Below are positions 1-64,000 of a stretch of DNA of 64,000 nucleotides, in pieces. A model generated the notes under the pieces. That model did not search any database, was not told the origin of the DNA, and saw nothing but the letters and a program-made list of their open reading frames with translations. Within the stretch, counting starts at the first letter, position 1. Every line of letters starts with the position of its first letter. The position numbers and the translations under genes were made by a program. Source of the stretch: Sulfurospirillum deleyianum DSM 6946 (GTDB lineage: Bacteria; Campylobacterota; Campylobacteria; Campylobacterales; Sulfurospirillaceae). The stretch spans positions 806,001 through 870,000 of the forward strand of contig NC_013512.1 in assembly GCF_000024885.1 (NCBI RefSeq), given 5' to 3'.

Positions 1-2
1 GG

Positions 3-461
3 GTTGAAAGCGGTAGAAAACAGCTTGAAGTAAAAAATTTCCTTGCAAAAACAAAAATCAGACGTAATGAGCAATATTTTAAAGAGAATGAAGACAGCGT
101 TGGGTTTATCTTTACCTTTATGCATGAGCTGATTGAACTTATTATGAATGAGCAAAAAGAGTATGACTCTTTGCAACACTGCCTTTATACAGAGGTGATT
201 AATCCTTTTATTGATGAGTTTATTATCAAAGTGTATGAGCATCCCATGGCACGTATCTACAAATCGGTCGCCATTGTTTTAAATGCGTTTATGGCGTTTG
301 AGCGTCTCTATTTTGATGTCGCAAAACCTCCTTTAAAAGAGGTGGAGCGTATTCAAAAACCACAACCTTTGGAGATGGTCTCAGGTGCGGAAGCCAAACG
401 TAGAGCAGAGAATAAGGCTAAAAAAGAGGCAGACAAAGCCAAAAAAATGGCAGAAGTCTAA
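3..461 (+). CDS. TorD-family molybdoenzyme chaperone, C-terminal part (5' truncated by window)
   Basis: The reading frame is already open at base 3 and has no start inside the window, so this is the last roughly 150 residues of a gene that begins upstream. The visible part is helical and carries the stretch DSVGFIFTFMHELI, like the C-terminal half of TorD/DmsD-type cytoplasmic chaperones that hold molybdoenzyme precursors until cofactor insertion and Tat export. It ends in a Lys/Glu/Ala-rich tail. Its position directly before a Tat-exported formate dehydrogenase suggests FdhA as client. The family call is by resemblance; the client is inferred from context. Confidence 0.75.
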   Translation, partial: VESGRKQLEVKNFLAKTKIRRNEQYFKENEDSVGFIFTFMHELIELIMNEQKEYDSLQHCLYTEVINPFIDEFIIKVYEHPMARIYKSVAIVLNAFMAFERLYFDVAKPPLKEVERIQKPQPLEMVSGAEAKRRAENKAKKEADKAKKMAEV

Positions 462-472
462 AAGGCAGTCCT

Positions 473-516
473 AAGGGATTGCCCAAGGCTATAAAGATGG
501 CTTTGAGCAATCCCTT
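473..516 (+). promoter_or_regulatory. Long intergenic hairpin between chaperone and fdh genes
   Basis: AAGGGATTGC at 473-482 pairs with GCAATCCCTT at 507-516. After one C/A mismatch, CAAGGC at 484-489 pairs with GCTTTG at 500-505 (one G-U), leaving a 10-nt loop. The stem is about 16 bp and is not followed by a T-run, so an attenuator, processing site or mRNA stabiliser is as likely as a terminator. The strong Shine-Dalgarno AAGGAGG for the next gene follows at about 537. Confidence 0.55.
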
Positions 517-548
517 GAAAGAGGGATTATCTCATAAGGAGGTGCTCA

Positions 549-746
549 ATGAACGAAAGCAGACGTGGCTTTGTTAAAAAAGCTGCACTTGCAGGTGCGA
601 TGACCGCCGTTGGCGTAGCCAGTGCACACGCAAGTTCTTCTGGTTCAAAAAGTTCAAATGGCGTTGTTGTAGGGAAGTCTCCCAAAAAAGAGATTACCTA
701 TAAGAAAACACAAGCGTGGGAAGATTATTATAAATCTGCTCTATAA
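549..746 (+). CDS. Small Tat-signal protein of formate dehydrogenase operons
   Basis: A 65-residue protein that opens with a twin-arginine signal (SRRGFVKKAALAGAMTAVG at residues 4-22), followed by a short Ser/Gly-rich stretch and a Lys-rich tail. It matches in length and layout the small formate-dehydrogenase-region Tat target family found immediately before fdhA in Campylobacterota and other proteobacteria. The role of that family is not established; a structural or maturation role for the periplasmic dehydrogenase is a guess. AAGGAGG precedes the ATG, and the gene lies 17 bp before fdhA, so it is probably cotranscribed. Confidence 0.8.
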   Translation: MNESRRGFVKKAALAGAMTAVGVASAHASSSGSKSSNGVVVGKSPKKEITYKKTQAWEDYYKSAL

Positions 747-763
747 ATTAGGAGGCACACATC

Positions 764-3622
764 ATGCAAAATGATACCATCCGTGCTCTAAGCACGACTG
801 TGGGTCGTCGTTCTTTCCTCAAAATGGCAGCGGTTGCAAGCGTTTTTGGTGCAACATCAAGCTTTGCGAGTGAAAAAGTAACGAGAGCCGCAACAGAGGA
901 AGAGGTTAAAAACCCATTTCCTGGAAGTAAAAAAGTTAAAACTATCTGTACATCTTGTTCTGTCGGATGTGGTGTAATCGCAGAAGTTCAAAATGGCGTA
1001 TGGGTTCGTCAAGAAGTTGCTCAAGACCACCCAATAAGCTTAGGCGGACACTGCTGTAAAGGTGCAGATATGATCGATATGGTCAGATCTGAAGTACGTC
1101 TTAAATATCCAATGGTCAAAGAAAATGGTCAATGGAAACGTTTAAGTTGGGATGATGCGCTTAATCGTATCGCAACCAAATTAGCAGATTTAAAGAAAAA
1201 AGATGGCGCAGATGCCGTTCAGTTCTTAGGTTCAGCTAAGATGAGCAATGAGCAAGCGTACTATTTTAGAAAGTTTGCAGCCTTTTTTGGAACCAATAAT
1301 ACAGACCATCAAGCAAGAATCTGACACTCTTCCACAGTCGCTGGTGTAGCGAACACATTTGGATACGGTGCGATGACAAACTCTTTAGGCGACATTCAAA
1401 AGTCTAAAGCGATTATTATTTTTGGTGCAAACCCAGCGGTGAATCACCCTGTTGGTTTCCAACATTTCTTAAAAGCAAAAGAGCGCAATAACTCTCAGTT
1501 GATTGTTATTGACCCACGTTTTACAAAAACGGCGGCAAAAGCAGATATTTATGCACAAATTCGTCCAGGAACTGATATTCCTTTTATGTACGGAATGCTT
1601 AATATTATTTTCCAAAACGGTTGGGACGATAAAGAGTATGTTGACGCACGTGTTTTTGGTATGGATAAAATTCGTGAAGAAGCCAAAAAATGGACACCTG
1701 AACTCGTTGAAGATGTCACAGGCGTTCCAGCTCAAACACTCATTCAAATTACCAATCTTTATGCAAAAAATCGTCCAGGAACGTTGATTTGGGCAATGGG
1801 TCTAACCCAACACAGCATTGGAACCAGCAATACACGTATGGCACCAATTCTCCAATTAGCGCTTGGTAATATGGGTAAAGCAGGTGGTGGTACCAACATT
1901 CTAAGAGGTCATGATAACGTCCAGGGTGCGACTGATATGGGATGTTTAGCTGACTCACTTCCAGGATATTATGGTTTAGTTCCCGTTGTTTGGAAGTATT
2001 TCGCAAAATCATGGGGTGTGGATTATGAATACCTTGTGAAGCAATTTAAAGATGCATCATGGATGGAAAAGCCTGGTTTTTCATTGGCTCGTTGGTGGGC
2101 AGGTGTACAAAATGTCAAATCAGATGAAAAAATCGAAAATGCAGGTACATCGCTTAAAGCATTGTTGGTGTTTGGTAACGGAATTACCTCTGTTGCACAA
2201 CAAGCAAAAATCAAAGAGGGTTTAGACAATCTTGATATGCTCGTTCTTGCAGACCCATTTGTGAACGAAGCAGCGATTTTGACCGATAAAAAAGACAATG
2301 TCTTTATTTTACCAGCTGCAACACAGTTTGAGACCAGCGGTTTAGTGGTTGCAACCAACAGAAGTGCACAATGGCGTTATAAAGTTGTTGAGCCTCTTTA
2401 TGAGAGCAAACCTGATCAAGAGATTATGTTTGAACTAGCTAAGCGTTTAGGTTTTTATGAGCAATATACCAAAGGTATGTTGATGCAAGAGACCAAAGAT
2501 GGCAAATTAGAGATGATTCCTAACAAAAAAGATTTTGTATGGCCAGAAGATGCGACCAATGAAATTGCACGTATCATCAAAACCATCGGCTTAACAGGTT
2601 GGACAGCTGAGAGGGTTAAAAAACATACTGACAACTGGCATATGTTTGATGAAGTTACAGGTGCTGGAATGGGACCAATGAAGGGCGAATACTATGGACT
2701 TCCATGGCCATGTTGGACAAAAACACACGGTGGTTCACCAAACCTTTACGATACCTCTATCTCTGTTAAAGAGGGCGGTATGGGCTTTAGAAATAACTTT
2801 GGTTTGGAAAAAGATGGTGTCAATCTTTTAGCAGAAAAAGGCTCTTTCCCTAAAGGCTCAAAAATTGAGACAGGGTATCCTGAGATTACCAAAGCGAATA
2901 TTGAAGCCGTGCTTGGAATTACACTTACAGAAGAAGAAAAAGCAGCGTGTGGTGCAAACTGGAAAGTGGATAACAGCGGTATTTTGGTTCAAAAGTGTAT
3001 GGAAGCAGGTGTTTGTCCTTACGGTAACGCTAAAGCACGTGCGATTGTGTGGAACTTCCCTGATCATATCCCAATGCACAGAGAACCACTCCATTCACCA
3101 CGTCATGATTTGACACTCAAATATCCAGCGTATGCGGATAAAGCAAATCATTTCCGTGTTATGACCAAATATATCTCTGTTCAAAGTGCGAAAGATTACT
3201 CTAAAGAGTTCCCAATTAACATGGTAACAGGACGTTTAGTCACGATGAACGGTGCGGGTATTGAAAACCGTGCGTCAAAATACATTGCAGCCTTAACGCC
3301 TGAGATGTTCTGTGATATTCATCCAGATTTAGCGCACAAGCATGGTATTAAAAATGGTCATATGATGTGGATTCATTCACCAGAAGGCACAAAAATCAAG
3401 GTGAAGGCAAAATACTCTTATACAGTTTTACCTGATATGGTCTTTATGCCATTCCACTTTGCAGGATATTTCCAAGGCGTGGACAGAACAGGTAATTTCC
3501 CAGCAGGAACGAAACCATTTGCAAGTGGTGAGAGTGTTAATACCGTTACAAACTATGGTTATGACATCATTACTCAGATTCCTGAAACTAAAGGCGGCTT
3601 ATGTCGCATAGAGAAAGCGTAG
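764..3622 (+). CDS. fdhA: Formate dehydrogenase catalytic subunit, selenocysteine-containing, Tat-exported
   Basis: Oxidises formate to CO2 at a molybdenum or tungsten bis-pterin site in the periplasm. The product is 952 residues if the in-frame TGA at 1322-1324 is read as selenocysteine (residue 187). The frame continues without a break into HSSTVAG, where the catalytic Sec/Cys of this family lies. A Tat signal (GRRSFLKM, residues 14-21) is followed by a 4Fe-4S motif at Cys62, Cys65, Cys69 and Cys97 or 98, then the long molybdopterin domains and a C-terminal dinucleotide-binding domain. Automated callers would split it into two ORFs, 764-1324 and 1373-3622. It is followed by fdhB after 7 bp. 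The cell must contain the selA/B/C/D machinery, which is not in this window. Confidence 0.95.
1322..1352 (+). promoter_or_regulatory. Selenocysteine UGA with bacterial SECIS hairpin
   Basis: The UGA at 1322-1324 is followed after 13 nt by a small hairpin: TCGCT at 1338-1342 pairs with AGCGA at 1348-1352, closing a GGTGT loop. A short stem about 11-14 nt after UGA with G and U in the apical loop is the layout SelB recognises in bacterial formate dehydrogenase mRNAs. The hairpin lies within coding sequence, as is normal in bacteria. The structure is read by eye; SelB binding is inferred. Confidence 0.75.
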
Positions 3623-3629
3623 GGGGCGG

Positions 3630-4232
3630 ATGATGGAATACGCAAGAATGAAGTTTTACTGCGATGAGAGCAGATGTATAGAGTGTGATGGATGTAGTAT
3701 TGCGTGTGCGGAAGCGCATGAACTACCTGTGGGTATTAGCAGACGTAAAGTCATCACGATTAATGAGGGCATCCCAGGCAAAGAGTTTTCAACCTCTGTG
3801 GCATGTATGCATTGTACGGATGCTCCTTGTGAGCAAGTCTGTCCTGTGGATTGTTTTTATATCAGAGAAGACGGCATTGTCCTTCATGATAAAGAGAAGT
3901 GTATCGGGTGTGGTTACTGTTTATACGCATGTCCATTTGGCGCACCTCAATTTCCTCGTGATGGCGCTTTTGGTGCTAAAGGGGCAATGGATAAATGTAC
4001 CATGTGTGCAGGAGGACCTTTAGAGACGAACTCAGAAAAAGAGCGTCATCTTTATGGTCAAAACCGTATCGCTGAGGGAAAAGTACCTCTTTGTGCGGCA
4101 ATGTGTTCAACCAAAGCCCTCTTAGTAGGCGACGCACAATCCGTCTCTAATATCTTTAGAGCTCGTGTGGCAGCGCGTGGCAAAGGTGCGAACGCTCCTT
4201 ATGGATGGGATAAGGCGTATAAAAATCAATGA
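3630..4232 (+). CDS. fdhB: Formate dehydrogenase iron-sulfur subunit
   Basis: A 200-residue electron-transfer subunit passing electrons from FdhA to the membrane cytochrome. Four cysteine clusters are visible: C16-x2-C-x2-C-x3-C26; then CMHCTDAPCEQVCPVDC; then CIGCGYCLYACPFG; then CTMC with a distal CAAMC. This is the four-cubane pattern of the FdnH/HybA/DmsB family. Unlike E. coli FdnH there is no C-terminal transmembrane anchor. GGGGGCGG precedes the ATG at 3630, and ATG codons at 3633 and 3648 are possible alternatives. The stop overlaps an upstream in-frame ATG of fdhC. Confidence 0.93.
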   Translation: MMEYARMKFYCDESRCIECDGCSIACAEAHELPVGISRRKVITINEGIPGKEFSTSVACMHCTDAPCEQVCPVDCFYIREDGIVLHDKEKCIGCGYCLYACPFGAPQFPRDGAFGAKGAMDKCTMCAGGPLETNSEKERHLYGQNRIAEGKVPLCAAMCSTKALLVGDAQSVSNIFRARVAARGKGANAPYGWDKAYKNQ

Positions 4233-4243
4233 AAGGATTCGCA

Positions 4244-5143
4244 ATGAAAAAATATCTTTACATGTTCATTGCGACCCTCGCTTTGGCATCTGTGGCATTG
4301 GCTACAGAAAGCCAAATTTGGGGTGAGATGCGCATACAAAATATTTTAGGATACGGTCAAGAAGAGAGTCTAAAACTTGGAGTACTCTTTACCTTCCTTC
4401 AAAGTAAATACTTTGCATGGATCTTTTTAGCAGTCCTTATTGGTGTTCCAACGGTCTTCTTTGTGCATTATAAACTTGTCGGTCCTAAGGTGTTTCCACA
4501 CAGTCATAAAAAACACTATGCCTTTAACCTGTTCCATAGAACGGTTCACCAAGTAGCAGCGGTTAGCTTTTTAGTGCTCGTTCCAACAGGATTTATTATC
4601 GTGTTTGGTGATTTTTTTGGGGGTGGAACGTTGGTTCGAATGGCAAAAAACCTTCATGGTATTTTTACCATTCCTTTTGCGATTGTCGTTATTCCTATGG
4701 CGCTTATGTGGCTTAAAGAGGCACTCTTTAACTTTGAAGATGTCAAATGGTTTATGATTTTAGGAGGGTATCTCTCCAAAGAGAAACAGATCATTAACGC
4801 AGGTCAATTTAATGCAGGTCAAAAGATGTGGTATTGGGTGGCTATCTTAGGTGGTATTACCATGATTTTAAGTGGTGCGATGATGTTCTTCTTAGATTTT
4901 AAGATGGAGATGTTGCATAACTTAACAGGGCTTAGCCAAATTGATTTGCTTCGTGTGGCTGCCATTGTGCATAATGTCATGGGCTTTGCGGTTGTCGCTT
5001 TGTTTATTACCCATGTGTATATGTCAATGTTTGCGATTAAAGGAGCGGTTAATAGCATTATCACAGGCTATGTGGAAGAAGAGGAAGTAAAATTCCTTCA
5101 CAATGCATGGTATAAAAAGCTCAAAGAAAAAGGAAAGTTCTAA
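4244..5143 (+). CDS. fdhC: Formate dehydrogenase cytochrome b subunit
   Basis: Membrane anchor and quinone-reducing subunit, related to FdnI/FdoI. It has an N-terminal hydrophobic segment (MKKYLYMFIATLALASVALA) and about four further membrane helices with histidines placed as haem b ligands (for example HRTVHQ, NLHGIF, HNVMGF, THVYM). The ATG at 4244 is preferred because AAAGGA lies 6 bp before it; an in-frame ATG at 4229 overlaps the fdhB stop and would add five residues. It completes the fdhA-B-C respiratory complex feeding electrons to menaquinone, and mqnC for menaquinone synthesis is also in this window. Confidence 0.9.
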   Translation: MKKYLYMFIATLALASVALATESQIWGEMRIQNILGYGQEESLKLGVLFTFLQSKYFAWIFLAVLIGVPTVFFVHYKLVGPKVFPHSHKKHYAFNLFHRTVHQVAAVSFLVLVPTGFIIVFGDFFGGGTLVRMAKNLHGIFTIPFAIVVIPMALMWLKEALFNFEDVKWFMILGGYLSKEKQIINAGQFNAGQKMWYWVAILGGITMILSGAMMFFLDFKMEMLHNLTGLSQIDLLRVAAIVHNVMGFAVVALFITHVYMSMFAIKGAVNSIITGYVEEEEVKFLHNAWYKKLKEKGKF

Positions 5144-5158
5144 GGCATATTTTGACAC

Positions 5159-5224
5159 GACTCTTGAGCAAAGCTCAAGAGTCTACGTTGCGACTACGCA
5201 CTAAAGCTTGCCTCGTTTGAGGCA
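5159..5224. terminator. Double hairpin between convergent fdhC and modD
   Basis: GACTCTTGAGC at 5159-5169 pairs perfectly with GCTCAAGAGTC at 5173-5183 around an AAA loop. A second hairpin, TGCCTC/GAGGCA with a GTTT loop, lies at 5209-5224. Convergent genes on both sides suggest a bidirectional terminator region, although neither stem has a clear T-run. Confidence 0.6.
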
Positions 5225-5239
5225 GAGTGGTGCCTTTAC

Positions 5240-6058
5240 TTAGAGCATTTCGATGGTAACACGAATGTCTGAGGGTTTAGCATGGTAGGGTGAAGAAGTG
5301 ACAATAAAATCCACGCCCGTCTTAGCAAAATCTTCGATGTTATGTTCGCCAATGCCACCTGTGGCAGAAAGCAGTAAAGAAGGAAAAATTTTCTTGAGCG
5401 AAACACAGCGTTTGAGCATCTCAAAATCCATCTTTTCACACTGTAAAATATCTGTTCCTAACCTCGCAAAATAAAGAGCCTCTTCATAATTTTCTACTTC
5501 AACGGCTACTTTTTTCTCTAAAAACTTTCGTTTCATTTGTGCAAACTGAGCTTCAAATTCTGCCTCATCAGGGAAAAAAACACGGTGTTGTTTAAAAATC
5601 AAAATCGAATCATACAGCCCTAAACGATGGTGCGCTCCACCTCCTGCAAAGACGGCTTTGAGGGCTAAGGCTTTGGTACGAGGGAAAATTTTTCGTGTGG
5701 TTAAAAGCTCAATATGCGGTTGATGCAGACGTGCTAAAGAGAGCATTTTTTCTGTTTTACTGGCGATACCACTTAAAAATTCCAAAAGATTTTGACTTGC
5801 TTTCCAGACTTTATGCACATTATCTGCTCTACCATAGGCTTCGAGCACACATTCGTTGGCACTCACTCTATCACCGCATTGTTTAAAACGTTTGGTTTCA
5901 AGTCCAAGTCGTTGACACATCTCTTCGACCAAATCAACCCCACAGATAATCACTTCTTCCTTAGGTGCAAAAGAGATTTTTGCCGCTTTAGCCCCAAAAC
6001 CCAGCCCCTCTGTGGTAATATCCATCAGTCCTATATCTTCTTCTAAAATATCCATCAT
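5240..6058 (-). CDS. modD: ModD-like protein of the quinolinate phosphoribosyltransferase family
   Basis: The 272-residue sequence follows the NadC fold family but with the ModD signature region around HxELLTTRKIFPRTKALALKAVFAGGGAHHRLGL (mid-protein). ModD proteins are encoded in molybdate transport loci and their exact reaction is unproven. It sits directly downstream of modE on the same strand, which supports ModD rather than NadC, whose partners nadA/nadB are absent here. AAGGA lies about 8 bp before the first of two adjacent ATG codons. Confidence 0.8.
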   Translation of the reverse strand: MMDILEEDIGLMDITTEGLGFGAKAAKISFAPKEEVIICGVDLVEEMCQRLGLETKRFKQCGDRVSANECVLEAYGRADNVHKVWKASQNLLEFLSGIASKTEKMLSLARLHQPHIELLTTRKIFPRTKALALKAVFAGGGAHHRLGLYDSILIFKQHRVFFPDEAEFEAQFAQMKRKFLEKKVAVEVENYEEALYFARLGTDILQCEKMDFEMLKRCVSLKKIFPSLLLSATGGIGEHNIEDFAKTGVDFIVTSSPYHAKPSDIRVTIEML

Positions 6059-6090
6059 TTTAAAAATCCTTTTTACATGTAAAACGTGTT

Positions 6091-6873
6091 TTATTTTCCA
6101 ATCAAAATACTGCTCGATTTAATCAGCGCACACACCTGAACACTCTCTTTGAGTCCTAGCGTATCAACCGATTCGGTGGTAATGGTTGCCGTGATGATAT
6201 CGTTGTTCCCGATGTCTACACTGACTTGCGTGTTAATATCGCCTCGTTTGATATCTGTAATTTTCCCAAGCAATTTGTTACGTGCGCTTGTGGCAATATC
6301 TAAAGTTGTGGTAAGTAAAACGCTTGATGCTTTGATAATGCCTACCACTTCATCACCCACGTGAAGGTTCAGTTCTTCTACGGCACTGTGCGTGATATTC
6401 GAGATCAATAAAACGCCACTTTTAAGTTCAATAATCACCTCTGCGCTGACATCTGCGACTTTGAGGCTATGAATTTTTCCGACCAGCTGATTGCGTGCGC
6501 TAATGTGCATACTAATCCTTTGTAAATGTTTGACATGTTCCATATTCAGCGATGAAAGGGAAGAGAGATGGTGAATGAAACGTTCATACTCATGTTTCAA
6601 AATCGTATAGTTTTCAATCATCTCTTTTCCAAATGCTGTCAACGTTGTTCCTCCACCGCCACTGCCACCTGTGGTGCGAACTACCAGAGGTTGTGCTGAG
6701 AGGTTGTTCATGGTATCAATAGCTTCCCACGCCGTTTTATAGCTCAGTCCCACACGCTTTGCAGCTGTTGTGATAGACCCACAATCTAAAATGGCTTCTA
6801 ATAATTTAATGCGTTTTTCCAAAAGTGCGGGTTTATCAAATTGCAGTAAACCATCACTAAGTGTTTCGCCCAT
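6091..6873 (-). CDS. modE: ModE-type molybdate-responsive transcription regulator
   Basis: 260 residues. An N-terminal winged helix-turn-helix (about 15-115: ILDCGSITTAAKRVGLSYKTAWEAID, then VVRTTGGSGGGGTTLT) is followed by two tandem Mop/TOBE domains (SARNQLVGKI from about 126 and SARNKLLGKI from about 196), the molybdate/tungstate-binding part. This is the full ModE architecture. A ModE-like operator overlaps its own ribosome binding site (6881-6906), so autoregulation is likely. Neighbouring modD and the ABC importer are probable members of the regulon. Confidence 0.92.
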   Translation of the reverse strand: MGETLSDGLLQFDKPALLEKRIKLLEAILDCGSITTAAKRVGLSYKTAWEAIDTMNNLSAQPLVVRTTGGSGGGGTTLTAFGKEMIENYTILKHEYERFIHHLSSLSSLNMEHVKHLQRISMHISARNQLVGKIHSLKVADVSAEVIIELKSGVLLISNITHSAVEELNLHVGDEVVGIIKASSVLLTTTLDIATSARNKLLGKITDIKRGDINTQVSVDIGNNDIITATITTESVDTLGLKESVQVCALIKSSSILIGK

Positions 6874-6880
6874 ATGCCTT

Positions 6881-6906
6881 CCTTATATAGTTTAGATATA
6901 TAACGA
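6881..6906. promoter_or_regulatory. ModE-box-like palindrome upstream of modE
   Basis: On the plus strand CCTTATATA (6881-6889), a 7-bp spacer and TATATAACGA (6897-6906) form an inverted repeat. The right half matches the half-site of the E. coli ModE consensus (TATATAACGAT after TATATA and a 6-8 bp spacer) closely. It starts 8 bp upstream of the modE ATG and overlaps its AGGAAGG ribosome binding site, which is a good position for repression. The pattern is seen in sequence; binding is inferred. Confidence 0.7.
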
Positions 6907-6951
6907 CTCTGAAAGTGTAACACGTCACACTTAAAATCTTTACATGTAACG

Positions 6952-7263
6952 CTAAAGCGTACCAAATTCAATGGCGATTTTGGTGTAAAAAAGCCCTAAT
7001 TTTTCCTCTTTTAGATACGCTAAAAGTGTGTCGCATTGCTCTTCGTTGACATTCATTACGATTTCAAGAGGCTCATCGGCTAGTTCAAAAAATGTTTGAG
7101 AGTGGACTTTTCCATCACGACCTACGCCTTGTGCCGCCCTAAGGAGCGTAACGCCTACGATACCAAGCTCTTCTGCTTGATGCATCAGCCAATCACTCAG
7201 TCGCTCTCCATCAGGGTGTTTACGGCTTGTAAGCGTGGAAAAGGTGAGTTGAAAACCTTTCAT
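6952..7263 (-). CDS. DUF190 family protein
   Basis: 103 residues with the small alpha/beta DUF190 pattern ([30 protein letters not shown]). Proteins of this family are often encoded beside CrcB and are thought to be cytoplasmic ligand-binding or regulatory partners of it. Here its start overlaps the crcB stop by 4 bp, so translation is coupled. The molecular function is unknown. Confidence 0.85.
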
Positions 7264-7652
7264 AAATCTCCTTTATTCAAAAGGGTATAGGTGGCAATAC
7301 CCAAAAATGTCATCACAATAGAGCCTGCAAGATGAAGGCAAATTGCCATCAAGCCTACGCTAAAACGCCCTTGTTGTAGCAACGTAACAATCTCAGCACT
7401 AAAGGTACTAAAGGTGGTGAGTCCGCCTAAAAAACCTGTGATGACAAACAACCTCCATTCAGGAGAGAGCGCACTATGGGTTGCAAAAAAAGCGATAGCA
7501 AAACCAATCAAATAACCCCCTAGCAGATTTGCGCTGAGTGTTCCAAGCGGAATAGAGGGGGTGAGGGCATTGAGTTTTGTTCCCAAAAACCAGCGCAATA
7601 CCGCACCAAATCCCGCACCTGAGAAAATCGCTAAAAGGGTATAAGCCATCAT
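7260..7652 (-). CDS. crcB: CrcB/Fluc fluoride ion channel
   Basis: 130-residue protein with four hydrophobic helices and the Fluc signatures [15 protein letters not shown] and [15 protein letters not shown], the latter lining the fluoride pore. Dual-topology dimers export F- and protect phosphoryl-transfer enzymes. Translationally coupled to the DUF190 gene. The 40 bp upstream shows no fluoride riboswitch. Confidence 0.93.
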
Positions 7653-7692
7653 AAAACCTTTTCAAAGAACTCGTGTAGATTATAGCATAAAG

Positions 7693-8220
7693 CTAAAATC
7701 CACGGCTATATGATGTGGCGCAATCCAAACAAACTTTTTGTCCCTCTTCAAGGCGCATTTTATGTTCAGGGGCATATTCTCCACACTTTTCGCATGCAAT
7801 GGAAGTAAAAAGTCTTGCGTGGGTTGGCAGTTCAAAAGAGGGTTCTTTCAGGCTAAACAGCTCTTCAAGGGGTGCATTTAAAATATGCGCTTGCAAAGCT
7901 TTTCTATCTACGTTTGGCATAAGTGAACGGTTAAATACGACACGCCCTTTTTTATTGTGTTTGCGGTCAAAAAAACTAAAGGCTTGTTTGCCTGTATCTT
8001 TGTAGATAAGATTGCCTTTGCCAAAACTGCATCCTAGAAGCACTTGAATTGCATCAACTCCACACGCATCGTTTTCGGTCACACAGACCAACTCTTCATC
8101 CTGTGAAAATCCTGTCATACCCAGCCAAACGTGTGCTGCTTCTGCTGCTCTAAATCCAATGGCAAGTCCTGGACACTCGTGCCCGTGAAAGGCAACACAT
8201 CTTTCCCATAATGCTTTCAT
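7693..8220 (-). CDS. FmdE-like protein with C-terminal zinc ribbon
   Basis: 175 residues. The N-terminal FmdE domain carries FHGHECPGLAIGFR (residues about 12-25) and ENDACGVDAIQVLLGCSFGKGNL. The C-terminal part has CEKCGEY and KVCLDCA, a four-cysteine zinc-ribbon. The family is named after formylmethanofuran dehydrogenase subunit E but is common in bacteria without that enzyme, usually beside molybdoenzymes or metal importers. Here it is 9 bp downstream of an ABC importer ATPase, in the same operon, so a metal-handling role tied to molybdenum or tungsten supply is plausible but unproven. Confidence 0.82.
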   Translation of the reverse strand: MKALWERCVAFHGHECPGLAIGFRAAEAAHVWLGMTGFSQDEELVCVTENDACGVDAIQVLLGCSFGKGNLIYKDTGKQAFSFFDRKHNKKGRVVFNRSLMPNVDRKALQAHILNAPLEELFSLKEPSFELPTHARLFTSIACEKCGEYAPEHKMRLEEGQKVCLDCATSYSRGF

Positions 8221-8229
8221 ACTTTCTCC

Positions 8230-9012
8230 TTAATGGTGGTGTTTATGAGGCGTCTCTTCGTGTTCGTGACCGTAGTACACAAACGTATGCCCATTGTTTA
8301 CATGTAAAGAGGTTTCAACCTCAAAAAGTGTGCTTAACATCGAAGCTTCTAGCGATTTTGTGGGGGTATCATAGACAATACCTCCATTTTGAAGCATGAG
8401 CAGTCGATGGGTGTAGTGAATGGCATGTTGCATATCGTGCAGAACAATAAACGTAATCAATGCCTTTTCATGGGTTGCGTGGCGCATGGCAGAGAGCATT
8501 TCAAGCTGATTTTTAGGGTCAAGATGAGAGATAGGCTCATCGAGTAACAGCACCTTTGGTTCTTGCAAAAGTGCACTGGCAATGAGCACTTTTTGCCTCT
8601 CTCCACCGCTTAGGGTTGCAATATTGCGCTCAAGTAAAGGGGTTAAATGAAAATGCTCAATGCTCTCATGAATCATGGCTTTATCGTTTGGGTTAAGAAA
8701 CATGCCACTGTAAGCTCTTCGCCCAAGTTCTAAAACCTCTAAAACGCTCATGGAAGGTGTGGTGGCAAATTGAGAGAGATAGGCGATGGTTTTGGCACGT
8801 TCACGCACACTTAACGTGCTTAATTCCACGTCATCCAAAAAGATGTGGCGTGAGGCAAAAATTCCTGCAATGTGTTTTAAAAGAGTACTCTTTCCCGCAC
8901 CATTAGGACCAATGATTCCTATAATTTCACCGCTATGTGCATGGGTTGTAATGTTATGTAACAAAGGTGTTTTACCCACGGTATACGAAAGGTTTTCAAT
9001 GCGAAGCGTCAT
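8230..9012 (-). CDS. ABC importer ATP-binding protein with histidine-rich C-terminus
   Basis: 260 residues starting MTLRIENLSY. Walker A GPNGAGKST, signature LSGGERQKV, Walker B VLLLDEP and an H-loop region are all present. The start at 9012 is chosen because its ATG overlaps the TGA of the permease gene (ATGA); the frame stays open further upstream only as a shadow of the permease. The closest type is the BtuD/FepC group paired with FecCD permeases. The last 15 residues hold seven His with acidic neighbours, a possible metal-binding tail. Confidence 0.92.
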   Translation of the reverse strand: MTLRIENLSYTVGKTPLLHNITTHAHSGEIIGIIGPNGAGKSTLLKHIAGIFASRHIFLDDVELSTLSVRERAKTIAYLSQFATTPSMSVLEVLELGRRAYSGMFLNPNDKAMIHESIEHFHLTPLLERNIATLSGGERQKVLIASALLQEPKVLLLDEPISHLDPKNQLEMLSAMRHATHEKALITFIVLHDMQHAIHYTHRLLMLQNGGIVYDTPTKSLEASMLSTLFEVETSLHVNNGHTFVYYGHEHEETPHKHHH

Positions 9013-10049
9013 AGTCGTTTTCCTTGCATAATAAGAAGGTATAAAAGTACGGGTGCGCCAAGCAAGGAGGTTAAAATGCCCACGGGAAGAATGGAAGGGT
9101 ATAACAGCATACGAGCCAGTAAGTCCGCTCCTAAAAGTAAAACGCCTCCGCACAAGGCTGAGAGAGGAATGAGCATACTGTGCGCACCGCCTAAAAGTAA
9201 GCGAATAAGATGCGGTGCAATCAATCCGATAAACCCAATAATGCCAAAAAATGCTACTGCGATGGCCGTACACAAAGAAGAGAGCATAAACACACCACTG
9301 CGAAAGGCTTTGACATGCACGCCTTTGTTAAAAGCATTTTCATCTCCAAAACAGAGCGCATCAAACTTCCAATGCCCTATCCATAATAAAATCAAAGAGG
9401 GAATAAAGATAAGGCTTAGAAAGGCAAGTGTCTCATAGTTTGCCTTACTTAAATCACCAAAAGTCCAAAACAGAGCTGCTGCGGCATTCATTTCGGTAGT
9501 GAAGTATTGGAGGAACATCGTTCCTGAATGAAATAAAGAGCCAAGACCCACCCCCGCTAAAATAATGCTCGTTGGGCGCATTTGTACTTTTTTCCCTATC
9601 CAGATGACTAAAAAGGTAGAGAGCATACTCGCTAGAAATGCAGATAAAGCGATGCTAAATTTGGATAAAAAAGGGTGAGAAATAGCTGAACTCTCTAGGA
9701 CAATAATAGCAAAGGCCGCACCAAAACCTGCCGCTTGAGAGATACCTAAGGTAAAAGGAGAGGCTAAGGGATTGTGTAAAACGCCCTGCATGGCAACCCC
9801 TGAGAGTCCCAAGAGCATCCCGACCAATAATGCTCCCAAGGCTCTAGGTAAACGAATAGACTCGACAATCATCCTAAAGGATTCAGGTTCGCTTTCAAGG
9901 TGTAAAAGTTTTGCGCTATCGCTCCACACAATACCGTTTGAACCGCTAATAAGCGCTATCCATAGTAATATCCCAATGCCTCCTATAAAACCACACGCAA
10001 TTAACAGGCGTTTTAAAGAACGTTTTTTATAAAGCGTTTGGATGCTCAT
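9009..10049 (-). CDS. FecCD/BtuC-type ABC importer permease
   Basis: 346 residues with about ten hydrophobic helices and family motifs RLPRALGALLVGMLLGLSG(V)AMQ and the coupling region FFGIIGFIGLIAPHL(I)R. This family imports siderophores, haem and cobalamin, and also molybdate or tungstate in the MolBC group. It overlaps both neighbours by 4 bp (ATGA), so the three importer genes are one operon. Nearby modE, modD and fmdE favour a MolABC-like role; the sequence alone does not decide the substrate. Confidence 0.92.
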   Translation of the reverse strand: MSIQTLYKKRSLKRLLIACGFIGGIGILLWIALISGSNGIVWSDSAKLLHLESEPESFRMIVESIRLPRALGALLVGMLLGLSGVAMQGVLHNPLASPFTLGISQAAGFGAAFAIIVLESSAISHPFLSKFSIALSAFLASMLSTFLVIWIGKKVQMRPTSIILAGVGLGSLFHSGTMFLQYFTTEMNAAAALFWTFGDLSKANYETLAFLSLIFIPSLILLWIGHWKFDALCFGDENAFNKGVHVKAFRSGVFMLSSLCTAIAVAFFGIIGFIGLIAPHLIRLLLGGAHSMLIPLSALCGGVLLLGADLLARMLLYPSILPVGILTSLLGAPVLLYLLIMQGKRL

Positions 10050-11080
10050 GGACGCGCAAATCCATAGGGCAGTGACTCAAGCAGGGCACTTCCTTTGGGA
10101 TCACCATAAAAGGCGTTAAAAATAGCATGCGCTTTTTCATTGACATCCACAGGTTCGCCTAAATAGGCGGCGATTTGCCATGCGATGATAAGAAGATTTT
10201 CAACATTGGTACTGTAAAAATTAAAGCCTAAAACCTCTTTGACATTGCCTGTTTTATAGGCACTTAAGGTATCGTAGAGTGCTTTTTGGGCGTGGTACTC
10301 TTGCTCCACTTTTGTTTTACCAAATTGATCAATAAAAATCATATCGGGATTGTGGTGCATTAAGGCTTCGAGTTCAATAAACTGATGCCCTTGCGCACCG
10401 CTTTTTTCAAACAGGGTATTTTTAAGCCCTAAAAGTTCAAAAGGAGGGTAGCTCACTTCTGTGCTGGTAAGCCCTTGCACTCCTTTGTAGCCAATACCGC
10501 CGACATAGAGTTTTTTAGCAGGAAATTTTAATGTACGCAAATTCTCTTCTTGTGTCTGAATAAACGTCACTAACGCTTTGGCACGTGGGTTTGTTCGTGT
10601 GATATTTCCCAAAAGAAGCAAAGAGTTTTTAATATCTTCAAGATTTTTTTCACTCGTTCCACCATACGAAGCGCCATAACTGATGGCAATGAGTGGAATA
10701 TTGGTTTTTGAGGCAATGAGTTCAAGTTGATTTTTATCGACAAAAGAGGCAATGATAAAATCAGGTTTGGCAACAATCAAGGCTTCCAAATCAGGCATTT
10801 TTCCAGGACCACCTGTGCCAATAAGCGGTAATTTTGCAATGTTCTTTTTACCTAAAAAAGTGCGATAGGGTGAAAAAGGACTTGCTTCATTTTCTGTCTT
10901 TTCAATGCCAACCAGACGATTTTCAAGTCCCAAATAGACCGCAAGACGAAGGGCTCCTGGTCCTATACAGACTATTTTGTCACTCTTTTCAATGCTAACC
11001 TCTCTGCCTAGCATATCGGTGTAGGTTTGGGAAAAAAGTAAAGAGGCAAAACATGAAAGCAAAAAAATCACTTTTTTCAT
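10046..11080 (-). CDS. Periplasmic substrate-binding protein of a BtuF/MolA-like ABC importer
   Basis: 344 residues with a cleavable signal peptide (MKKVIFLLSCFASLLFSQ) and the two-lobed cluster A-II periplasmic-binding fold: TYTDMLGREVSI at the start, VCIGPGALRLAVYLGLE, KPDFIIASF, then a C-terminal helical lobe. The signal peptide contains a cysteine at residue 11 but no convincing lipobox, so it is probably soluble in the periplasm. GGAAC lies at a good distance from the ATG. First gene of the importer operon; the substrate is inferred as an oxyanion or metal complex from the modE context. Confidence 0.88.
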   Translation of the reverse strand: MKKVIFLLSCFASLLFSQTYTDMLGREVSIEKSDKIVCIGPGALRLAVYLGLENRLVGIEKTENEASPFSPYRTFLGKKNIAKLPLIGTGGPGKMPDLEALIVAKPDFIIASFVDKNQLELIASKTNIPLIAISYGASYGGTSEKNLEDIKNSLLLLGNITRTNPRAKALVTFIQTQEENLRTLKFPAKKLYVGGIGYKGVQGLTSTEVSYPPFELLGLKNTLFEKSGAQGHQFIELEALMHHNPDMIFIDQFGKTKVEQEYHAQKALYDTLSAYKTGNVKEVLGFNFYSTNVENLLIIAWQIAAYLGEPVDVNEKAHAIFNAFYGDPKGSALLESLPYGFARP

Positions 11081-11117
11081 AGAGCGTTCCTTGTGAGAAG
11101 ATGAATATTTCTAAAAG

Positions 11118-11154
11118 CCATAATAACACTAATAAAAATCTTGTATTATTATAG
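11118..11154. promoter_or_regulatory. Inverted repeat upstream of the ABC importer operon
   Basis: CCATAATAACA at 11118-11128 and TGTATTATTATAG at 11142-11154 form an imperfect inverted repeat separated by 13 bp. It lies about 40-75 bp upstream of the binding-protein start, where an operator would be expected. It does not resemble the ModE box closely; the regulator is unknown. Confidence 0.4.
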
Positions 11155-11185
11155 CCTCACAAAGATTAAGAAAAAGAGTGTATGG

Positions 11186-11947
11186 CTAATGTTTCCATAC
11201 TACTATAATTTTTTCAGCTTTTGTAGAAATGTTGACAGAGGCATTGTGCGAAAAATCTGTTATAAGGCGTTCTATCTTCTCTTCATCCGCTTCTATGCCT
11301 CTGCGCTCCAACTGCTCTTTGGCATACGCTTTGGCGTCATAAAGGCTATACGTATCGCTCCATTGTGTTTCAAAACGTTTGTGTGTATAGGAAATATTTT
11401 TCTTTTCCAGTTGAGCGATGACATCTTCAGCTTTGATGCTTCCTGTTTGGCTAAAGTGCTCATGAGGACGATGGGAAAGAAGCAGCGCATCAACAAATGC
11501 ATTGATACGATACGCTCCCCATGAGACGAAAATGCCGTATTTTGTCGAGGCGTTTATCATTTTGTCGATGGTTGTACCATCATGAATCGCAGGTGTCATG
11601 GAGGCTAAAACGATGTCGTAAGGTGTGGTGAGCGCAAAACTATCCCAATCGCTTTGATACGTTTTGATGAACCCTTCAATGCCCTCATTTTGAGCATCTT
11701 CTTTTAAAATAGCCAGCATCTTAGCTGAGGTATCTATGGCAGTTACGTTTACATGTAAGAGCGCTAAAGGAATGCTAAACGTGCCTGTTCCTGAGCCAAT
11801 ATCTAACAGGGTGCTTTGTGGGGCATACGCTACGCCTTGCTCTTTTGTCCATGCCAAAATCGTCTCTACATCTTGACGCATTGAGTCGGTATTAAAACGG
11901 GGGTAGCGCTTTGCGAGAATATCCCAAAAATGGGTTGGCATCGGCAT
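11186..11947 (-). CDS. Class I SAM-dependent methyltransferase
   Basis: 253 residues. The SAM-binding motif I is LLDIGSGTGTFSIPLA (about 48-63), followed by the acidic motif II AIDTSAKML. The C-terminal half is family-specific and the substrate cannot be read. AAGGAG lies 6 bp before the ATG. It lies between a chemoreceptor gene upstream and the importer operon downstream, all on the minus strand. Similar methyltransferases are seen next to metal importers in related bacteria, but a functional link is not established. Confidence 0.8.
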   Translation of the reverse strand: MPMPTHFWDILAKRYPRFNTDSMRQDVETILAWTKEQGVAYAPQSTLLDIGSGTGTFSIPLALLHVNVTAIDTSAKMLAILKEDAQNEGIEGFIKTYQSDWDSFALTTPYDIVLASMTPAIHDGTTIDKMINASTKYGIFVSWGAYRINAFVDALLLSHRPHEHFSQTGSIKAEDVIAQLEKKNISYTHKRFETQWSDTYSLYDAKAYAKEQLERRGIEADEEKIERLITDFSHNASVNISTKAEKIIVVWKH

Positions 11948-11959
11948 AAAAGTCTCCTT

Positions 11960-11991
11960 GTTTCGTTATGGTTTTAAAACTATAACGAAAC
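11960..11991. promoter_or_regulatory. 32-bp near-perfect palindrome upstream of the methyltransferase gene
   Basis: The 16-bp arm starting GTTTCGTTATGG at 11960 is the reverse complement of the arm ending at 11991 except for one position (11970/11981, G-U in RNA). It has no loop to speak of, lies just before the AAGGAG of the methyltransferase gene and just after the chemoreceptor stop. It could be an operator or a terminator for the chemoreceptor transcript. Confidence 0.55.
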
Positions 11992-12001
11992 CTTACTAAA
12001 A

Positions 12002-13777
12002 CTATGATGTCACAGATGTATTCTTTACATGTAAAAAGCGTGAAAGTGTATGCATCATGGTATGTGAAATGGTGAAAAGTTCCTCTGAGACGGTTGCGAC
12101 AGCATTGCCTTTATCTTTGTTAGTGAGGCTTAATTTAAGCGTGGACTGCATCTGTTCGATAAGCAGATTGACAGTGTAGGAGACATCATGGGAGAGGTGT
12201 ACGGCCTCATCAGCAATGCCCAGTGAGTGGTTAATCTCTTTTTGCGTACGGGTGGCAATATTCCCTAGCGAAGCCATACGTTTGGCGGTATCTTCCATTA
12301 ATGTTGTGACACAATCAAGGCGTTTGGTATTTTGAACAACGCCCCCAATAATCTCTTTGACAATGACATCAATATTACTTAAGCTCTCTTGGGTACGTTC
12401 TGCGAGTTTTCGAACTTCATCGGCAACCACCGCAAAGCCTCTTCCGTGTTCCCCCGCTCGTGCGGCTTCGATGGCGGCATTGAGGGCTAAAAGGTTGGTT
12501 TGTTCTGCAATTTCATCAATCAAGGTAAAAACCGTTTGCATTTGCGCCACATGCATACTCAACTCTTGCATCTGTTTATAGATGGCATTTTGTTCGTGTT
12601 GGCTTTGATTGACATCGGTGTTTAACGCTTCTAAATCACTCATAAATTGCCCCATAACATGCATGTTCTGTTTTAAAACCTCTTTGGTTTGTTCACTCAT
12701 CCCCTCCGATTGGCTTAGGGTCTGTTTGAGTGTTTCAATGGGTTGGTTCATTTTTTCAATGCTGTTTTCTTGTGCATGAATGGTCTCCAGTAAACTTTGT
12801 GATGTCCCTTGAAGGCTTTGGGCAAAATGGCGTGCGTCTTGTGCGATATCGTCAATCTGGACAATGGTGTTTTCTACATGTAAAAAGACAGAACCCATCA
12901 TACGAGCGATACCATCTAACTCATCTTTGCTCTTTGCCTTAGGTGTTGTAATTTTTTGGCGCAAATCAATGTGTTGTTGATCGGTAATCATACGTTCCAA
13001 CTCATCACGCATCAGAAGCGTTTGGCGTACGATAGAGCGGATGGCAAACCATAAAAGAAAAAGGGTTGAGATAAAAAAGAGTGCGGCGATAAAGAGATAT
13101 AAGGTGTCTTTTTGGGTACTTTTAAGAAGGTTTTCTAAGGCAAGATGGCTAGAAGAGAGTGTTTGTGTACCTTCTTCTAGTTGGGTATTGAGATAGGCAA
13201 TATTTTTGTCTAAGGTCTGCATACTTTTGAGTGTTTTATCGTTAAATGTGAGTGCTTCATCAATGACTTTTCCTGTAATATCCTCAATTACCAGCGCAAT
13301 GTCTCGTACCACATCTTCATTGGATTCTAATTTCAATCGTTCTGCTAGGATGGTAAATTGCGAAGCATACGGCTCTATAAAAGGATGCATTCCCGCAGCG
13401 CTCTTTTGCCATGCTTTGAGTTCCTCACTTAAGCGTTCAAGTTTACGCTGTTGAGAGGGTTTGAAATTGAGGGTTTGAAGCTCATTTCGAAGGGTTCGTA
13501 AGGCAAAAAGGTCGTTGTAAAACTGCGCAATCGTTTGGGCGTCTTTTTCAAGCGCAGAAAATTTTTGAATGATGTTGGTGTTCATTTGGGTAGTCTCTTG
13601 CAGGTGAGAGCGAAGGGTTTTGGATTGGTCAATTTGCGTATGAAAAAAGTTTTGTTGGTGGAGAAAACTAAGACCATAAATGAGTGTCATAATAAAAAAG
13701 GCACTAAAAATCGTTAAAAATCCAAAGTAAAAACGCTGTTTAATACTAAGTTGCTTTAAAAAAGAAAAAGGCATCAA
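12002..13777 (-). CDS. Methyl-accepting chemotaxis protein
   Basis: 591 residues. A first membrane helix (about 15-35) and a second (about 226-247) flank a helical periplasmic sensor domain, probably a four-helix-bundle type. The cytoplasmic signalling domain is a long coiled coil with the hairpin tip [23 protein letters not shown] (about residue 430) that contacts CheA/CheW. The ligand is unknown. The gene is divergent from another chemoreceptor gene at 13926. Two adjacent ATG codons are possible starts. The last residues include one copy of the dispersed palindrome, coding Leu-His-Val-Lys. Confidence 0.9.
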
Positions 13778-13888
13778 TCACTCCTAATGTGTATACTAAA
13801 GCGATTGTAAACTAAGTTCATTGCGAATTGGTAACGAAAAGTTATTTTTTTTACCATTTTTTGTAACACATTTATAACGCATGGTCGA

Positions 13889-13920
13889 TATAATGCTTGT
13901 AGATATTATTTTCAAAGGAG
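13889..13920 (+). promoter_or_regulatory. Putative -10 element and ribosome binding site of the second chemoreceptor gene
   Basis: TATAAT at 13889-13894 is followed about 20 bp later by AAAGGAG at 13914-13920, 5 bp before the ATG at 13926. No clear -35 was seen. This supports 13926 over the earlier ATG at 13881, which would lie upstream of the -10. Confidence 0.5.
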
Positions 13921-13925
13921 TTCGT

Positions 13926-15809
13926 ATGTCGTTCAAAGCCAAAATCTTAACCACCATTTCGGTGCTTATGTTTGCTAGTTTAAGTATCTTTGGGTTGATT
14001 AGTTATCTGGATACTAAGAGAAACAGCGTAGCGCAAGTAGAACAGAGTCTTCAAATGGCATCACGGGCACTTACCGATTATATTGATGTATGGATTGCGG
14101 GGAAAAAGAGCGGGGTTGAGAGTGCAAGTCGCTATCTAACTGATATTGAAATGATGGATCAAGCCTCTGTAATAATGATTTTGAAAGAGACGACTAAAAC
14201 GTTGGGTGGTTTTGATACAACCGTTGGTTTAGAAGATGGAACGGCATATACGGGTTCAGGAACTGCTATGCCAAAAGGGTATGACCCACGAGTACGTGGT
14301 TGGTATAAAACGATTAAAGCAAGCCAAAAAGTTGGTGTGACGGATGCTTATGTGGATGCTACGACGAATAAACTGATTGTTTCCATTATGGCACCCATTA
14401 TGAAAGAGGGAAAATTTTTAGGCGGTGTGATTTTAGATATTGCGTTGGATGTACTTATTAAAGCGACCTCAGATGTCACTTTTAATGGCGGATATGGAAC
14501 TTTAATTGATACACAAGGTATTTTTATAGCCCATCCAAATAAAGAGCTTTTAGGTAAAGAGCTGAAAAGTGTGAATGCAGAATTAGCACAAAAAATAGCA
14601 GGAAAAGATGCGGGATTGATCGAGTATGTTCATGGTGGCAAAGCCAAAGTCTTTGCCTTTAAAGTTTCCAAAGAGACAGGTGGCTGGGTACCTGCCATTA
14701 CCTTTGATCAAGAGACAGCTTATGCTTTCCTAAGCGCCCAAATTAAAGAGTTAATGGTTGCAGGCATCATCATGCTCATCCTCTCCATAGGTATCATGAT
14801 TCTGCTCATTAAAGCCCTACTTAAACCACTCGATAACCTTAATGGTGTGGTAGAAGAGCTTTCCAGCAGTGAGGGAGATTTAAGACAACGCTTAAGTGCC
14901 ACAGCCAATGATGAATTTGCCCAAGTCTCACGTAATATCAATAAATTTATTGAAAAACTCCATGAGATTGTCAAAAAATCAAAAACTATCAGTAATGAAA
15001 ACGCTTCTATCTCTGAAGAGCTTTCTCGTACTGCTTCAGAAGTCGTACGCAATGTGGATGCAGAATCTCGTATTGTTGAACATACGAAAGAAGAAGGTAT
15101 TTCTTTAGTAAAAAGTATAGAAAACTCTGTCTCTAAAGCCAAAGATTCTCAAAAAGCACTCTCTGATACCCAAAAAGATATCAGTGATGTTAAAACCAAA
15201 GTGGAACAACTAGAATACACCATGCAAGCTACCGCAGCTAAAGAGCAAAACTTAGCCGAACGCCTTAATACCGTCAGTCATAATGCCAATGAAGTCAAAG
15301 ATGTCCTTAATATCATTCGAGATATTGCAGACCAAACCAATTTGTTAGCGCTTAATGCCGCCATTGAAGCTGCAAGGGCTGGAGAACATGGACGTGGCTT
15401 TGCTGTGGTTGCCGATGAAGTAAGAAAACTAGCAGAACGAACCCAAAAAAGCTTAGTGGAGATTGATGCCACCATCAATGTCGTGGTTCAATCGATTATG
15501 GATGCTAATACCGATATTACCGCTAACGCACAAGAGGTCAATGCACTAGCTTCTATCTCTGTGGAACTGCAAGATGGCATGAACAGTGTAGCTACCATTA
15601 TTCATAAAACCATTGATGATTCTCATCATACCGTTAATGACTTTATTGATACCGCATCTAAGATTAAAAAGATTGTCGATGAAATAGAAAAAATCAATGT
15701 CATTTCTAAAGAGAATGTCGGAAGCATTGATAATGTCTCACAAGCCTCTGAACATCTCCATGTTATGACCGAAAATCTCAATAATGAATTAGGGAAGTTT
15801 AAGTCCTAA
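13926..15809 (+). CDS. Methyl-accepting chemotaxis protein with dCache sensor domain
   Basis: 627 residues from the ATG at 13926. Membrane helix one lies at about 8-28. A periplasmic double-Cache domain follows, with the signature [11 protein letters not shown] and [20 protein letters not shown], typical for amino acids, carboxylates or amines. Then come helix two (about 275-297), a HAMP region and the signalling domain with [23 protein letters not shown]. Its signalling tip is nearly identical to the neighbouring receptor while the sensors differ. A strong hairpin follows the stop. Confidence 0.92.
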
Positions 15810-15821
15810 ATCACTCTTCAT

Positions 15822-15852
15822 GCTCAAGCAATGCTTTATTGCTTGGGCATTT
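15822..15852 (+). terminator. Rho-independent terminator after the dCache chemoreceptor gene
   Basis: GCTCAAGCAAT at 15822-15832 pairs with ATTGCTTGGGC at 15838-15848 (one G-U) around a GCTTT loop, followed by a short T-run (ATTTT). It lies 13 bp after the stop codon. Confidence 0.8.
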
Positions 15853-15900
15853 TAAGCTTCGAGTTTGTACAATCACCTTAAAAAATAATGTGAGGTTTTT

Positions 15901-16545
15901 ATGCTAGATAGATCTCTCCTTCAAGGACTCTATGTCCTCACCGATGAATTTTTAACTCCCAATGAAACCCTACTAGAACAGATGGAGCGTGTGCTGAAAA
16001 GTGGCGTGCGCGTCCTTCAGTACCGCAATAAGAACGCTAATGAGGAAGAAGCGCTGAGAGATTGCATTCGGCTTCAAGCTTTGTGTGATTATTATGAGGC
16101 ACTTTTTATTGTGGATGATAGGCTGGATGTGGCGTACGAGATGAATGCTGATGGTTTACATGTAGGCATGGATGATGTTGGTTATGAAGAGGCGAGGGAG
16201 CGTTTAGGTAAAGATAAAATCATTGGCGTTTCGTGTTATGGCGATATTGAGAGAGCGTTGCACTATGAAGCTTTAGGAGCGGATTATGTGGCGTTTGGCT
16301 CATTTTTTCCTTCGCCCACGAAACCTCATTCACAGGTTGTGTCACCTTCGATATTAGAAGAAGCCAAAAAGCGTCTAAAAGCACCTATCTGTGCGATTGG
16401 GGGGATTAATCAAGAAAATATTTCCCAGTTACATGCCTATGAATTAGCGATGTATTCGGTGATTAGTGCGGTGTATAAAGAGGATAACATTGAAGACAAT
16501 GTAGAAAAAATGCACGCCATTATACAAAAGGCTTCTATGTGCTAG
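15901..16545 (+). CDS. thiE: Thiamine-phosphate synthase
   Basis: Joins hydroxymethylpyrimidine diphosphate and thiazole phosphate to thiamine phosphate. The 214-residue TIM barrel has the diphosphate and metal-binding stretches VLQYRNKNA (residues about 37-45), FIVDDRLDVA, DGLHVGMDD, GVSCYGD, YVAFGSFFPSPTKP and ICAIGGINQENI. Length and order of motifs match ThiE. Its end overlaps the GTG start of the acyltransferase gene by 7 bp. No other thi genes or TPP riboswitch are nearby. Confidence 0.93.
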   Translation: MLDRSLLQGLYVLTDEFLTPNETLLEQMERVLKSGVRVLQYRNKNANEEEALRDCIRLQALCDYYEALFIVDDRLDVAYEMNADGLHVGMDDVGYEEARERLGKDKIIGVSCYGDIERALHYEALGADYVAFGSFFPSPTKPHSQVVSPSILEEAKKRLKAPICAIGGINQENISQLHAYELAMYSVISAVYKEDNIEDNVEKMHAIIQKASMC

Positions 16546-17522
16546 AAAAATTTGATGTCTCCATTACCAATGCGAGTAAAGGCATGGCATTGATGCTTAT
16601 TTTGTGGCATCATCTTTTTTATGAAGAACCTGAGAGTGGTTGGTTTGTGTTTCAAACCGCCTTGTTAGCTAAGGTGTGCGTGGGTATTTATGTCATCTTA
16701 AGCGGTTATGGTTTAGCAGAATCAATTAAAAAACGAGGCATGGAGCTTAGAGCTTTTTATAAACGGAGGCTTCTGAAGCTTTATATGAATTATTGGTTGA
16801 TTGCTCTTTTGTTTGTTCCTTTTGGCGCATGGTTTATGGGCAGAACTCTGTTTAGTGTCTATGGAGAACACTCGTTTGAGGGCTTTATGATTCAGATGTT
16901 AGGGCTTCAGATGTTCACGTGGGTCGGCTATGGCTATAATGCAACATGGTGGTTTATGAGCCTTATTGTTGTGCTGTATGCGATTTTCCCATTGATGCAT
17001 TTTTTAACGGCTCGTTTTGGGTGGTGGTTTTTAGCGGTGTGTGCATTTATCCTTTTTATGCCTATTCCTTTGGTGAATGATTGGATTTTTCCGTTTGCTG
17101 TGGGTATTTTTCTCTCGCAACGCAATGGTTTTGTTTGGCTGTTTAACTGGTTTCAAAACAAGGGCTTATGGGGTTTTTTCATGCTCTTAGGTGCGACGGT
17201 GTTTATGGCGTGGTACAGACAAAATGGATGGTTGTTTGATAGTGTTCGTGCCGATACTTTTTTTGGTATTTTACTGATTCTTTGGACGACGAAAGTCTCT
17301 CTTTTTTTCTCGTGGATAAAATATGCCCTTGAATTTATAGGGATTCACTCGTTTAATATCTTTTTGTTTCATACCTTTATTTACTACTACTATTTCCCTG
17401 ACTTTATCTATGGATTTTACAGTCCTTTGCTGATTTTCTTAGTCCTTTTAGGGGTTTGTTTGATGATTTCAATGCTTATCGAGCGGTTTAAGAGCTTGAT
17501 TGGATTTGATAAACTCATTTAG
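16539..17522 (+). CDS. Acyltransferase 3 family membrane protein
   Basis: 327 residues and about ten hydrophobic helices. The early motif LMLILWHHLFYEE (about 17-29) fits the catalytic His region of membrane O-acyltransferases of the OafA/OatA type that modify surface glycans. GTG start at 16539 inside the thiE end, which implies translational coupling. The acceptor is unknown, and no glycan operon is nearby. Confidence 0.82.
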   Translation: MLEKFDVSITNASKGMALMLILWHHLFYEEPESGWFVFQTALLAKVCVGIYVILSGYGLAESIKKRGMELRAFYKRRLLKLYMNYWLIALLFVPFGAWFMGRTLFSVYGEHSFEGFMIQMLGLQMFTWVGYGYNATWWFMSLIVVLYAIFPLMHFLTARFGWWFLAVCAFILFMPIPLVNDWIFPFAVGIFLSQRNGFVWLFNWFQNKGLWGFFMLLGATVFMAWYRQNGWLFDSVRADTFFGILLILWTTKVSLFFSWIKYALEFIGIHSFNIFLFHTFIYYYYFPDFIYGFYSPLLIFLVLLGVCLMISMLIERFKSLIGFDKLI

Positions 17523-17537
17523 AAACTATCCGATTTT

Positions 17538-17563
17538 GTTTCATTAGAAAATCGTAATGAAAC
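17538..17563 (+). terminator. Intergenic hairpin after the acyltransferase gene
   Basis: GTTTCATTA at 17538-17546 pairs perfectly with TAATGAAAC at 17555-17563 around an 8-nt loop. It lies between the acyltransferase stop and the next start, without a T-run; it is weak as a terminator and could be regulatory. Confidence 0.4.
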
Positions 17564-17578
17564 GACAAAGGATGTTTG

Positions 17579-18571
17579 ATGCGTATTGCAACCTCTAACA
17601 TAGCACTCTCTTCTCTTTATGAAAGCTCCGAAGAGAGCATGCGTTTTTCTCGTACAACCGCAGAAGAAGTAAAGACTCAGATTCAGACCAATGAGGCAGA
17701 AAAGCTCTCCCTTCAAGCGCATGGCGAGATAACAACACAGGAAGGCAAAAGTATTGCACTCTCTTTGGAGACACACTTATCTCGCTACGATAGTTACCGT
17801 GTTGAAATACGCCAAAGCCTTGCTCAGATGGTTGACCCTTTGGTGATGAATCTTCAAGGTGGGCTGGTGAATGTGGAAAAAGAGAAGACATTTTCGTTTG
17901 ATTTAAACAGCGATGGCGTAGAGGATACACTCTCTTTATTGGCTCAAAACAGTGGTTTTTTAGCGTTAGATCGTGATGAAAATGGGCTGATTGATGATGG
18001 AAGTGAACTCTTTGGTACCCAAAGTGGCGATGGTTTTTTAGATTTGTCTGCTTACGATGATGATGCTAATGGCTGGATTGATGCCAACGATGAAATCTTT
18101 TCCAAGCTAAAAATTTGGCAAAAGAGTGCGCTAGAAGATAAACTCATAAGCCTCAGTGAGGCAAAAGTAGGCGCACTGTTACTGGAGAGTGTTGAATCTG
18201 CATTTAGCTATAAAAATGATGAAACCCTTAATGCAGCGTTAAAAAAGAGCAGTGTGGTACTTTTTGAAGATGGCAAAACGGGGTGGATGTCGCATTTGGA
18301 TTTTTCTATTACGCCTCCAGCCAGTACACAAAACCAAACAACGCTTCAACAAAGTAGTGAAGAGCAGAGTCGTATCTCTTTAGAACCTTCTAGCCTCTCA
18401 AAGCTAAAAGCGTCTAGCACCCAAGAGAGTGATAGTTTGGTCGATGGCTTGAAAAAGCGTTTGAAAGTCTTGCAAGCACGTCTTCCCAAAGCAGAAAATG
18501 AGGGTGAGAAAAACGCATTGATGGTTCAAATTCTTGAGTTATCTCTACGCATTGTTCAGCTAGGTGGCTAA
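17579..18571 (+). CDS. Protein with EF-hand-like calcium loops
   Basis: 330 residues, unrecognised as a whole. The centre carries Asp-rich loops DLNSDGVEDTL, DRDENGLIDDGSELFG and DDDANGWIDANDEIF (about residues 103-173), which fit EF-hand or dockerin-like D-x-[DN]-x-[DN]-G calcium sites. The N-terminal part is Ser/Thr/Glu-rich and the C-terminus is a coiled-coil-like Lys/Glu segment. No signal peptide is seen. Proteins with this loop set are common near Campylobacterota surface or secreted proteins. ATG at 17579 is preferred over TTG at 17576 because AAAGGA lies 7 bp upstream of the ATG. Confidence 0.6.
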   Translation: MRIATSNIALSSLYESSEESMRFSRTTAEEVKTQIQTNEAEKLSLQAHGEITTQEGKSIALSLETHLSRYDSYRVEIRQSLAQMVDPLVMNLQGGLVNVEKEKTFSFDLNSDGVEDTLSLLAQNSGFLALDRDENGLIDDGSELFGTQSGDGFLDLSAYDDDANGWIDANDEIFSKLKIWQKSALEDKLISLSEAKVGALLLESVESAFSYKNDETLNAALKKSSVVLFEDGKTGWMSHLDFSITPPASTQNQTTLQQSSEEQSRISLEPSSLSKLKASSTQESDSLVDGLKKRLKVLQARLPKAENEGEKNALMVQILELSLRIVQLGG

Positions 18572-18625
18572 TCTCAGCCTTTTTGCGTTACACTTTTACA
18601 TGCTTACATGTAAAAGGAAAATCTT

Positions 18626-19252
18626 ATGTTAGAACTTCATACCATGCTCCTGTTTATAGGGGCTTCAACGCTTTTGGCTCTCAGTCCTGGTCCTGATATT
18701 CTCTTTGTTTTAACCCAAGCGATGGTGCGAGGAAGCCGCTCAGGCATCGTGATAGCCCTAGGGCTGTGCAGTGGACTTATCTTTCATACAACCGCTGTGG
18801 CACTTGGTGTTGCGGTCATTTTTCAAACTTCCGCTTTAGCGTTTAGTCTTTTAAAATTTATAGGAGCGGGCTATCTGCTGTACTTAGCCTTCATGGCATT
18901 TAGAGATGCTACAAAAAGCAAACTCAATATGACACAACCACCTCTAAGTCTTAGTACACTCTATAAACGAGGCATCTTGATGAATATCGCCAATCCCAAA
19001 GTTTCCATCTTCTTTTTAGCTTTTCTTCCCCAATTTACCAATCCAGCATTGGGCAATGTCACGGTGCAGATTTTTAGCTTAGGTGCTCTTTTTATGCTCA
19101 GCGCTTTGGTGGTTTTTATCAGCGTTTCCTTGTTAGCAGGACGGATTGGGGCGTGGTTTATGCGTACGAAAAACGGTGAGAAAATTCTCAATCGCATCGC
19201 AGGGACGATTTTTGCGGCTTTAGCTCTTAAATTGGCATTGGCATCACGATGA
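18626..19252 (+). CDS. LysE/RhtB-family amino acid exporter
   Basis: 208 residues with about six membrane helices. The family start motif is ALSPGPDILFVLTQAMVRGSRSGIVIALG (about 19-47), and NIANPKVSIFFLAFLPQF lies in the middle. Members export amino acids such as homoserine, threonine or leucine; the substrate is not readable. AAGGAAAA precedes the ATG, and a copy of the dispersed palindrome lies directly before it. The stop overlaps a 29-codon ORF (ATGA). Confidence 0.9.
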   Translation: MLELHTMLLFIGASTLLALSPGPDILFVLTQAMVRGSRSGIVIALGLCSGLIFHTTAVALGVAVIFQTSALAFSLLKFIGAGYLLYLAFMAFRDATKSKLNMTQPPLSLSTLYKRGILMNIANPKVSIFFLAFLPQFTNPALGNVTVQIFSLGALFMLSALVVFISVSLLAGRIGAWFMRTKNGEKILNRIAGTIFAALALKLALASR

Positions 19253-19338
19253 AAAAAAGTACCCTTTTAGCTGTGGTTTTAGCGCTCTTTTGTGGAGTGT
19301 TAGTGATAGAATTTTTTCTACAAACGCTTTTATCTTAG
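19249..19338 (+). CDS. 29-residue single-helix membrane peptide (putative)
   Basis: ATG at 19249 overlaps the TGA of the LysE-type exporter gene. The peptide is MKKSTLLAVVLALF followed by another hydrophobic stretch and ends FLQTLLS: two lysines and then one membrane helix. The perfect ATGA junction and membrane-protein composition suggest a real translated small protein, perhaps an exporter partner. No family was recognised. Conservation in relatives would decide it. Confidence 0.45.
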   Translation: MKKSTLLAVVLALFCGVLVIEFFLQTLLS

Positions 19339-19366
19339 AGGCATTTAATCTTTACATGTAAAGGTG

Positions 19367-19506
19367 AGACATCTTGCAAAATATCTTCTGCAAGAAAGCA
19401 AAGCACCAAGGGTGCGTGGGCATTCCGCCGAGGAAAACCCAGCGTTAGCGTAGCCTTTAAAGTTTTGCTTGAAAGGCGTGTTAAGAGGTCTTCAAGAACT
19501 CTATTA
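19367..19506 (-). repeat. Dispersed hairpin-rich repeat, copy A
   Basis: Read on the minus strand, this begins at the stop codon of the EamA gene and runs to GCAAGATGTCT. It aligns over its whole length with copy B at 35198-35340 with roughly four in five bases identical and a few small indels. Internal pairings include CCTTT/AAAGG, TTCC/GGAA, GCACC/GGTGC and CTTGCAGAA/TTTTGCAAG. It is not coding and has no transposase. Confidence 0.85.
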
Positions 19507-20409
19507 AATGGACTCTTTTTTCTTAGTAAGATTGGGGAGTTGCGAGATAATAATTCCTCCAAAAATCACAAAACTTGCTAACATCTCCGTCTGGCTTAAA
19601 CGTTCGTTTAAAAAGAGGTAGGCGAGTAAAACGGTAAAGACGGGAATGAGGTTAACAAAGACCGAAGCTTTGGATGCTTCAATGCGACTAAGCGCTAAGT
19701 TAAACATGCCATAACCTCCAAGGGTTACCACAATACCCAAATAACAAAGCCACCCAAACACTTCAAGACTGAGGTGCATTGGAAGGGTAAAATACTCCCA
19801 AATCGCAAGTGGAAAAAAGAAAATAGTTCCTACAAAAGCCTGAATGGCTGTTAGAAAGAGCGCTGAAAACTTTTGGCTTAAATAGCGCACGGAAATAGCG
19901 TACCACGTTCCACAAATCATGGCGCAGAACTCTAAAAAATTGCCTAAAAGAGGATTGGAAGCATTTTCACTGCTTTGGGCACCAAGGCTAAGCCAAATGG
20001 CTCCCACAACGGCTAAAACAGAGCCAATGACAATGCGTTTGCTTAGGTACTCTTTGAGGACAAAACTGGCTGCAATCGCTGTCATAAGAGGCATCATGGA
20101 GGTGATCATTCCCGCTTGAGAGGCAGTGGTGAGTTGAAGTGCTTTGGCTTCAAAAATAAAATAAAAACAAGGCTCAAAAAGGGTAAGTAAAAGGATGTAT
20201 TTGATGTCATGGCGTGTAAAAGAGAGCGCACGAAATTGCTTGATAAAATAGACAAAGCATAAACTCGCAATAACCATACGTCCAAAAACAACGCTCATGG
20301 GTCCTAGTGGGCCAATGGCGGATTTGAGGGCAATAAATGAACTTGCCCATGTGAGCATCGCAATGAGCAAAAATAAAATACCAATAGGATCGGTTTTTGG
20401 TTGATTCAT
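19504..20409 (-). CDS. EamA (DMT superfamily) transporter
   Basis: About 301 residues with ten hydrophobic helices in two EamA repeats (first from GILFLLIAMLTWASSF, second from NFLEFCAMICGTWYAIS). Members export metabolites or amino acids; the substrate is not readable. The ATG at 20409 is preferred because AAAGAAG precedes it; an in-frame ATG at 20436 lacks a ribosome binding site. The motif FVNLIPVFTVLLAYLFLNE near the C-terminus is typical of the family. Repeat copy A abuts its stop. Confidence 0.88.
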   Translation of the reverse strand: MNQPKTDPIGILFLLIAMLTWASSFIALKSAIGPLGPMSVVFGRMVIASLCFVYFIKQFRALSFTRHDIKYILLLTLFEPCFYFIFEAKALQLTTASQAGMITSMMPLMTAIAASFVLKEYLSKRIVIGSVLAVVGAIWLSLGAQSSENASNPLLGNFLEFCAMICGTWYAISVRYLSQKFSALFLTAIQAFVGTIFFFPLAIWEYFTLPMHLSLEVFGWLCYLGIVVTLGGYGMFNLALSRIEASKASVFVNLIPVFTVLLAYLFLNERLSQTEMLASFVIFGGIIISQLPNLTKKKESI

Positions 20410-20483
20410 GAAACTTCTTTGGGTAAAATGTGGCATATTGTATCTATACTTTACTAAAAAAAGATGCCTAAAAAGGAGAGTAG

Positions 20484-21134
20484 ATGGGAATTTTTACACT
20501 ACGTAACGTGGTTTTTTTAATGCTTCTTATGGGTGCCTTTCACTATTTTAGCACTACCAAAGAGGTGGATAATCACAGTTTGATTTTACCCTTAGATACG
20601 AAGATTTTAGCCTTTGGCGATAGTTTAACGTTGGGAACAGGTGCAACGCCCTCTCAAAGTTACCCTTCCATTTTAAGTGAATTGGTGCATGCTCCTGTCA
20701 TTAATGCGGGTATTTCAGGCGAAATAAGTGCGCAAGGGTTGGAGCGTTTACCAAAGCTTTTGCAAGAGCATAAACCCGATATTTTGATTCTTTGTCATGG
20801 TGGCAATGATATTTTAAGAAAAGTAAATAGCGCTCAAACCAAAGAGAATCTCTCGAAAATGGTCTCTTTGGCTCGTGAAAAAGGGGTTTATGTGCTTTTA
20901 GTCGGTGTGCCAATCATGGGAACACTCTCTTTTGGTATTTCACCGCTTTATTATGATGTGGCTAAAGCGCATAACATTGAGCTAGACGATGAAAGTCTAA
21001 AAGAAATTTTCAATCATGAAAATACTCTAAAAGCGGACAGAGTTCATCCCAATAGTGAGGGGTATGCTTTGATGGCGAAAAATATTGCCATTATCTTAAG
21101 CGAGCATTATCACCCCTCAGCGAAAACGTTTTAA
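20484..21134 (+). CDS. SGNH/GDSL hydrolase (arylesterase, TesA-like)
   Basis: 216 residues. An N-terminal hydrophobic anchor (VVFLMLLMGAFHYF) is followed by the block I motif ILAFGDSLTLGTGATPSQSYP with the nucleophile Ser at about 48, block II/III GISGEIS and GGNDILR, and block V DRVHPNSEGY with the catalytic Asp and His. Layout fits a membrane-anchored periplasmic esterase or lysophospholipase of the TesA family. Its 3' end overlaps the convergent gene at 21117 by 18 bp. Confidence 0.9.
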   Translation: MGIFTLRNVVFLMLLMGAFHYFSTTKEVDNHSLILPLDTKILAFGDSLTLGTGATPSQSYPSILSELVHAPVINAGISGEISAQGLERLPKLLQEHKPDILILCHGGNDILRKVNSAQTKENLSKMVSLAREKGVYVLLVGVPIMGTLSFGISPLYYDVAKAHNIELDDESLKEIFNHENTLKADRVHPNSEGYALMAKNIAIILSEHYHPSAKTF

Positions 21135-21419
21135 AAGCGCTTTGAGGTAAGCCTCCGCCAATGAGGCTATTTCGCTTTCACTTAGCGTAATGGGTGCATT
21201 TTGGCTAGGGACATTATGCAGTAAAACAGAGAGTTGCGTACAGGTTTTATAAAGTTCCTCAGGGCTCATGCGCACCATCACTTCAACCACTTCATTGGGA
21301 AGATTTTTGGGTTCGAGTTGGTGAAGAGCGGTAATGTTGGCTAAAAATCTTTCCAGTGTTGGATGCAAAAGAATTCCTTTTTTTTGTGTGCAATTATGCC
21401 ACATTTGACTAAGAATCAT
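21117..21419 (-). CDS. Small conserved-looking protein of unknown function
   Basis: 100 residues, mostly helical, starting MILSQMWHNC. No family recognised. Codon use resembles the neighbours, and the upstream gap has AAGGATTTT before the ATG. It shares its promoter-side gap with the DUF294 gene on the other strand. The 3' overlap with the SGNH hydrolase is 18 bp. Confidence 0.55.
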   Translation of the reverse strand: MILSQMWHNCTQKKGILLHPTLERFLANITALHQLEPKNLPNEVVEVMVRMSPEELYKTCTQLSVLLHNVPSQNAPITLSESEIASLAEAYLKALLKRFR

Positions 21420-21432
21420 CTAAAAAATCCTT

Positions 21433-21486
21433 ACATGTAAAATCCTTTTTCTCCTTTGCACGTTACAATGAACTATCTTTACATGT
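21433..21486 (+). promoter_or_regulatory. Two TTACATGTAA palindromes flanking a -10-like TACAAT
   Basis: Palindrome cores lie at 21433-21438 and 21481-21486, 48 bp apart, with TACAAT at 21464-21469 between them. The second copy merges into the ribosome binding site AAAAGGA of the DUF294 gene at 21500. The same arrangement (52 bp apart with TACAAT between) occurs before ilvC. Confidence 0.5.
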
Positions 21487-21499
21487 AAAAGGATTTTTT

Positions 21500-23305
21500 A
21501 TGAGCATGCATGATTTAGAGGCGTTTGTACGCTCCATTTATCCTTTTGAGCTTTTAAGTAAACTTGAGTTGGCTCAAGCGACTGGTGCGATGAATATTGC
21601 CTACTATAAAAAAGATGAGATACTCATCTCTCCTAGCAAAGCTTCTTCTTTTTTGTACATCATTCTAAAAGGCGAAGTGGGGGAGTTTAGCGAAGATGAA
21701 CTCTTAAAGGTGTACAGCAAATCCAACTCATTTGATGCGGACGCTTTGATTTATGGGAGTACCACCAAGCAGTTTAAAGTCTTAGAAGAGCTCATTTGCT
21801 ACGAGTTAGACAAAGCCTCTTTTTTGGCGTTAATGCAGAGCAATGAAGCCTTTAAAGCCTACTTTATTCAAGACCTCGCTACTAAAATTCACTCCGCCAA
21901 ACAACGAGAGTACACCACGGAGCTTTCAGGGTTTATGATGGCATTGGTTGGGGAATGTTACTTGCACACGCCCACCATTGTGGAAAAAGAGTGTTCCATT
22001 ATGGAGGCACTTCAAGAGATGGAGGAGAAAAAGAGCAGTTGTATTGTGGTGCGCCTAGAAGAGGGGTATGGCATCGTGACGGATAGTGTCATTCGTAAGC
22101 ATGTGTTGTTTAACGGATATGATAAACATGCTTCCATTGGGGCGATTGCGCTATTTCCGCTTATCTGCATTGAGGCGAGTGATTATCTCTTTAACGCCTT
22201 GTTAAGCTTTACCAAACATGCCATTAAGCGTCTAGTGGTGATGGAGAATGGGAAGATTATTGGTATTTTAGAACAGCTGGATTTGCTTAGTTACTTTGCC
22301 AATCACTCTTATTTAGCCGCGGTAAAAATTAAAAAAGCGAGGAGCATTGAGGAGCTCAAAGAGGCGAGTGGGGATTTTATTCATATCATCAAAAAGTTAC
22401 ATGTAAAAGGGACAAAGGTGGATTATATCGCTAAGCTTGTCTCTGAACTCAACGCAAAAGTATATGAAAAGCTCTACTCCATGATAGTTCCTGAAGATTT
22501 GGCTTCCAAAGCGTGTTTGGTGGTGATGGGCAGTGAAGGGCGCAGAGAACAGCTCTTAAAAACCGACCAAGACAATGCGTTGATTATTGAAGATGGGATG
22601 GATGTGGGTGTGTATGAGCCTTATATGAAGCGTTTGAGTGAAACGCTTATTGAGTTTGGCTATCCGCCGTGCGAGGGAAACATTATGGTTTCAAATCCCT
22701 ACTGGTGCAAGTCAAAAAAAGCGTACTTAGATGAGGTGGAACGCTGGTTTGATACCCCAAGCATGGACGATGCCATGCACTTAGCCATTTTCTTTGATGC
22801 GACTGCTGTTGCGGGAGATGGCTCTTTGCTTTTGGAAGTAAAAAAAGCACTGTTTAGGCACATTGAGGCGCAAAATACCTTTATGGCGCACTTTGCGATG
22901 CCCATACTTGCCTTTGAGACGCCCATAGGTTTTTTTGCCAATTTGATTGCTAAAGAGAATAAAATCGATGTCAAAAAAGGGGGTATTTTCCCCATTGTGC
23001 ATGGTATTCGAAGTTTGGCATTGGAGCAGAAAATGGATGTGTGTGACACCGTAGGGCGCATCAAAAAGCTTGCACATTTAGGCGTGTTGGAGAGTGACTT
23101 CTCAGGCGCACTCATCGAAGCGCTCGATACCTTTTTAAACCTGCGTCTTAAAGAGCAGTTGCAACGAGGTGGAATTTTGGGAAATGATGTCAATCTTGAA
23201 GCGCTCAATGAGTTGGAGTTGGAGCTTTTAAAAGACAGCTTTAAAATTGTCAATAAATTTAAAAAGTTTCTCACCCACCACTTTAAACTCTCGATGGTGA
23301 GCTAA
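21500..23305 (+). CDS. DUF294 putative nucleotidyltransferase with cyclic-nucleotide-binding-like and CBS domains
   Basis: 601 residues. The N-terminal region (about 10-130) looks like a cNMP-binding beta-roll (ASSFLYIILKGEVGEFSEDELLKVY). A CBS pair lies at about 145-275. A GlnD-like DUF294 nucleotidyltransferase domain follows, with VVMGSEGRREQLLKTDQDNALI (about 341-362), and a C-terminal helical DUF294 domain. The architecture predicts a signal-controlled transferase; substrate and target are unknown. It is coupled by TAATG overlap to the DnaQ-like exonuclease gene, an arrangement common in this phylum. Confidence 0.88.
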   Translation: MSMHDLEAFVRSIYPFELLSKLELAQATGAMNIAYYKKDEILISPSKASSFLYIILKGEVGEFSEDELLKVYSKSNSFDADALIYGSTTKQFKVLEELICYELDKASFLALMQSNEAFKAYFIQDLATKIHSAKQREYTTELSGFMMALVGECYLHTPTIVEKECSIMEALQEMEEKKSSCIVVRLEEGYGIVTDSVIRKHVLFNGYDKHASIGAIALFPLICIEASDYLFNALLSFTKHAIKRLVVMENGKIIGILEQLDLLSYFANHSYLAAVKIKKARSIEELKEASGDFIHIIKKLHVKGTKVDYIAKLVSELNAKVYEKLYSMIVPEDLASKACLVVMGSEGRREQLLKTDQDNALIIEDGMDVGVYEPYMKRLSETLIEFGYPPCEGNIMVSNPYWCKSKKAYLDEVERWFDTPSMDDAMHLAIFFDATAVAGDGSLLLEVKKALFRHIEAQNTFMAHFAMPILAFETPIGFFANLIAKENKIDVKKGGIFPIVHGIRSLALEQKMDVCDTVGRIKKLAHLGVLESDFSGALIEALDTFLNLRLKEQLQRGGILGNDVNLEALNELELELLKDSFKIVNKFKKFLTHHFKLSMVS

Positions 23306-23916
23306 TGTTTAGCTCCTTTTTTGCCAAACGCAACGCCAAAAATCTAAACGATGAGCGGTTTCGTTTTTTATTTGAAGAAGCACCAGACGATGAGGTGGTG
23401 GTGTTTGACACCGAGACCACAGGGCTCAATCCTAAAAAAGATGAGATTCTCTCCATTGGGGCGGTGAAAGTGCGGGGCAATAAAATCTTAATGTCCGAAA
23501 AATTTGAGCTTTTTGTGAAACCTCGCTTTGAGGTGAATGAGACGAGCATTAAGATTCATCAAATTCGCAACATTGACGTACAAAATGCTCTCTCTCCTCG
23601 TGAAGCCATTGAGCAGTTTTTACATTTCATAGGCGCACGCCCTTTGGTGGGCTACTACTTAGAATTTGACGTTGCAATGATCAACAAATACCTGAAAGCG
23701 TGGCTGAATATCTACCTCCCCAACCCCCAAATCGAACTTTCAGGACTCTACCACGACAAAAAAATCAAACGTATCCCCGATGGGGTCATCGACCTGCGCT
23801 TTGATGTGATGATGAAAGAGTTGGGTCTTCCCATCTTTGGAAAACACGATGCGTTAAATGATGCTATGATGAGTGCAATGATGTATGTGAAGTTGCGCAA
23901 TGTGGAGAAATTGTAG
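23305..23916 (+). CDS. DnaQ-like 3'-5' exonuclease
   Basis: 203 residues. ExoI motif VVFDTETTGLNPKKDE (about 34-49), ExoII around GYYLEFDVAMINKYL and ExoIII HDALNDAMMSAMMY give the DEDDh active site. It is the right size for a stand-alone proofreading or repair exonuclease, or an RNase T/epsilon-like enzyme. Its start overlaps the stop of the DUF294 gene, so the two are translated together. The gap after it (23917-24017) leads into the AT-rich island. Confidence 0.88.
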   Translation: MFSSFFAKRNAKNLNDERFRFLFEEAPDDEVVVFDTETTGLNPKKDEILSIGAVKVRGNKILMSEKFELFVKPRFEVNETSIKIHQIRNIDVQNALSPREAIEQFLHFIGARPLVGYYLEFDVAMINKYLKAWLNIYLPNPQIELSGLYHDKKIKRIPDGVIDLRFDVMMKELGLPIFGKHDALNDAMMSAMMYVKLRNVEKL

Positions 23917-24017
23917 GAAGCCGTAAAGTTGAATAATTTTCTTTTTTAAGGCAATAATGACTAGAATTGGATAATTAAGTAACAAAAAGCTATCCCTTTA
24001 AAATCAAGGAAAATATT

Positions 24018-24740
24018 ATGGTTATTGATGATTTTAAAATTAAAATTCGAGCAAAGAAAATCCCTGTTAATATAAATAATTACATTATTGAGTATATCCA
24101 AGATTTGACATTACAAAACAATCATTTACAATGTGAAATATTTTTTAGAGAAGTGCTCATTGCTCAAGGTATTGTCCTTGATTTTTATAAAGAGTTTGAG
24201 ATACTTCAAGATTTTAATGGAAACCCTTTTACGCATATTTTAACATTTGAATACAATGGTCATGAATATCAGTCATATACAAGATTTGGTAAAATGATAT
24301 ATGAAATGAAATACTTAAAAAGCCCTCCTATAAAACATGAAAACAGAGAATCATATGTTGATGAAATAATTTCTCATTTCAATGGATATATTAATCATTT
24401 AAAAGAAAATCACGATAACTTAAACATCACATTGATTCCCTCAAGTTCTTTACTACCAGATGAGATTTCTGATAAACTTTCCATAATAAACGCGCTACCC
24501 CTTAAAAAAATCATCTCCAAAAATAGCCAAGTAGCTAGTAAGACTTTGACGACTGTCTCAGGTCAATCGTTGAATAAATATACTGTTGATTTAAGAGGCT
24601 TAAACACAGATGCCAATTTTATATTGATTGATGATGTGATGGGTACATGTGCTTCATTATGTGAAACGATGTATGCTTTATATCATTTTAATGAACGAAT
24701 TAATTTTTTCTTTATCCCTGTAAAAGATGTTAAAAGATGA
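24018..24740 (+). CDS. Phosphoribosyltransferase-like protein in an AT-rich island
   Basis: 240 residues. Near the C-terminus FILIDDVMGTCASL (Asp pair at about 205-206) fits the PRPP-binding loop of type I phosphoribosyltransferases, most like the ComF/orphan group. IPSSSLLPDE at about 140 would be the preceding pyrophosphate-side loop. The first 130 residues match nothing I recognise. The gene is visibly richer in A and T than its neighbours, with Ile/Asn/Lys-rich codons, which suggests recent transfer. AAGGAAAA precedes the ATG. Its TGA overlaps the next ATG (ATGA), so the two genes act as a unit. Confidence 0.65.
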   Translation: MVIDDFKIKIRAKKIPVNINNYIIEYIQDLTLQNNHLQCEIFFREVLIAQGIVLDFYKEFEILQDFNGNPFTHILTFEYNGHEYQSYTRFGKMIYEMKYLKSPPIKHENRESYVDEIISHFNGYINHLKENHDNLNITLIPSSSLLPDEISDKLSIINALPLKKIISKNSQVASKTLTTVSGQSLNKYTVDLRGLNTDANFILIDDVMGTCASLCETMYALYHFNERINFFFIPVKDVKR

Positions 24741-25492
24741 AAAATAAAGTTTTTATCAGTGGTTCTATATCAATTAAAAAGCTTCCCATAGAAGTTAAAA
24801 ATAGCATTAATAAAATTATAGAAAAAAATATTGAAATACTTGTTGGCGATGCCTCAGGGATTGATACTTTAGTCCAAGAATATTGCTCATCATTGAATTA
24901 TTTTAATGTTACTGTTTATTCTATTTATGCACGTCCAAGGTATAAAGCAAATGAGAATTTTAGAACAAAATATATTGAAGTTAATCATGATATAAAAAAA
25001 GAAAGAAACAGACAAGAAGTTAAAGATAATGCAATGACCATAGATAGTGAATTTCTTTTTACAATATGGGATGGTCGAAGTGAAGGCAGTTATGCAAATA
25101 TTCTCAGAGGGTTAGCTCATGGGAAAAAAATTAAAGTATATCTTTCAAATAAAGATTTATTTTTGAACCAAAATGAGATAACTACAAAAAACATAGAATT
25201 TATTTACAGAGAAAATAATGGCTATACAGCTTCAGAAGTGGTTGAGTATTTGAAAAATGAAGCTGAAGAAATTTTTCAAAAAAGCCAAGATTTGAATCGA
25301 TATTTGATACAAAAGTTAGTAATACAAAAAAATAATGAAATTTATATACCAACGAATCAATATGAAAGTTTATTTATTATTGATAAGTATCATGGAAAAG
25401 TAAAAGGTATTAAATTTAAAAATGAATTTCTCGATTGGATAGAGAAACATATTAAAGAAGAAAAAAAACCACAGCAATCTAGTTTGTTTTAA
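24737..25492 (+). CDS. SLOG-like (DprA/LOG/YspA-type Rossmann) nucleotide-binding protein
   Basis: 251 residues. KVFISGS at 4-10, ILVGDASGIDTL at 34-45, and FTIWDGRSEGS at 108-118 fit the SLOG superfamily, whose members bind or cleave nucleotide derivatives and include DprA, LOG and sensors of bacterial defence systems. The C-terminal 100 residues are helical and Lys-rich, ending KKPQQSSLF, of unknown function. Same AT-rich composition as the upstream phosphoribosyltransferase-like gene, to which it is coupled by ATGA. Together they may form a nucleotide-based stress or anti-phage module; this is inference. Confidence 0.65.
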   Translation: MKNKVFISGSISIKKLPIEVKNSINKIIEKNIEILVGDASGIDTLVQEYCSSLNYFNVTVYSIYARPRYKANENFRTKYIEVNHDIKKERNRQEVKDNAMTIDSEFLFTIWDGRSEGSYANILRGLAHGKKIKVYLSNKDLFLNQNEITTKNIEFIYRENNGYTASEVVEYLKNEAEEIFQKSQDLNRYLIQKLVIQKNNEIYIPTNQYESLFIIDKYHGKVKGIKFKNEFLDWIEKHIKEEKKPQQSSLF

Positions 25493-25564
25493 AGTAGCTT
25501 CAAAAACTCAAAGAACTTTTTGAAGAAATCACCCTTTAAATATCTTTACATGTAAAACCAAAAC

Positions 25565-25586
25565 CACGAGGGAAACTTCCCTCGTG
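25565..25586 (-). terminator. Rho-independent terminator of metE
   Basis: CACGAGGGAA and TTCCCTCGTG form a 9-10 bp perfect stem. On the minus strand, where metE ends at 25595, it is followed by a T-rich run (GGTTTTGGTTTT). It also closes the AT-rich island on the plus side. Confidence 0.85.
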
Positions 25587-25594
25587 ATAACACG

Positions 25595-27790
25595 CTATCG
25601 GAAGCGTTTGACTGCTTGTATCATGTTGGCAAGGGCTGCTTTGGTTTCACTCCAGCCTCTGGTTTTTAAACCACAATCAGGGTTAATCCAGAGTTGCTCT
25701 TTAGGCAGCACCTCTAAAAAGGCTTTGATTTGCTCGCTCATCTCCTCAACACTGGGCACACGAGGCGAGTGAATGTCATACACGCCTGGTCCAATTTGCG
25801 CTTTGTAGTGGGCTTTTTGGAACACTTTTAAGAGTTTATTGCCACTGCGTGACGTCTCAATGGTAATGACATCCGCATCCATCGCTTCAATGGTCTCAAT
25901 GATGTCATTGAAGTTGCTGTAACACATATGGGTGTGAATTTGCGTCTGATCCCACGCACTGCACACGGAGGCTTTAAAGCTCTCCACTGCCCATTTTTCA
26001 TAGGCTTTGATTTTTTCATTCCGCAGAGGATACCCCTCTTTAAACGCCGCTTCATCCACTTGAATAATCTTAATATCATTGCGCTGAAGTTCATCAACCT
26101 CTTCGGCAATCGCTCGTGCAACCTCGTACGCCACCTCGCTTTTAGGAATATCATCACGCACAAACGACCAGTTTAAAATGGTCACAGGTCCTGTGAGCAT
26201 TCCTTTCATTGGCTTATCGGTTAAGCTTTGCGCATAGACACTCCACTCGACACTTAAAGGCTTTCTTCGTTTGACATTGCCGTACAAAAGAGGAGGCTTG
26301 ACGCATCTGCTTCCATAGCTTTGTACCCATCCGTTTTCGCTAAAAGCAAAACCCTCGAGGAGTTCACCAAAGTACTCGACCATATCGTTGCGCTCAAATT
26401 CGCCATGTACTAGGACATCTAGTCCTATCTCTTCTTGAAACGCCACACACTCCTTGATGAGCTCTTTTAAAGCGTTTTCATAGGCTTCTTGAGTCAGCTC
26501 ACCTTTTTTATAGGCTAAACGAAGCGCTCGTGTCTCTTTGGTTTGAGGAAACGAGCCAATGGTTGTGGTTGGAAAAAGGGGAAGATTGAGCGCTTTTTGT
26601 TGAATAAGCGCACGTATGTCATACGGTGAGCGCTTCGCAAAGTGGTTGGTGTGCGCTTGAATGGTGGGTTTTTCTATCGCTTCGTTTTGTGCTGGTTTTT
26701 CTTTGTTTTCCCAGAGTGTTTGAAGCGTTTGAAGCTCAGCCAATTTTTCAAGTGCAAAGCTCAGTTTTTCTTTTACATGTAAAGGGAGTTTTTGCTCAAA
26801 GGTGGTGGAATAGGGCACATGAAGCAGTGAGCACGAGGTGCTTAAAATGAGCCTCTCTTCGCCAATCACAGCGGTGATTTTTTCCAAAAGTTCATAGGAT
26901 TTGGAAGCGTTGTTTTTCCAAACGTTTCGCCCATCAATCACTCCTGCAATCAGCACTTTGTTGTTTACATGTAAAAGTGCTTCAAGGTTTTCTACCCCAT
27001 ACACAAAATCAAGCCCAATTCCCCAAATAGGGCACTTTCCTAAGACAGCCACCGCTTCATTGGCTCTATCAAAATAGCTCACGACTGCGATTTTTAGTTT
27101 AGGTGAAACCGTGCCTAATTTCTCATAAGCGATTTTAAGAAGCGTGTAAAATTTTGGCTCTAAGCTTTTGGCAAACAACGGCTCATCAAACTGAACAATG
27201 ATGCCATCTCCTAGAGTTTCAATGCTTTTAAGTACACTTGCGTAGGCTTCTAAAAGGGCGTCAAAAAGCACAAAGGCATCCGTGTTATCAATGGTTTTAG
27301 AAAGCGCTAAAAAAGTAATCGGTCCAATAAGATTAATCTTTGGCGTAATCCCTAGCGCTTTGGCTTCATTAAACGCTTCGATGATTTTGCTCGTATCGAC
27401 ACTAAAACGAGTGTTTGCGTGCAGTTCGGGAACAATGTAGTGGTAGTTGGTGTTAAACCATTTGGTCATCTCCATCGCAGAGCGACTCTCATCGCCCCTT
27501 GCCATCGCAAAATAGCGTTTTGTAGCATCTTCAATGCCTACAAATCGCTCAGGAATCGCTCCTAAAAGGGTGATGGTATCTAACATCAAATCGTAGTAGC
27601 TAAAGTCATTGCACGAAATCATATCAATGCCGTGCGCTTTTTGGTATTCAAAGTGGCGTGCTCGAAGCTCTTTGGCAACGTCTTGAAGGGTTGAAAGCTC
27701 CGATTTTCCTGCCCAGTAGGACTCAAGAGCAAATTTTAACTCACGCTTCTCTCCGATGCGTGGAAAGCCTGTTACATAGGTTTTTAACAT
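25595..27790 (-). CDS. metE: Cobalamin-independent methionine synthase
   Basis: 731 residues. Transfers a methyl group from 5-methyltetrahydropteroyl-triglutamate to homocysteine. The N-terminal barrel begins YVTGFPRIGEKRELKFALE. The C-terminal catalytic barrel has TTIGSFPQTKETRALR, VLVHGEFERNDMVEYFGE, the zinc ligands in HTHMCYSNF and INPDCGLKTRGW, and a conserved glutamate. Slightly shorter than E. coli MetE (753). Two copies of the dispersed palindrome lie inside, coding Leu-His-Val. Monocistronic with its own terminator. No SAM riboswitch seen upstream. Confidence 0.96.
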   Translation of the reverse strand: MLKTYVTGFPRIGEKRELKFALESYWAGKSELSTLQDVAKELRARHFEYQKAHGIDMISCNDFSYYDLMLDTITLLGAIPERFVGIEDATKRYFAMARGDESRSAMEMTKWFNTNYHYIVPELHANTRFSVDTSKIIEAFNEAKALGITPKINLIGPITFLALSKTIDNTDAFVLFDALLEAYASVLKSIETLGDGIIVQFDEPLFAKSLEPKFYTLLKIAYEKLGTVSPKLKIAVVSYFDRANEAVAVLGKCPIWGIGLDFVYGVENLEALLHVNNKVLIAGVIDGRNVWKNNASKSYELLEKITAVIGEERLILSTSCSLLHVPYSTTFEQKLPLHVKEKLSFALEKLAELQTLQTLWENKEKPAQNEAIEKPTIQAHTNHFAKRSPYDIRALIQQKALNLPLFPTTTIGSFPQTKETRALRLAYKKGELTQEAYENALKELIKECVAFQEEIGLDVLVHGEFERNDMVEYFGELLEGFAFSENGWVQSYGSRCVKPPLLYGNVKRRKPLSVEWSVYAQSLTDKPMKGMLTGPVTILNWSFVRDDIPKSEVAYEVARAIAEEVDELQRNDIKIIQVDEAAFKEGYPLRNEKIKAYEKWAVESFKASVCSAWDQTQIHTHMCYSNFNDIIETIEAMDADVITIETSRSGNKLLKVFQKAHYKAQIGPGVYDIHSPRVPSVEEMSEQIKAFLEVLPKEQLWINPDCGLKTRGWSETKAALANMIQAVKRFR

Positions 27791-27833
27791 TATTTTATCC
27801 TTATCATTTTCATTTTTTAATTCAGTAAGTGTG

Positions 27834-28190
27834 TTATAAAAATAAATGAAGTGGAGGATGAATACCTGTGCGACGAAAGCTAAAATAGCGGCAAGAGCAG
27901 TTACATTTACGGCGTTTTTTGGCGTGTTTTATGGCGGAGTGGGCACGTGAGGCAAATAAACGACTGCATCTGCAAACACGAGGGCGGTAGTGAAAAAGGG
28001 TCGAAAAAAGTGAAAGAAGAAGCGGTGGTGGGTCATCTTCGTGAAGCTCTTTTTCATTCTCTTCACAAAAAAGGCGTGTGGTATGAATCAGGCGTGCGTG
28101 TTGGCGTTTGGTTTTAACTTCACTGGTAGAAGCTTGAATAGCTGATAATGAAAAGTAGCCTTTTTTGCCAAAGCCACGAGGTAGACGCAC
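27834..28190 (-). CDS. Uncertain Arg/Cys-rich ORF in the metE-htpX gap
   Basis: The gap 27791-28301 holds one sizeable minus-strand ORF, 118 residues from a GTG at 28190 with AGGA about 6 bp upstream. The product is very rich in Arg, Ser, Cys and His (KKRRKCNCSCRYF near residue 95) and matches no family I know. It could be a real basic protein, a decayed gene, or a shadow in an untranslated leader of metE, since it runs in the metE direction and stops 43 bp before it. No strong structured RNA was recognised. Confidence 0.3.
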   Translation of the reverse strand: MRLPRGFGKKGYFSLSAIQASTSEVKTKRQHARLIHTTRLFCEENEKELHEDDPPPLLLSLFSTLFHYRPRVCRCSRLFASRAHSAIKHAKKRRKCNCSCRYFSFRRTGIHPPLHLFL

Positions 28191-28301
28191 GAAGTATCCT
28201 TATAAAAATGTGGGGGCATTATAGCACAAAGCGTTACATGTAAAAAAAATATTTACCAATTTGCGTTAGAATAGTCCTATTATTTTGATAAAGGAACGAA
28301 A

Positions 28302-29153
28302 ATGGAAGTTGTCAAAACCGTTGTATTATTGACTCTCATGACACTGTTATTTGTCTGGGTTGGTGGTATCATGGGAGGGACTCAAGGTATGCTGATTGCC
28401 CTTGTGATGGCAGGTGTGATGAATTTTGTGAGCTATTTTTACTCCGATACTCTGGTGCTTCGTCATTACCACGCCGTTGAAGTAAGCCCTAAAGAAGCGA
28501 AGGGCTTATTTGAGATTGTTCAGAAATTAGCCAATCGTGCGGCTATTCCCATGCCAAAGGTTTATATTATTCCTGATCACACACCAAACGCTTTTGCCAC
28601 AGGGCGAAATCCTCAAAATGCCGCTGTTGCGGTGACGGAGGGTTTGTTAGAACTTTTAGATGAAAATGAAGTCGAAGCGGTGTTAGCGCATGAGTTAAGC
28701 CATGTACGTCATTATGATATTTTAATCGGCACGATTGCGGCCACCATTGCAGGTGCGATTGCTATGATTGCCAATATGCTCCAATTTGGTGCGATGTTTG
28801 GAGGCGATAGAGAAAACCGTCCCAATCCCATTTTGATGTTGGTCTTATCTTTAGTTTTGCCTCTAGCAGCTGGGGTGATTCAAATGGCGATTAGTCGAAA
28901 CCGTGAGTACATGGCAGATGAGGGAGCTGCACGCTTAACACGCCATCCTGAGTGGTTGCAAAGTGCCCTTTCAAAGCTCTCAACTTACAACAAGCGAGGC
29001 ACGGTGCACGAAGCAACGACTGAGAGTGCGCATATGTTTATTATCAACCCTTTTGCAGGGAAAAATATCTCGTTTGCGTCACTTTTTTCTACCCATCCCT
29101 CAACGGAAGATAGAATTGCAAGGTTAGAAGTATTAAAGTCACAGATTCGTTAA
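28302..29153 (+). CDS. htpX: HtpX-type membrane zinc metalloprotease
   Basis: 283 residues, M48 family, involved in quality control of inner-membrane proteins. Two N-terminal helices (about 5-48), the zinc motif [11 protein letters not shown] (HExxH at about 129-133), two further helices, and the third ligand region [22 protein letters not shown] near the end is also typical. AAAGGAA precedes the ATG. It is followed by a strong terminator. Confidence 0.95.
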
Positions 29154-29154
29154 G

Positions 29155-29177
29155 AAGAGGCAAAGAGCCTCTTTTTT
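29155..29177 (+). terminator. Terminator of htpX
   Basis: AAGAGGC at 29155-29161 and GCCTCTT at 29167-29173 form a 7-bp stem with an AAAGA loop, followed by TTTT. It starts 2 bp after the htpX stop and touches the end of the convergent hydrolase gene. Confidence 0.85.
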
Positions 29178-29712
29178 ATTTGATATGCAGTAAGGTCTCC
29201 AAATAATCATACCCTTCTTCCCATATGCCCAAATCACTCTCGCTATTCATATGTCCTCGTTTTCCCAAATTAACCAGTCGGCTTCCCCATGCTTTAGCTA
29301 AGCGTTGAACATGTGGAAAGGTCGCGTAAGGGTCATTTGTACTCGCTAGTACAGTGGAGGGAAAATCAAATGGCGTCATCGGTATCTCTTCAAATCCTTG
29401 AGCCGATTTTGGAAAAATAGGCTCTTGAGGATTGGGTGGAGCAACCAGCAATGCCCCTTTAATTTTGGTATGTGTACGACTTGCCCACTGAGCAACGACT
29501 AAACACGCTAAACTGTGTGCCACAAGCACGACAGGGGAATGACACTGTTGAAGGGTTGCTTCAAGCTGTTCTACCCACTCGGTAGCATTGGGATGATCCC
29601 AATCTTTTTGCATGACACGGTAAAAGTCAGGGTGCGCTTTTTCCCAGTATGTTTGCCAATGTTTCTCATCAGAATTTTGATAGCCGGGGAGTATCAGCAC
29701 AGAAGGATTCAT
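29176..29712 (-). CDS. RBBP9/YdeN-family serine hydrolase
   Basis: About 178 residues. The family opening VLILPGYQNSDEKHWQTYWE (from residue 5), the nucleophile elbow LVAHSLACLV and the C-terminal KRGHMNSES with catalytic His give a small alpha/beta hydrolase. The ATG at 29712 is chosen because it matches the family start and avoids a long overlap with cheR; in-frame ATG codons at 29745 and 29808 exist. No clear ribosome binding site at 29712. Substrate unknown. Confidence 0.82.
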   Translation of the reverse strand: MNPSVLILPGYQNSDEKHWQTYWEKAHPDFYRVMQKDWDHPNATEWVEQLEATLQQCHSPVVLVAHSLACLVVAQWASRTHTKIKGALLVAPPNPQEPIFPKSAQGFEEIPMTPFDFPSTVLASTNDPYATFPHVQRLAKAWGSRLVNLGKRGHMNSESDLGIWEEGYDYLETLLHIK

Positions 29713-29728
29713 ACGTAAGTTTGTTAGT

Positions 29729-30571
29729 TTAACTGTTTTTAACATAATAAGATAGCCTATGTTCGGTATGTTTGGTAAAGTAATGGTTCTCTGGAATGAT
29801 ATCCGCATGTCCTAAAAAGAGTTTACCCTGAGGTTTAAGCAAGGAAGAGAAACGCTCAATCGTTTTAAGCCTAAAGGTATCATCAAAATAAATCAGCATA
29901 TTGCGTGAGAAGATAATATCAAAACTGCCCAAAGAGAGAAAATCCCCTTCAAAGATATTGACTTTACGAAAAGAGATAGAGGTAAAATACTCTTTTTTAG
30001 CGCTGTAAAATCGTTCATCTTTTAAAAAATATTTCTCTTTGAGACGCTCATCTAATTTATGCAAGGAACGCTCTGAAAAAAGCCCACGCTGTGCTTTTTC
30101 TATCGCCTCAGAGTTAATATCAATTCCTGTAATATGAAACGAGTACGCTTCTCTTCTTTTCTCTTGTAACATCATAGATAAAGAGTAAACCTCCTCACCT
30201 GTGGCACATGGAGCGCAAAGAATTCGTACACTAGGAATTTCAAGTGCAAATTCAACGGCAAGATTGAGTTGAGACTCTTCACGGTAAAAATAGGTTTCGT
30301 TGACGGTCACCAAATCAATGAGTTCTTGTCTAAGTTTTGTGTCATGTTGAAGTGTTTCAAAAAGTTTTCGAAAACTGTAAATCTCTTTGCGTTCACAAAA
30401 GAGCCTTAGTTTGGTCTCGATGACACTGTTTTTTGAAAAAAGGTCTATGCCTATTTCTCGTTTGATGTAGTATAAAACGTCTTGAAGCCCAAAAGGATTA
30501 AACTCTTGAGGTAAATTTTTTTCTTGTGTGAGCGAAATTTCAGGCTCTTTTTTTCTGTTCCAAAACCACAT
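29729..30571 (-). CDS. cheR: Chemotaxis protein methyltransferase
   Basis: 280 residues. It methylates glutamates of chemoreceptors using SAM. N-terminal helical domain, then the SAM domain with TYFYREESQL, ILCAPCATGEEVYSLSMML, ITGIDINSEAIEKAQRG and FDIIFSRNMLIYFD, all characteristic of CheR. It follows cheB without a gap. The two chemoreceptors at 12002 and 13926 are potential substrates. Ends close to the hydrolase gene. Confidence 0.95.
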   Translation of the reverse strand: MWFWNRKKEPEISLTQEKNLPQEFNPFGLQDVLYYIKREIGIDLFSKNSVIETKLRLFCERKEIYSFRKLFETLQHDTKLRQELIDLVTVNETYFYREESQLNLAVEFALEIPSVRILCAPCATGEEVYSLSMMLQEKRREAYSFHITGIDINSEAIEKAQRGLFSERSLHKLDERLKEKYFLKDERFYSAKKEYFTSISFRKVNIFEGDFLSLGSFDIIFSRNMLIYFDDTFRLKTIERFSSLLKPQGKLFLGHADIIPENHYFTKHTEHRLSYYVKNS

Positions 30572-31141
30572 TTAGGACGCTCCAAATAGTTTAATGGCAT
30601 CAATAATCTGATGCAGGGGCATTGAGGTAATGTTCGGATTGATTTCGACCGCACGCTTTGGCATACCATAGACGATAGCACTTTCTTCACTCTCTGCAAT
30701 ACATTTTGCCCCATGTTTTTGCAACTCACTTAGACCATTAGCACCATCATGTCCAATACCTGTGAGCAAGACGGCTAAAATATCCGCATCATGAAGGCAG
30801 GAGAGAGAGGATAAAAAAAGAGTATCAATACTGGGATTATAAGGAGTATCGCCTTCGATAATCGGTTCGATTTTGGGGCTTACTTCTCCTCGTAGAAGAT
30901 GGCAATTTTGAGGACAAATATAAATGCTCGAAGGTTGAAGGCTCATTTTCTTGTCCACACCATGTACCAAAAAAGGTAATTCGTTTTGAAACTGAGTAAT
31001 AAAGCTAGGAATAAACATACTGTTCATATGTTGTGCAATAATAATCGTAGCATGAAAAGATTCAGGAATAGCAGCTAAAATTTTTTTTAAATGACCAGGA
31101 CCTCCTGTAGAAGCCCCGATCAAGACGATTTTTGGTTTCAT
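30572..31141 (-). CDS. cheB: CheB-type protein-glutamate methylesterase lacking a receiver domain
   Basis: 189 residues from the ATG at 31141 (the GTG at 31150 is a weaker start). Only the catalytic domain is present: Ser in GASTGGPG, His in AQHMNSMFIPSF and Asp in TGIGHDGANG. The usual N-terminal response-regulator receiver of CheB is missing, as in Campylobacter jejuni, so phosphorylation by CheA cannot control it directly. It directly abuts cheR, making a minimal adaptation module. Confidence 0.93.
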   Translation of the reverse strand: MKPKIVLIGASTGGPGHLKKILAAIPESFHATIIIAQHMNSMFIPSFITQFQNELPFLVHGVDKKMSLQPSSIYICPQNCHLLRGEVSPKIEPIIEGDTPYNPSIDTLFLSSLSCLHDADILAVLLTGIGHDGANGLSELQKHGAKCIAESEESAIVYGMPKRAVEINPNITSMPLHQIIDAIKLFGAS

Positions 31142-31152
31142 AAATCCCACAC

Positions 31153-32604
31153 TTAGTGTTTATTTTCCTCAAGCATCCAATAGAGATTCATTCTCACTCC
31201 TGCCCCACTAGCCCCCGCTTGATTGTAACCCCATGATTTTTCAATATAGGCAGGTCCTGCGATATCAAGGTGTAGCCATTTCTCTTTGTTCTCTTCTTCA
31301 ATGAAATTATCCAAAAAGAGTCCTGCTGTAATCGCCCCACCGTAACGGCTTGAACTAATGTTCGACATATCAGCCACAGAGCTTTTCAGTAATTTTTTAA
31401 GGTATTTGTTAAACGGAAGGGTGCCTGTAAGCTCACCACTTTTGGTGGCTGCTTTTTGCATAGTCTGTTTAAGTTCACTGCTATGCCCCATAATACCCGT
31501 GGTATATTCGCCAAGCGCTACCACACATGCACCTGTGAGTGTTGCCATATCGACGAGTAAATCAGGTTTAAGTTCTTGCGCATAACACAAACAATCTGCT
31601 AAGACCAAACGCCCTTCAGCATCGGTGTTACGTACTTCTATGGTTTTACCATTTTTAGCGACTAAAACATCATCAGGCTTGTAGGCATTGCCTCCAATCA
31701 TATTTTCAGTTGCTCCAATAATGGCATGAATTTCATAAGGAAGCTCTAGGGTTGCCGCCGCTTTAAAAATAGCCATAACCGCAGCGCCACCGCTTTTATC
31801 CGCTTTCATCGTGACCATATGCTCACTAGGCTTTAGACTGAGTCCACCGCTATCATACGTAAGACCTTTTCCTACATAGACAAGGCGTTTTTTAGCCTCT
31901 TTTGGGGTATAGCTTAAGTGAATAAGACGTGGAGGATGCACACTTGCACGATTGACTGCTAAGAAGGCATTCATTCCTTGCTCTTGTAAAAAGTGCTCAT
32001 CCATGACTTTACATGTAACGTTTGGAAGAGAGCTGAGTGTTTGCGCAACTTCTGCTAGTGCAATAGGTGTCATATCGTTAGGAATCGTATTGACAATCTC
32101 TTTGGCAAAATTGGTTGCTTCTGCAATGGCTGTGGCTATTTTTAACGCTTCTTGCGCTGTTTGCATGGAGAGCGTGTGTGTGCCGTAATCTTCTAAACAC
32201 ACTATGATTTTTTCAATTTTCGAAGGCTCTTTTTTACTTTTATAGGCATCAAATGTATAACTTCCTAAAATAAATCCCTCAATCAAAGCCATCAAACTCA
32301 TTTTTGGGCATTCGCCCAAGTACGTACCAATGCTTAGCGTTGTAAAAGTTGTTTTTTGAAGACTCTCTAAAGCTTTAGCCGCTGCAAGACGGATATCTTC
32401 CGTCTCTAAGGAGTCACATCCTACATAAAGCGTACGGCTGTTAGGAATTAAAAGGCTCTCTTCATTTTCGCCTTTAAAGCCTAAAAGTTCTAAACTCTCT
32501 TTATCTTTGACCCATGTGTGTGTTAAATTTTTTTGAATAATAAAAATAACGTTAATATCTGCTTTCGCCTCTGATAAAGGTTGATTAATAATTTCAAATT
32601 TCAT
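31153..32604 (-). CDS. pepA: Leucyl aminopeptidase (M17)
   Basis: 483 residues. The catalytic C-terminal domain carries the dizinc and signature elements GKGLTYDSGGLSLKPS, MKADKSGGAAV and the M17 hallmark NTDAEGRLVLADCL. The N-terminal alpha/beta domain is shorter than in E. coli PepA. The start overlaps the dedA stop by 11 bp. A copy of the dispersed palindrome codes Val-Thr-Cys-Lys. Confidence 0.96.
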   Translation of the reverse strand: MKFEIINQPLSEAKADINVIFIIQKNLTHTWVKDKESLELLGFKGENEESLLIPNSRTLYVGCDSLETEDIRLAAAKALESLQKTTFTTLSIGTYLGECPKMSLMALIEGFILGSYTFDAYKSKKEPSKIEKIIVCLEDYGTHTLSMQTAQEALKIATAIAEATNFAKEIVNTIPNDMTPIALAEVAQTLSSLPNVTCKVMDEHFLQEQGMNAFLAVNRASVHPPRLIHLSYTPKEAKKRLVYVGKGLTYDSGGLSLKPSEHMVTMKADKSGGAAVMAIFKAAATLELPYEIHAIIGATENMIGGNAYKPDDVLVAKNGKTIEVRNTDAEGRLVLADCLCYAQELKPDLLVDMATLTGACVVALGEYTTGIMGHSSELKQTMQKAATKSGELTGTLPFNKYLKKLLKSSVADMSNISSSRYGGAITAGLFLDNFIEEENKEKWLHLDIAGPAYIEKSWGYNQAGASGAGVRMNLYWMLEENKH

Positions 32605-33283
32605 GCTTTTCCTTTAATGTTTTATCTGTGACTTTATGAAAATAATAAGAGATACCCCCACCAATTATTCCTGCTAATGGAAGTGCAAAATACCAATGTT
32701 CTTTTGCCCAATGAATCACAATTAAAATTTGCTCTCCAAAATACCATGTAGGAATAATCGTAAGAGCAGCCCATATCCATGCGGAGATAAGGTTGATTAA
32801 GGCAAACATTTTACCACTGTAACGGGTAAGTCCGATGGAGATAGGAATCACGGTTCTAAGACCGTACAAGTAACGCTGGATAAAAATAATAGGCCAACCG
32901 TGACGTTTTAAAAGAAGATGGGCAAGAGCAAGCTTGCGGCGCTGACCATGAAGCTTCTTATGTACCCACGCTTTGTTAAAGCGACCAATATAAAAATAGA
33001 CTTGATCTCCTGCAAAACCACCTAGTCCTGCCACAAAAATCGACATAAAAAGATTCATATCCCCTGTGTGAGTCAAAAGTCCTGCCATCACAAGACCCAT
33101 TTCACCCTCTAACATTCCCCAGAAAAAAAGAATAATATAACCATACTCTTTCATCAAATAGACAAATTTATTTTCCAAGCCTTGTACGGGGGCAAAATAG
33201 AGAAAATAGCCTAAGGTAGAGAGCAATAGTGTCATAAAAAGAGCAAATAACTTTCCAGAGTGTTTATTAAAAAACTCTATCAT
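32594..33283 (-). CDS. DedA-family membrane protein
   Basis: 229 residues with about five hydrophobic segments. The DedA/SNARE-associated motifs are visible as FVAGLGGFAGDQVYFYIGRF and FIQRYLYGLRTVIPISIGL. Members are proton-dependent lipid carriers or scramblases acting in the inner membrane, for example UndP/PE flipping. It lies between trpB and pepA in a packed minus-strand run, overlapping pepA by 11 bp. Confidence 0.9.
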   Translation of the reverse strand: MIEFFNKHSGKLFALFMTLLLSTLGYFLYFAPVQGLENKFVYLMKEYGYIILFFWGMLEGEMGLVMAGLLTHTGDMNLFMSIFVAGLGGFAGDQVYFYIGRFNKAWVHKKLHGQRRKLALAHLLLKRHGWPIIFIQRYLYGLRTVIPISIGLTRYSGKMFALINLISAWIWAALTIIPTWYFGEQILIVIHWAKEHWYFALPLAGIIGGGISYYFHKVTDKTLKEKHEI

Positions 33284-33287
33284 GGTC

Positions 33288-34493
33288 TTATCCTATATCA
33301 AGAAGCGATTTTGCTTGCATCATATCTTTATCACCACGACCTGAAAGATTGACAATAATGACCTTATTTTTAATGGCTTCTTTATCCATTTTTTTAAGAT
33401 AAGCAATAGCATGTGCACTTTCAAACGCAGGAATAATACCCTCTTTACGACTGAGCCACACAAAGGCATCCAACGCTTCTTGATCGGTGGCGTGGTCATA
33501 ACGTGCCGCACCTAACTCTTTAAGATAAGCGTGTTCAGGTCCAATTCCTGGATAATCAAGTCCTGCGGAGATGGAGTGCGCTTCTAAAATTTGCCCATCC
33601 TCATCTTGCAATAAATAACTCATCTGCCCATGAAGTACCCCTGGGCTTCCTTTGGCTAAGGAACAGCCATGCTTTGTCGTATCAATGCCAAGTCCGCCTG
33701 CTTCAATACCAATACACGAGACCCCTTCTTCGCCTAAAAAGTAATTAAAAATGCCCATGGCATTACTTCCCCCACCAATACACGCAATCACATAATCAGG
33801 CAAACGCTTCTCTTTGACTAAAATTTGAGCTTTTGCTTCATAGCCAATGATGGATTGAAAATCACGTATCATCATGGGATAGGGATGTGGACCTGCCACG
33901 GTTCCAATAATATAAAAGGTATCACGTGCGTGTGTGACCCAGTAGCGAATCGCATCGTTCATCGCATCTTTTAAAGTACGGCTTCCACTCTTAACCGCAT
34001 GCACTTTTGCACCCAATAGTTTCATACGAAAGACATTCAGCTCTTGACGCTCTACATCTTTTTCACCCATAAAAATTTCGCATTCTAAGCCTAAAAGTGC
34101 CGCTACGGTTGCGGTTGCTACACCGTGTTGTCCTGCACCTGTCTCAGCAATGACACGTTTCTTACCCATTTTTTTTGCAATTAAACCTTGCACAATGGTG
34201 TTATTGATTTTGTGTGCTCCTGTATGGTTCAAATCTTCTCGTTTAAGATAGACCTTCGCACCAATCTCTTGTGAAATATTTTTCGCAAAATAGAGTGGAG
34301 AAGGGCGTCCGACATACTCTTTAAAGTAATAATCCACTTCACTCCAAAAATTTTCATTGAAGCGAAGGGCTTCATACTCTTTTTCTAGGTCAATTAAAAT
34401 AGGCATGAGGGTTTCAGGAACATAACGCCCACCAAAGATACCGAAGTGTCCATTTGCGTCTGGGTCAAATTTTGAAGCTCTTGGAATGTACAT
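33288..34493 (-). CDS. trpB: Tryptophan synthase beta chain
   Basis: 401 residues from the ATG at 34493, whose A is shared with the apt stop (TAATG). The PLP lysine lies in [16 protein letters not shown] and the phosphate loop in [21 protein letters not shown] is the usual start of TrpB1. An upstream extension of the frame overlaps apt and is not used. No trpA or other trp genes are adjacent, so this copy may serve alone, as a salvage enzyme or with a TrpA encoded elsewhere. Confidence 0.95.
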
Positions 34494-35050
34494 TATAAAA
34501 CCTCTAAAACAGAATAAACAGGGGTGGTTTTTTTGATATCCAAATCCCCTTGTAAGAAAGTAAGATTCAAAATAAAACACGCTTCGATGCAGTGCGCACC
34601 TGCTTTGTTGATAAGATTAACTGCAGCAGTAGCCGTTCCGCCCGTGGCAATTAAGTCATCTATTAAGAGCACATTGGGTTTACTTTTACCTGCGGTACTA
34701 AAGGCATCAATATGAATGGAAACCGCATCAACGCCATATTCTAAAGAGTATTTTTCGCTAATGGTTGTGTAAGGCAGTTTACCAGGTTTGCGAATAGGAA
34801 CAAAGCATGTTTTAAGTTGTGAAGCAAGGGCTGCCCCAAAGATAAATCCTCGACTTTCAATACCTGCTACATAGTCAATATCCATATCTTTATAACGTGC
34901 TACTAAATGCTCCATGAGCATAGTAAAGGCTTTTGCATCGCCTAGAAGCGTGGTAATGTCTTTAAATTTAATACCTGGTTTTGGGAAGTCTTCAATTTCA
35001 CGAATAGAATGGAGGAGGTAGTTTTTGTCAGTTTCACTCAGATGACGCAT
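34493..35050 (-). CDS. apt: Adenine phosphoribosyltransferase
   Basis: 185 residues. It recycles adenine to AMP. The PRPP loop [17 protein letters not shown] (about 127-143), the start RDFPKPGI-like stretch [18 protein letters not shown] and [14 protein letters not shown] are diagnostic for Apt. The C-terminus is a little longer than E. coli Apt. Translationally coupled to trpB. Confidence 0.96.
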
Positions 35051-35197
35051 CGTATAGCCTTTATAATTTTTAGATACTTTTCAAGTAAAGTTCAAAACGT
35101 GTGACGTGCCCTATCAGGGCATAAAACAAGGCAAAAGTTTCCATAAAGTCTTTACATGTAAAGGTGTGAAGGAAACAAAATGCCATCCAAAATTCAT

Positions 35198-35340
35198 TAG
35201 AGTTCTTGCAGAACTCGTAATATGCCTTTAAAGCAAAGCTCTAAAGGCTATGCTAACGCTGGGTTTTTCCTCGGCGGAATGCCCACCTACGCACCCTTGG
35301 TGCTTTTCTTTCTTGCAAAAGGTATTTTGCAAGATGTCTA
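35198..35340 (+). repeat. Dispersed hairpin-rich repeat, copy B
   Basis: Plus-strand copy of the element also found on the minus strand at 19367-19506. Stems read by eye: GAGTTC/GAACTC near 35200-35216, CCTTTA/TAAAGG near 35225-35248, TTCC/GGAA near 35268-35280, GCACC/GGTGC near 35291-35303, and CTTGCAAAA/TTTTGCAAG near 35312-35334. It ends exactly at the stop codon of the minus-strand gene at 35341. The rest of the gap 35051-35197 contains a copy of the dispersed palindrome (35154) and nothing else recognisable. Confidence 0.85.
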
Positions 35341-35673
35341 TTATAACAATGCCTCAATTTTCCCTTCAAGCTCTTTAATGTGTTGGCGAAGTTTGTCCCC
35401 TTCCATACGGTATTGACTGTTGCGTGTACGAAGGGATTTGAGATCATTTTTTACTTTTTTTAGTTCATCGGTTAAAACATCAATATTTCCAAGGGAGCGT
35501 TGGAGTTGGACTTGATATTTTCGGATAACAATTTCAGCATCATTGAGGGTTTGTTTGACAACAATATTGCTACGTTTTTCTTTGCGAAGAAGCGTTTTAA
35601 AGTAAAAAACCATAACCAGCAAATAAACACAAGCGGAAAAAAGTACCGTTGTTAAAACCCATTCAAGTGCCAT
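35341..35673 (-). CDS. Small membrane-anchored coiled-coil protein
   Basis: 110 residues. One N-terminal membrane helix (WVLTTVLFSACVYLLVMVFYF, about 5-25) and then a charged coiled coil to the C-terminus. No family recognised. It is 2 bp from rpiB and likely cotranscribed. Topology suggests most of the protein is cytoplasmic and may dimerise. Confidence 0.7.
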   Translation of the reverse strand: MALEWVLTTVLFSACVYLLVMVFYFKTLLRKEKRSNIVVKQTLNDAEIVIRKYQVQLQRSLGNIDVLTDELKKVKNDLKSLRTRNSQYRMEGDKLRQHIKELEGKIEALL

Positions 35674-35675
35674 GG

Positions 35676-36104
35676 TTACAGCTCTATTTTCGAGACTCTC
35701 TGTGCATGTCTGCCACCTTCAAAAGAGGTTTTGCACCATGCATCTAGGATAGATTCAACGACACCCAGTCCTACAATACGTTGTCCAAAACAGAGTACAT
35801 TGGCATCATTGTGCGCCCGTGCCATCTGTGCGGTGTACGCATCATGACACAAAGCCGCTCGAATCCCCACATGTTTGTTGGCACTCAAGCTCATGCCAAT
35901 CCCTGAGCCACAAATCAAAATACCCTGTGTACCCTCATGGTTTAAAACCTCAAGACACAGTCTGTGTGCAAAATCGGGGTAGTCCACCCTCTCATCATTA
36001 AAAGGTCCTAAATCAATAACATCATGACCAAGTTTTTGGAGCATAGCAGTAACATCTGGTTTAATGGCAACCCCTGCGTGATCTGTTGCGATAAAAAACT
36101 TCAA
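35676..36104 (-). CDS. rpiB: Ribose 5-phosphate isomerase B
   Basis: 142 residues from an unusual TTG start at 36104, chosen because AAAGGA lies 6-7 bp upstream and the protein then begins KFFIATDHAGVAIK, as RpiB does. The longer frame from 36203 has no ribosome binding site. Catalytic motifs: DHAG, the cysteine in ILICGSGIGMSLSANK, and HNDANVLCFGQR. Interconverts ribose and ribulose 5-phosphate in the pentose phosphate pathway. Confidence 0.93.
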   Translation of the reverse strand: MKFFIATDHAGVAIKPDVTAMLQKLGHDVIDLGPFNDERVDYPDFAHRLCLEVLNHEGTQGILICGSGIGMSLSANKHVGIRAALCHDAYTAQMARAHNDANVLCFGQRIVGLGVVESILDAWCKTSFEGGRHAQRVSKIEL

Positions 36105-36162
36105 GAAATGTCCTTTAAATTGCGAATTATAGAGGATTATAGCACAAGGATTATTATAAATT

Positions 36163-36192
36163 CCAAAAAAGAGGCTTAGGTGTAAGCCTCTT
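36163..36192 (-). terminator. Terminator of the M50 protease/lepB operon
   Basis: AAGAGGCTTA (36169-36178) and TAAGCCTCTT (36183-36192) form a perfect 10-bp stem with a GGTG loop. On the minus strand it is followed by TTTTTT. It overlaps the stop codon of the M50-family gene. Confidence 0.9.
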
Positions 36193-36838
36193 AATATAAC
36201 CATTCAATGACGTAGCGAATGGGCATAAAAAAGTAGTTTGAAAGGGGTGTCGCGATGAAGAGAATCAGAATAACCATACCATAACGTTCGATGGATTCAT
36301 AAAAGCGAACCACACTATCCCATCCTAAAATCATAGCAAGATAGCTCAGGGCATGTGAGCCATCTAATGGAGGGATAGGATAGAGATTGAAAATGCCCAA
36401 AACGACATTGTAAATAAGCGTTTGTGTTAGAAAGTAGAGGAAGAAATAACTCAAATAGTCGTTGATGTCACCTTGAAAAAGATTGAGAATCAATGCCGCA
36501 CTAAGGGCTAGGGTGAAGTTGTATGCAATACCTGCTAAAGAGACATGAATGGCTGCTTTATAGCCACCGTTTCGAATAACCGTTGGAATAAAAATAGGCA
36601 CAGGTTTTGCCCAACCAAACATAAACGGAGCACCACTGAAAAAAAGAACTGCGGGGACGATAATGGTACCTACTAAGTCAACGTGCACCAAAGGATTAAT
36701 ACTCAAACGTCCTTGCGAACGTGCGGTATTGTCTCCATAACGGTATGCGACGTATCCGTGCATAATTTCATGCCCAATAATTGCGACCATTAAGGCTAAA
36801 ATCGTAGCGATAATTTCAAGAAAAGAGAGGGTTGTCAT
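36191..36838 (-). CDS. Site-2 protease family (M50) membrane metalloprotease
   Basis: 215 residues with about five to six hydrophobic helices. The zinc motif GHEIMHGYVAYRYGD (HExxH at about 23-27) and the distal NLYPIPPLDGSH match the small YwhC-like M50 peptidases of this phylum. Substrates unknown. The start overlaps the lepB stop by 4 bp. Confidence 0.92.
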   Translation of the reverse strand: MTTLSFLEIIATILALMVAIIGHEIMHGYVAYRYGDNTARSQGRLSINPLVHVDLVGTIIVPAVLFFSGAPFMFGWAKPVPIFIPTVIRNGGYKAAIHVSLAGIAYNFTLALSAALILNLFQGDINDYLSYFFLYFLTQTLIYNVVLGIFNLYPIPPLDGSHALSYLAMILGWDSVVRFYESIERYGMVILILFIATPLSNYFFMPIRYVIEWLY

Positions 36839-37665
36839 TGGAAAAACTGCTCATCATACTGCATCGAATCAATAAACCTTCCGATACGGTTCCATCGAAT
36901 GACGTAGTCATCATCCCATGAAAAATAGATAAACCATGGTTTCCCAACAATAAGACTGTAGGGTACACTTCCCCAAAAACGGCTATCATTAGAGTGGTCA
37001 CGGTTATCGCCCATCATAAAAAAGTTATCTTTTTCCACTTTGGTATAAAAAGCATTAAACGATTGCCCGCTTAGGGAAGGTAACTCTTCAACAAGGGCAG
37101 GTTTCATCGCCAGTTGATTCGCTCCTAGATGAAGTTTCATCTGTTCAAAGAGTGCGATGCTCTCATCGTATCCAATGCCGTGAAATTTTTCCATATAGGG
37201 GTTGTTCACCCAGAGTTTTCCTGCAATCGTGACGATTTTATTGGCAGGATAATTAGCTTTAATGTATTCATCGCCCTCTGAAAAATGAATATAGAGGTTC
37301 TTTTCTTGATATAAAATCTCATCATTTTCTGTGGCAACACAGCGTTTCACGTAGTGGATTTTTTCATCTTTTGGGTAACGAAAAACCACAATATCTCCTC
37401 GTTTAGGTCTTTCACCCTCAATGAGATGTCCATTGTTATTAAAATCAGGTAAGACGGGAATTTCAAGCCATGGAAGATGAGGTGTTGGAATACCATAGGA
37501 GAATTTTTTAACAAAAAGATGATCACCAATAAGCAACGTTCTTTTCATCGAACCACTTGGAATGACAAAAGCTTGTGCAATAAAAAAGATAACAAACAAA
37601 ACGATAATCAGTGTGCCTGTCCAGCTATTTGAAAAGTGATAAAAACGGTTGAGTAAATTTTTCAT
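36835..37665 (-). CDS. lepB: Signal peptidase I
   Basis: 276 residues from the ATG at 37665; the frame upstream of it overlaps folD and is ignored. Membrane helix at about 17-36, nucleophile Ser in VIPSGSMKRTL, general base Lys in KIHYVKRCVA, and boxes D and E (FFMMGDNRDHSNDSRFWG). Removes signal peptides of exported proteins, including those encoded in this window. Located between folD and the M50 protease. Confidence 0.95.
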   Translation of the reverse strand: MKNLLNRFYHFSNSWTGTLIIVLFVIFFIAQAFVIPSGSMKRTLLIGDHLFVKKFSYGIPTPHLPWLEIPVLPDFNNNGHLIEGERPKRGDIVVFRYPKDEKIHYVKRCVATENDEILYQEKNLYIHFSEGDEYIKANYPANKIVTIAGKLWVNNPYMEKFHGIGYDESIALFEQMKLHLGANQLAMKPALVEELPSLSGQSFNAFYTKVEKDNFFMMGDNRDHSNDSRFWGSVPYSLIVGKPWFIYFSWDDDYVIRWNRIGRFIDSMQYDEQFFQ

Positions 37666-37672
37666 ATCTGTC

Positions 37673-38518
37673 CTATACCAAGCGATTGTGCGCTGCTTTG
37701 ATGGTGTTTTCCAACAGCATCGCAATCGTCATAGGTCCTACACCTCCTGGTACAGGCGTAATATAAGCGCATTTAGGTGCGACATTTTCATAATCAACAT
37801 CCCCAACAATACGACCTTCAGCGGTTTTATTAATGCCAATATCTACCACAATCGCCCCTTCTTTCACCATATCTTCGGTAATGAGGTTTTGTTTACCCAC
37901 ACCCACAATGACAAGGTCGGCTTTTTTTGTGTGCTCTTTTAAATCTTTGGTAAAAATGTGGCAAATATCAACCGTTGCTCCTGCGTTTAAAAGCAGGTTC
38001 ATCATCGGTTTACCCACAATGTTACTTGCTCCCACCACACACGCATCTAAGCCTTTAACATCAATGTTGTAGTGTGAAAGCAGACGCATAACACCCAAAG
38101 GCGTACAAGGAACAAACCCATTAAGTCCTGACACTAAACGACCTACATTGAAAGGATGAAAGCCATCGACATCTTTTTTAGGGTCAATCGCCTCAATAAT
38201 TTTAGTCGTATCAATGTGTTTTGGAAGGGGAAGTTGCACTAAAACGCCATCAATGTTTGGGTTGTTGTTAATCATTGCAATGGTTTCTAGGATTTTTTCT
38301 TGCGAAATAGTACTGGGCATTTTGTGAATGATGGAGTAAATACCCGCAACATCACACGCTTTTTCTTTCATTTTGACATAGGTTTGACTGGCTGCGTCAT
38401 CACCCACTAAAATCACCGCAAGACCGGGTGTAATACCGCTTAAGCCTAAGACGTCACTTTGTTTTTTAAGTTCAATTTTGATTGTATCTGAGAGTGCTTT
38501 ACCATCAAGGATTTGCAT
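37673..38518 (-). CDS. folD: Methylenetetrahydrofolate dehydrogenase/cyclohydrolase
   Basis: 281 residues. Bifunctional one-carbon enzyme. YVKMKEKAC with the catalytic Lys, QLPLPKH, and the NADP-binding region VVGASNIVGKPM followed by PVPGGVGPMTIAMLLENT are diagnostic of FolD. Same operon direction as lepB, 7 bp apart. Confidence 0.96.
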   Translation of the reverse strand: MQILDGKALSDTIKIELKKQSDVLGLSGITPGLAVILVGDDAASQTYVKMKEKACDVAGIYSIIHKMPSTISQEKILETIAMINNNPNIDGVLVQLPLPKHIDTTKIIEAIDPKKDVDGFHPFNVGRLVSGLNGFVPCTPLGVMRLLSHYNIDVKGLDACVVGASNIVGKPMMNLLLNAGATVDICHIFTKDLKEHTKKADLVIVGVGKQNLITEDMVKEGAIVVDIGINKTAEGRIVGDVDYENVAPKCAYITPVPGGVGPMTIAMLLENTIKAAHNRLV

Positions 38519-38585
38519 TCAAACATCCTTTAAATTCATTTTTGGTACTATACCCAATCATGAATAAAGAGAGGATAAAGTAGTT

Positions 38586-38933
38586 TTGAAGCGGGTTTTT
38601 TTGAGATTTTTTCTAGTACTTCTGATAAGCTTTACGCCCCTTTTAAGTGAAGATTTTATTACTAAGATGGAGTATGCCAAAATGCTTTATTCTAACCCTA
38701 GAGGCATTGGATGTAATAAATGCCATGGAGAAAAGGGTGAGGGGAGCATTATTTCTGAGTTTGTGCACAAAAACAAACGGGTAAGGCTTGAAGCTCCAAA
38801 TATTACCAATCTCTCAAAAGAGCGTTTTTTTCACGCTTTAACCACCCAACACAAAGTGATGCCAACTTATTTTTTAACATGGCAAGAGATTGATAGTTTG
38901 TATTATTATGTTTCCAGCGAAGTTCAAAAATAA
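38586..38933 (+). CDS. Monohaem c-type cytochrome-like periplasmic protein
   Basis: 115 residues. Signal peptide (RVFLRFFLVLLISFTPLLS) then one haem-binding motif CNKCH at about 43-47, with a later Met in KVMPTYF as possible sixth ligand. TTG start at 38586 is weakly supported (AGAGGA 10 bp upstream). It could carry electrons in the periplasm. It stands alone before hemL, which feeds haem synthesis, a possible but unproven link. Confidence 0.8.
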   Translation: MKRVFLRFFLVLLISFTPLLSEDFITKMEYAKMLYSNPRGIGCNKCHGEKGEGSIISEFVHKNKRVRLEAPNITNLSKERFFHALTTQHKVMPTYFLTWQEIDSLYYYVSSEVQK

Positions 38934-38987
38934 AAGACGTTATTTACAAAGATAAAGTAAAATTTTAAAAAATATAGAGGATAGCAG

Positions 38988-40274
38988 ATGCAATACACTA
39001 AAAGTATGAAAGCATATGAAAAAGCACGCAACGTTATTCCAGGTGGTGTAGATTCGCCTGTACGTGCGTTTAAAAGTGTGGGTGGAACGCCTTTGTTTAT
39101 TAAAAAAGGTGAGGGAGCCTATTTAGTAGATGTCGATGGTAACCGCTACGTGGATTTTGTGCAAAGTTGGGGGCCGTTGATTTTTGGACATACGAATAAA
39201 GTGATTGAAAAAGCAGTTATTAAAGCAGTGAAAAAAGGACTCAGTTTTGGAGCACCCACGAAAGCAGAGACAAAGCTGGCAGAGTCGATTTGTTCTCTCT
39301 TTGAAAACATCGATAAAATTCGTTTTGTCAGCAGTGGAACCGAAGCGGTGATGAGTGCGATTCGTCTCGCTCGAGGCTTTACATGTAAAGATGATATTAT
39401 CAAATTTGAGGGATGTTATCATGGACATAGTGACTCGCTTTTAGTCCAAGCTGGAAGCGGAGCGGTGACTTTTGGAAGCCCAAGCTCACCAGGTGTTCCT
39501 GCGGATTTGACCAAGCATACGCTCCTTGCAAAATACAACGACATCAAGAGTGTTAAAAAATGTTTTGAGAACTCTTCGAATATTGCGTGTGTGATTGTTG
39601 AACCTATTGCTGGAAATATGGGGTTTGTGCCTGCTGATGCTTCGTTTTTAGAAGAGCTTCGTAGCTTGTGTGATGCCCATGGAGCGCTTTTGATTTTTGA
39701 TGAGGTGATGAGTGGATTTAGAGCCTCTTTAAAAGGTGCGCAAGGGGTTTACAAAACCGTGCCTGATTTGGTGACGTTTGGTAAAGTCATTGGTGGTGGT
39801 ATGCCTGTGGGTGCGTTTGGTGGAAGGGAAGAAATCATGGATAAACTCTCTCCAGATGGTCCCGTCTACCAAGCAGGAACACTCAGTGGAAATCCTGTAG
39901 CCATGGCAGCTGGGCTTGCTTCTTTGGAGCAAATCATTGAAGATGAGACGTTACATGTAAGATTGGAAGCGAAAGCAAAACGACTCATTGAGGGCTTAAA
40001 AGCAGAAGCTCAAAACGTAGGGATTCCTCTTCAAGTGGGTGCGATTGGCTCGATGTTTGGTTTCTTTTTTAACGATAACCCCGTGAAAAATTTTGACGAC
40101 GCCCTCAAATCTGACACGAAACGCTTTGCGGCTTTTCATCAAGGGATGCTTCAAGAGGGATTTTATTTTGCGTGCTCTCAGTTTGAAACGAGTTTTGTTT
40201 GCGATGCTATGGATGATGAAATGATAGATGAGTGCATCGAAGCGGCAGCTAAAGTGTTTAAAGAGATGGTATGA
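38988..40274 (+). CDS. hemL: Glutamate-1-semialdehyde 2,1-aminomutase
   Basis: 428 residues. PLP enzyme of the C5 haem pathway. Start [19 protein letters not shown], cofactor region [16 protein letters not shown], and the PLP lysine in [24 protein letters not shown] precedes the ATG. Stop overlaps the atpZ-like start (ATGA). Contains two copies of the dispersed palindrome, one in each permitted frame. Confidence 0.97.
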
Positions 40275-40579
40275 GCGAAAAACCAAAATATGGCAAATTA
40301 ATCGAAGGTGCGGACAACCTCTCTTTAGGCGTTTCTATGGTAGTGGCTGTTTTAATGGGCATTGGTTTAGGCTGGTTGATGCGTGATTGGTTTGGCTATG
40401 AGTGGCTTTTTTGGCTGGGTGTTTTTTGGCTGGGTGTTTTTTGGGGTGTGGGTGGTGCGATTTTAAACATTTATAAAGCCTACCAAAAAAATGTGAAGTC
40501 GTTTGATGAACTCAAACCTGAAGTGCGTTATAAAAAATATGAAGAACAAAAACAGCATGATGAAACCAAACGCGACTAA
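40271..40579 (+). CDS. AtpZ/AtpI-like small membrane protein
   Basis: 102 residues with two membrane helices (about 17-40 and 45-68). The pattern [24 protein letters not shown] matches the AtpZ/AtpI family, which assists ATP synthase assembly or Mg/Ca uptake. No atp genes are adjacent. Within helix two the peptide FWLGV is doubled by a 15-bp tandem repeat. Coupled to hemL and followed by an overlapping membrane protein. Confidence 0.75.
40409..40444 (+). repeat. In-frame 15-bp tandem duplication
   Basis: TTTTGGCTGGGTGTT at 40409-40423 is repeated exactly at 40424-40438 and then begins a third time (TTTTGG). It adds five residues (FWLGV) to a membrane helix of the AtpZ-like protein. Confidence 0.9.
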
Positions 40580-41063
40580 ACTTTTACGTGTTTATCTTTT
40601 TATAGATATGGGACTTATCTTGCTCTCTTTAATGATGGGCGAAGCGTGGCTTTTAAATAGTCAACTTGCTTTTTTATGCTCCCTTATGATTACGTTTGCG
40701 TCCTTTTATGCGTACCAAAAAATGGTTCAAAACCGTTTGGATACGGGGGAAATTCCTGAGGATAAATTTGAGCATCTTTATGTCGATGAAGGCTTAGAAG
40801 ATGAGGAAGAGGATGAAAAAGAGGTTAAAAAAGCTCCCTCTTCGTTTAAGATAAGTGCCAAAAATGTACTTTTAAGTTATAAAAGTGCGCTGTCACTTTA
40901 TCGCATAGCGGGGTATGGCGTGTTGTTTTTGGTCGTGCTTTTTTTAATACGCCATGAACAGTTAGATGCGATTGCGTTTTTCGCAGGGCTTAGTGTGGTT
41001 CCATTAAGCAGTTTAATTCTTGCAGTGATGAGTAAAAAGGGTTACAATGAAACGAATGAGTAA
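40557..41063 (+). CDS. Membrane protein with acidic linker, unknown function
   Basis: 168 residues. Two membrane helices near the start (about 14-28 and 36-52), an acidic stretch (DEGLEDEEEDEKEVKK, about 88-103) and a hydrophobic C-terminal region. No family recognised. The frame is open upstream, but the ATG at 40557 or 40560 just before the end of the AtpZ-like gene is preferred. It overlaps mqnC by 17 bp, so this run is one operon. Confidence 0.65.
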   Translation: MMKPNATKLLRVYLFIDMGLILLSLMMGEAWLLNSQLAFLCSLMITFASFYAYQKMVQNRLDTGEIPEDKFEHLYVDEGLEDEEEDEKEVKKAPSSFKISAKNVLLSYKSALSLYRIAGYGVLFLVVLFLIRHEQLDAIAFFAGLSVVPLSSLILAVMSKKGYNETNE

Positions 41064-42099
41064 TGAAGAAGCGTTGCGTCTGATTCAAGAGGCGGATTTT
41101 AATACGCTAGGGAAAATGGCGTATGAGCGAAAGATGGAACTGCATCCTGACAATATCACCACATTTATCGTTGATAGAAATATAAATTACACGAATGTCT
41201 GTTGGGTGGATTGTAAATTTTGTGCATTTTATCGTCATACTAACGATGAAAATGAGGCGTATGTGCTCTCGTATGAAGAGATTGGCAAAAAGATCGAAGA
41301 GCTTTTGGCTATTGGTGGAACGCAGATTTTATTTCAAGGTGGGGTGCATCCAAAGCTTAAAATTGAGTGGTATGAGGATTTGGTAGAGTGGATTAGTACC
41401 AATTATCCCACCGTAACGATTCATGGATTTTCTGCGATAGAGATTGATTATATCGCCAAAATTTCAAAAATTAGCTACAAAGAAGTCTTGCTACGTCTTC
41501 AAAAAAAAGGGCTTTTTAGCATCCCTGGTGCAGGGGCTGAGATACTAAGTGATAGGGTCAGAGATATTATTGCGCCTAAGAAGCTGAGTAGCCAAGCATG
41601 GCTTGATGTGCATAAAGCGGCGCATCAAATCGGTATGAAATCCACTGCTACGATGATGTTTGGAACGGTGGAGAGTGATGAGGAAATAGTGGAGCATTGG
41701 GAGAAAATTCGCACACTTCAAGATGAAACAGAGGGCTTTCGGGCGTTTATCATGTGGAGTTTTCAAAGTGCCTTTACCAAGCTTAAAGAGGAACATCCCG
41801 AAATTAAAAAACAATCTGCCAATCGCTATTTAAGGCTTTTAGCCGTGAGTCGTTTGTATTTGGATAACTTTAAAAATATTCAGAGTTCATGGGTGACACA
41901 GGGTAGTTATATCGGTCAGTTGGCGCTGATGTTTGGTGCGAATGATTTGGGAAGTACCATGATGGAAGAAAATGTGGTCAAAGCTGCGGGAGCGGAGAAT
42001 TCAATGAATCAAGCGGAGATGGTGAAACTGATTCAAGATATTGGTTCTATTCCTGCTAAACGTGATACCTCTTACACTATTTTGGAGAGATTCGCATGA
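41047..42099 (+). CDS. mqnC: Dehypoxanthine futalosine cyclase (radical SAM)
   Basis: 350 residues. Radical-SAM enzyme of the futalosine menaquinone pathway. The 4Fe-4S motif is C52-x3-C56-x2-C59 within NYTNVCWVDCKFCAFYR, followed by GGTQILFQGG and SIPGAGAEIL. Distinguished from MqnE by the CxxxCxxC context and length. It supplies menaquinone, the electron acceptor of the formate dehydrogenase in this window. Stop overlaps the next ATG. Confidence 0.92.
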   Translation: MKRMSNEEALRLIQEADFNTLGKMAYERKMELHPDNITTFIVDRNINYTNVCWVDCKFCAFYRHTNDENEAYVLSYEEIGKKIEELLAIGGTQILFQGGVHPKLKIEWYEDLVEWISTNYPTVTIHGFSAIEIDYIAKISKISYKEVLLRLQKKGLFSIPGAGAEILSDRVRDIIAPKKLSSQAWLDVHKAAHQIGMKSTATMMFGTVESDEEIVEHWEKIRTLQDETEGFRAFIMWSFQSAFTKLKEEHPEIKKQSANRYLRLLAVSRLYLDNFKNIQSSWVTQGSYIGQLALMFGANDLGSTMMEENVVKAAGAENSMNQAEMVKLIQDIGSIPAKRDTSYTILERFA

Positions 42100-43394
42100 A
42101 AAAACTGGTGTTATCAATAATGATTTTTTTACAAGGAGTAGTAGTGGCGCAAGAGGTGAGTCAAATCAATGTAAAGGGTGTGAATATCCCTGTGGTGTTT
42201 GAAAAAGAGAGCTCTTTGCCCTTGGTTTCTGTGCAACTTGTCATAAAAAATGCGGGCAGTATGGAAGATGGTCATAGTGAGGGTATCGCCAAATTTACCG
42301 CAGGAATGCTCGGTGAAGGAACCAAAGAGATGGGTGCAACTGCTTTTGCGGAAGCCTTAGAGTTTCGTGCAATCTCTTTAAGCGCTTATGCGGGAGTTGA
42401 AACGTTGGTGTTTGAAGTCTCAGCACTGAAAGAGCAGTTTCCGTATGGTGTTGAGATGCTTCACAAGCTTTTAAAAAGCCCTAACTTCAGCAAAGAGAGT
42501 TTTGAAAAAATCAAACGCTTAACCCTAGGAATGCTCTCAAGCAAAGAGAGCGATTTTGACTACATTGCCAATCTTAATCTTCAAAAGCTTATTTTTGAAA
42601 ATACACCCTTTGCACACGCTTACAATGGGGATGTAAAAAGCATTAAAGCCTTGAAACTTAAAGAAGTGGAACATTTTTACAAAGAGCGTTTGAATTTGGA
42701 AAACTTGATTATTGTTGCAGGTGGCGATATTGAGCTTGAAGAATTAAAACACCTTTTAACGCCACTCCTTTTAGAAATGGCTCATGGAAAAGTCAAAGCA
42801 ATGCCTTATTTTGATGCCAATAAAAATGCAAAAGAGTTGGTCATTGATAAAGAGAGTGAGCAAGCCTATATCTATTTTGGCGCACCTTTTTATATGAAAA
42901 GTGGTGATGTTGAGGCGTACAAAGCCAAAGTTGCGAGTTTTATTTTAGGTGAGAGTGGTTTTGGAAGCCGTTTAATGGAAGAGATTCGTGTGAAGAGGGG
43001 ACTGGCGTATTCAAGTTACAGCCGAACGTCCATTGGCAAATCCCACAGTAGTTTTACAGGACATCTTCAAACCAAAAATGAGAATTTAGATGAAGCGAAG
43101 AAAATCGTAGCCGCTGAGATTAAGCGTTTTGTAGAAGAGGGTGTAAGTGCGGAAGAGTTAGCCCAAGCTAAACGCTTTTTATTAGGGAGTGAGCCTTTAC
43201 GCAATGAAACCCTCTCCCAAAGACTCTCTCGTGCTTTTTTTGAGTATTACAATGGGTATGAGCTAGGACACTCTAAAAAACAGTTGGAAAAAATTGAAGC
43301 TTTAAGTCTTGAAGAACTCAATCAATTCATTAAAAAACACGACGAAATTACCGCTCTTAGTTTTTCCATAGTGACAAAGCGTGATAAAAAGTGA
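42096..43394 (+). CDS. M16-family peptidase-like protein lacking the HxxEH motif
   Basis: 432 residues with an N-terminal signal (MKKLVLSIMIFLQGVVVA). The M16 fold is recognisable (GIAKFTAGMLGEGTKEMG, later RVKRGLAYSSYSR). However, where catalytic M16 enzymes carry HxxEH (about residue 65-70), this one has FTAGMLGEGT with no histidines. It could be an inactive partner subunit, as in heterodimeric M16 proteases. Overlaps mqnC and recG starts. Confidence 0.8.
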   Translation: MKKLVLSIMIFLQGVVVAQEVSQINVKGVNIPVVFEKESSLPLVSVQLVIKNAGSMEDGHSEGIAKFTAGMLGEGTKEMGATAFAEALEFRAISLSAYAGVETLVFEVSALKEQFPYGVEMLHKLLKSPNFSKESFEKIKRLTLGMLSSKESDFDYIANLNLQKLIFENTPFAHAYNGDVKSIKALKLKEVEHFYKERLNLENLIIVAGGDIELEELKHLLTPLLLEMAHGKVKAMPYFDANKNAKELVIDKESEQAYIYFGAPFYMKSGDVEAYKAKVASFILGESGFGSRLMEEIRVKRGLAYSSYSRTSIGKSHSSFTGHLQTKNENLDEAKKIVAAEIKRFVEEGVSAEELAQAKRFLLGSEPLRNETLSQRLSRAFFEYYNGYELGHSKKQLEKIEALSLEELNQFIKKHDEITALSFSIVTKRDKK

Positions 43395-45225
43395 CATTGA
43401 TCCCATAGAAGCAGAGCGCTTAAAAAAGTTAGGGATTCAAACCCTGCTTGATTTAGCGCTGCTTCTGCCTCATTCGTATGAAAATACCTACCTTTCCTCT
43501 GCTCCTCTTTTGGAGCAGAATAATACCTTACATGTAAAAATACTTTCCATCAAGCAAAGCCCCAAAGTCTTGCAAATGCTTCTTTTTTGCGAGGTGTGGA
43601 ATATGCAATGTGATGGGGTAATTTTTGCACCAAAACCCTATCAAAAAGCACTGTTTAAACAAGGCGTTGAATGTTATGTCAGTGGAAAAATCAGTTATAA
43701 AAATGGGCGTTTACAGATGCTCCAGCCACGCATTATCACACAGATCAATCAACTTATCCCCAAATACAAAACGCCACTTCAAAACAAAACGGTTTTGGAG
43801 TTAATGAAACGCCACCTAAGCCTTGAATCTCTCTTAAATGAGGGCTTACATGTAAAAGAAGCTAAGAGCCTTTTAAGCTTGCATTTTCCTACACCACAGG
43901 AGGTAAGTGCTTTTGAAAAACAGGGATATCCTCCTGAAATACAAAAGTGTTTAAAATTTACAGAGATATACAATTACCTCAAAAAACTCTCAACGAAAAA
44001 AGTGACATTTCCCTCGTGTGCTAAATTGGCTGGGGACGAAACTGCTTTTATTGCCTCGCTTCCTTTTACTTTAACCCAAGACCAACAAAAGGTCATTGGG
44101 GAGATTAAACGTGATTTTTTGGGTGAAAATGCCACAAAAAGGGTGGTGATGGGTGACGTTGGGTGTGGAAAAACCATGGTCATCTTAAGCTCAGTGATGA
44201 TGGCATACCCTAAAAAATCGGTGCTTATGGCGCCCACAACGGTTTTAGCACGCCAGCTTTTTGAAGAGGCAAGAAAGTTTTTGCCTTTACATGTAAAGAG
44301 TGTTTTAGTGACGCAAGAAAGCGATGTTAAAGAGGATTTGGAGGCGTTTGATTTTATGATAGGTACGCATGCTTTGTTGTATAAAGAGCTTCCTCAATGC
44401 GTACTGGTTATGGTCGATGAACAGCATCGTTTTGGTACCAAACAGCGCTCATTACTTGCAACATTGGTCTCAAAAAAAGCGTGGCATCCTCACTATATTC
44501 AGTTTTCAGCCACCCCGATTCCTAGGACACTCAGCATGATTCAATCTTCATTGGTTGATTTTTCATTTATCAAAATGCTTCCTTACCCCAAAGATATTAC
44601 CACGAAAGTGATTTGCAGAGAGCATTTTAAGGATTTGGTAGCACATATACATGCAGAAATTTCAAAGCATCATCAATGCATCATCGTCTATCCGCTTGTG
44701 GAAGAGAGTGAGGTGATCAATTACCAATCCATTGATGAAGGGCGTGGTTTTTGGGAGAAGAATTTTGAGAGTGTTTATGTCACGTATGGTAAAGATAAAA
44801 ATAAAGAGGCAATTTTAGATGCTTTCAAAGAAAAAGGCAATCTGCTTATTTCTACCACAGTGGTTGAAGTGGGTATTTCATTGCCTAGGCTTTCTACGAT
44901 TGTGATTGTGGGTGCTGAGCGTTTGGGTCTTGCGAGTTTGCACCAACTCAGAGGGCGTGTAAGTCGCAATGGATTAAAGGGGTACTGCTTTTTGTATACC
45001 AATCTTGCCAAAAGTGAGCGTTTAGAGAAGTTTTCTCAAACATTGGATGGTTTTGAGATTGCTGAGTTGGATTTGAAGTACCGCCAAGGAGGAGACGTGG
45101 TGGAAGGAAGTATTCAAAGTGGTAAAAAACTAGTTTGGTTTGAAGTAGGCAGTGATGAAGAAATTTTAAAAGAGGCAAAAAGCAGGATTGAGGGAACACA
45201 AAGTCCCCTCGTTCAAAGGTCTTAA
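43381..45225 (+). CDS. recG: ATP-dependent DNA helicase RecG
   Basis: 614 residues, shorter than E. coli RecG (693) as usual in Campylobacterota. OB-fold wedge domain, Walker A GDVGCGKTM (about 258-266), DExH box VDEQHRFG, motif III FSATPIPRT, and helicase domain 2 with LHQLRGRVSRNG. Remodels stalled replication forks. GTG start within the end of the M16 gene. Three palindrome copies code LHVK-type peptides. Confidence 0.95.
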   Translation: MIKSDIDPIEAERLKKLGIQTLLDLALLLPHSYENTYLSSAPLLEQNNTLHVKILSIKQSPKVLQMLLFCEVWNMQCDGVIFAPKPYQKALFKQGVECYVSGKISYKNGRLQMLQPRIITQINQLIPKYKTPLQNKTVLELMKRHLSLESLLNEGLHVKEAKSLLSLHFPTPQEVSAFEKQGYPPEIQKCLKFTEIYNYLKKLSTKKVTFPSCAKLAGDETAFIASLPFTLTQDQQKVIGEIKRDFLGENATKRVVMGDVGCGKTMVILSSVMMAYPKKSVLMAPTTVLARQLFEEARKFLPLHVKSVLVTQESDVKEDLEAFDFMIGTHALLYKELPQCVLVMVDEQHRFGTKQRSLLATLVSKKAWHPHYIQFSATPIPRTLSMIQSSLVDFSFIKMLPYPKDITTKVICREHFKDLVAHIHAEISKHHQCIIVYPLVEESEVINYQSIDEGRGFWEKNFESVYVTYGKDKNKEAILDAFKEKGNLLISTTVVEVGISLPRLSTIVIVGAERLGLASLHQLRGRVSRNGLKGYCFLYTNLAKSERLEKFSQTLDGFEIAELDLKYRQGGDVVEGSIQSGKKLVWFEVGSDEEILKEAKSRIEGTQSPLVQRS

Positions 45226-45737
45226 TAAAGACCAAAACGTCCGTCAGTTTTTTTATACATCACTCTAAATTTATCTTCCATATCATGGAATACAATAAAT
45301 TGTTTATCAGATTCTTTAAGCTCATTCATGGCATCTTCGACTTCCATAGGTTTGAAATAATCAGGACGCATTGGAACGATTTCATCATCGCTTCCTTCAT
45401 TGTTTTCAATGACTTCAAGTGTCTCTTCCACTTTTTTCTGGCTATTAAGTTTATCGTGGTGACGTCTAAGGACTTTTTTAGCACGCTCAACCGCTAAATC
45501 AACCGCAGCATAGACATCTTTATCTTTTTGTTGGATTACAACGGTGTTTTTATGCGCCATGTTAATAGCAAATTCAACACTAAAGCCTTTTTTGCCATTT
45601 TTTTCATCTGCTGAGATCACAGTTCGCACAGAGATAATATCTAAATTGTATTTGCCAAGGGCATCAACCGCTCCTTCAATGTAAGCCTTGATGGGCTCGG
45701 TCAAATCAAATTGTTTTCCTACGATACTTGTGTTCAT
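45222..45737 (-). CDS. hpf: Long-form ribosome hibernation promoting factor
   Basis: 171 residues. N-terminal S30AE/RaiA domain (VGKQFDLTEPIKAYIEGAV to about 105) plus a C-terminal dimerisation domain (RPDYFKPMEVEDAMNELKESDKQFIVFHD), so it should form 100S ribosomes in stationary phase without RMF. Convergent with recG with a 4-bp overlap. A -10-like TATACT lies about 40 bp upstream. Confidence 0.93.
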   Translation of the reverse strand: MNTSIVGKQFDLTEPIKAYIEGAVDALGKYNLDIISVRTVISADEKNGKKGFSVEFAINMAHKNTVVIQQKDKDVYAAVDLAVERAKKVLRRHHDKLNSQKKVEETLEVIENNEGSDDEIVPMRPDYFKPMEVEDAMNELKESDKQFIVFHDMEDKFRVMYKKTDGRFGLY

Positions 45738-45779
45738 CTTGTCTCCTTTTCCTTCCCTTTTTTAAGGGTTTGTAAGGTC

Positions 45780-45808
45780 AGTATAACAAATAAAACCTTA
45801 AATGAAAA
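45780..45808 (-). promoter_or_regulatory. Putative promoter of hpf
   Basis: Read on the minus strand, TATACT (45780-45785) with TTTTCA 17 bp upstream (45803-45808) fits a weak housekeeping promoter 42 bp before the hpf ATG. Confidence 0.4.
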
Positions 45809-45827
45809 GGAGGTTTAAAGGCTGAAA

Positions 45828-46289
45828 TTACGGCTTTTGGATGGTACGACGATGCAGACGAATTGGCTCCGTTGAGATGGTGTTAGCAGGGGTGGTTTCC
45901 ACAATCGTATCAATGATAACCGTGACATTAGATTCATTGGTATCAACGATATCACTTAAGAGATTACAATTTCCCCCAGAAGCAGCGTTGAGTCCATTGC
46001 CCATGTAATTGATGGTGATATTAATATCGAAAATAGCATTGGCTCCTGCTTCGGGGTATTGGGAATTAATTTGATTGAGACAACCATTTGCAGCAGTAAT
46101 TTGATGACCACTGATGGCTAACAGGGCAAATTCTGTTCCGCTTTGAAGCAGAAGTTCGGCTTGTTCCCTAAGAAAAAGGTCACTGGTTTGTTTGGTGGAA
46201 AAGCTAGAAAAGGAGAGGGCTAACATGGAGAGTGTTGCCACCAAAACAATAAAAATAATTGCCGTAATCAATGAAAATCCGCTACGCAT
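45828..46289 (-). CDS. Minor pilin/pseudopilin of GspK/PilX type
   Basis: 153 residues. Prepilin leader MRSG with cleavage before FSLITAIIFIVLVATLSML. Position +5 is Thr instead of the usual Glu, as in GspK-type tip pseudopilins. The short globular part follows. Last gene of a four-gene minus-strand operon; the TAATG-like junction at 46289 couples it to the previous gene. Confidence 0.75.
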   Translation of the reverse strand: MRSGFSLITAIIFIVLVATLSMLALSFSSFSTKQTSDLFLREQAELLLQSGTEFALLAISGHQITAANGCLNQINSQYPEAGANAIFDINITINYMGNGLNAASGGNCNLLSDIVDTNESNVTVIIDTIVETTPANTISTEPIRLHRRTIQKP

Positions 46290-47242
46290 CAGTAAATCAC
46301 CTTTTCTTTACACGCACTAAAATCAAAATCACCGCTTTGATTGTTGTCATGAATACAGAGCTTCATGCGAATGACATCGCCATCTTGACGAATCCTAAAC
46401 GTACTGACATTTTCAGCAAGGACAAAAGAGGGTGTGTCTCCTGCATTATAGTTTTCTCCGTTCCATGGTTGGTAATTAAAACGAAGGGTTAAATTAAAAT
46501 TATTCGCAGTTCCCACAGGAACAAGGGCATAAGCACTATGGGAGAGATGATATTGCTCAAAAAGGTCTCCAAACCCATCGCCATCAAAATCGGTCAGGTT
46601 GTCATCGTCGGGAATGACAAAACGGGTATTTGCACCCGCAACTTTGGCAACACGTACTGTATAGTTATTGCCACCTTGTGAGTAATAGTTATTTACATTG
46701 TAAGCCAAAGTTGCTGTTGCGGCTTTAGCCCCTTTAAAAATCAGTGCGGGGAGTTTGCCATCGGCATCATTCATATCAATGGCACCATTGGGATAGCCTG
46801 ATGTTAATCCAAGGATAATATCCCTCGCATAATCGAGCCTACTTCCAGGTGTTTCAAGGGTTCGATTTGCCAGTTGCGTTTCATTGCTTTCCATGTCGAT
46901 TAAACCGCTCCAGCCAGGCAGACCATTTTCACCCAGCAAACTCTCATTGCTCACACCTATCCATTCGATGATGTTAAATCCAGCCGTTGCACCAGAAAGA
47001 GCCGTCCATGTCGCACCGTTATTATCACTGGCACGAACACTCTCTTTGATACGGTATTGCAAACGTTTTGCAATTTGCTCTAAAACAATTTCACTTTGAC
47101 TTTGTAAGCGATTAATTGCACGGGTTCGCAAATAATTTTCATAAAGACTCGCAACGATGTCCGCACCAATTCCCGCAACAATGCCAAAAACAACCATCAC
47201 CATGACCAATTCAATTAAGGTAAAAGCAGAGCGTTTTTTCAT
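46289..47242 (-). CDS. Minor pilin/pseudopilin of PilW/GspJ type
   Basis: 317 residues. Leader MKKRSA with cleavage before FTLIELVMVMVVFGIV, the classic type IV prepilin N-terminus with Glu at +5. The large C-terminal domain contains DDDNLTDFDGDGFGDLF, an EF-hand-like calcium loop (about 217-233). Overlaps the neighbouring pilin genes by 1-4 bp. Confidence 0.82.
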   Translation of the reverse strand: MKKRSAFTLIELVMVMVVFGIVAGIGADIVASLYENYLRTRAINRLQSQSEIVLEQIAKRLQYRIKESVRASDNNGATWTALSGATAGFNIIEWIGVSNESLLGENGLPGWSGLIDMESNETQLANRTLETPGSRLDYARDIILGLTSGYPNGAIDMNDADGKLPALIFKGAKAATATLAYNVNNYYSQGGNNYTVRVAKVAGANTRFVIPDDDNLTDFDGDGFGDLFEQYHLSHSAYALVPVGTANNFNLTLRFNYQPWNGENYNAGDTPSFVLAENVSTFRIRQDGDVIRMKLCIHDNNQSGDFDFSACKEKVIY

Positions 47243-47907
47243 TGATAAGGCCTTGAAGGAAGTGAAGGAGATTCTCCAATGTTACATGTAAAAGCTCGAA
47301 GGGTAGTTATAAGCGCATTGGCGTCTGTATCACGTACTTGAACTGCAATACGTTTGATATTGGTCGTGCCACCTGCTGCATTAACACCAAATGTAAAATT
47401 TAGAGGATCATTGCTGTAGGTTGCCGTATCGCTTACATAGACGATACTAGGGTCTAATCTAAGGTTGAAAATATAACTCAGTGCTCCTGCTCCTTCACCG
47501 ATAGGTGCAACACTCAAAGTGACATTTTGATTGTGGAACATATCGATATCGCTGGTACCATGGGTCGCGATATTGGTAGCATTGGTCGTGTTTGGAAAAA
47601 GCTTTCTACGATAATCTGCATCTACATGACCTACTCTTTGTGTGCTTGTTCCTACTCGATTAAGCTCACCATCACCTGCGGTATCTAGGACGAATGAGCG
47701 TCCCGCTGAGGCAGCGTAGGTTGTTTCATCCCATTCATGGGTGAGGATATTTCCTATTTTTGTTTTTGCCGCTAAAATTGCCTCTTGTTGCAAGGCAAAA
47801 GCGTTGTTGTTTTGTACTTGTGTGAGAATGAGCGGTAAACTCATCACGACAATGCCCATAACCACAATGGAAATAACGAGTTCTATCATTGACATCGCTA
47901 AACGCAT
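47239..47907 (-). CDS. Minor pilin/pseudopilin of PilV/GspI type
   Basis: 222 residues from the ATG at 47907, which shares its A with the stop of the large gene upstream and has GGAG before it. Leader MRLA with cleavage before MSMIELVISIVVMGIV (Glu at +5). The C-terminal domain is beta-rich with a late Cys. One copy of the dispersed palindrome codes Thr-Cys-Asn. Confidence 0.8.
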   Translation of the reverse strand: MRLAMSMIELVISIVVMGIVVMSLPLILTQVQNNNAFALQQEAILAAKTKIGNILTHEWDETTYAASAGRSFVLDTAGDGELNRVGTSTQRVGHVDADYRRKLFPNTTNATNIATHGTSDIDMFHNQNVTLSVAPIGEGAGALSYIFNLRLDPSIVYVSDTATYSNDPLNFTFGVNAAGGTTNIKRIAVQVRDTDANALITTLRAFTCNIGESPSLPSRPYQ

Positions 47908-50900
47908 TACCACTCCATCCTGCGATTAGTACGCTTTGAGGTATTGATATCGACTGTTTCACCAAGACTACCTTGCCCTGCCCAGTTACCCGAACGAATA
48001 AACTCTACGTTAAAATCATTGGTAGTCGCATTTGGGTTATAGAGGTTATGTAAAAGCCATGAAAAGGGTCGCATTTGAATACGGTCGGTGTAGGGAGCGG
48101 GTGTTCCATTGGCTAAACTGAGTGTATTGCCTTCAAGTCCATTGACAATATTGCCTGACGTTGCGGCGTTTGCATTATTAATTAATGTCGTACCAACCGA
48201 TGTAAATCCATTGGTTGTTACATTGCCATCAGCATTTACATGTAAAGTGTTTTGGTACCATCGAAGAGAAGTTGGACTTTGTACTCCTGTAATATTAAAA
48301 TCATCAGGATTACAATTCTGGTCACAATATACTTCATAACGAATGGTCGTTACAATAGGGCTTTCTTCTCTGTAATCAGTTGAATAAACTCGACCATAAT
48401 AATGGGTAAGATTTGTATCTTCCATAGTTAAATTACCCTCAGTGGTGTGATTACTTTTTAGGTCTGCTTGCATGGTACAATTGTTATCCGCATCATTTTT
48501 ACATTGTACATCTAAACTCTTATATGTGACGATAATGGGATTAATAGGTAACGAAAGGTTTCTATCAAAATTTAAATTAAGGTTAATACGAGCAGCACCA
48601 ATAAGATCCTTGGTAAAATTGCCATCATCTAAAATTTCTATTGCACTAGCAAGACCAGGACTTTCTGTTTGAGGAGGGACTATACTAATGACCTCATTGC
48701 TATTGTTAAGATCAAAAAGTCGATAATTGTATTCGACTGGTGGTACTCTTGAAAAGTTATGATCTAAGGTAAGATTGACATCTTTGGCGTAGCATCCTTT
48801 GACAAAATTTGTCATGGTGGTATTATCATGACCTGCAGCAATAATATCACCTCTAAAATGTATGGACTCATTAATATCAGCAATTTTAGTTAGATCATTC
48901 GTATCATTTAAATCATTCATATAGACCCATGCATCGGTAAAGTTTGTGTCTTCACTCATGCCATGTGAGGGAATAATGGGCATTAAAAAATGATAAGGAT
49001 GTGCTGTAATATTATAATCACGGTATTTAAGGTTTTCATCTGTATTGTTATGCTCACTACTAATCCAACAACCATTAATACGTGTTAAAGAGCTTCCAGA
49101 AATAGAAGGTAGTGTGCTTGTGTTTTGAACGACAGCACTACTACTAAGACAATCAAGTGCGTTGCCCGAACCTACAAAATAATTGCTTACATTATAAGTT
49201 GTACCATTTATTTTGACAGATTTATGATGGCTCATACGAGAAAGATTATTATCGACAACCGTCCATTCTGTATCAATCATGCCTAAAAGGTATTCTCCGA
49301 CATTGCTAATGTTCGCTTCACTTGATACTGTACCATTAACCATACTAAAAGTGAGTGGTTTACTGGTGGTGTCATTGCATAACGATGGATTAGGGATTGA
49401 AGGGTTCCAGTTAAAAGAGATATTTCTATCGTTCGTTGACGATGTGGTGAAAAATGCTGTATAGCCTGATGAGTTATTATTATCATCATGTGTTGTTGCA
49501 TTGATATCAAAGCCATAGCTATACCCTGTGGCGATGTGTACTGGAGCAGAATTTGGCTCACCCGTTGTGACAATACCCGTTCTATCATCTGCGAAACGTA
49601 CTTTTTGTATTTTATTGGTTTGATTGAGATCACTCAGTTTTATGTTGAAACTCTCAGGGCGTGTGGCAAAATTATCCCGTGAACAGATGTAGACAGTGTT
49701 ATATCCTAAAATACATTCGTTACATTTACTGAGCGTAAAGAAATCAACACCTGTGCTACCTGCATTTCCACATGCTTCGGCAACTTGTATGGTTGTGCTT
49801 GTATTATTGTGTCCATAAGGAAATTTACGTACAGGCTGTTTACATGTACCATAATCTTTAACAAGGTCTGGAAAATTCAACATACGATATTTTCCATCTG
49901 CAAGTCTTTCGTATTGTATAACCGTATTATTATCATCGTTCAGTTCATTCACCTGTATTCTAAAAGCGGTGTTTTTACGAGCTTCGTTAAAGTAATCTTT
50001 TATATTTGTAATGGAAATTGTTTTCTCATCAATGGCATTTTGAAGGGCTGTTGTAAACTCAACTTGTGATTTTGCACCATTTTCATCAACAAAAGGAATC
50101 CAAACTCGTTCACTAATCGCACTGGAAGGTTCATCACAGCTTGCTTTGGTACTGTGAAATTTCCCTGCATCAATCAGTTCAACACCGACGACGGTTGATG
50201 CTTTTAGTTCATCAACATAAGGAACTGGTGTGCTGTTGGCATCATGCGCTGTTACGAGAAATTCTCCTGCTCTTCGCACGACTTGGGTAGGAAGATTGAA
50301 TTTTGGGTTTGCTTTTGTGTAAATACCTTTTGTATCAACATTAAAACTTCCCCAACTAGGCTCATAACGTGTATTATCCCCTGAACACATAGGAAGCGAG
50401 TTACTTCCAAATTTTGTGCGGTATGATTTATTAAGTGTCATACCCCCTCCAATATCAAAAGTAACCGTATAGTTAAAATATGCGTTTAAAGAAATGTTGA
50501 TATCAGATAGACTATTTTGGGGAGTGAGTGAGTAGTAGGCATAAGCAGATTGCTGGTCACCAAGGTTATTAATCGGTATACCCACAATGTCAGAATTGCT
50601 TGTTGAAGTTAACGCACTATCTGAAATATGGTTAGGGAGAATCTCTCCATAGTTAATAACAAATACACTCTCAGATGCATAAATAGCTTGTGTTGTATTA
50701 ATATCTTGAATATCAAGGGTAATATTTTTTGCTAAAACATCCGATGTTTCTTCGTTACGAATGTAAAGAGAGACATTAATATCTTCGTTTGGAATAATCG
50801 TTCCTTGAATATACGGTTGAGAAGTACCATCATTATTTTGCGTAAAATAGCGCTTATTTTGATGGTATGCATAGTCGTAACAAAAAACAGGTTCTCTTAC

Positions 50901-51749
50901 GCCAACAATTTTTGAGACAAAAACACCTGTATCTAATTGGGAATCTCCTGTATCTGCAATTGCCATTTTAAAATGGTAGGTAACTCCAGGCGTTAGATTG
51001 TCAATGGCGGCTTGTAGTCGTTTGGTAAGACCATCGTATTCTACGATAACAGGGGAAGTTCCGTGTATATTATTTTGATTATTATCGATAAAATATGCTG
51101 AATTTGTAAGAATTTCTGGTGTAGCGTCATTGTATTGTCCTACACTACCATTATTGACATTATTAACAGTAACCGTAGCATAATTTTGGATATTTTCTGT
51201 TGTAATTTGAACATTACTATCAACAACACGTGCAATATTATAAGTTTGGTTTAAGTCTCCTCCTGAAATAAAAAAACCAAAGGCGTCGTTAAATCTTGAA
51301 CCAACGTATTCATGATATTCTTCAGATGCAAATTGATAATCGACAAGAAGAAGTCTAGTATTAGAGTCTAAGGTTACGTCAAATTCAAAAATAATAGTGT
51401 CATATCGTGCCAGTGTGTCAATTGCACGTAAATCAGCATCGGTATAAGTATCAGGGTTATCAACGGTACGTTGCGTGCTATTATTGGTTGTAAACGATTC
51501 AGCAACACTCATAGTAGTAAGAATGATACCTTGGTTAACTTGAAGGTTTGCTCCTGCTATTCCATTTGAAAATGTTCCTGCTTGATTGCTATTGCCACGT
51601 CTTAAAACAGGATTTGTTATGGTTAATCCTTCTCCTTGTATGGCAGTAGCAAGTTGTGTAGCATTTGAACCAGAAGTATATACTGCTGCTGCAAATACAA
51701 GAGTATTTAAAAGGATAATAGTAAGAAAAAAACGAAACAATTTATACAT
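47907..51749 (-). CDS. Large secreted protein with choice-of-anchor L-type domain, linked to minor pilins
   Basis: 1280 residues with a signal peptide (MYKLFRFFLTIILLNTLVFA). The N-terminal 280 residues (NATQLATAIQGEGLTI, GIILTT, FEFDV, FASEEYHEYVGSRFNDAFGFFISG) match the choice-of-anchor L domain of bacterial surface proteins. The remaining 1000 residues are beta-rich, Asn/Thr/Asp-rich and contain scattered cysteine pairs such as CNECILG. No other domain recognised. As the first gene of an operon with three minor pilins it could be a pilus-tip adhesin exposed by the pilus, functionally like PilY1. This is inference. Confidence 0.75.
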   Translation of the reverse strand: MYKLFRFFLTIILLNTLVFAAAVYTSGSNATQLATAIQGEGLTITNPVLRRGNSNQAGTFSNGIAGANLQVNQGIILTTMSVAESFTTNNSTQRTVDNPDTYTDADLRAIDTLARYDTIIFEFDVTLDSNTRLLLVDYQFASEEYHEYVGSRFNDAFGFFISGGDLNQTYNIARVVDSNVQITTENIQNYATVTVNNVNNGSVGQYNDATPEILTNSAYFIDNNQNNIHGTSPVIVEYDGLTKRLQAAIDNLTPGVTYHFKMAIADTGDSQLDTGVFVSKIVGVREPVFCYDYAYHQNKRYFTQNNDGTSQPYIQGTIIPNEDINVSLYIRNEETSDVLAKNITLDIQDINTTQAIYASESVFVINYGEILPNHISDSALTSTSNSDIVGIPINNLGDQQSAYAYYSLTPQNSLSDINISLNAYFNYTVTFDIGGGMTLNKSYRTKFGSNSLPMCSGDNTRYEPSWGSFNVDTKGIYTKANPKFNLPTQVVRRAGEFLVTAHDANSTPVPYVDELKASTVVGVELIDAGKFHSTKASCDEPSSAISERVWIPFVDENGAKSQVEFTTALQNAIDEKTISITNIKDYFNEARKNTAFRIQVNELNDDNNTVIQYERLADGKYRMLNFPDLVKDYGTCKQPVRKFPYGHNNTSTTIQVAEACGNAGSTGVDFFTLSKCNECILGYNTVYICSRDNFATRPESFNIKLSDLNQTNKIQKVRFADDRTGIVTTGEPNSAPVHIATGYSYGFDINATTHDDNNNSSGYTAFFTTSSTNDRNISFNWNPSIPNPSLCNDTTSKPLTFSMVNGTVSSEANISNVGEYLLGMIDTEWTVVDNNLSRMSHHKSVKINGTTYNVSNYFVGSGNALDCLSSSAVVQNTSTLPSISGSSLTRINGCWISSEHNNTDENLKYRDYNITAHPYHFLMPIIPSHGMSEDTNFTDAWVYMNDLNDTNDLTKIADINESIHFRGDIIAAGHDNTTMTNFVKGCYAKDVNLTLDHNFSRVPPVEYNYRLFDLNNSNEVISIVPPQTESPGLASAIEILDDGNFTKDLIGAARINLNLNFDRNLSLPINPIIVTYKSLDVQCKNDADNNCTMQADLKSNHTTEGNLTMEDTNLTHYYGRVYSTDYREESPIVTTIRYEVYCDQNCNPDDFNITGVQSPTSLRWYQNTLHVNADGNVTTNGFTSVGTTLINNANAATSGNIVNGLEGNTLSLANGTPAPYTDRIQMRPFSWLLHNLYNPNATTNDFNVEFIRSGNWAGQGSLGETVDINTSKRTNRRMEW

Positions 51750-51798
51750 TTTTTCCCTTCATTGTAACGAAAGATTTAATTTTTATTTTTTTAAGAGT

Positions 51799-52191
51799 TT
51801 AAATTTTCTCTTTATTCAAATACGTTGAAATACTCTCCATTAAACCAAATTTAGGATATTGGTTGGCGTCTAAAATCACTTGTGCGACACTGTGTGTATC
51901 GACATTGAAGACTAAAGGTGCGATAAAATTGATGGTTGAAGTTTCAATAGGTGTTGCTATAATCATAATGTTGAGAATAAGCACATTGGAATTTTCTTCA
52001 ATGCCCAAAAGGTTTCTAAAGTATTCAGGGATTTCAAATTCGTAAGGGCGAAGCATAAAGGGATTAATGAGTGTAAACGTTGTTGTATCAGACTTGGAAA
52101 TAAACTTGATGAAAAATTCATCAATTTTTTCAAGCTCTACTTCTTTAATGGTTTCAAACCCAGGGATCGGTGCTTTAACAGAGAACGTCAT
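51799..52191 (-). CDS. fliW: Flagellar assembly factor FliW
   Basis: 130 residues from the ATG at 52191, supported by AAAGGA; the upstream extension is not used. The FliW signature is visible in PIPGFETIKEVEL, FTLINPFMLRPYEFEIP and NVLILNIMIIATP, with GLMESISTYL at the end. It binds CsrA and flagellin to couple flagellin synthesis to export. Located beside bamD and lon as in Campylobacter. Confidence 0.93.
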   Translation of the reverse strand: MTFSVKAPIPGFETIKEVELEKIDEFFIKFISKSDTTTFTLINPFMLRPYEFEIPEYFRNLLGIEENSNVLILNIMIIATPIETSTINFIAPLVFNVDTHSVAQVILDANQYPKFGLMESISTYLNKEKI

Positions 52192-52358
52192 GCGTAATTC
52201 CTTTAAAAAATAACGATTTTTTACATTGTAGCATTTTGTCAATTAAATGTGTTAAGTTAGGTTTCTAAAAAAATCTCTTACATGTAAAAAAATCTCTTTT
52301 ATTTTAAGATAACAAAAAAGAAGATACAATAGAATTTTTAACAGAAAGGATAGTGTGT

Positions 52359-53006
52359 ATGAAAATAGCAAATGTTCTTATTGTGGCTTCACTTATGGCA
52401 TTTATCAGTGGATGTGCTTCTAAAGAGAAGGATGTTTTTAATATGCCAGCAACGTATTGGTATGGCGAGATTACAAAAGAGATTAAAAATCAAGATTTGG
52501 AAAAGGCTGATTCGCTTTATACTTCTTTAGCAAGTGAGCATGTTGAATCCCCACTTTTACCAGAAGCGATGCTCATGTTAGCCAATGCACATTCGCAAGA
52601 TGAGGAGTATTTGTTAGCGAATTTTTATCTGGATGAATACTTAAGACGCTATGGAAATAAAGAGAATGCTGATCATGTGCGTTTTATGAAAATCAAAGCA
52701 AATTATGAAGCGTTCCCTAATCCAAATCGTAATCAACAACTTCTCTTAGATACGATTGTTCAAACAAAAGATTTTTTGGTACGTTATCCTGATTCAAAAT
52801 TTGCTCCTTTAGCACAGACTATTTTAGTACGATTGCAGATGGGTGAGTACTTTTTAGATGAAAATATTCAATCACTTTATGCTCGTATTGACAAGCCTGA
52901 GGCAGCAAAATTATATGAAGAAAAACTCAATAACTCTTCTTTAAAAGAGGCAAAAATCATAGAGCCGAATATTCCATGGTATCGCTCATGGTTTGAAAAA
53001 CAATAA
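52359..53006 (+). CDS. bamD: Outer membrane assembly lipoprotein BamD
   Basis: 215 residues from the ATG at 52359, which has AAGGA 8 bp upstream; GTG at 52353 is too close to it. Lipobox FISGC followed by TPR-like helices (LPEAMLMLANAHSQDEEYLLANFYLDEYLRRYG). Part of the BAM complex that inserts outer-membrane proteins. Confidence 0.9.
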   Translation: MKIANVLIVASLMAFISGCASKEKDVFNMPATYWYGEITKEIKNQDLEKADSLYTSLASEHVESPLLPEAMLMLANAHSQDEEYLLANFYLDEYLRRYGNKENADHVRFMKIKANYEAFPNPNRNQQLLLDTIVQTKDFLVRYPDSKFAPLAQTILVRLQMGEYFLDENIQSLYARIDKPEAAKLYEEKLNNSSLKEAKIIEPNIPWYRSWFEKQ

Positions 53007-53033
53007 ACACGAAATTTATTTACTTCTTTACTA

Positions 53034-53072
53034 TATAATCTAACCAACGCATAGGAGCTTAGCTCTTATGCG
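53034..53072 (+). promoter_or_regulatory. lon promoter -10 and 5' leader hairpin
   Basis: TATAAT at 53034-53039 predicts a start near 53046. Immediately after, CGCATAGGAGC at 53048-53058 pairs with GCTCTTATGCG at 53062-53072 (one G-U) around TTA. The hairpin would form at the very 5' end of the lon mRNA, about 45 bp before the ATG. Confidence 0.5.
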
Positions 53073-53117
53073 CTTACATGTAAAATACAATGAACTTACA
53101 TTACTAGGGAGACAGAG

Positions 53118-55541
53118 ATGAAACTCAGTGACTATACCGCATTTCCTGCGGACATTCCAATTATCGTAGAAGATAACCTTTTTTTATATCCCTTTATGAT
53201 TTCTCCTCTTTTTTTGGCGGATGAAGAGAATATTAGAGCTGCCAATGATGCCTTAGAGCACAACTCTTTAGTGATGGTGTGTACCGCAAAAACAGGGAGT
53301 GAGCATGGACGTGATTTTAATGCGATTTACACAGCAGGTGTGATTGGTTCCATTATGCGTAAAGTGGATTTGCCTGATGGTCGTGTTAAGATTTTATTTC
53401 AAGGGATGCAAAAAGGGAAAATCCTCAAAGAGCTCTCCACCTCTCCGCTTAGAGGAACGGTAGATATTATCCAAACGGAGCGTTCTGAAGCGATTAAGGT
53501 AGAGGCAACGCTTTCTGTACTGCGTGAAAAAGTAGCGCTTTTAGGCTCTTTAGGAGGACAGTTTCCACCTGATTTGATTAAAACCATTGAAGATAACAGT
53601 GATGTTCAACGCATTACCGATTTGGTGGCAAGCAGTATGCGACTTAAGAAAGAACAGGCATTTCAGCTGTTTGTAGAGACAGATGATGAGGCACGTCTAC
53701 TTAAGCTGATTGATTATGTGATTGAAGAGATTGAATCGAGTCGTTTAAAAAAAGAGATTAAGACAAAAGTACATTCTCAGATTGAAAAAGTCAATAAAGA
53801 GTATTTCCTCAAAGAACAACTTAAACAGATTCAAAAAGAGCTAGGAACCGATAATCAACGTGAAGAAGAGATAGAAGAGTACCGTAAAAAACTAGAAGCA
53901 AAAAAAGAGCATATGGAAGAGGATGCCTATAAAGAGATTAAGAAGCAGATTGAGAAGCTCTCTCGTATGCATCCAGACTCTGCGGATGCCAATCTCATTC
54001 AGAGCTATCTTGACTGGGTGATTGAGCTTCCCTTTGGCAAACTCTCTAAAAAAAGTTTAGATGTTTTAGAGGTGAAATCACAGCTTGATAAAGACCATTA
54101 TTCGCTTGAAAAACCTAAAGAACGTATTGAAGAGTATTTTGCGGTGCGTGAGCTTTTAGATAAGCGAGGCATTGGAGAAAAAGCTGCCAATGGGGCAATT
54201 TTATGTTTTGCAGGCCCTCCAGGTGTGGGTAAAACTTCTTTGGCAAATTCTATTGCAAAAGCATTAAAACGCAAATTGGTGCGTATTGCACTGGGTGGAT
54301 TAGAAGATGTGAATGAACTTAGAGGGCATAGACGCACTTACATTGGCGCAATGCCAGGGCGCATTGTTCAGGGAATTATTGAAGCAGGAGAGATGAATCC
54401 TGTCGTGGTGCTCGATGAAATCGATAAAGTCGCTCGTAGTTTTAGAGGTGACCCAACGGCGGTGCTTTTAGAAGTGTTAGATCCTGAGCAAAACAATAAA
54501 TTTAGAGATTATTATTTGAACTTTAACATCGATTTGAGTAAGGTTATTTTTATTGCTACGGCAAATGAAGTTGGCTCAATACCTGCTCCCCTTCGAGATA
54601 GAATGGAGTTTATTTTTGTAAATTCATACACACCACAAGAGAAGTATGAAATAGCAAAAAAATATTTAATTCCTCAAGAGTTGAAAAAGCATGGTTTGAA
54701 AAACAGTGAAGTTGCGATTTCAAAACCGACATTGCAGTTGATTATTTCTAACTATACACGAGAATCAGGTGTAAGAAATTTACGTCGTAGGATTGCTGAT
54801 ATTTTACGAAAAGTAGCCAAACAGTTATTAATCAATCCTACTCTTGAGAAAGTAAACATTAGCAATGCTAATTTAAAAGAGTATTTGCCAAAGACTGTTT
54901 TTGAGATTGATGAAGTTGATAAAGAGAACAGCGTGGGTATTGTTAATGGTCTTGCGTGGACGAGTGTTGGAGGCGATGTTTTAAAGGTAGAAGCGATTCG
55001 TATTCAAGGTAAGGGTGGTATTCAGATTACAGGCTCACTGGGTGATGTGATGAAAGAGTCTGCCAAAATTGCTTTGAGTGTGGTTAAGGTACTTATTGAT
55101 AATAAAAAGATTGATGTGCCACTTTCTATTGTTCCAACATCAGGTTTGGATAAAGAGGAGTGTTCTAAACCAATAGAAGCAAGTGATGTGTACAGACGCT
55201 ATGATTTACATATTCACGTTCCAGAAGGCGCTACGCCTAAAGATGGACCTAGTGCTGGTATTACCATGGCAACGGCGATTGCATCGATTCTTTGCGATAA
55301 AAAAGTCAAAAGTGATGTGGCAATGACAGGAGAGCTGACGTTAAGTGGTAAAGTATTGCCTATTGGTGGATTAAAAGAGAAACTCATTGCAGCGTATAAA
55401 GCGAAAATCAAAACTGCCTTGATTCCAAAGAAAAATTATGAAAAAGATTTGGATGAGATTCCTGAAGAAGTTAAAGAGAAAATGGCGATTATCCCCGTTT
55501 CACGAATTGAAGAAGTTTTAGAATTTGCGTTGGTGAAGTAA
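53118..55541 (+). CDS. lon: ATP-dependent protease Lon
   Basis: 807 residues. N-terminal substrate domain, AAA+ module with Walker [10 protein letters not shown] (about 362-370) and Walker B VVLDEIDK, sensor region, and C-terminal protease domain with the Ser-Lys dyad in KDGPSAGIT and [12 protein letters not shown]. Degrades misfolded and regulatory proteins in the cytoplasm. Own promoter and bidirectional terminator at 55550-55576. Confidence 0.97.
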
Positions 55542-55549
55542 TAAAGAAG

Positions 55550-55576
55550 AAGCTAGATGGTGAAACCATCTAGCTT
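55550..55576. terminator. Bidirectional terminator between lon and rpsR
   Basis: AAGCTAGATGG at 55550-55560 pairs perfectly with CCATCTAGCTT at 55566-55576, loop TGAAA. It serves convergent transcripts of lon (+) and the rpsF-ssb-rpsR operon (-). A copy of the dispersed palindrome follows directly. Confidence 0.85.
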
Positions 55577-55588
55577 TACATGTAAAGG

Positions 55589-55855
55589 CTATTGTTGAAG
55601 TTGTTCAAAAGGCACTGCCACAACTTTTTGTGTGTCAATGATGTAAGGAATAACCGCAGTCGCACGAGCACGTTTGATTGCTAGTTCTACCATCTCTTGA
55701 TGTCTTTTGCAGTTACCTGTTAAACGACGTGGCATAATTTTGTAACGCTCAGAAAGTGAGTGTCTCAAAATTTTTGCATCTTTATAATCAATGTATTCTA
55801 CTTTTGCTTCACAGTATTTGCAGTATTTGCGTGCAAATTTTCTTTTCTCTGCCAT
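55589..55855 (-). CDS. rpsR: 30S ribosomal protein S18
   Basis: 88 residues, basic. [42 protein letters not shown] is the S18 core with RRLTG. The Cys pairs suggest a zinc-binding variant. Last gene of rpsF-ssb-rpsR. Confidence 0.96.
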
Positions 55856-55873
55856 TTTTTATCCTTTTATTTA

Positions 55874-56374
55874 CTAAAACGGTATTTCATCATCGTTAAT
55901 ATCGATGTCTGGAATGTCATGACCACTGTACTCAGGAGTCGATTGCTTTGGATATGATGTTGGTTTTTGTTGATTGGGGGTATAGCCTACGGGTGAAGGC
56001 ATATCACCGTATGTATTTCCCATATCAGAACCACCACTTTCTTGTCCGCCACGTGAATCAATCATCTGAAGAGTTTCTACAGTGATTGAGTGTTTGCTTC
56101 GCTTTGCACCGCTTTGGTCTGTCCATTGATCCAGCTTTAAACGACCCTCAACCAATACTTTTTTGCCACGGCTTAAGTATTGGTTCGCAATTTCTGCGGT
56201 TCGTCCAAAAAATGTAATATCAACAAAACATACCTCTTCGCCTTGACTTCCATCTGTTTTTTTAAACTTTCGATTGGTTGCAAGACCTGTGGTACAAACA
56301 GCGCCACCATTGGGTAAATAGCGAAGTTCACAATCACGTGTAAGGTTCCCAAGCATAATGACTCTGTTGAACAT
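55874..56374 (-). CDS. ssb: Single-stranded DNA-binding protein
   Basis: 166 residues. OB-fold N-terminus (MFNRVIMLGNLTRDCELRYLPNG) to about residue 108, a Gly/Pro/Gln-rich linker, and an acidic tip ending DINDDEIPF that binds partner proteins. Classic position between rpsF and rpsR. Confidence 0.97.
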   Translation of the reverse strand: MFNRVIMLGNLTRDCELRYLPNGGAVCTTGLATNRKFKKTDGSQGEEVCFVDITFFGRTAEIANQYLSRGKKVLVEGRLKLDQWTDQSGAKRSKHSITVETLQMIDSRGGQESGGSDMGNTYGDMPSPVGYTPNQQKPTSYPKQSTPEYSGHDIPDIDINDDEIPF

Positions 56375-56387
56375 AGTGGCTCCTTAA

Positions 56388-56786
56388 TTAGGCTTCAGTT
56401 ACAGTATCTTCTACGATCTCTTTAGATTCAACAGCAGCAGGTACATCAACTTTTTTAGTGATTTTTTCAACTTGCTTATTCCAGAATCCAAGTTCTTTTT
56501 GATTTTCAAATTTTACAGTCATAAAGCGGATAAACTCTTCAGTAATTCGAATTAAACGCTCAACCTCTGCGATAGCAGCTGTAGGGGCAGTAAAGTAGAA
56601 CACAACGTATGTACCACGCTCAAATTTATCAATTTGATACGCAAGTTTACGTGTACCCATTTCAAGTGTTGCAGCAATCACTGCACCATTTTTCTCTAAA
56701 ATTTCTTTTAGATAACTTAGTTTTGCTTGTAGCTCTTCTACGGTTAATGTAGGCTTTACTACAACAAGCAACTCATAATGTCGCAT
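56388..56786 (-). CDS. rpsF: 30S ribosomal protein S6
   Basis: 132 residues. [18 protein letters not shown] start and ETGTRKLAY-like [23 protein letters not shown] region identify S6. The acidic tail ([10 protein letters not shown]) resembles the Glu-rich tail modified by RimK in other bacteria. First gene of the operon. Confidence 0.96.
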
Positions 56787-56860
56787 AATCTCTCCTTATG
56801 GATTTCACCCAAATAGTTGTCTATATGAGTAAGGATTTTTTAGAATAGAGGCGGATTTTA

Positions 56861-57847
56861 CTATAAATAACTTTGAAGTTTTATTAAGCTAGAAAGAAGA
56901 AAGCAGTTTTTATCCAAATGTGACGTTTTTTTAAGATGATACTCTGTGGATGTGAGGAGCGAAAAGAGTGCTTGATACGTGGCTAATTGTATTTTAATCG
57001 ATTGCTCATAGCGTTGTGTAGCCAACTGGGAAGGCAGAGGATACCCTAAAATGGCTTTGGCATCAAAACTGCCGTGGAGTTTAACATAGGAGTGAAACAA
57101 AAAAAGTTGAGAAACATAGGTTTCAATGGCATTAATAATACGAATTTCATCCATGCCATCACCCTCTACTAGACGCTCAAAATCTTCTTTAATATCTTTT
57201 TTTTCAAGGAGTTTTGCAATAAAACGATCCATAGAAACAGACCCTAGTCCGTACACTAAAGTATTAATATCATTGATATGTATCTCTTTATTAAGACTTA
57301 AGAGTTTCTCACACTCATTGGCGCACAAAGAGAGATCTTCCATATGAATCATATAAAGGTGTTGTAAGGCATAACGGTCAATTAACAGACCTAGCGCATT
57401 GGCGTGATTTTGCAAAAGTTGTAATGCTTCGTTAAAATCTGCTTTAAAGAGACGCACAAAAGCCCCTTCATTCTTTTTTTCAAAGAGTTTACTCATCGGC
57501 GTTGCTTTTTTATCTTCACCAAAATATTGGTAGATGAAGTAGCTTGAATCATTTTTTGCACAGAGGTCTATAAGCACTTCTAACTCTTTGGTTGGAACTG
57601 TTTTATCGCTCTTTAGAATAAAAATATTTCTATCCCCAAAAAGGGAAGATTGAGAGAGAAAATTTTTAGCAGAGGCAAAAGCGTATTCATCAAAATACAT
57701 CACTGTTTTTTCATCTGGATTGACCTTTAAAAGCCTCAATATCTCTGTTGCTAGAAAATTATTTTGGTAGTGGCACGCTCCGTATAAGAGCGTTGATTTT
57801 GGAATTTTGCCTGATTTGAGTGTGGTTTCAAATTCGCGTTTATACAT
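56861..57847 (-). CDS. holA: DNA polymerase III delta subunit
   Basis: 328 residues. N-terminal YREFETTLKSG...STLLYGACHYQNNFLATEIL and the mid region with FIAKLLEKKD and INAIETYVSQLFLFHSYVKLHG match divergent HolA of Campylobacterota. Walker A is degenerate, as usual for delta. Opens the beta clamp during loading. Overlaps the rnr stop by 8 bp. Confidence 0.85.
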   Translation of the reverse strand: MYKREFETTLKSGKIPKSTLLYGACHYQNNFLATEILRLLKVNPDEKTVMYFDEYAFASAKNFLSQSSLFGDRNIFILKSDKTVPTKELEVLIDLCAKNDSSYFIYQYFGEDKKATPMSKLFEKKNEGAFVRLFKADFNEALQLLQNHANALGLLIDRYALQHLYMIHMEDLSLCANECEKLLSLNKEIHINDINTLVYGLGSVSMDRFIAKLLEKKDIKEDFERLVEGDGMDEIRIINAIETYVSQLFLFHSYVKLHGSFDAKAILGYPLPSQLATQRYEQSIKIQLATYQALFSLLTSTEYHLKKTSHLDKNCFLLSSLIKLQSYL

Positions 57848-59786
57848 CCAAACTCCTCACAACACGTCCATAAATCCTTGCTGTTGCGATATTGCTTTCG
57901 ACAATTTTAATTTCAATACGTTGAAGGAGGTGCACTTCATTATCCAATAAAAAAATACGAGCTCCCTTGAGTTCATCATCAAGCTTTGCCACGGGGTTTT
58001 GCTCCGTTTCAACCACAATCGCTTTAAAATTATCACCTACATGTAACGCCATATAGCGTGCAAATTTACGATCCATATAATCCCATGCGACTTTGTCACT
58101 CTCTCGTTCCAAAGCACTGATCTTTTCACAGAGTGGATCAATCTCTTTGAGTAAAAAAGAGAGTTTTTTTTCATCTCCTGCCATTTTGGCTTTTAAGAGA
58201 CGATGTAAGGTGAGATCACTGTAACGACGAATAGGAGACGTAAAATGGGTATACATGTCAAATCCTAAGCCAAAATGCCCTTTGTTTTCAGGTTCATAAA
58301 TAGCTTTTTTTTGACTTTTAATAATCAATTTATCCACTTCTTCTCGAAGATCTAAATCATCTGCTTTTCGTTGAATCTCTTGAATCATTTTGGGAATATC
58401 TGCACGTAACTTGACGTGAATTCCAATGAGTGCCAAATCGTTTAACAATGCTTCCATACGTTCAAATGAAGGACTTTCATGGGTTCTAAAAATTCCAAAA
58501 CCGAGTTTTTTAGCGGCTGCTTTATTCGCAAGCAGCATACAATCTTCAATGAGCCCATGCGAAGGGGTCTCTTCTTCAATAGTCGTTGTAAGAAGATTTT
58601 GTGTTTCATCGAGACGCATTCTTACCTCAGAAGAGCGAAACGAAAAGGCATTTTCAAGTCGGATATCTCTTAGTTTTTGTGTTAATGTATGCAAGGGCAA
58701 GAGATAGGTTAAAATGCTCTGATCGGTTGCATCTGCTTCATTGGTTTTGCCCTGTAAAAAAAGGTCAATGGTCTCGTAGGTATAGCGTTTTGAAGAGTGA
58801 ATAATACTTTCAAAAAGTTCTTCTTTTAAAGGTTTACATGTAAAAGGGTCAAGTGTGATTTTAAAGGTGTACGCAAGGCGGTCAACGTTTGGTTTTAAAG
58901 AACAGATATTTTCACTAAGGGAGCGAGGGAGCATGGGAATGGATTTGTGGGGAAAATAGATGGAAAAACCTCGTTCAATGGCTTCTTTATCAATATTTCC
59001 TAGCGGATAAACGTATTCACTTACATCCGCAATGGCAACATAAAGGATGTGATTTTCTACATCAAAATAGATAGCATCATCAAAATCTTTTGCGTCTACT
59101 GGGTCAATGGTACAAAAAGGGAGGTGCGTTAAATCTACACGATGAGGATAGTAACTTTTTTCAACATAATCCCCATGACTTTTTGCTTCCGTTTCTGCTG
59201 CAGAGCTAAAAAATTCTTTTTTGTCAAAAAGGGCGAGAGAAATTTTTTCATCCACACTGGGGTCATCTAAGATGCCCAGCACTTCTTCAATGACATTGCT
59301 GACATTGTCTATTTTTAGGACACTTCCTAAGGGGAGTTGTTTGAGTGATTTTTGACTTGCAGTAATGTCAAAAAGTGTTTCATTTTTAATATTACATCCA
59401 ACCACTTTTCCCTTGCTCATTTTCGTATAAACGATACTTTTGGCAAAAGCTCTTTGGGCAATGTAGACAACAATCGCTTTGGCACGGCGGCTTTTTTTAT
59501 TGGGAATGCGTTTGGCAACGACGAGGTCTCCTCTCATCCCTCCATGCAATCCTGAGGCTTCGATGACAATGTCTTTAGAAGGGGTTAGAAGTAAAGGAGA
59601 TAAATAACCTGTGCCGCTAAAAGAGACATCCAACTTCCCTGCACAATATCCCTCTTCAAAGAAGTAGTGGTTGTTTTTGAGAACAACAGCTTTGAGTTGA
59701 AGAAGGGTTTGAAGATGCGGAAGGAAAGAGGAGGGAACCTCTTCTTTGGCTATTCCCTCATGAAGGGTTAAAAGAAAGGTTTTCAC
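57840..59786 (-). CDS. rnr: RNase R-type exoribonuclease (RNB family)
   Basis: 648 residues. RNB domain with TIDPVDAKDFDDAIYFDVENH (catalytic Asp cluster), GFSIYFPHKSIPMLPRSLSENICSL and HFTSPIRRYSDLTLHRLL. N-terminal cold-shock-like regions are reduced and the S1 domain is short, so the protein is smaller than E. coli RNase R (813). Degrades structured RNA 3' to 5'. Confidence 0.92.
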   Translation of the reverse strand: MKTFLLTLHEGIAKEEVPSSFLPHLQTLLQLKAVVLKNNHYFFEEGYCAGKLDVSFSGTGYLSPLLLTPSKDIVIEASGLHGGMRGDLVVAKRIPNKKSRRAKAIVVYIAQRAFAKSIVYTKMSKGKVVGCNIKNETLFDITASQKSLKQLPLGSVLKIDNVSNVIEEVLGILDDPSVDEKISLALFDKKEFFSSAAETEAKSHGDYVEKSYYPHRVDLTHLPFCTIDPVDAKDFDDAIYFDVENHILYVAIADVSEYVYPLGNIDKEAIERGFSIYFPHKSIPMLPRSLSENICSLKPNVDRLAYTFKITLDPFTCKPLKEELFESIIHSSKRYTYETIDLFLQGKTNEADATDQSILTYLLPLHTLTQKLRDIRLENAFSFRSSEVRMRLDETQNLLTTTIEEETPSHGLIEDCMLLANKAAAKKLGFGIFRTHESPSFERMEALLNDLALIGIHVKLRADIPKMIQEIQRKADDLDLREEVDKLIIKSQKKAIYEPENKGHFGLGFDMYTHFTSPIRRYSDLTLHRLLKAKMAGDEKKLSFLLKEIDPLCEKISALERESDKVAWDYMDRKFARYMALHVGDNFKAIVVETEQNPVAKLDDELKGARIFLLDNEVHLLQRIEIKIVESNIATARIYGRVVRSLDV

Positions 59787-60595
59787 TGCTTAAATTGCTC
59801 AATCGTCTCTAAAAAAGAGTCATGGTCTAAGTGATGTTCATCTAAGAGCTGAAGTGCTTTTTTAATAAACTCTTCTGTAAATTGTCCAAAAATATTGATG
59901 CTTTGTTTGACAATATTGAGTGCAGCTGCATAAGGGCGGATAGATTCTTCTGCACTTAAAGGATAGTTTGAAAACTGAATCGATTCAACCAGTTCACTCT
60001 CTAAATTCCATTGCTCAAAAATTTTAGCGGTAATCTCTTCATTGGAAAAACCAACAAACTCTTTTTCTAAAACGGAGAGTTCATAAGGTGTTTTAATGGC
60101 TAAAAGAGCGTGTTTAAACGCTTCATTTTTGTTTTGTTCTATCAATTCATGAGCAATAATAATCTTTCCTACTTCCATCATAAAAGCAGCGGGTTGTAAA
60201 ACATCGAGCATTGCCTTATTGACTTTGGAATACCACTTGAACATAAAAGTACTTTGGAGGGTGCTAATTTCTAAAAAGTCAGTGTTGCTGATATTGTAGG
60301 GGTCTAAATTTATTTTGATGTTTTGTTTGATGGCACTAGAGAGCGCAAATCCCCGTACTGTCGCCATTCCAAAAAGGGAGACAGCATGTGCAATACTTTT
60401 GATTTCACGGCTAAATCCATACAAAGGTGAATTGGATGATTTTAAAATATTTGCAGTGAGCATTGGGTCACTTTCTACGACTTTGACTAAATCAGCCAAA
60501 GAACTGTTTTTATCGACACAAATGCGCTGAATTTTGACAATCGTATCGTCCAAAGGAGGAAGTGATTTGACTTTTCTTAAAATGTTTTCATCCAT
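59783..60595 (-). CDS. HDOD-domain signalling protein
   Basis: 270 residues from the ATG at 60595 with AGGA upstream; the frame extends to 60628 without support. The HDOD pattern SDPMLTANILKSSNSPLYGFSREIKSIAHAVSLFGMATVRGFALSSAI is clear. HDOD proteins are output modules of stress, motility or c-di-GMP signalling; the partner is unknown. Overlaps the rnr start by 4 bp. Confidence 0.9.
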   Translation of the reverse strand: MDENILRKVKSLPPLDDTIVKIQRICVDKNSSLADLVKVVESDPMLTANILKSSNSPLYGFSREIKSIAHAVSLFGMATVRGFALSSAIKQNIKINLDPYNISNTDFLEISTLQSTFMFKWYSKVNKAMLDVLQPAAFMMEVGKIIIAHELIEQNKNEAFKHALLAIKTPYELSVLEKEFVGFSNEEITAKIFEQWNLESELVESIQFSNYPLSAEESIRPYAAALNIVKQSINIFGQFTEEFIKKALQLLDEHHLDHDSFLETIEQFKQ

Positions 60596-60669
60596 GATGT
60601 AAATTCCTAATGGTGTGGTAAGTGACAAATTCTATCTCGTGTTGGTTTATAGTTTGCTTTACGCCTTTT

Positions 60670-60727
60670 ACATGTAAAGTTTTTAAGTAACACTTTTGTA
60701 CAATGGCGGGATTTAATATTTACATGT
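60670..60727 (+). promoter_or_regulatory. ilvC promoter flanked by two TTTACATGTAA palindromes
   Basis: Palindrome cores at 60670-60675 and 60722-60727 lie 52 bp apart on either side of a -10-like TACAAT (60699-60704). The second is just before the ribosome binding site AAGGA of ilvC. Same layout as at 21433-21486. Confidence 0.5.
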
Positions 60728-60736
60728 AAGGATTGA

Positions 60737-61762
<1,026 letters not shown>

Positions 61763-61783
61763 TTTTGAAATAAAAGAGGTTAC

Positions 61784-62593
61784 ATGGGTATTGTTATCAC
61801 CGTAACGTCTGGTAAAGGTGGGGTGGGTAAATCCACCACCACTGCAAACCTAGCGGTTGGATTGGCAAATTTAGGAAAAAAAGTTGTAGCCATTGACTTT
61901 GATATAGGGCTTCGAAATCTTGATATGATTTTAGGCCTTGAGAATCGTATTGTTTACGATGTGGTCGATGTCATGGAAGGGCGTTGTAACCTTGCACAGG
62001 CTTTGATTAATGATAAAAAGTCTAAAAACTTATATTTCTTACCTGCGAGTCAAACCAAAGATAAAGATATACTCAATAAAGAGAAAGTCAAAGCCTTGAT
62101 TGAGAGTCTTAAAGAGAGTTTTGACATTATTATGTTGGATTCTCCAGCGGGTATTGAAAGCGGTTTTGAACACTCTATCTTCTTGGCGGATCGAGCGCTC
62201 ATTGTCTCTACGCCTGATGTCAGTTCTGTACGTGATGCGGACAGAGTTATTGGTATTATTGATGCAAAGAGTGAAAAAGCGAAAAATGGCTTGGAAGTTG
62301 AAAAACATATTATTATCAATCGTATTAAACCTGAGATGGTTGAAGCAGGAAATATGCTCAGTGTTGAAGATGTCCTGAGTATCCTAGCCTTGCCTCTGAT
62401 TGGTATTGTCCCTGATGATGAAGATATTATTACGTCAACCAATACAGGAACACCGATTGTGACGAAAGAAAAATCACTCTCTGCTGAGGCATATCGTAAT
62501 ATTGCTCGCCGAATTTTGGGTGAAGAGGTTGAATTTTTAGATATTAAAGCTAAAAAAGGATTCCTTTCAGCGCTTAAAGGAATGTTCAAATGA
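61784..62593 (+). CDS. minD: Septum site-determining ATPase MinD
   Basis: 269 residues. Deviant Walker [11 protein letters not shown] at about 9-18, [17 protein letters not shown], and a C-terminal amphipathic helix (SALKGMFK) for membrane binding. Overlaps minE by 4 bp. No minC is adjacent. Confidence 0.97.
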
Positions 62594-62829
62594 GTCTTTT
62601 TGAAAGTCTGTTTGGGAAGAAAAAGAGCAGCGCTGATGTTGCCAAAAATCGTCTGACCATTATGCTCTCACATGAGAGAGCCAGTTGTAAATTACCCTAT
62701 TTAGATGATTTACGTAATGATTTGATTAATGTGATTAAAAAGTACACAAAAGTTGAAGATGTCAAAATTACATCACACAATAATCAAAATCTTGAGTTAC
62801 TTGAAGTAGAAGTTATTTTAGGAAAGTAG
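62590..62829 (+). CDS. minE: Cell division topological specificity factor MinE
   Basis: 79 residues. N-terminal [22 protein letters not shown] membrane and MinD-contact region, then the dimer domain. ATGA overlap with minD. Confidence 0.95.
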
Positions 62830-62841
62830 TTTTTCGCATTT

Positions 62842-63987
62842 ATGGTAAAAAAGATGAAAAAAAAGCAAAGTAAGACAAATGATACTTTGCGACATAAAAA
62901 AAGTAAAATCAGTTTCAAGCCTTTTTTGATAGGACTGGCTCTTTGTTTCATCGCTCTAGGTATAGGCATCGGTGGCTACTGGTATGTCAATCATTCTTTG
63001 CCGTTTTTAAAACATCAAAAAGCTGTTCCAACCAAAGAAGAATCTGTTTCGACGGATGCTTTGATGCTAAAAATGCAGCAAATGCTTGAAAGTGAAAAGT
63101 TGCGTCAAGCAACCCTTCCTCCACTTCCTGAGACAAATGTATCCAAACCAGCTCCTCTTGTGGAAAGTGCCATTGTGCCCTCCAAAGTAGAAGAGAATAG
63201 CAGTCTAGAGACGACTCAAAACAACGAGGCTTTGGTTCAAAAAGCACCTGAACTTTCAGAAGTACATGAGTATCAGCAAAGCCTTAAAGAGAGTAAATCT
63301 TCGCATAAGCCACATACGGTGGTTCGTAAAGAGTATCCTCAGGGCACAACGCCAAAACTAGCGATTATTATTGACGATGTCTCTTTCCCATGGCAAACAC
63401 GTTTGATGAAAGAGATTCCTTATAAAGTAACGCCTGCTTTTTTCCCTCCGACTAAAGGTCATCCTGAAACAGTACGACTCTCGCATGAATTTCCTTTTGC
63501 GATGGTGCATCTTCCCTTAGAAGCAAAGTATTACTCTCGTCCTGAAGAGGATACCTTAAATACAACAGATTCTTTGGATGTGATTGAGAAGAGAATCAAA
63601 CGTATTAAAGCGTGGTTCCCACATATTCATTATTACAACAATCATACCGGTGGATATTTTACGGCTGATTATGCCGCTATGGATCGTTTAATTAAAGTTA
63701 TGAAAGATCACAATCTTAGTTTTGTGGACAGTCGTACGGTCGGCAATTCAAAAGCGCCAGAAGTGATGAAAAAATATGGAATGTTTTTGTATTCACGGGA
63801 CGTTTTTTTAGATAACTCCTTGGAAAAAAGTGCGATTCGAAAACAGTTAAAAGAAGCTGTGTTTAAAGCAAAAAAATATGGTTATGCGATTGCCATTGGG
63901 CATCCTCATAAAAATACCCTCGAGGTTTTACGTGATTCACAAGTGCTTTTAGAGGGTGTAGAAATGGTTTATCTCAAAGAGTTATAA
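62842..63987 (+). CDS. Divergent polysaccharide deacetylase (YibQ-like) membrane protein
   Basis: 381 residues. One N-terminal membrane helix (PFLIGLALCFIALGIGIGGYW, about 28-48), a Pro/Glu/Ser-rich linker, and a C-terminal deacetylase-like domain with AIIIDDVSFPWQTR, FAMVHLPLEA, NNHTGGYFT, VDSRTVGNS and IAIGHPHKNTLEVL. Acts in the periplasm on an unknown glycan, probably peptidoglycan-related. Its position between ilvC/minDE and a dprA-like position matches Campylobacter. Confidence 0.85.
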   Translation: MVKKMKKKQSKTNDTLRHKKSKISFKPFLIGLALCFIALGIGIGGYWYVNHSLPFLKHQKAVPTKEESVSTDALMLKMQQMLESEKLRQATLPPLPETNVSKPAPLVESAIVPSKVEENSSLETTQNNEALVQKAPELSEVHEYQQSLKESKSSHKPHTVVRKEYPQGTTPKLAIIIDDVSFPWQTRLMKEIPYKVTPAFFPPTKGHPETVRLSHEFPFAMVHLPLEAKYYSRPEEDTLNTTDSLDVIEKRIKRIKAWFPHIHYYNNHTGGYFTADYAAMDRLIKVMKDHNLSFVDSRTVGNSKAPEVMKKYGMFLYSRDVFLDNSLEKSAIRKQLKEAVFKAKKYGYAIAIGHPHKNTLEVLRDSQVLLEGVEMVYLKEL

Positions 63988-64000
63988 TGATTCAAACCAT
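63987..64000 (+). CDS. Start of the next gene (truncated by window end)
   Basis: An ATG at 63987 shares its A with the stop of the upstream gene and continues Met-Ile-Gln-Thr to the window edge. Gene order in relatives suggests dprA, but four codons cannot show it. Confidence 0.4.

Follow-up and report, generated by a model that had tools for sequence, protein, structure and literature searches.

What do two overlapping, A+T-rich genes do when they stand between conserved genes in Sulfurospirillum deleyianum, at a site that some genus-mates leave empty and others fill with other genes, and do they belong, as the original prediction guessed, with the defence modules of bacteria? The genes lie on the forward strand of the window, by which we mean the whole 64-kb stretch of DNA that was analysed. 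The first (24018..24740, + strand) encodes a ComF-like phosphoribosyltransferase (PRTase) of 240 amino acids with a beta-rich N-terminal extension, and the second (24737..25492, + strand) encodes a DprA-like SLOG protein of 251 amino acids. Both reading frames are open and they are coupled by an ATGA overlap, as had been noted before. Our assignments draw on the reading frames, on structural models compared with solved structures in Foldseek and, for the PRTase, on a family profile. We consider the pair to be, with a probability of roughly 0.7, a horizontally acquired anti-phage module of the toxin–antitoxin type, in which the PRTase would be the toxin and the DprA-like SLOG protein its antitoxin, regulator and sensor, most likely along the lines of ShosTA or RqlHI.

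The base composition of the pair sets it apart from its surroundings, in agreement with the A+T-richness reported earlier: its G+C content is 0.26-0.29, against 0.40-0.46 on either flank. Among the 61 open reading frames of the window, from which these statistics were taken, the PRTase (0.281) and SLOG (0.255) genes have the two lowest values, the others having a mean of 0.404, a standard deviation of 0.029 and a minimum of 0.329. The perfect 12-nucleotide palindrome TTTACATGTAAA has 15 copies in the 64-kb window, where none is expected (100 shuffles), and is absent from the pair, just as had been noted; one copy, at 25545, is just outside. Other copies are found, for example, at 6072, 26772 and 60667, and within the metE-like gene, and in genus-mates the palindrome also occurs at the cargo site, on the boundaries of insertions. 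The earlier statements that there is no tRNA gene nearby (within 20-30 kb) and no pair of direct repeats spanning the edges of the island were likewise borne out.

The pair is an accessory, mobile two-gene module. On its left is a 3'-5' exonuclease-like gene (23305..23916, + strand) and on its right a metE-like methionine synthase gene (25595..27790, - strand), both conserved in the genus. The segment between them (23917..25544) is missing from three genus-mates (G264, G400 and G405), in which the flanking genes are directly adjacent, 56-68 bp apart; this spacer is essentially the terminator on the metE side, plus the palindrome in two of the three. Other genus-mates carry unrelated cargo between the same two genes. 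Judged by eye, it includes a nucleoside-deoxyribosyltransferase-like gene accompanying toxin–antitoxin genes of a nucleotidyltransferase/HEPN-like kind, an AAA ATPase gene accompanying RHH/MazF-like toxin–antitoxin genes, and transporters; respiratory genes are another kind of cargo. Over the genus-mate loci L229-L247 the gap (23917-25594) varies in this way, some being empty. A contig from a sister species (L119), whose flanks are ~84-87% identical, carries the pair here too, and the synonymous divergence of the pair (24018-25384) is 0.18-0.21 compared with 0.59 for the flanking exonuclease gene, which would fit a recent event of transfer or recombination that involved the island. The ratio dN/dS is 0.14-0.23 for both genes in a comparison with two relatives, showing that both are under purifying selection. 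The comparison with genus-mates upholds the horizontally acquired character that had been proposed. Two findings had been named in advance as grounds for abandoning the prediction, the lack of both expected folds and a conserved housekeeping location with normal base composition; the location is of another kind, and the folds were found.

The model of the PRTase (AlphaFold, pLDDT 83) has as its best solved match the ComF protein of Helicobacter pylori (7p0h, E 1.6e-6), and the family profile matches many PRTases in the PDB. Its PRPP/phosphate-binding loop, IDDVMGTCAS (24627..24656, + strand), contains two aspartates, D205 and D206, that are invariant in 36 homologues; the loop is non-canonical, with GTC in place of the SG or TG of most homologues. 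When compared with hhalign, the family profile aligns with the PRTase domain of PsyrT (97%, E 4.2e-11) and, more weakly, with ShosT (72%). The window PRTase has no match to the PADLOC ShosT model at E<=1; relatives in Shewanella (2.4e-15) and in an E. coli P2 prophage (1.3e-8) do match it. The PADLOC models for ShosA and ShosT are broad and find matches in most control genomes, so we did not count a weak match alone as evidence. There were no PRTase matches among annotated phage records; contigs in IMG/VR do carry the pair.

The SLOG protein is modelled with high confidence (pLDDT 95) and its first-ranked Foldseek match is E. coli ShosA (8zva, probability 1.00, E 1.7e-4), followed by H. pylori DprA; the TM-scores against ShosA are low (0.42/0.35) despite the significant E value, and a MoCo-binding protein is also among the matches. 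The phosphoribosyltransferase and SLOG folds that had been called from motifs alone are thus both recovered from the models. The profile of the SLOG family aligns with ShosA/DprA weakly and over the first two motifs (hhalign E 0.015). All the motifs named in the prediction are present and fall in conserved blocks: FISGSISI (24752..24775, + strand) is conserved in 38 homologues, VGDASGID (24842..24865, + strand) holds the invariant residues G37, D38, A39, G41 and D43 in the same 38, and IWDGRSEGS (25064..25090, + strand) holds the invariant W111, S115 and G117; N121 is invariant too. The DSSP pattern of the model has a C-terminal domain of helices and strands (25229..25471, + strand), which is probably a winged helix. 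At this place an HI1420-type helix-turn-helix domain (PF21716) was detected in two of 18 homologues, some alphaproteobacterial and Xanthomonas proteins among those that have it; Pfam yields no confident family for the domain of the window protein, and a resemblance to KilAC is a weak match in one homologue.

Neither protein gave a significant match in single-sequence searches of Pfam, NCBIfam, PADLOC and the PDB, and profile searches of the PDB that started from the SLOG alignments brought up no genuine match. The Pfam DprA family (PF02481) weakly matches five of 18 SLOG homologues (best 1.4e-4), the window protein not being among them, and the PADLOC models for ShosA and PsyrA do not match the window SLOG. 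The SLOG protein has one match in PHROG, named 'GTP-binding domain', which is uninformative. Membership of the YpsA clade was considered and rejected, PF06908 having no match in the genome of origin nor in the 18 homologues at E<=0.1. In Fibrobacter/Chitinispirillum metagenome-assembled genomes (MAGs), the SLOG domain is fused to a C-terminal domain of ~200 amino acids of no recognised family (L144:9995-11236 and L160:9998-11230).

Searches seeded with SLOG alignments gave 80 genome loci and 78 viral-contig loci, from hosts that include Archaeoglobaceae, Chloroflexota, Aquificota, Firmicutes, spirochaetes and proteobacteria. The prediction had proposed looking for the same pair in other genomes, and it recurs: of the 80 genome loci, 62 have PRTase-homologous sequence at most 1.2 kb upstream of the SLOG gene. 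In one further locus (L126) a RecQ–PRTase gene is just downstream, and no PRTase is nearby in the remaining 17. The two proteins co-evolve, their distances being correlated over 68 pairs (mirror-tree r = 0.77, a value as high being found in 0 of 1000 permutations). Two SLOG proteins within the strongly supported clade that holds the window protein (those of G396 and L126, 55% and 49% identical to it) are encoded 21 and 16 bp from RecQ–PRTases of 695-696 amino acids. The latter are 76% identical to each other, and PADLOC identifies that of G396 as PsyrT (E 1e-298). Nature appears already to have tried out SLOG partners of this family with stand-alone PRTases as well as with RecQ-fused ones.

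The prediction also suggested a nucleotide-based mechanism, in which one protein would make or salvage a nucleotide and the other would sense or cleave it. That part finds no support, the closest relatives by structure and by partner architecture being systems in which a PRTase toxin is paired with a DprA-like antitoxin, not nucleotide-messenger systems. A version in which infection leads the PRTase to produce a nucleotide or a derivative of one, to be sensed or cleaved by a SLOG protein that then acts by way of a C-terminal domain binding DNA, is the best of the alternatives and is still unlikely. It would accommodate the conserved pocket residues D205 and D206, the SLOG–HTH fusions among the homologues and the published roles of SLOG domains as cADPR sensors in Thoeris and as the nucleotide-cleaving part of LOG enzymes. 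The best structural matches of the window SLOG, however, are in the DNA-binding DprA/ShosA branch rather than with LOG or ThsA, the loci examined have no recurrent third gene for an effector, and the family adjoins PsyrT, whose usual partner acts by binding the PRTase domain.

We favour the toxin–antitoxin reading, in which the PRTase would be a toxic effector that interferes with nucleotide or DNA metabolism by means of its PRPP-type pocket. Its restraint would fall to the DprA-like SLOG protein, whose gene follows directly downstream; this protein would bind the PRTase, and would sense infection, most likely through phage DNA or damaged DNA intermediates. Infection would then lift the restraint on the PRTase and the growth of the cell would stop. 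Toxicity, neutralisation, DNA sensing and the effect on phage are in this picture inferred from the related systems. The pattern of gene decay is consistent with such an arrangement. A broken or truncated PRTase accompanies an intact SLOG gene at about 11 of the SLOG-seeded genome loci and likewise in G236, some frameshifts in MAGs perhaps being errors of assembly or sequencing, and both genes are broken in G024. In the PRTase-seeded set, which is small and largely overlaps the SLOG-seeded one, the SLOG gene is intact in 25 of 25 loci (22 viral contigs and three genomes). This asymmetry is the trace expected of a toxin with an obligatory antitoxin.

The same folds might instead serve DNA handling. 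In a pair that mirrors ComFC-DprA of the competence machinery, with the RecQ fusion in place of ComFA, incoming or damaged single-stranded DNA would be processed and the cell would not be poisoned. ComF plus DprA is exactly the combination of folds seen here, RecQ–PRTase partners exist, and a review citing Pu et al. 2025 describes ShosA as likely to promote homologous recombination (PMC12593503). We regard this reading as slightly less probable again, because the pair is patchy and is carried on plasmids and phages, as a repair pathway of the host would not be: of 397 genomes sampled from the phylum, 10 have the SLOG gene and five the PRTase gene. Nor does the genome seem to want for DprA. The sole match to the PADLOC ShosA model in this genome is a separate gene just past the end of the window (G000:C1:870017-870523, ShosA/DprA profile E 1e-43), which is probably its canonical dprA.

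The neighbourhoods of the pair in other genomes, taken from loci picked by hand for inspection and not from a random sample, point to defence. One homologous pair in E. coli occupies precisely the interval that separates the portal from the replication genes in a P2 prophage. One copy is beside a CBASS-like cluster of DncV-like nucleotidyltransferase, ThiF and patatin genes, another adjoins SIR2, HNH and nucleotidyltransferase genes, and another is beside an ABC-three-component system; copies also adjoin the Hachiman hamA and Septu ptuA genes or lie near restriction–modification genes. The CBASS-like, P2-hotspot and Hachiman/Septu contexts lend support to the early guess of a place for it among defence modules. 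Plasmid copies are numerous, and these and the E. coli copies are usually annotated as 'ComF family protein' with 'hypothetical protein' or 'addiction module antidote protein'. An addiction toxin–antitoxin pair that stabilises plasmids, has no anti-phage role and became stranded on the chromosome is the least probable of the alternatives, for although it would suit the plasmid copies and the other toxin–antitoxin-like genes at the genus cargo site, the pair repeatedly has phage-defence systems for neighbours and is also found in the hotspot of P2 prophages, and selection has been maintained on the chromosome.

SLOG genes that lack a PRTase have neighbours of their own. In an Aliarcobacter MAG one follows a DRT UG5-nitrilase reverse transcriptase gene after a gap of 23 bp (L134:259-3814), and another is between type III restriction–modification genes (L168). 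Inspection by eye placed others beside type I restriction–modification genes and, in Bacteroidetes, downstream of RtcB-like RNA ligase genes (L184 and L198).

We set the pair apart from ShosTA and PsyrTA because the detection models of both systems fail to find it and because its partner architecture differs. Whether it represents a third, very widespread branch of PRTase/DprA toxin–antitoxin systems, invisible to PADLOC, is a tentative proposal to which we give a little less than even odds; one minimal family of SLOG antitoxins would in that case serve three PRTase architectures, namely stand-alone ComF-like, N-terminally extended and RecQ-fused. The competence folds of DprA and ComF would then have been reused repeatedly as the core of a defence toxin–antitoxin system. 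If the toxin–antitoxin reading is right, a module whose range takes in Archaeoglobaceae and Firmicutes as well as enterobacterial plasmids and P2 prophages would be an overlooked defence family missed by PADLOC, ShosTA and PsyrTA/RqlHI would be variants of one PRTase–DprA principle, and a clean test would be possible of PRTase toxin action and of infection sensing by DprA-like partners. The description of the pair as uncharacterised holds for the family in PADLOC, but earlier work has mentioned PRTase–SLOG gene pairs (PMC6459960), and the P2 hotspot has yielded a protective pair of DprA and PRTase (PMC9122126).

Among known systems, Thoeris shares a SLOG domain, in a TIR-SLOG arrangement, and differs in that the window pair has no TIR or SIR2 partner, has exonuclease-like and metE-like neighbours and has ShosA/DprA as its nearest structures. 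Brzozowski et al. (2019, PMC6459960) noted one branch of YpsA whose gene is coupled to that of a PRTase; it is alike in this pairing, the window SLOG being without the PF06908 match. The DefensePredictor paper reports the validation of a PRTase-containing system that might belong to the window family (PMC13092281). The E. coli P2-hotspot DprA+PRTase system, which protects against T7 and lambda (Rousset et al. 2022, PMC9122126), has the same domain pair, and the E. coli homologue of the window family occupies the same portal-replication hotspot; the pair that was tested may be canonical ShosTA rather than a member of this family.

ShosTA is an anti-phage toxin–antitoxin system of a PRTase, ShosT, and a DprA-like protein, ShosA, and shares with the window pair the layout of two adjacent genes in one operon; the ShosA structure is the best solved counterpart of the SLOG model. 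A short form of ShosTA (L290) has the PRTase gene first, as here, whereas in L289 shosA precedes shosT and ShosT has an extra N-terminal domain, HAD-like by eye; the window PRTase has an N-terminal extension of its own. ShosA has 333-343 amino acids and the full set of DprA motifs, compared with a minimal SLOG core in the window protein, and the PADLOC models for both ShosTA proteins miss the window pair. According to the 2025 review (PMC12593503), which cites Pu et al., ShosT is a PRTase and pyrophosphatase that disturbs purine metabolism and ShosA binds DNA. PsyrTA/RqlHI has a PRTase domain that is homologous to the window PRTase and is fused to a RecQ helicase; the window protein is a PRTase only, such fusions being found in its relatives (L024 and L126). 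The partner in PsyrTA/RqlHI is DprA-like (DprA/MoCo-like) with a C-terminal HTH and may be comparable in type with the window SLOG; at ~400 amino acids it is longer, and the PsyrA model misses the window protein. In that system RqlH needs the PRTase domain, with its PRPP pocket, to be toxic, and it is restrained by the DprA-like RqlI, which binds through the PRTase domain (PMC4670107).
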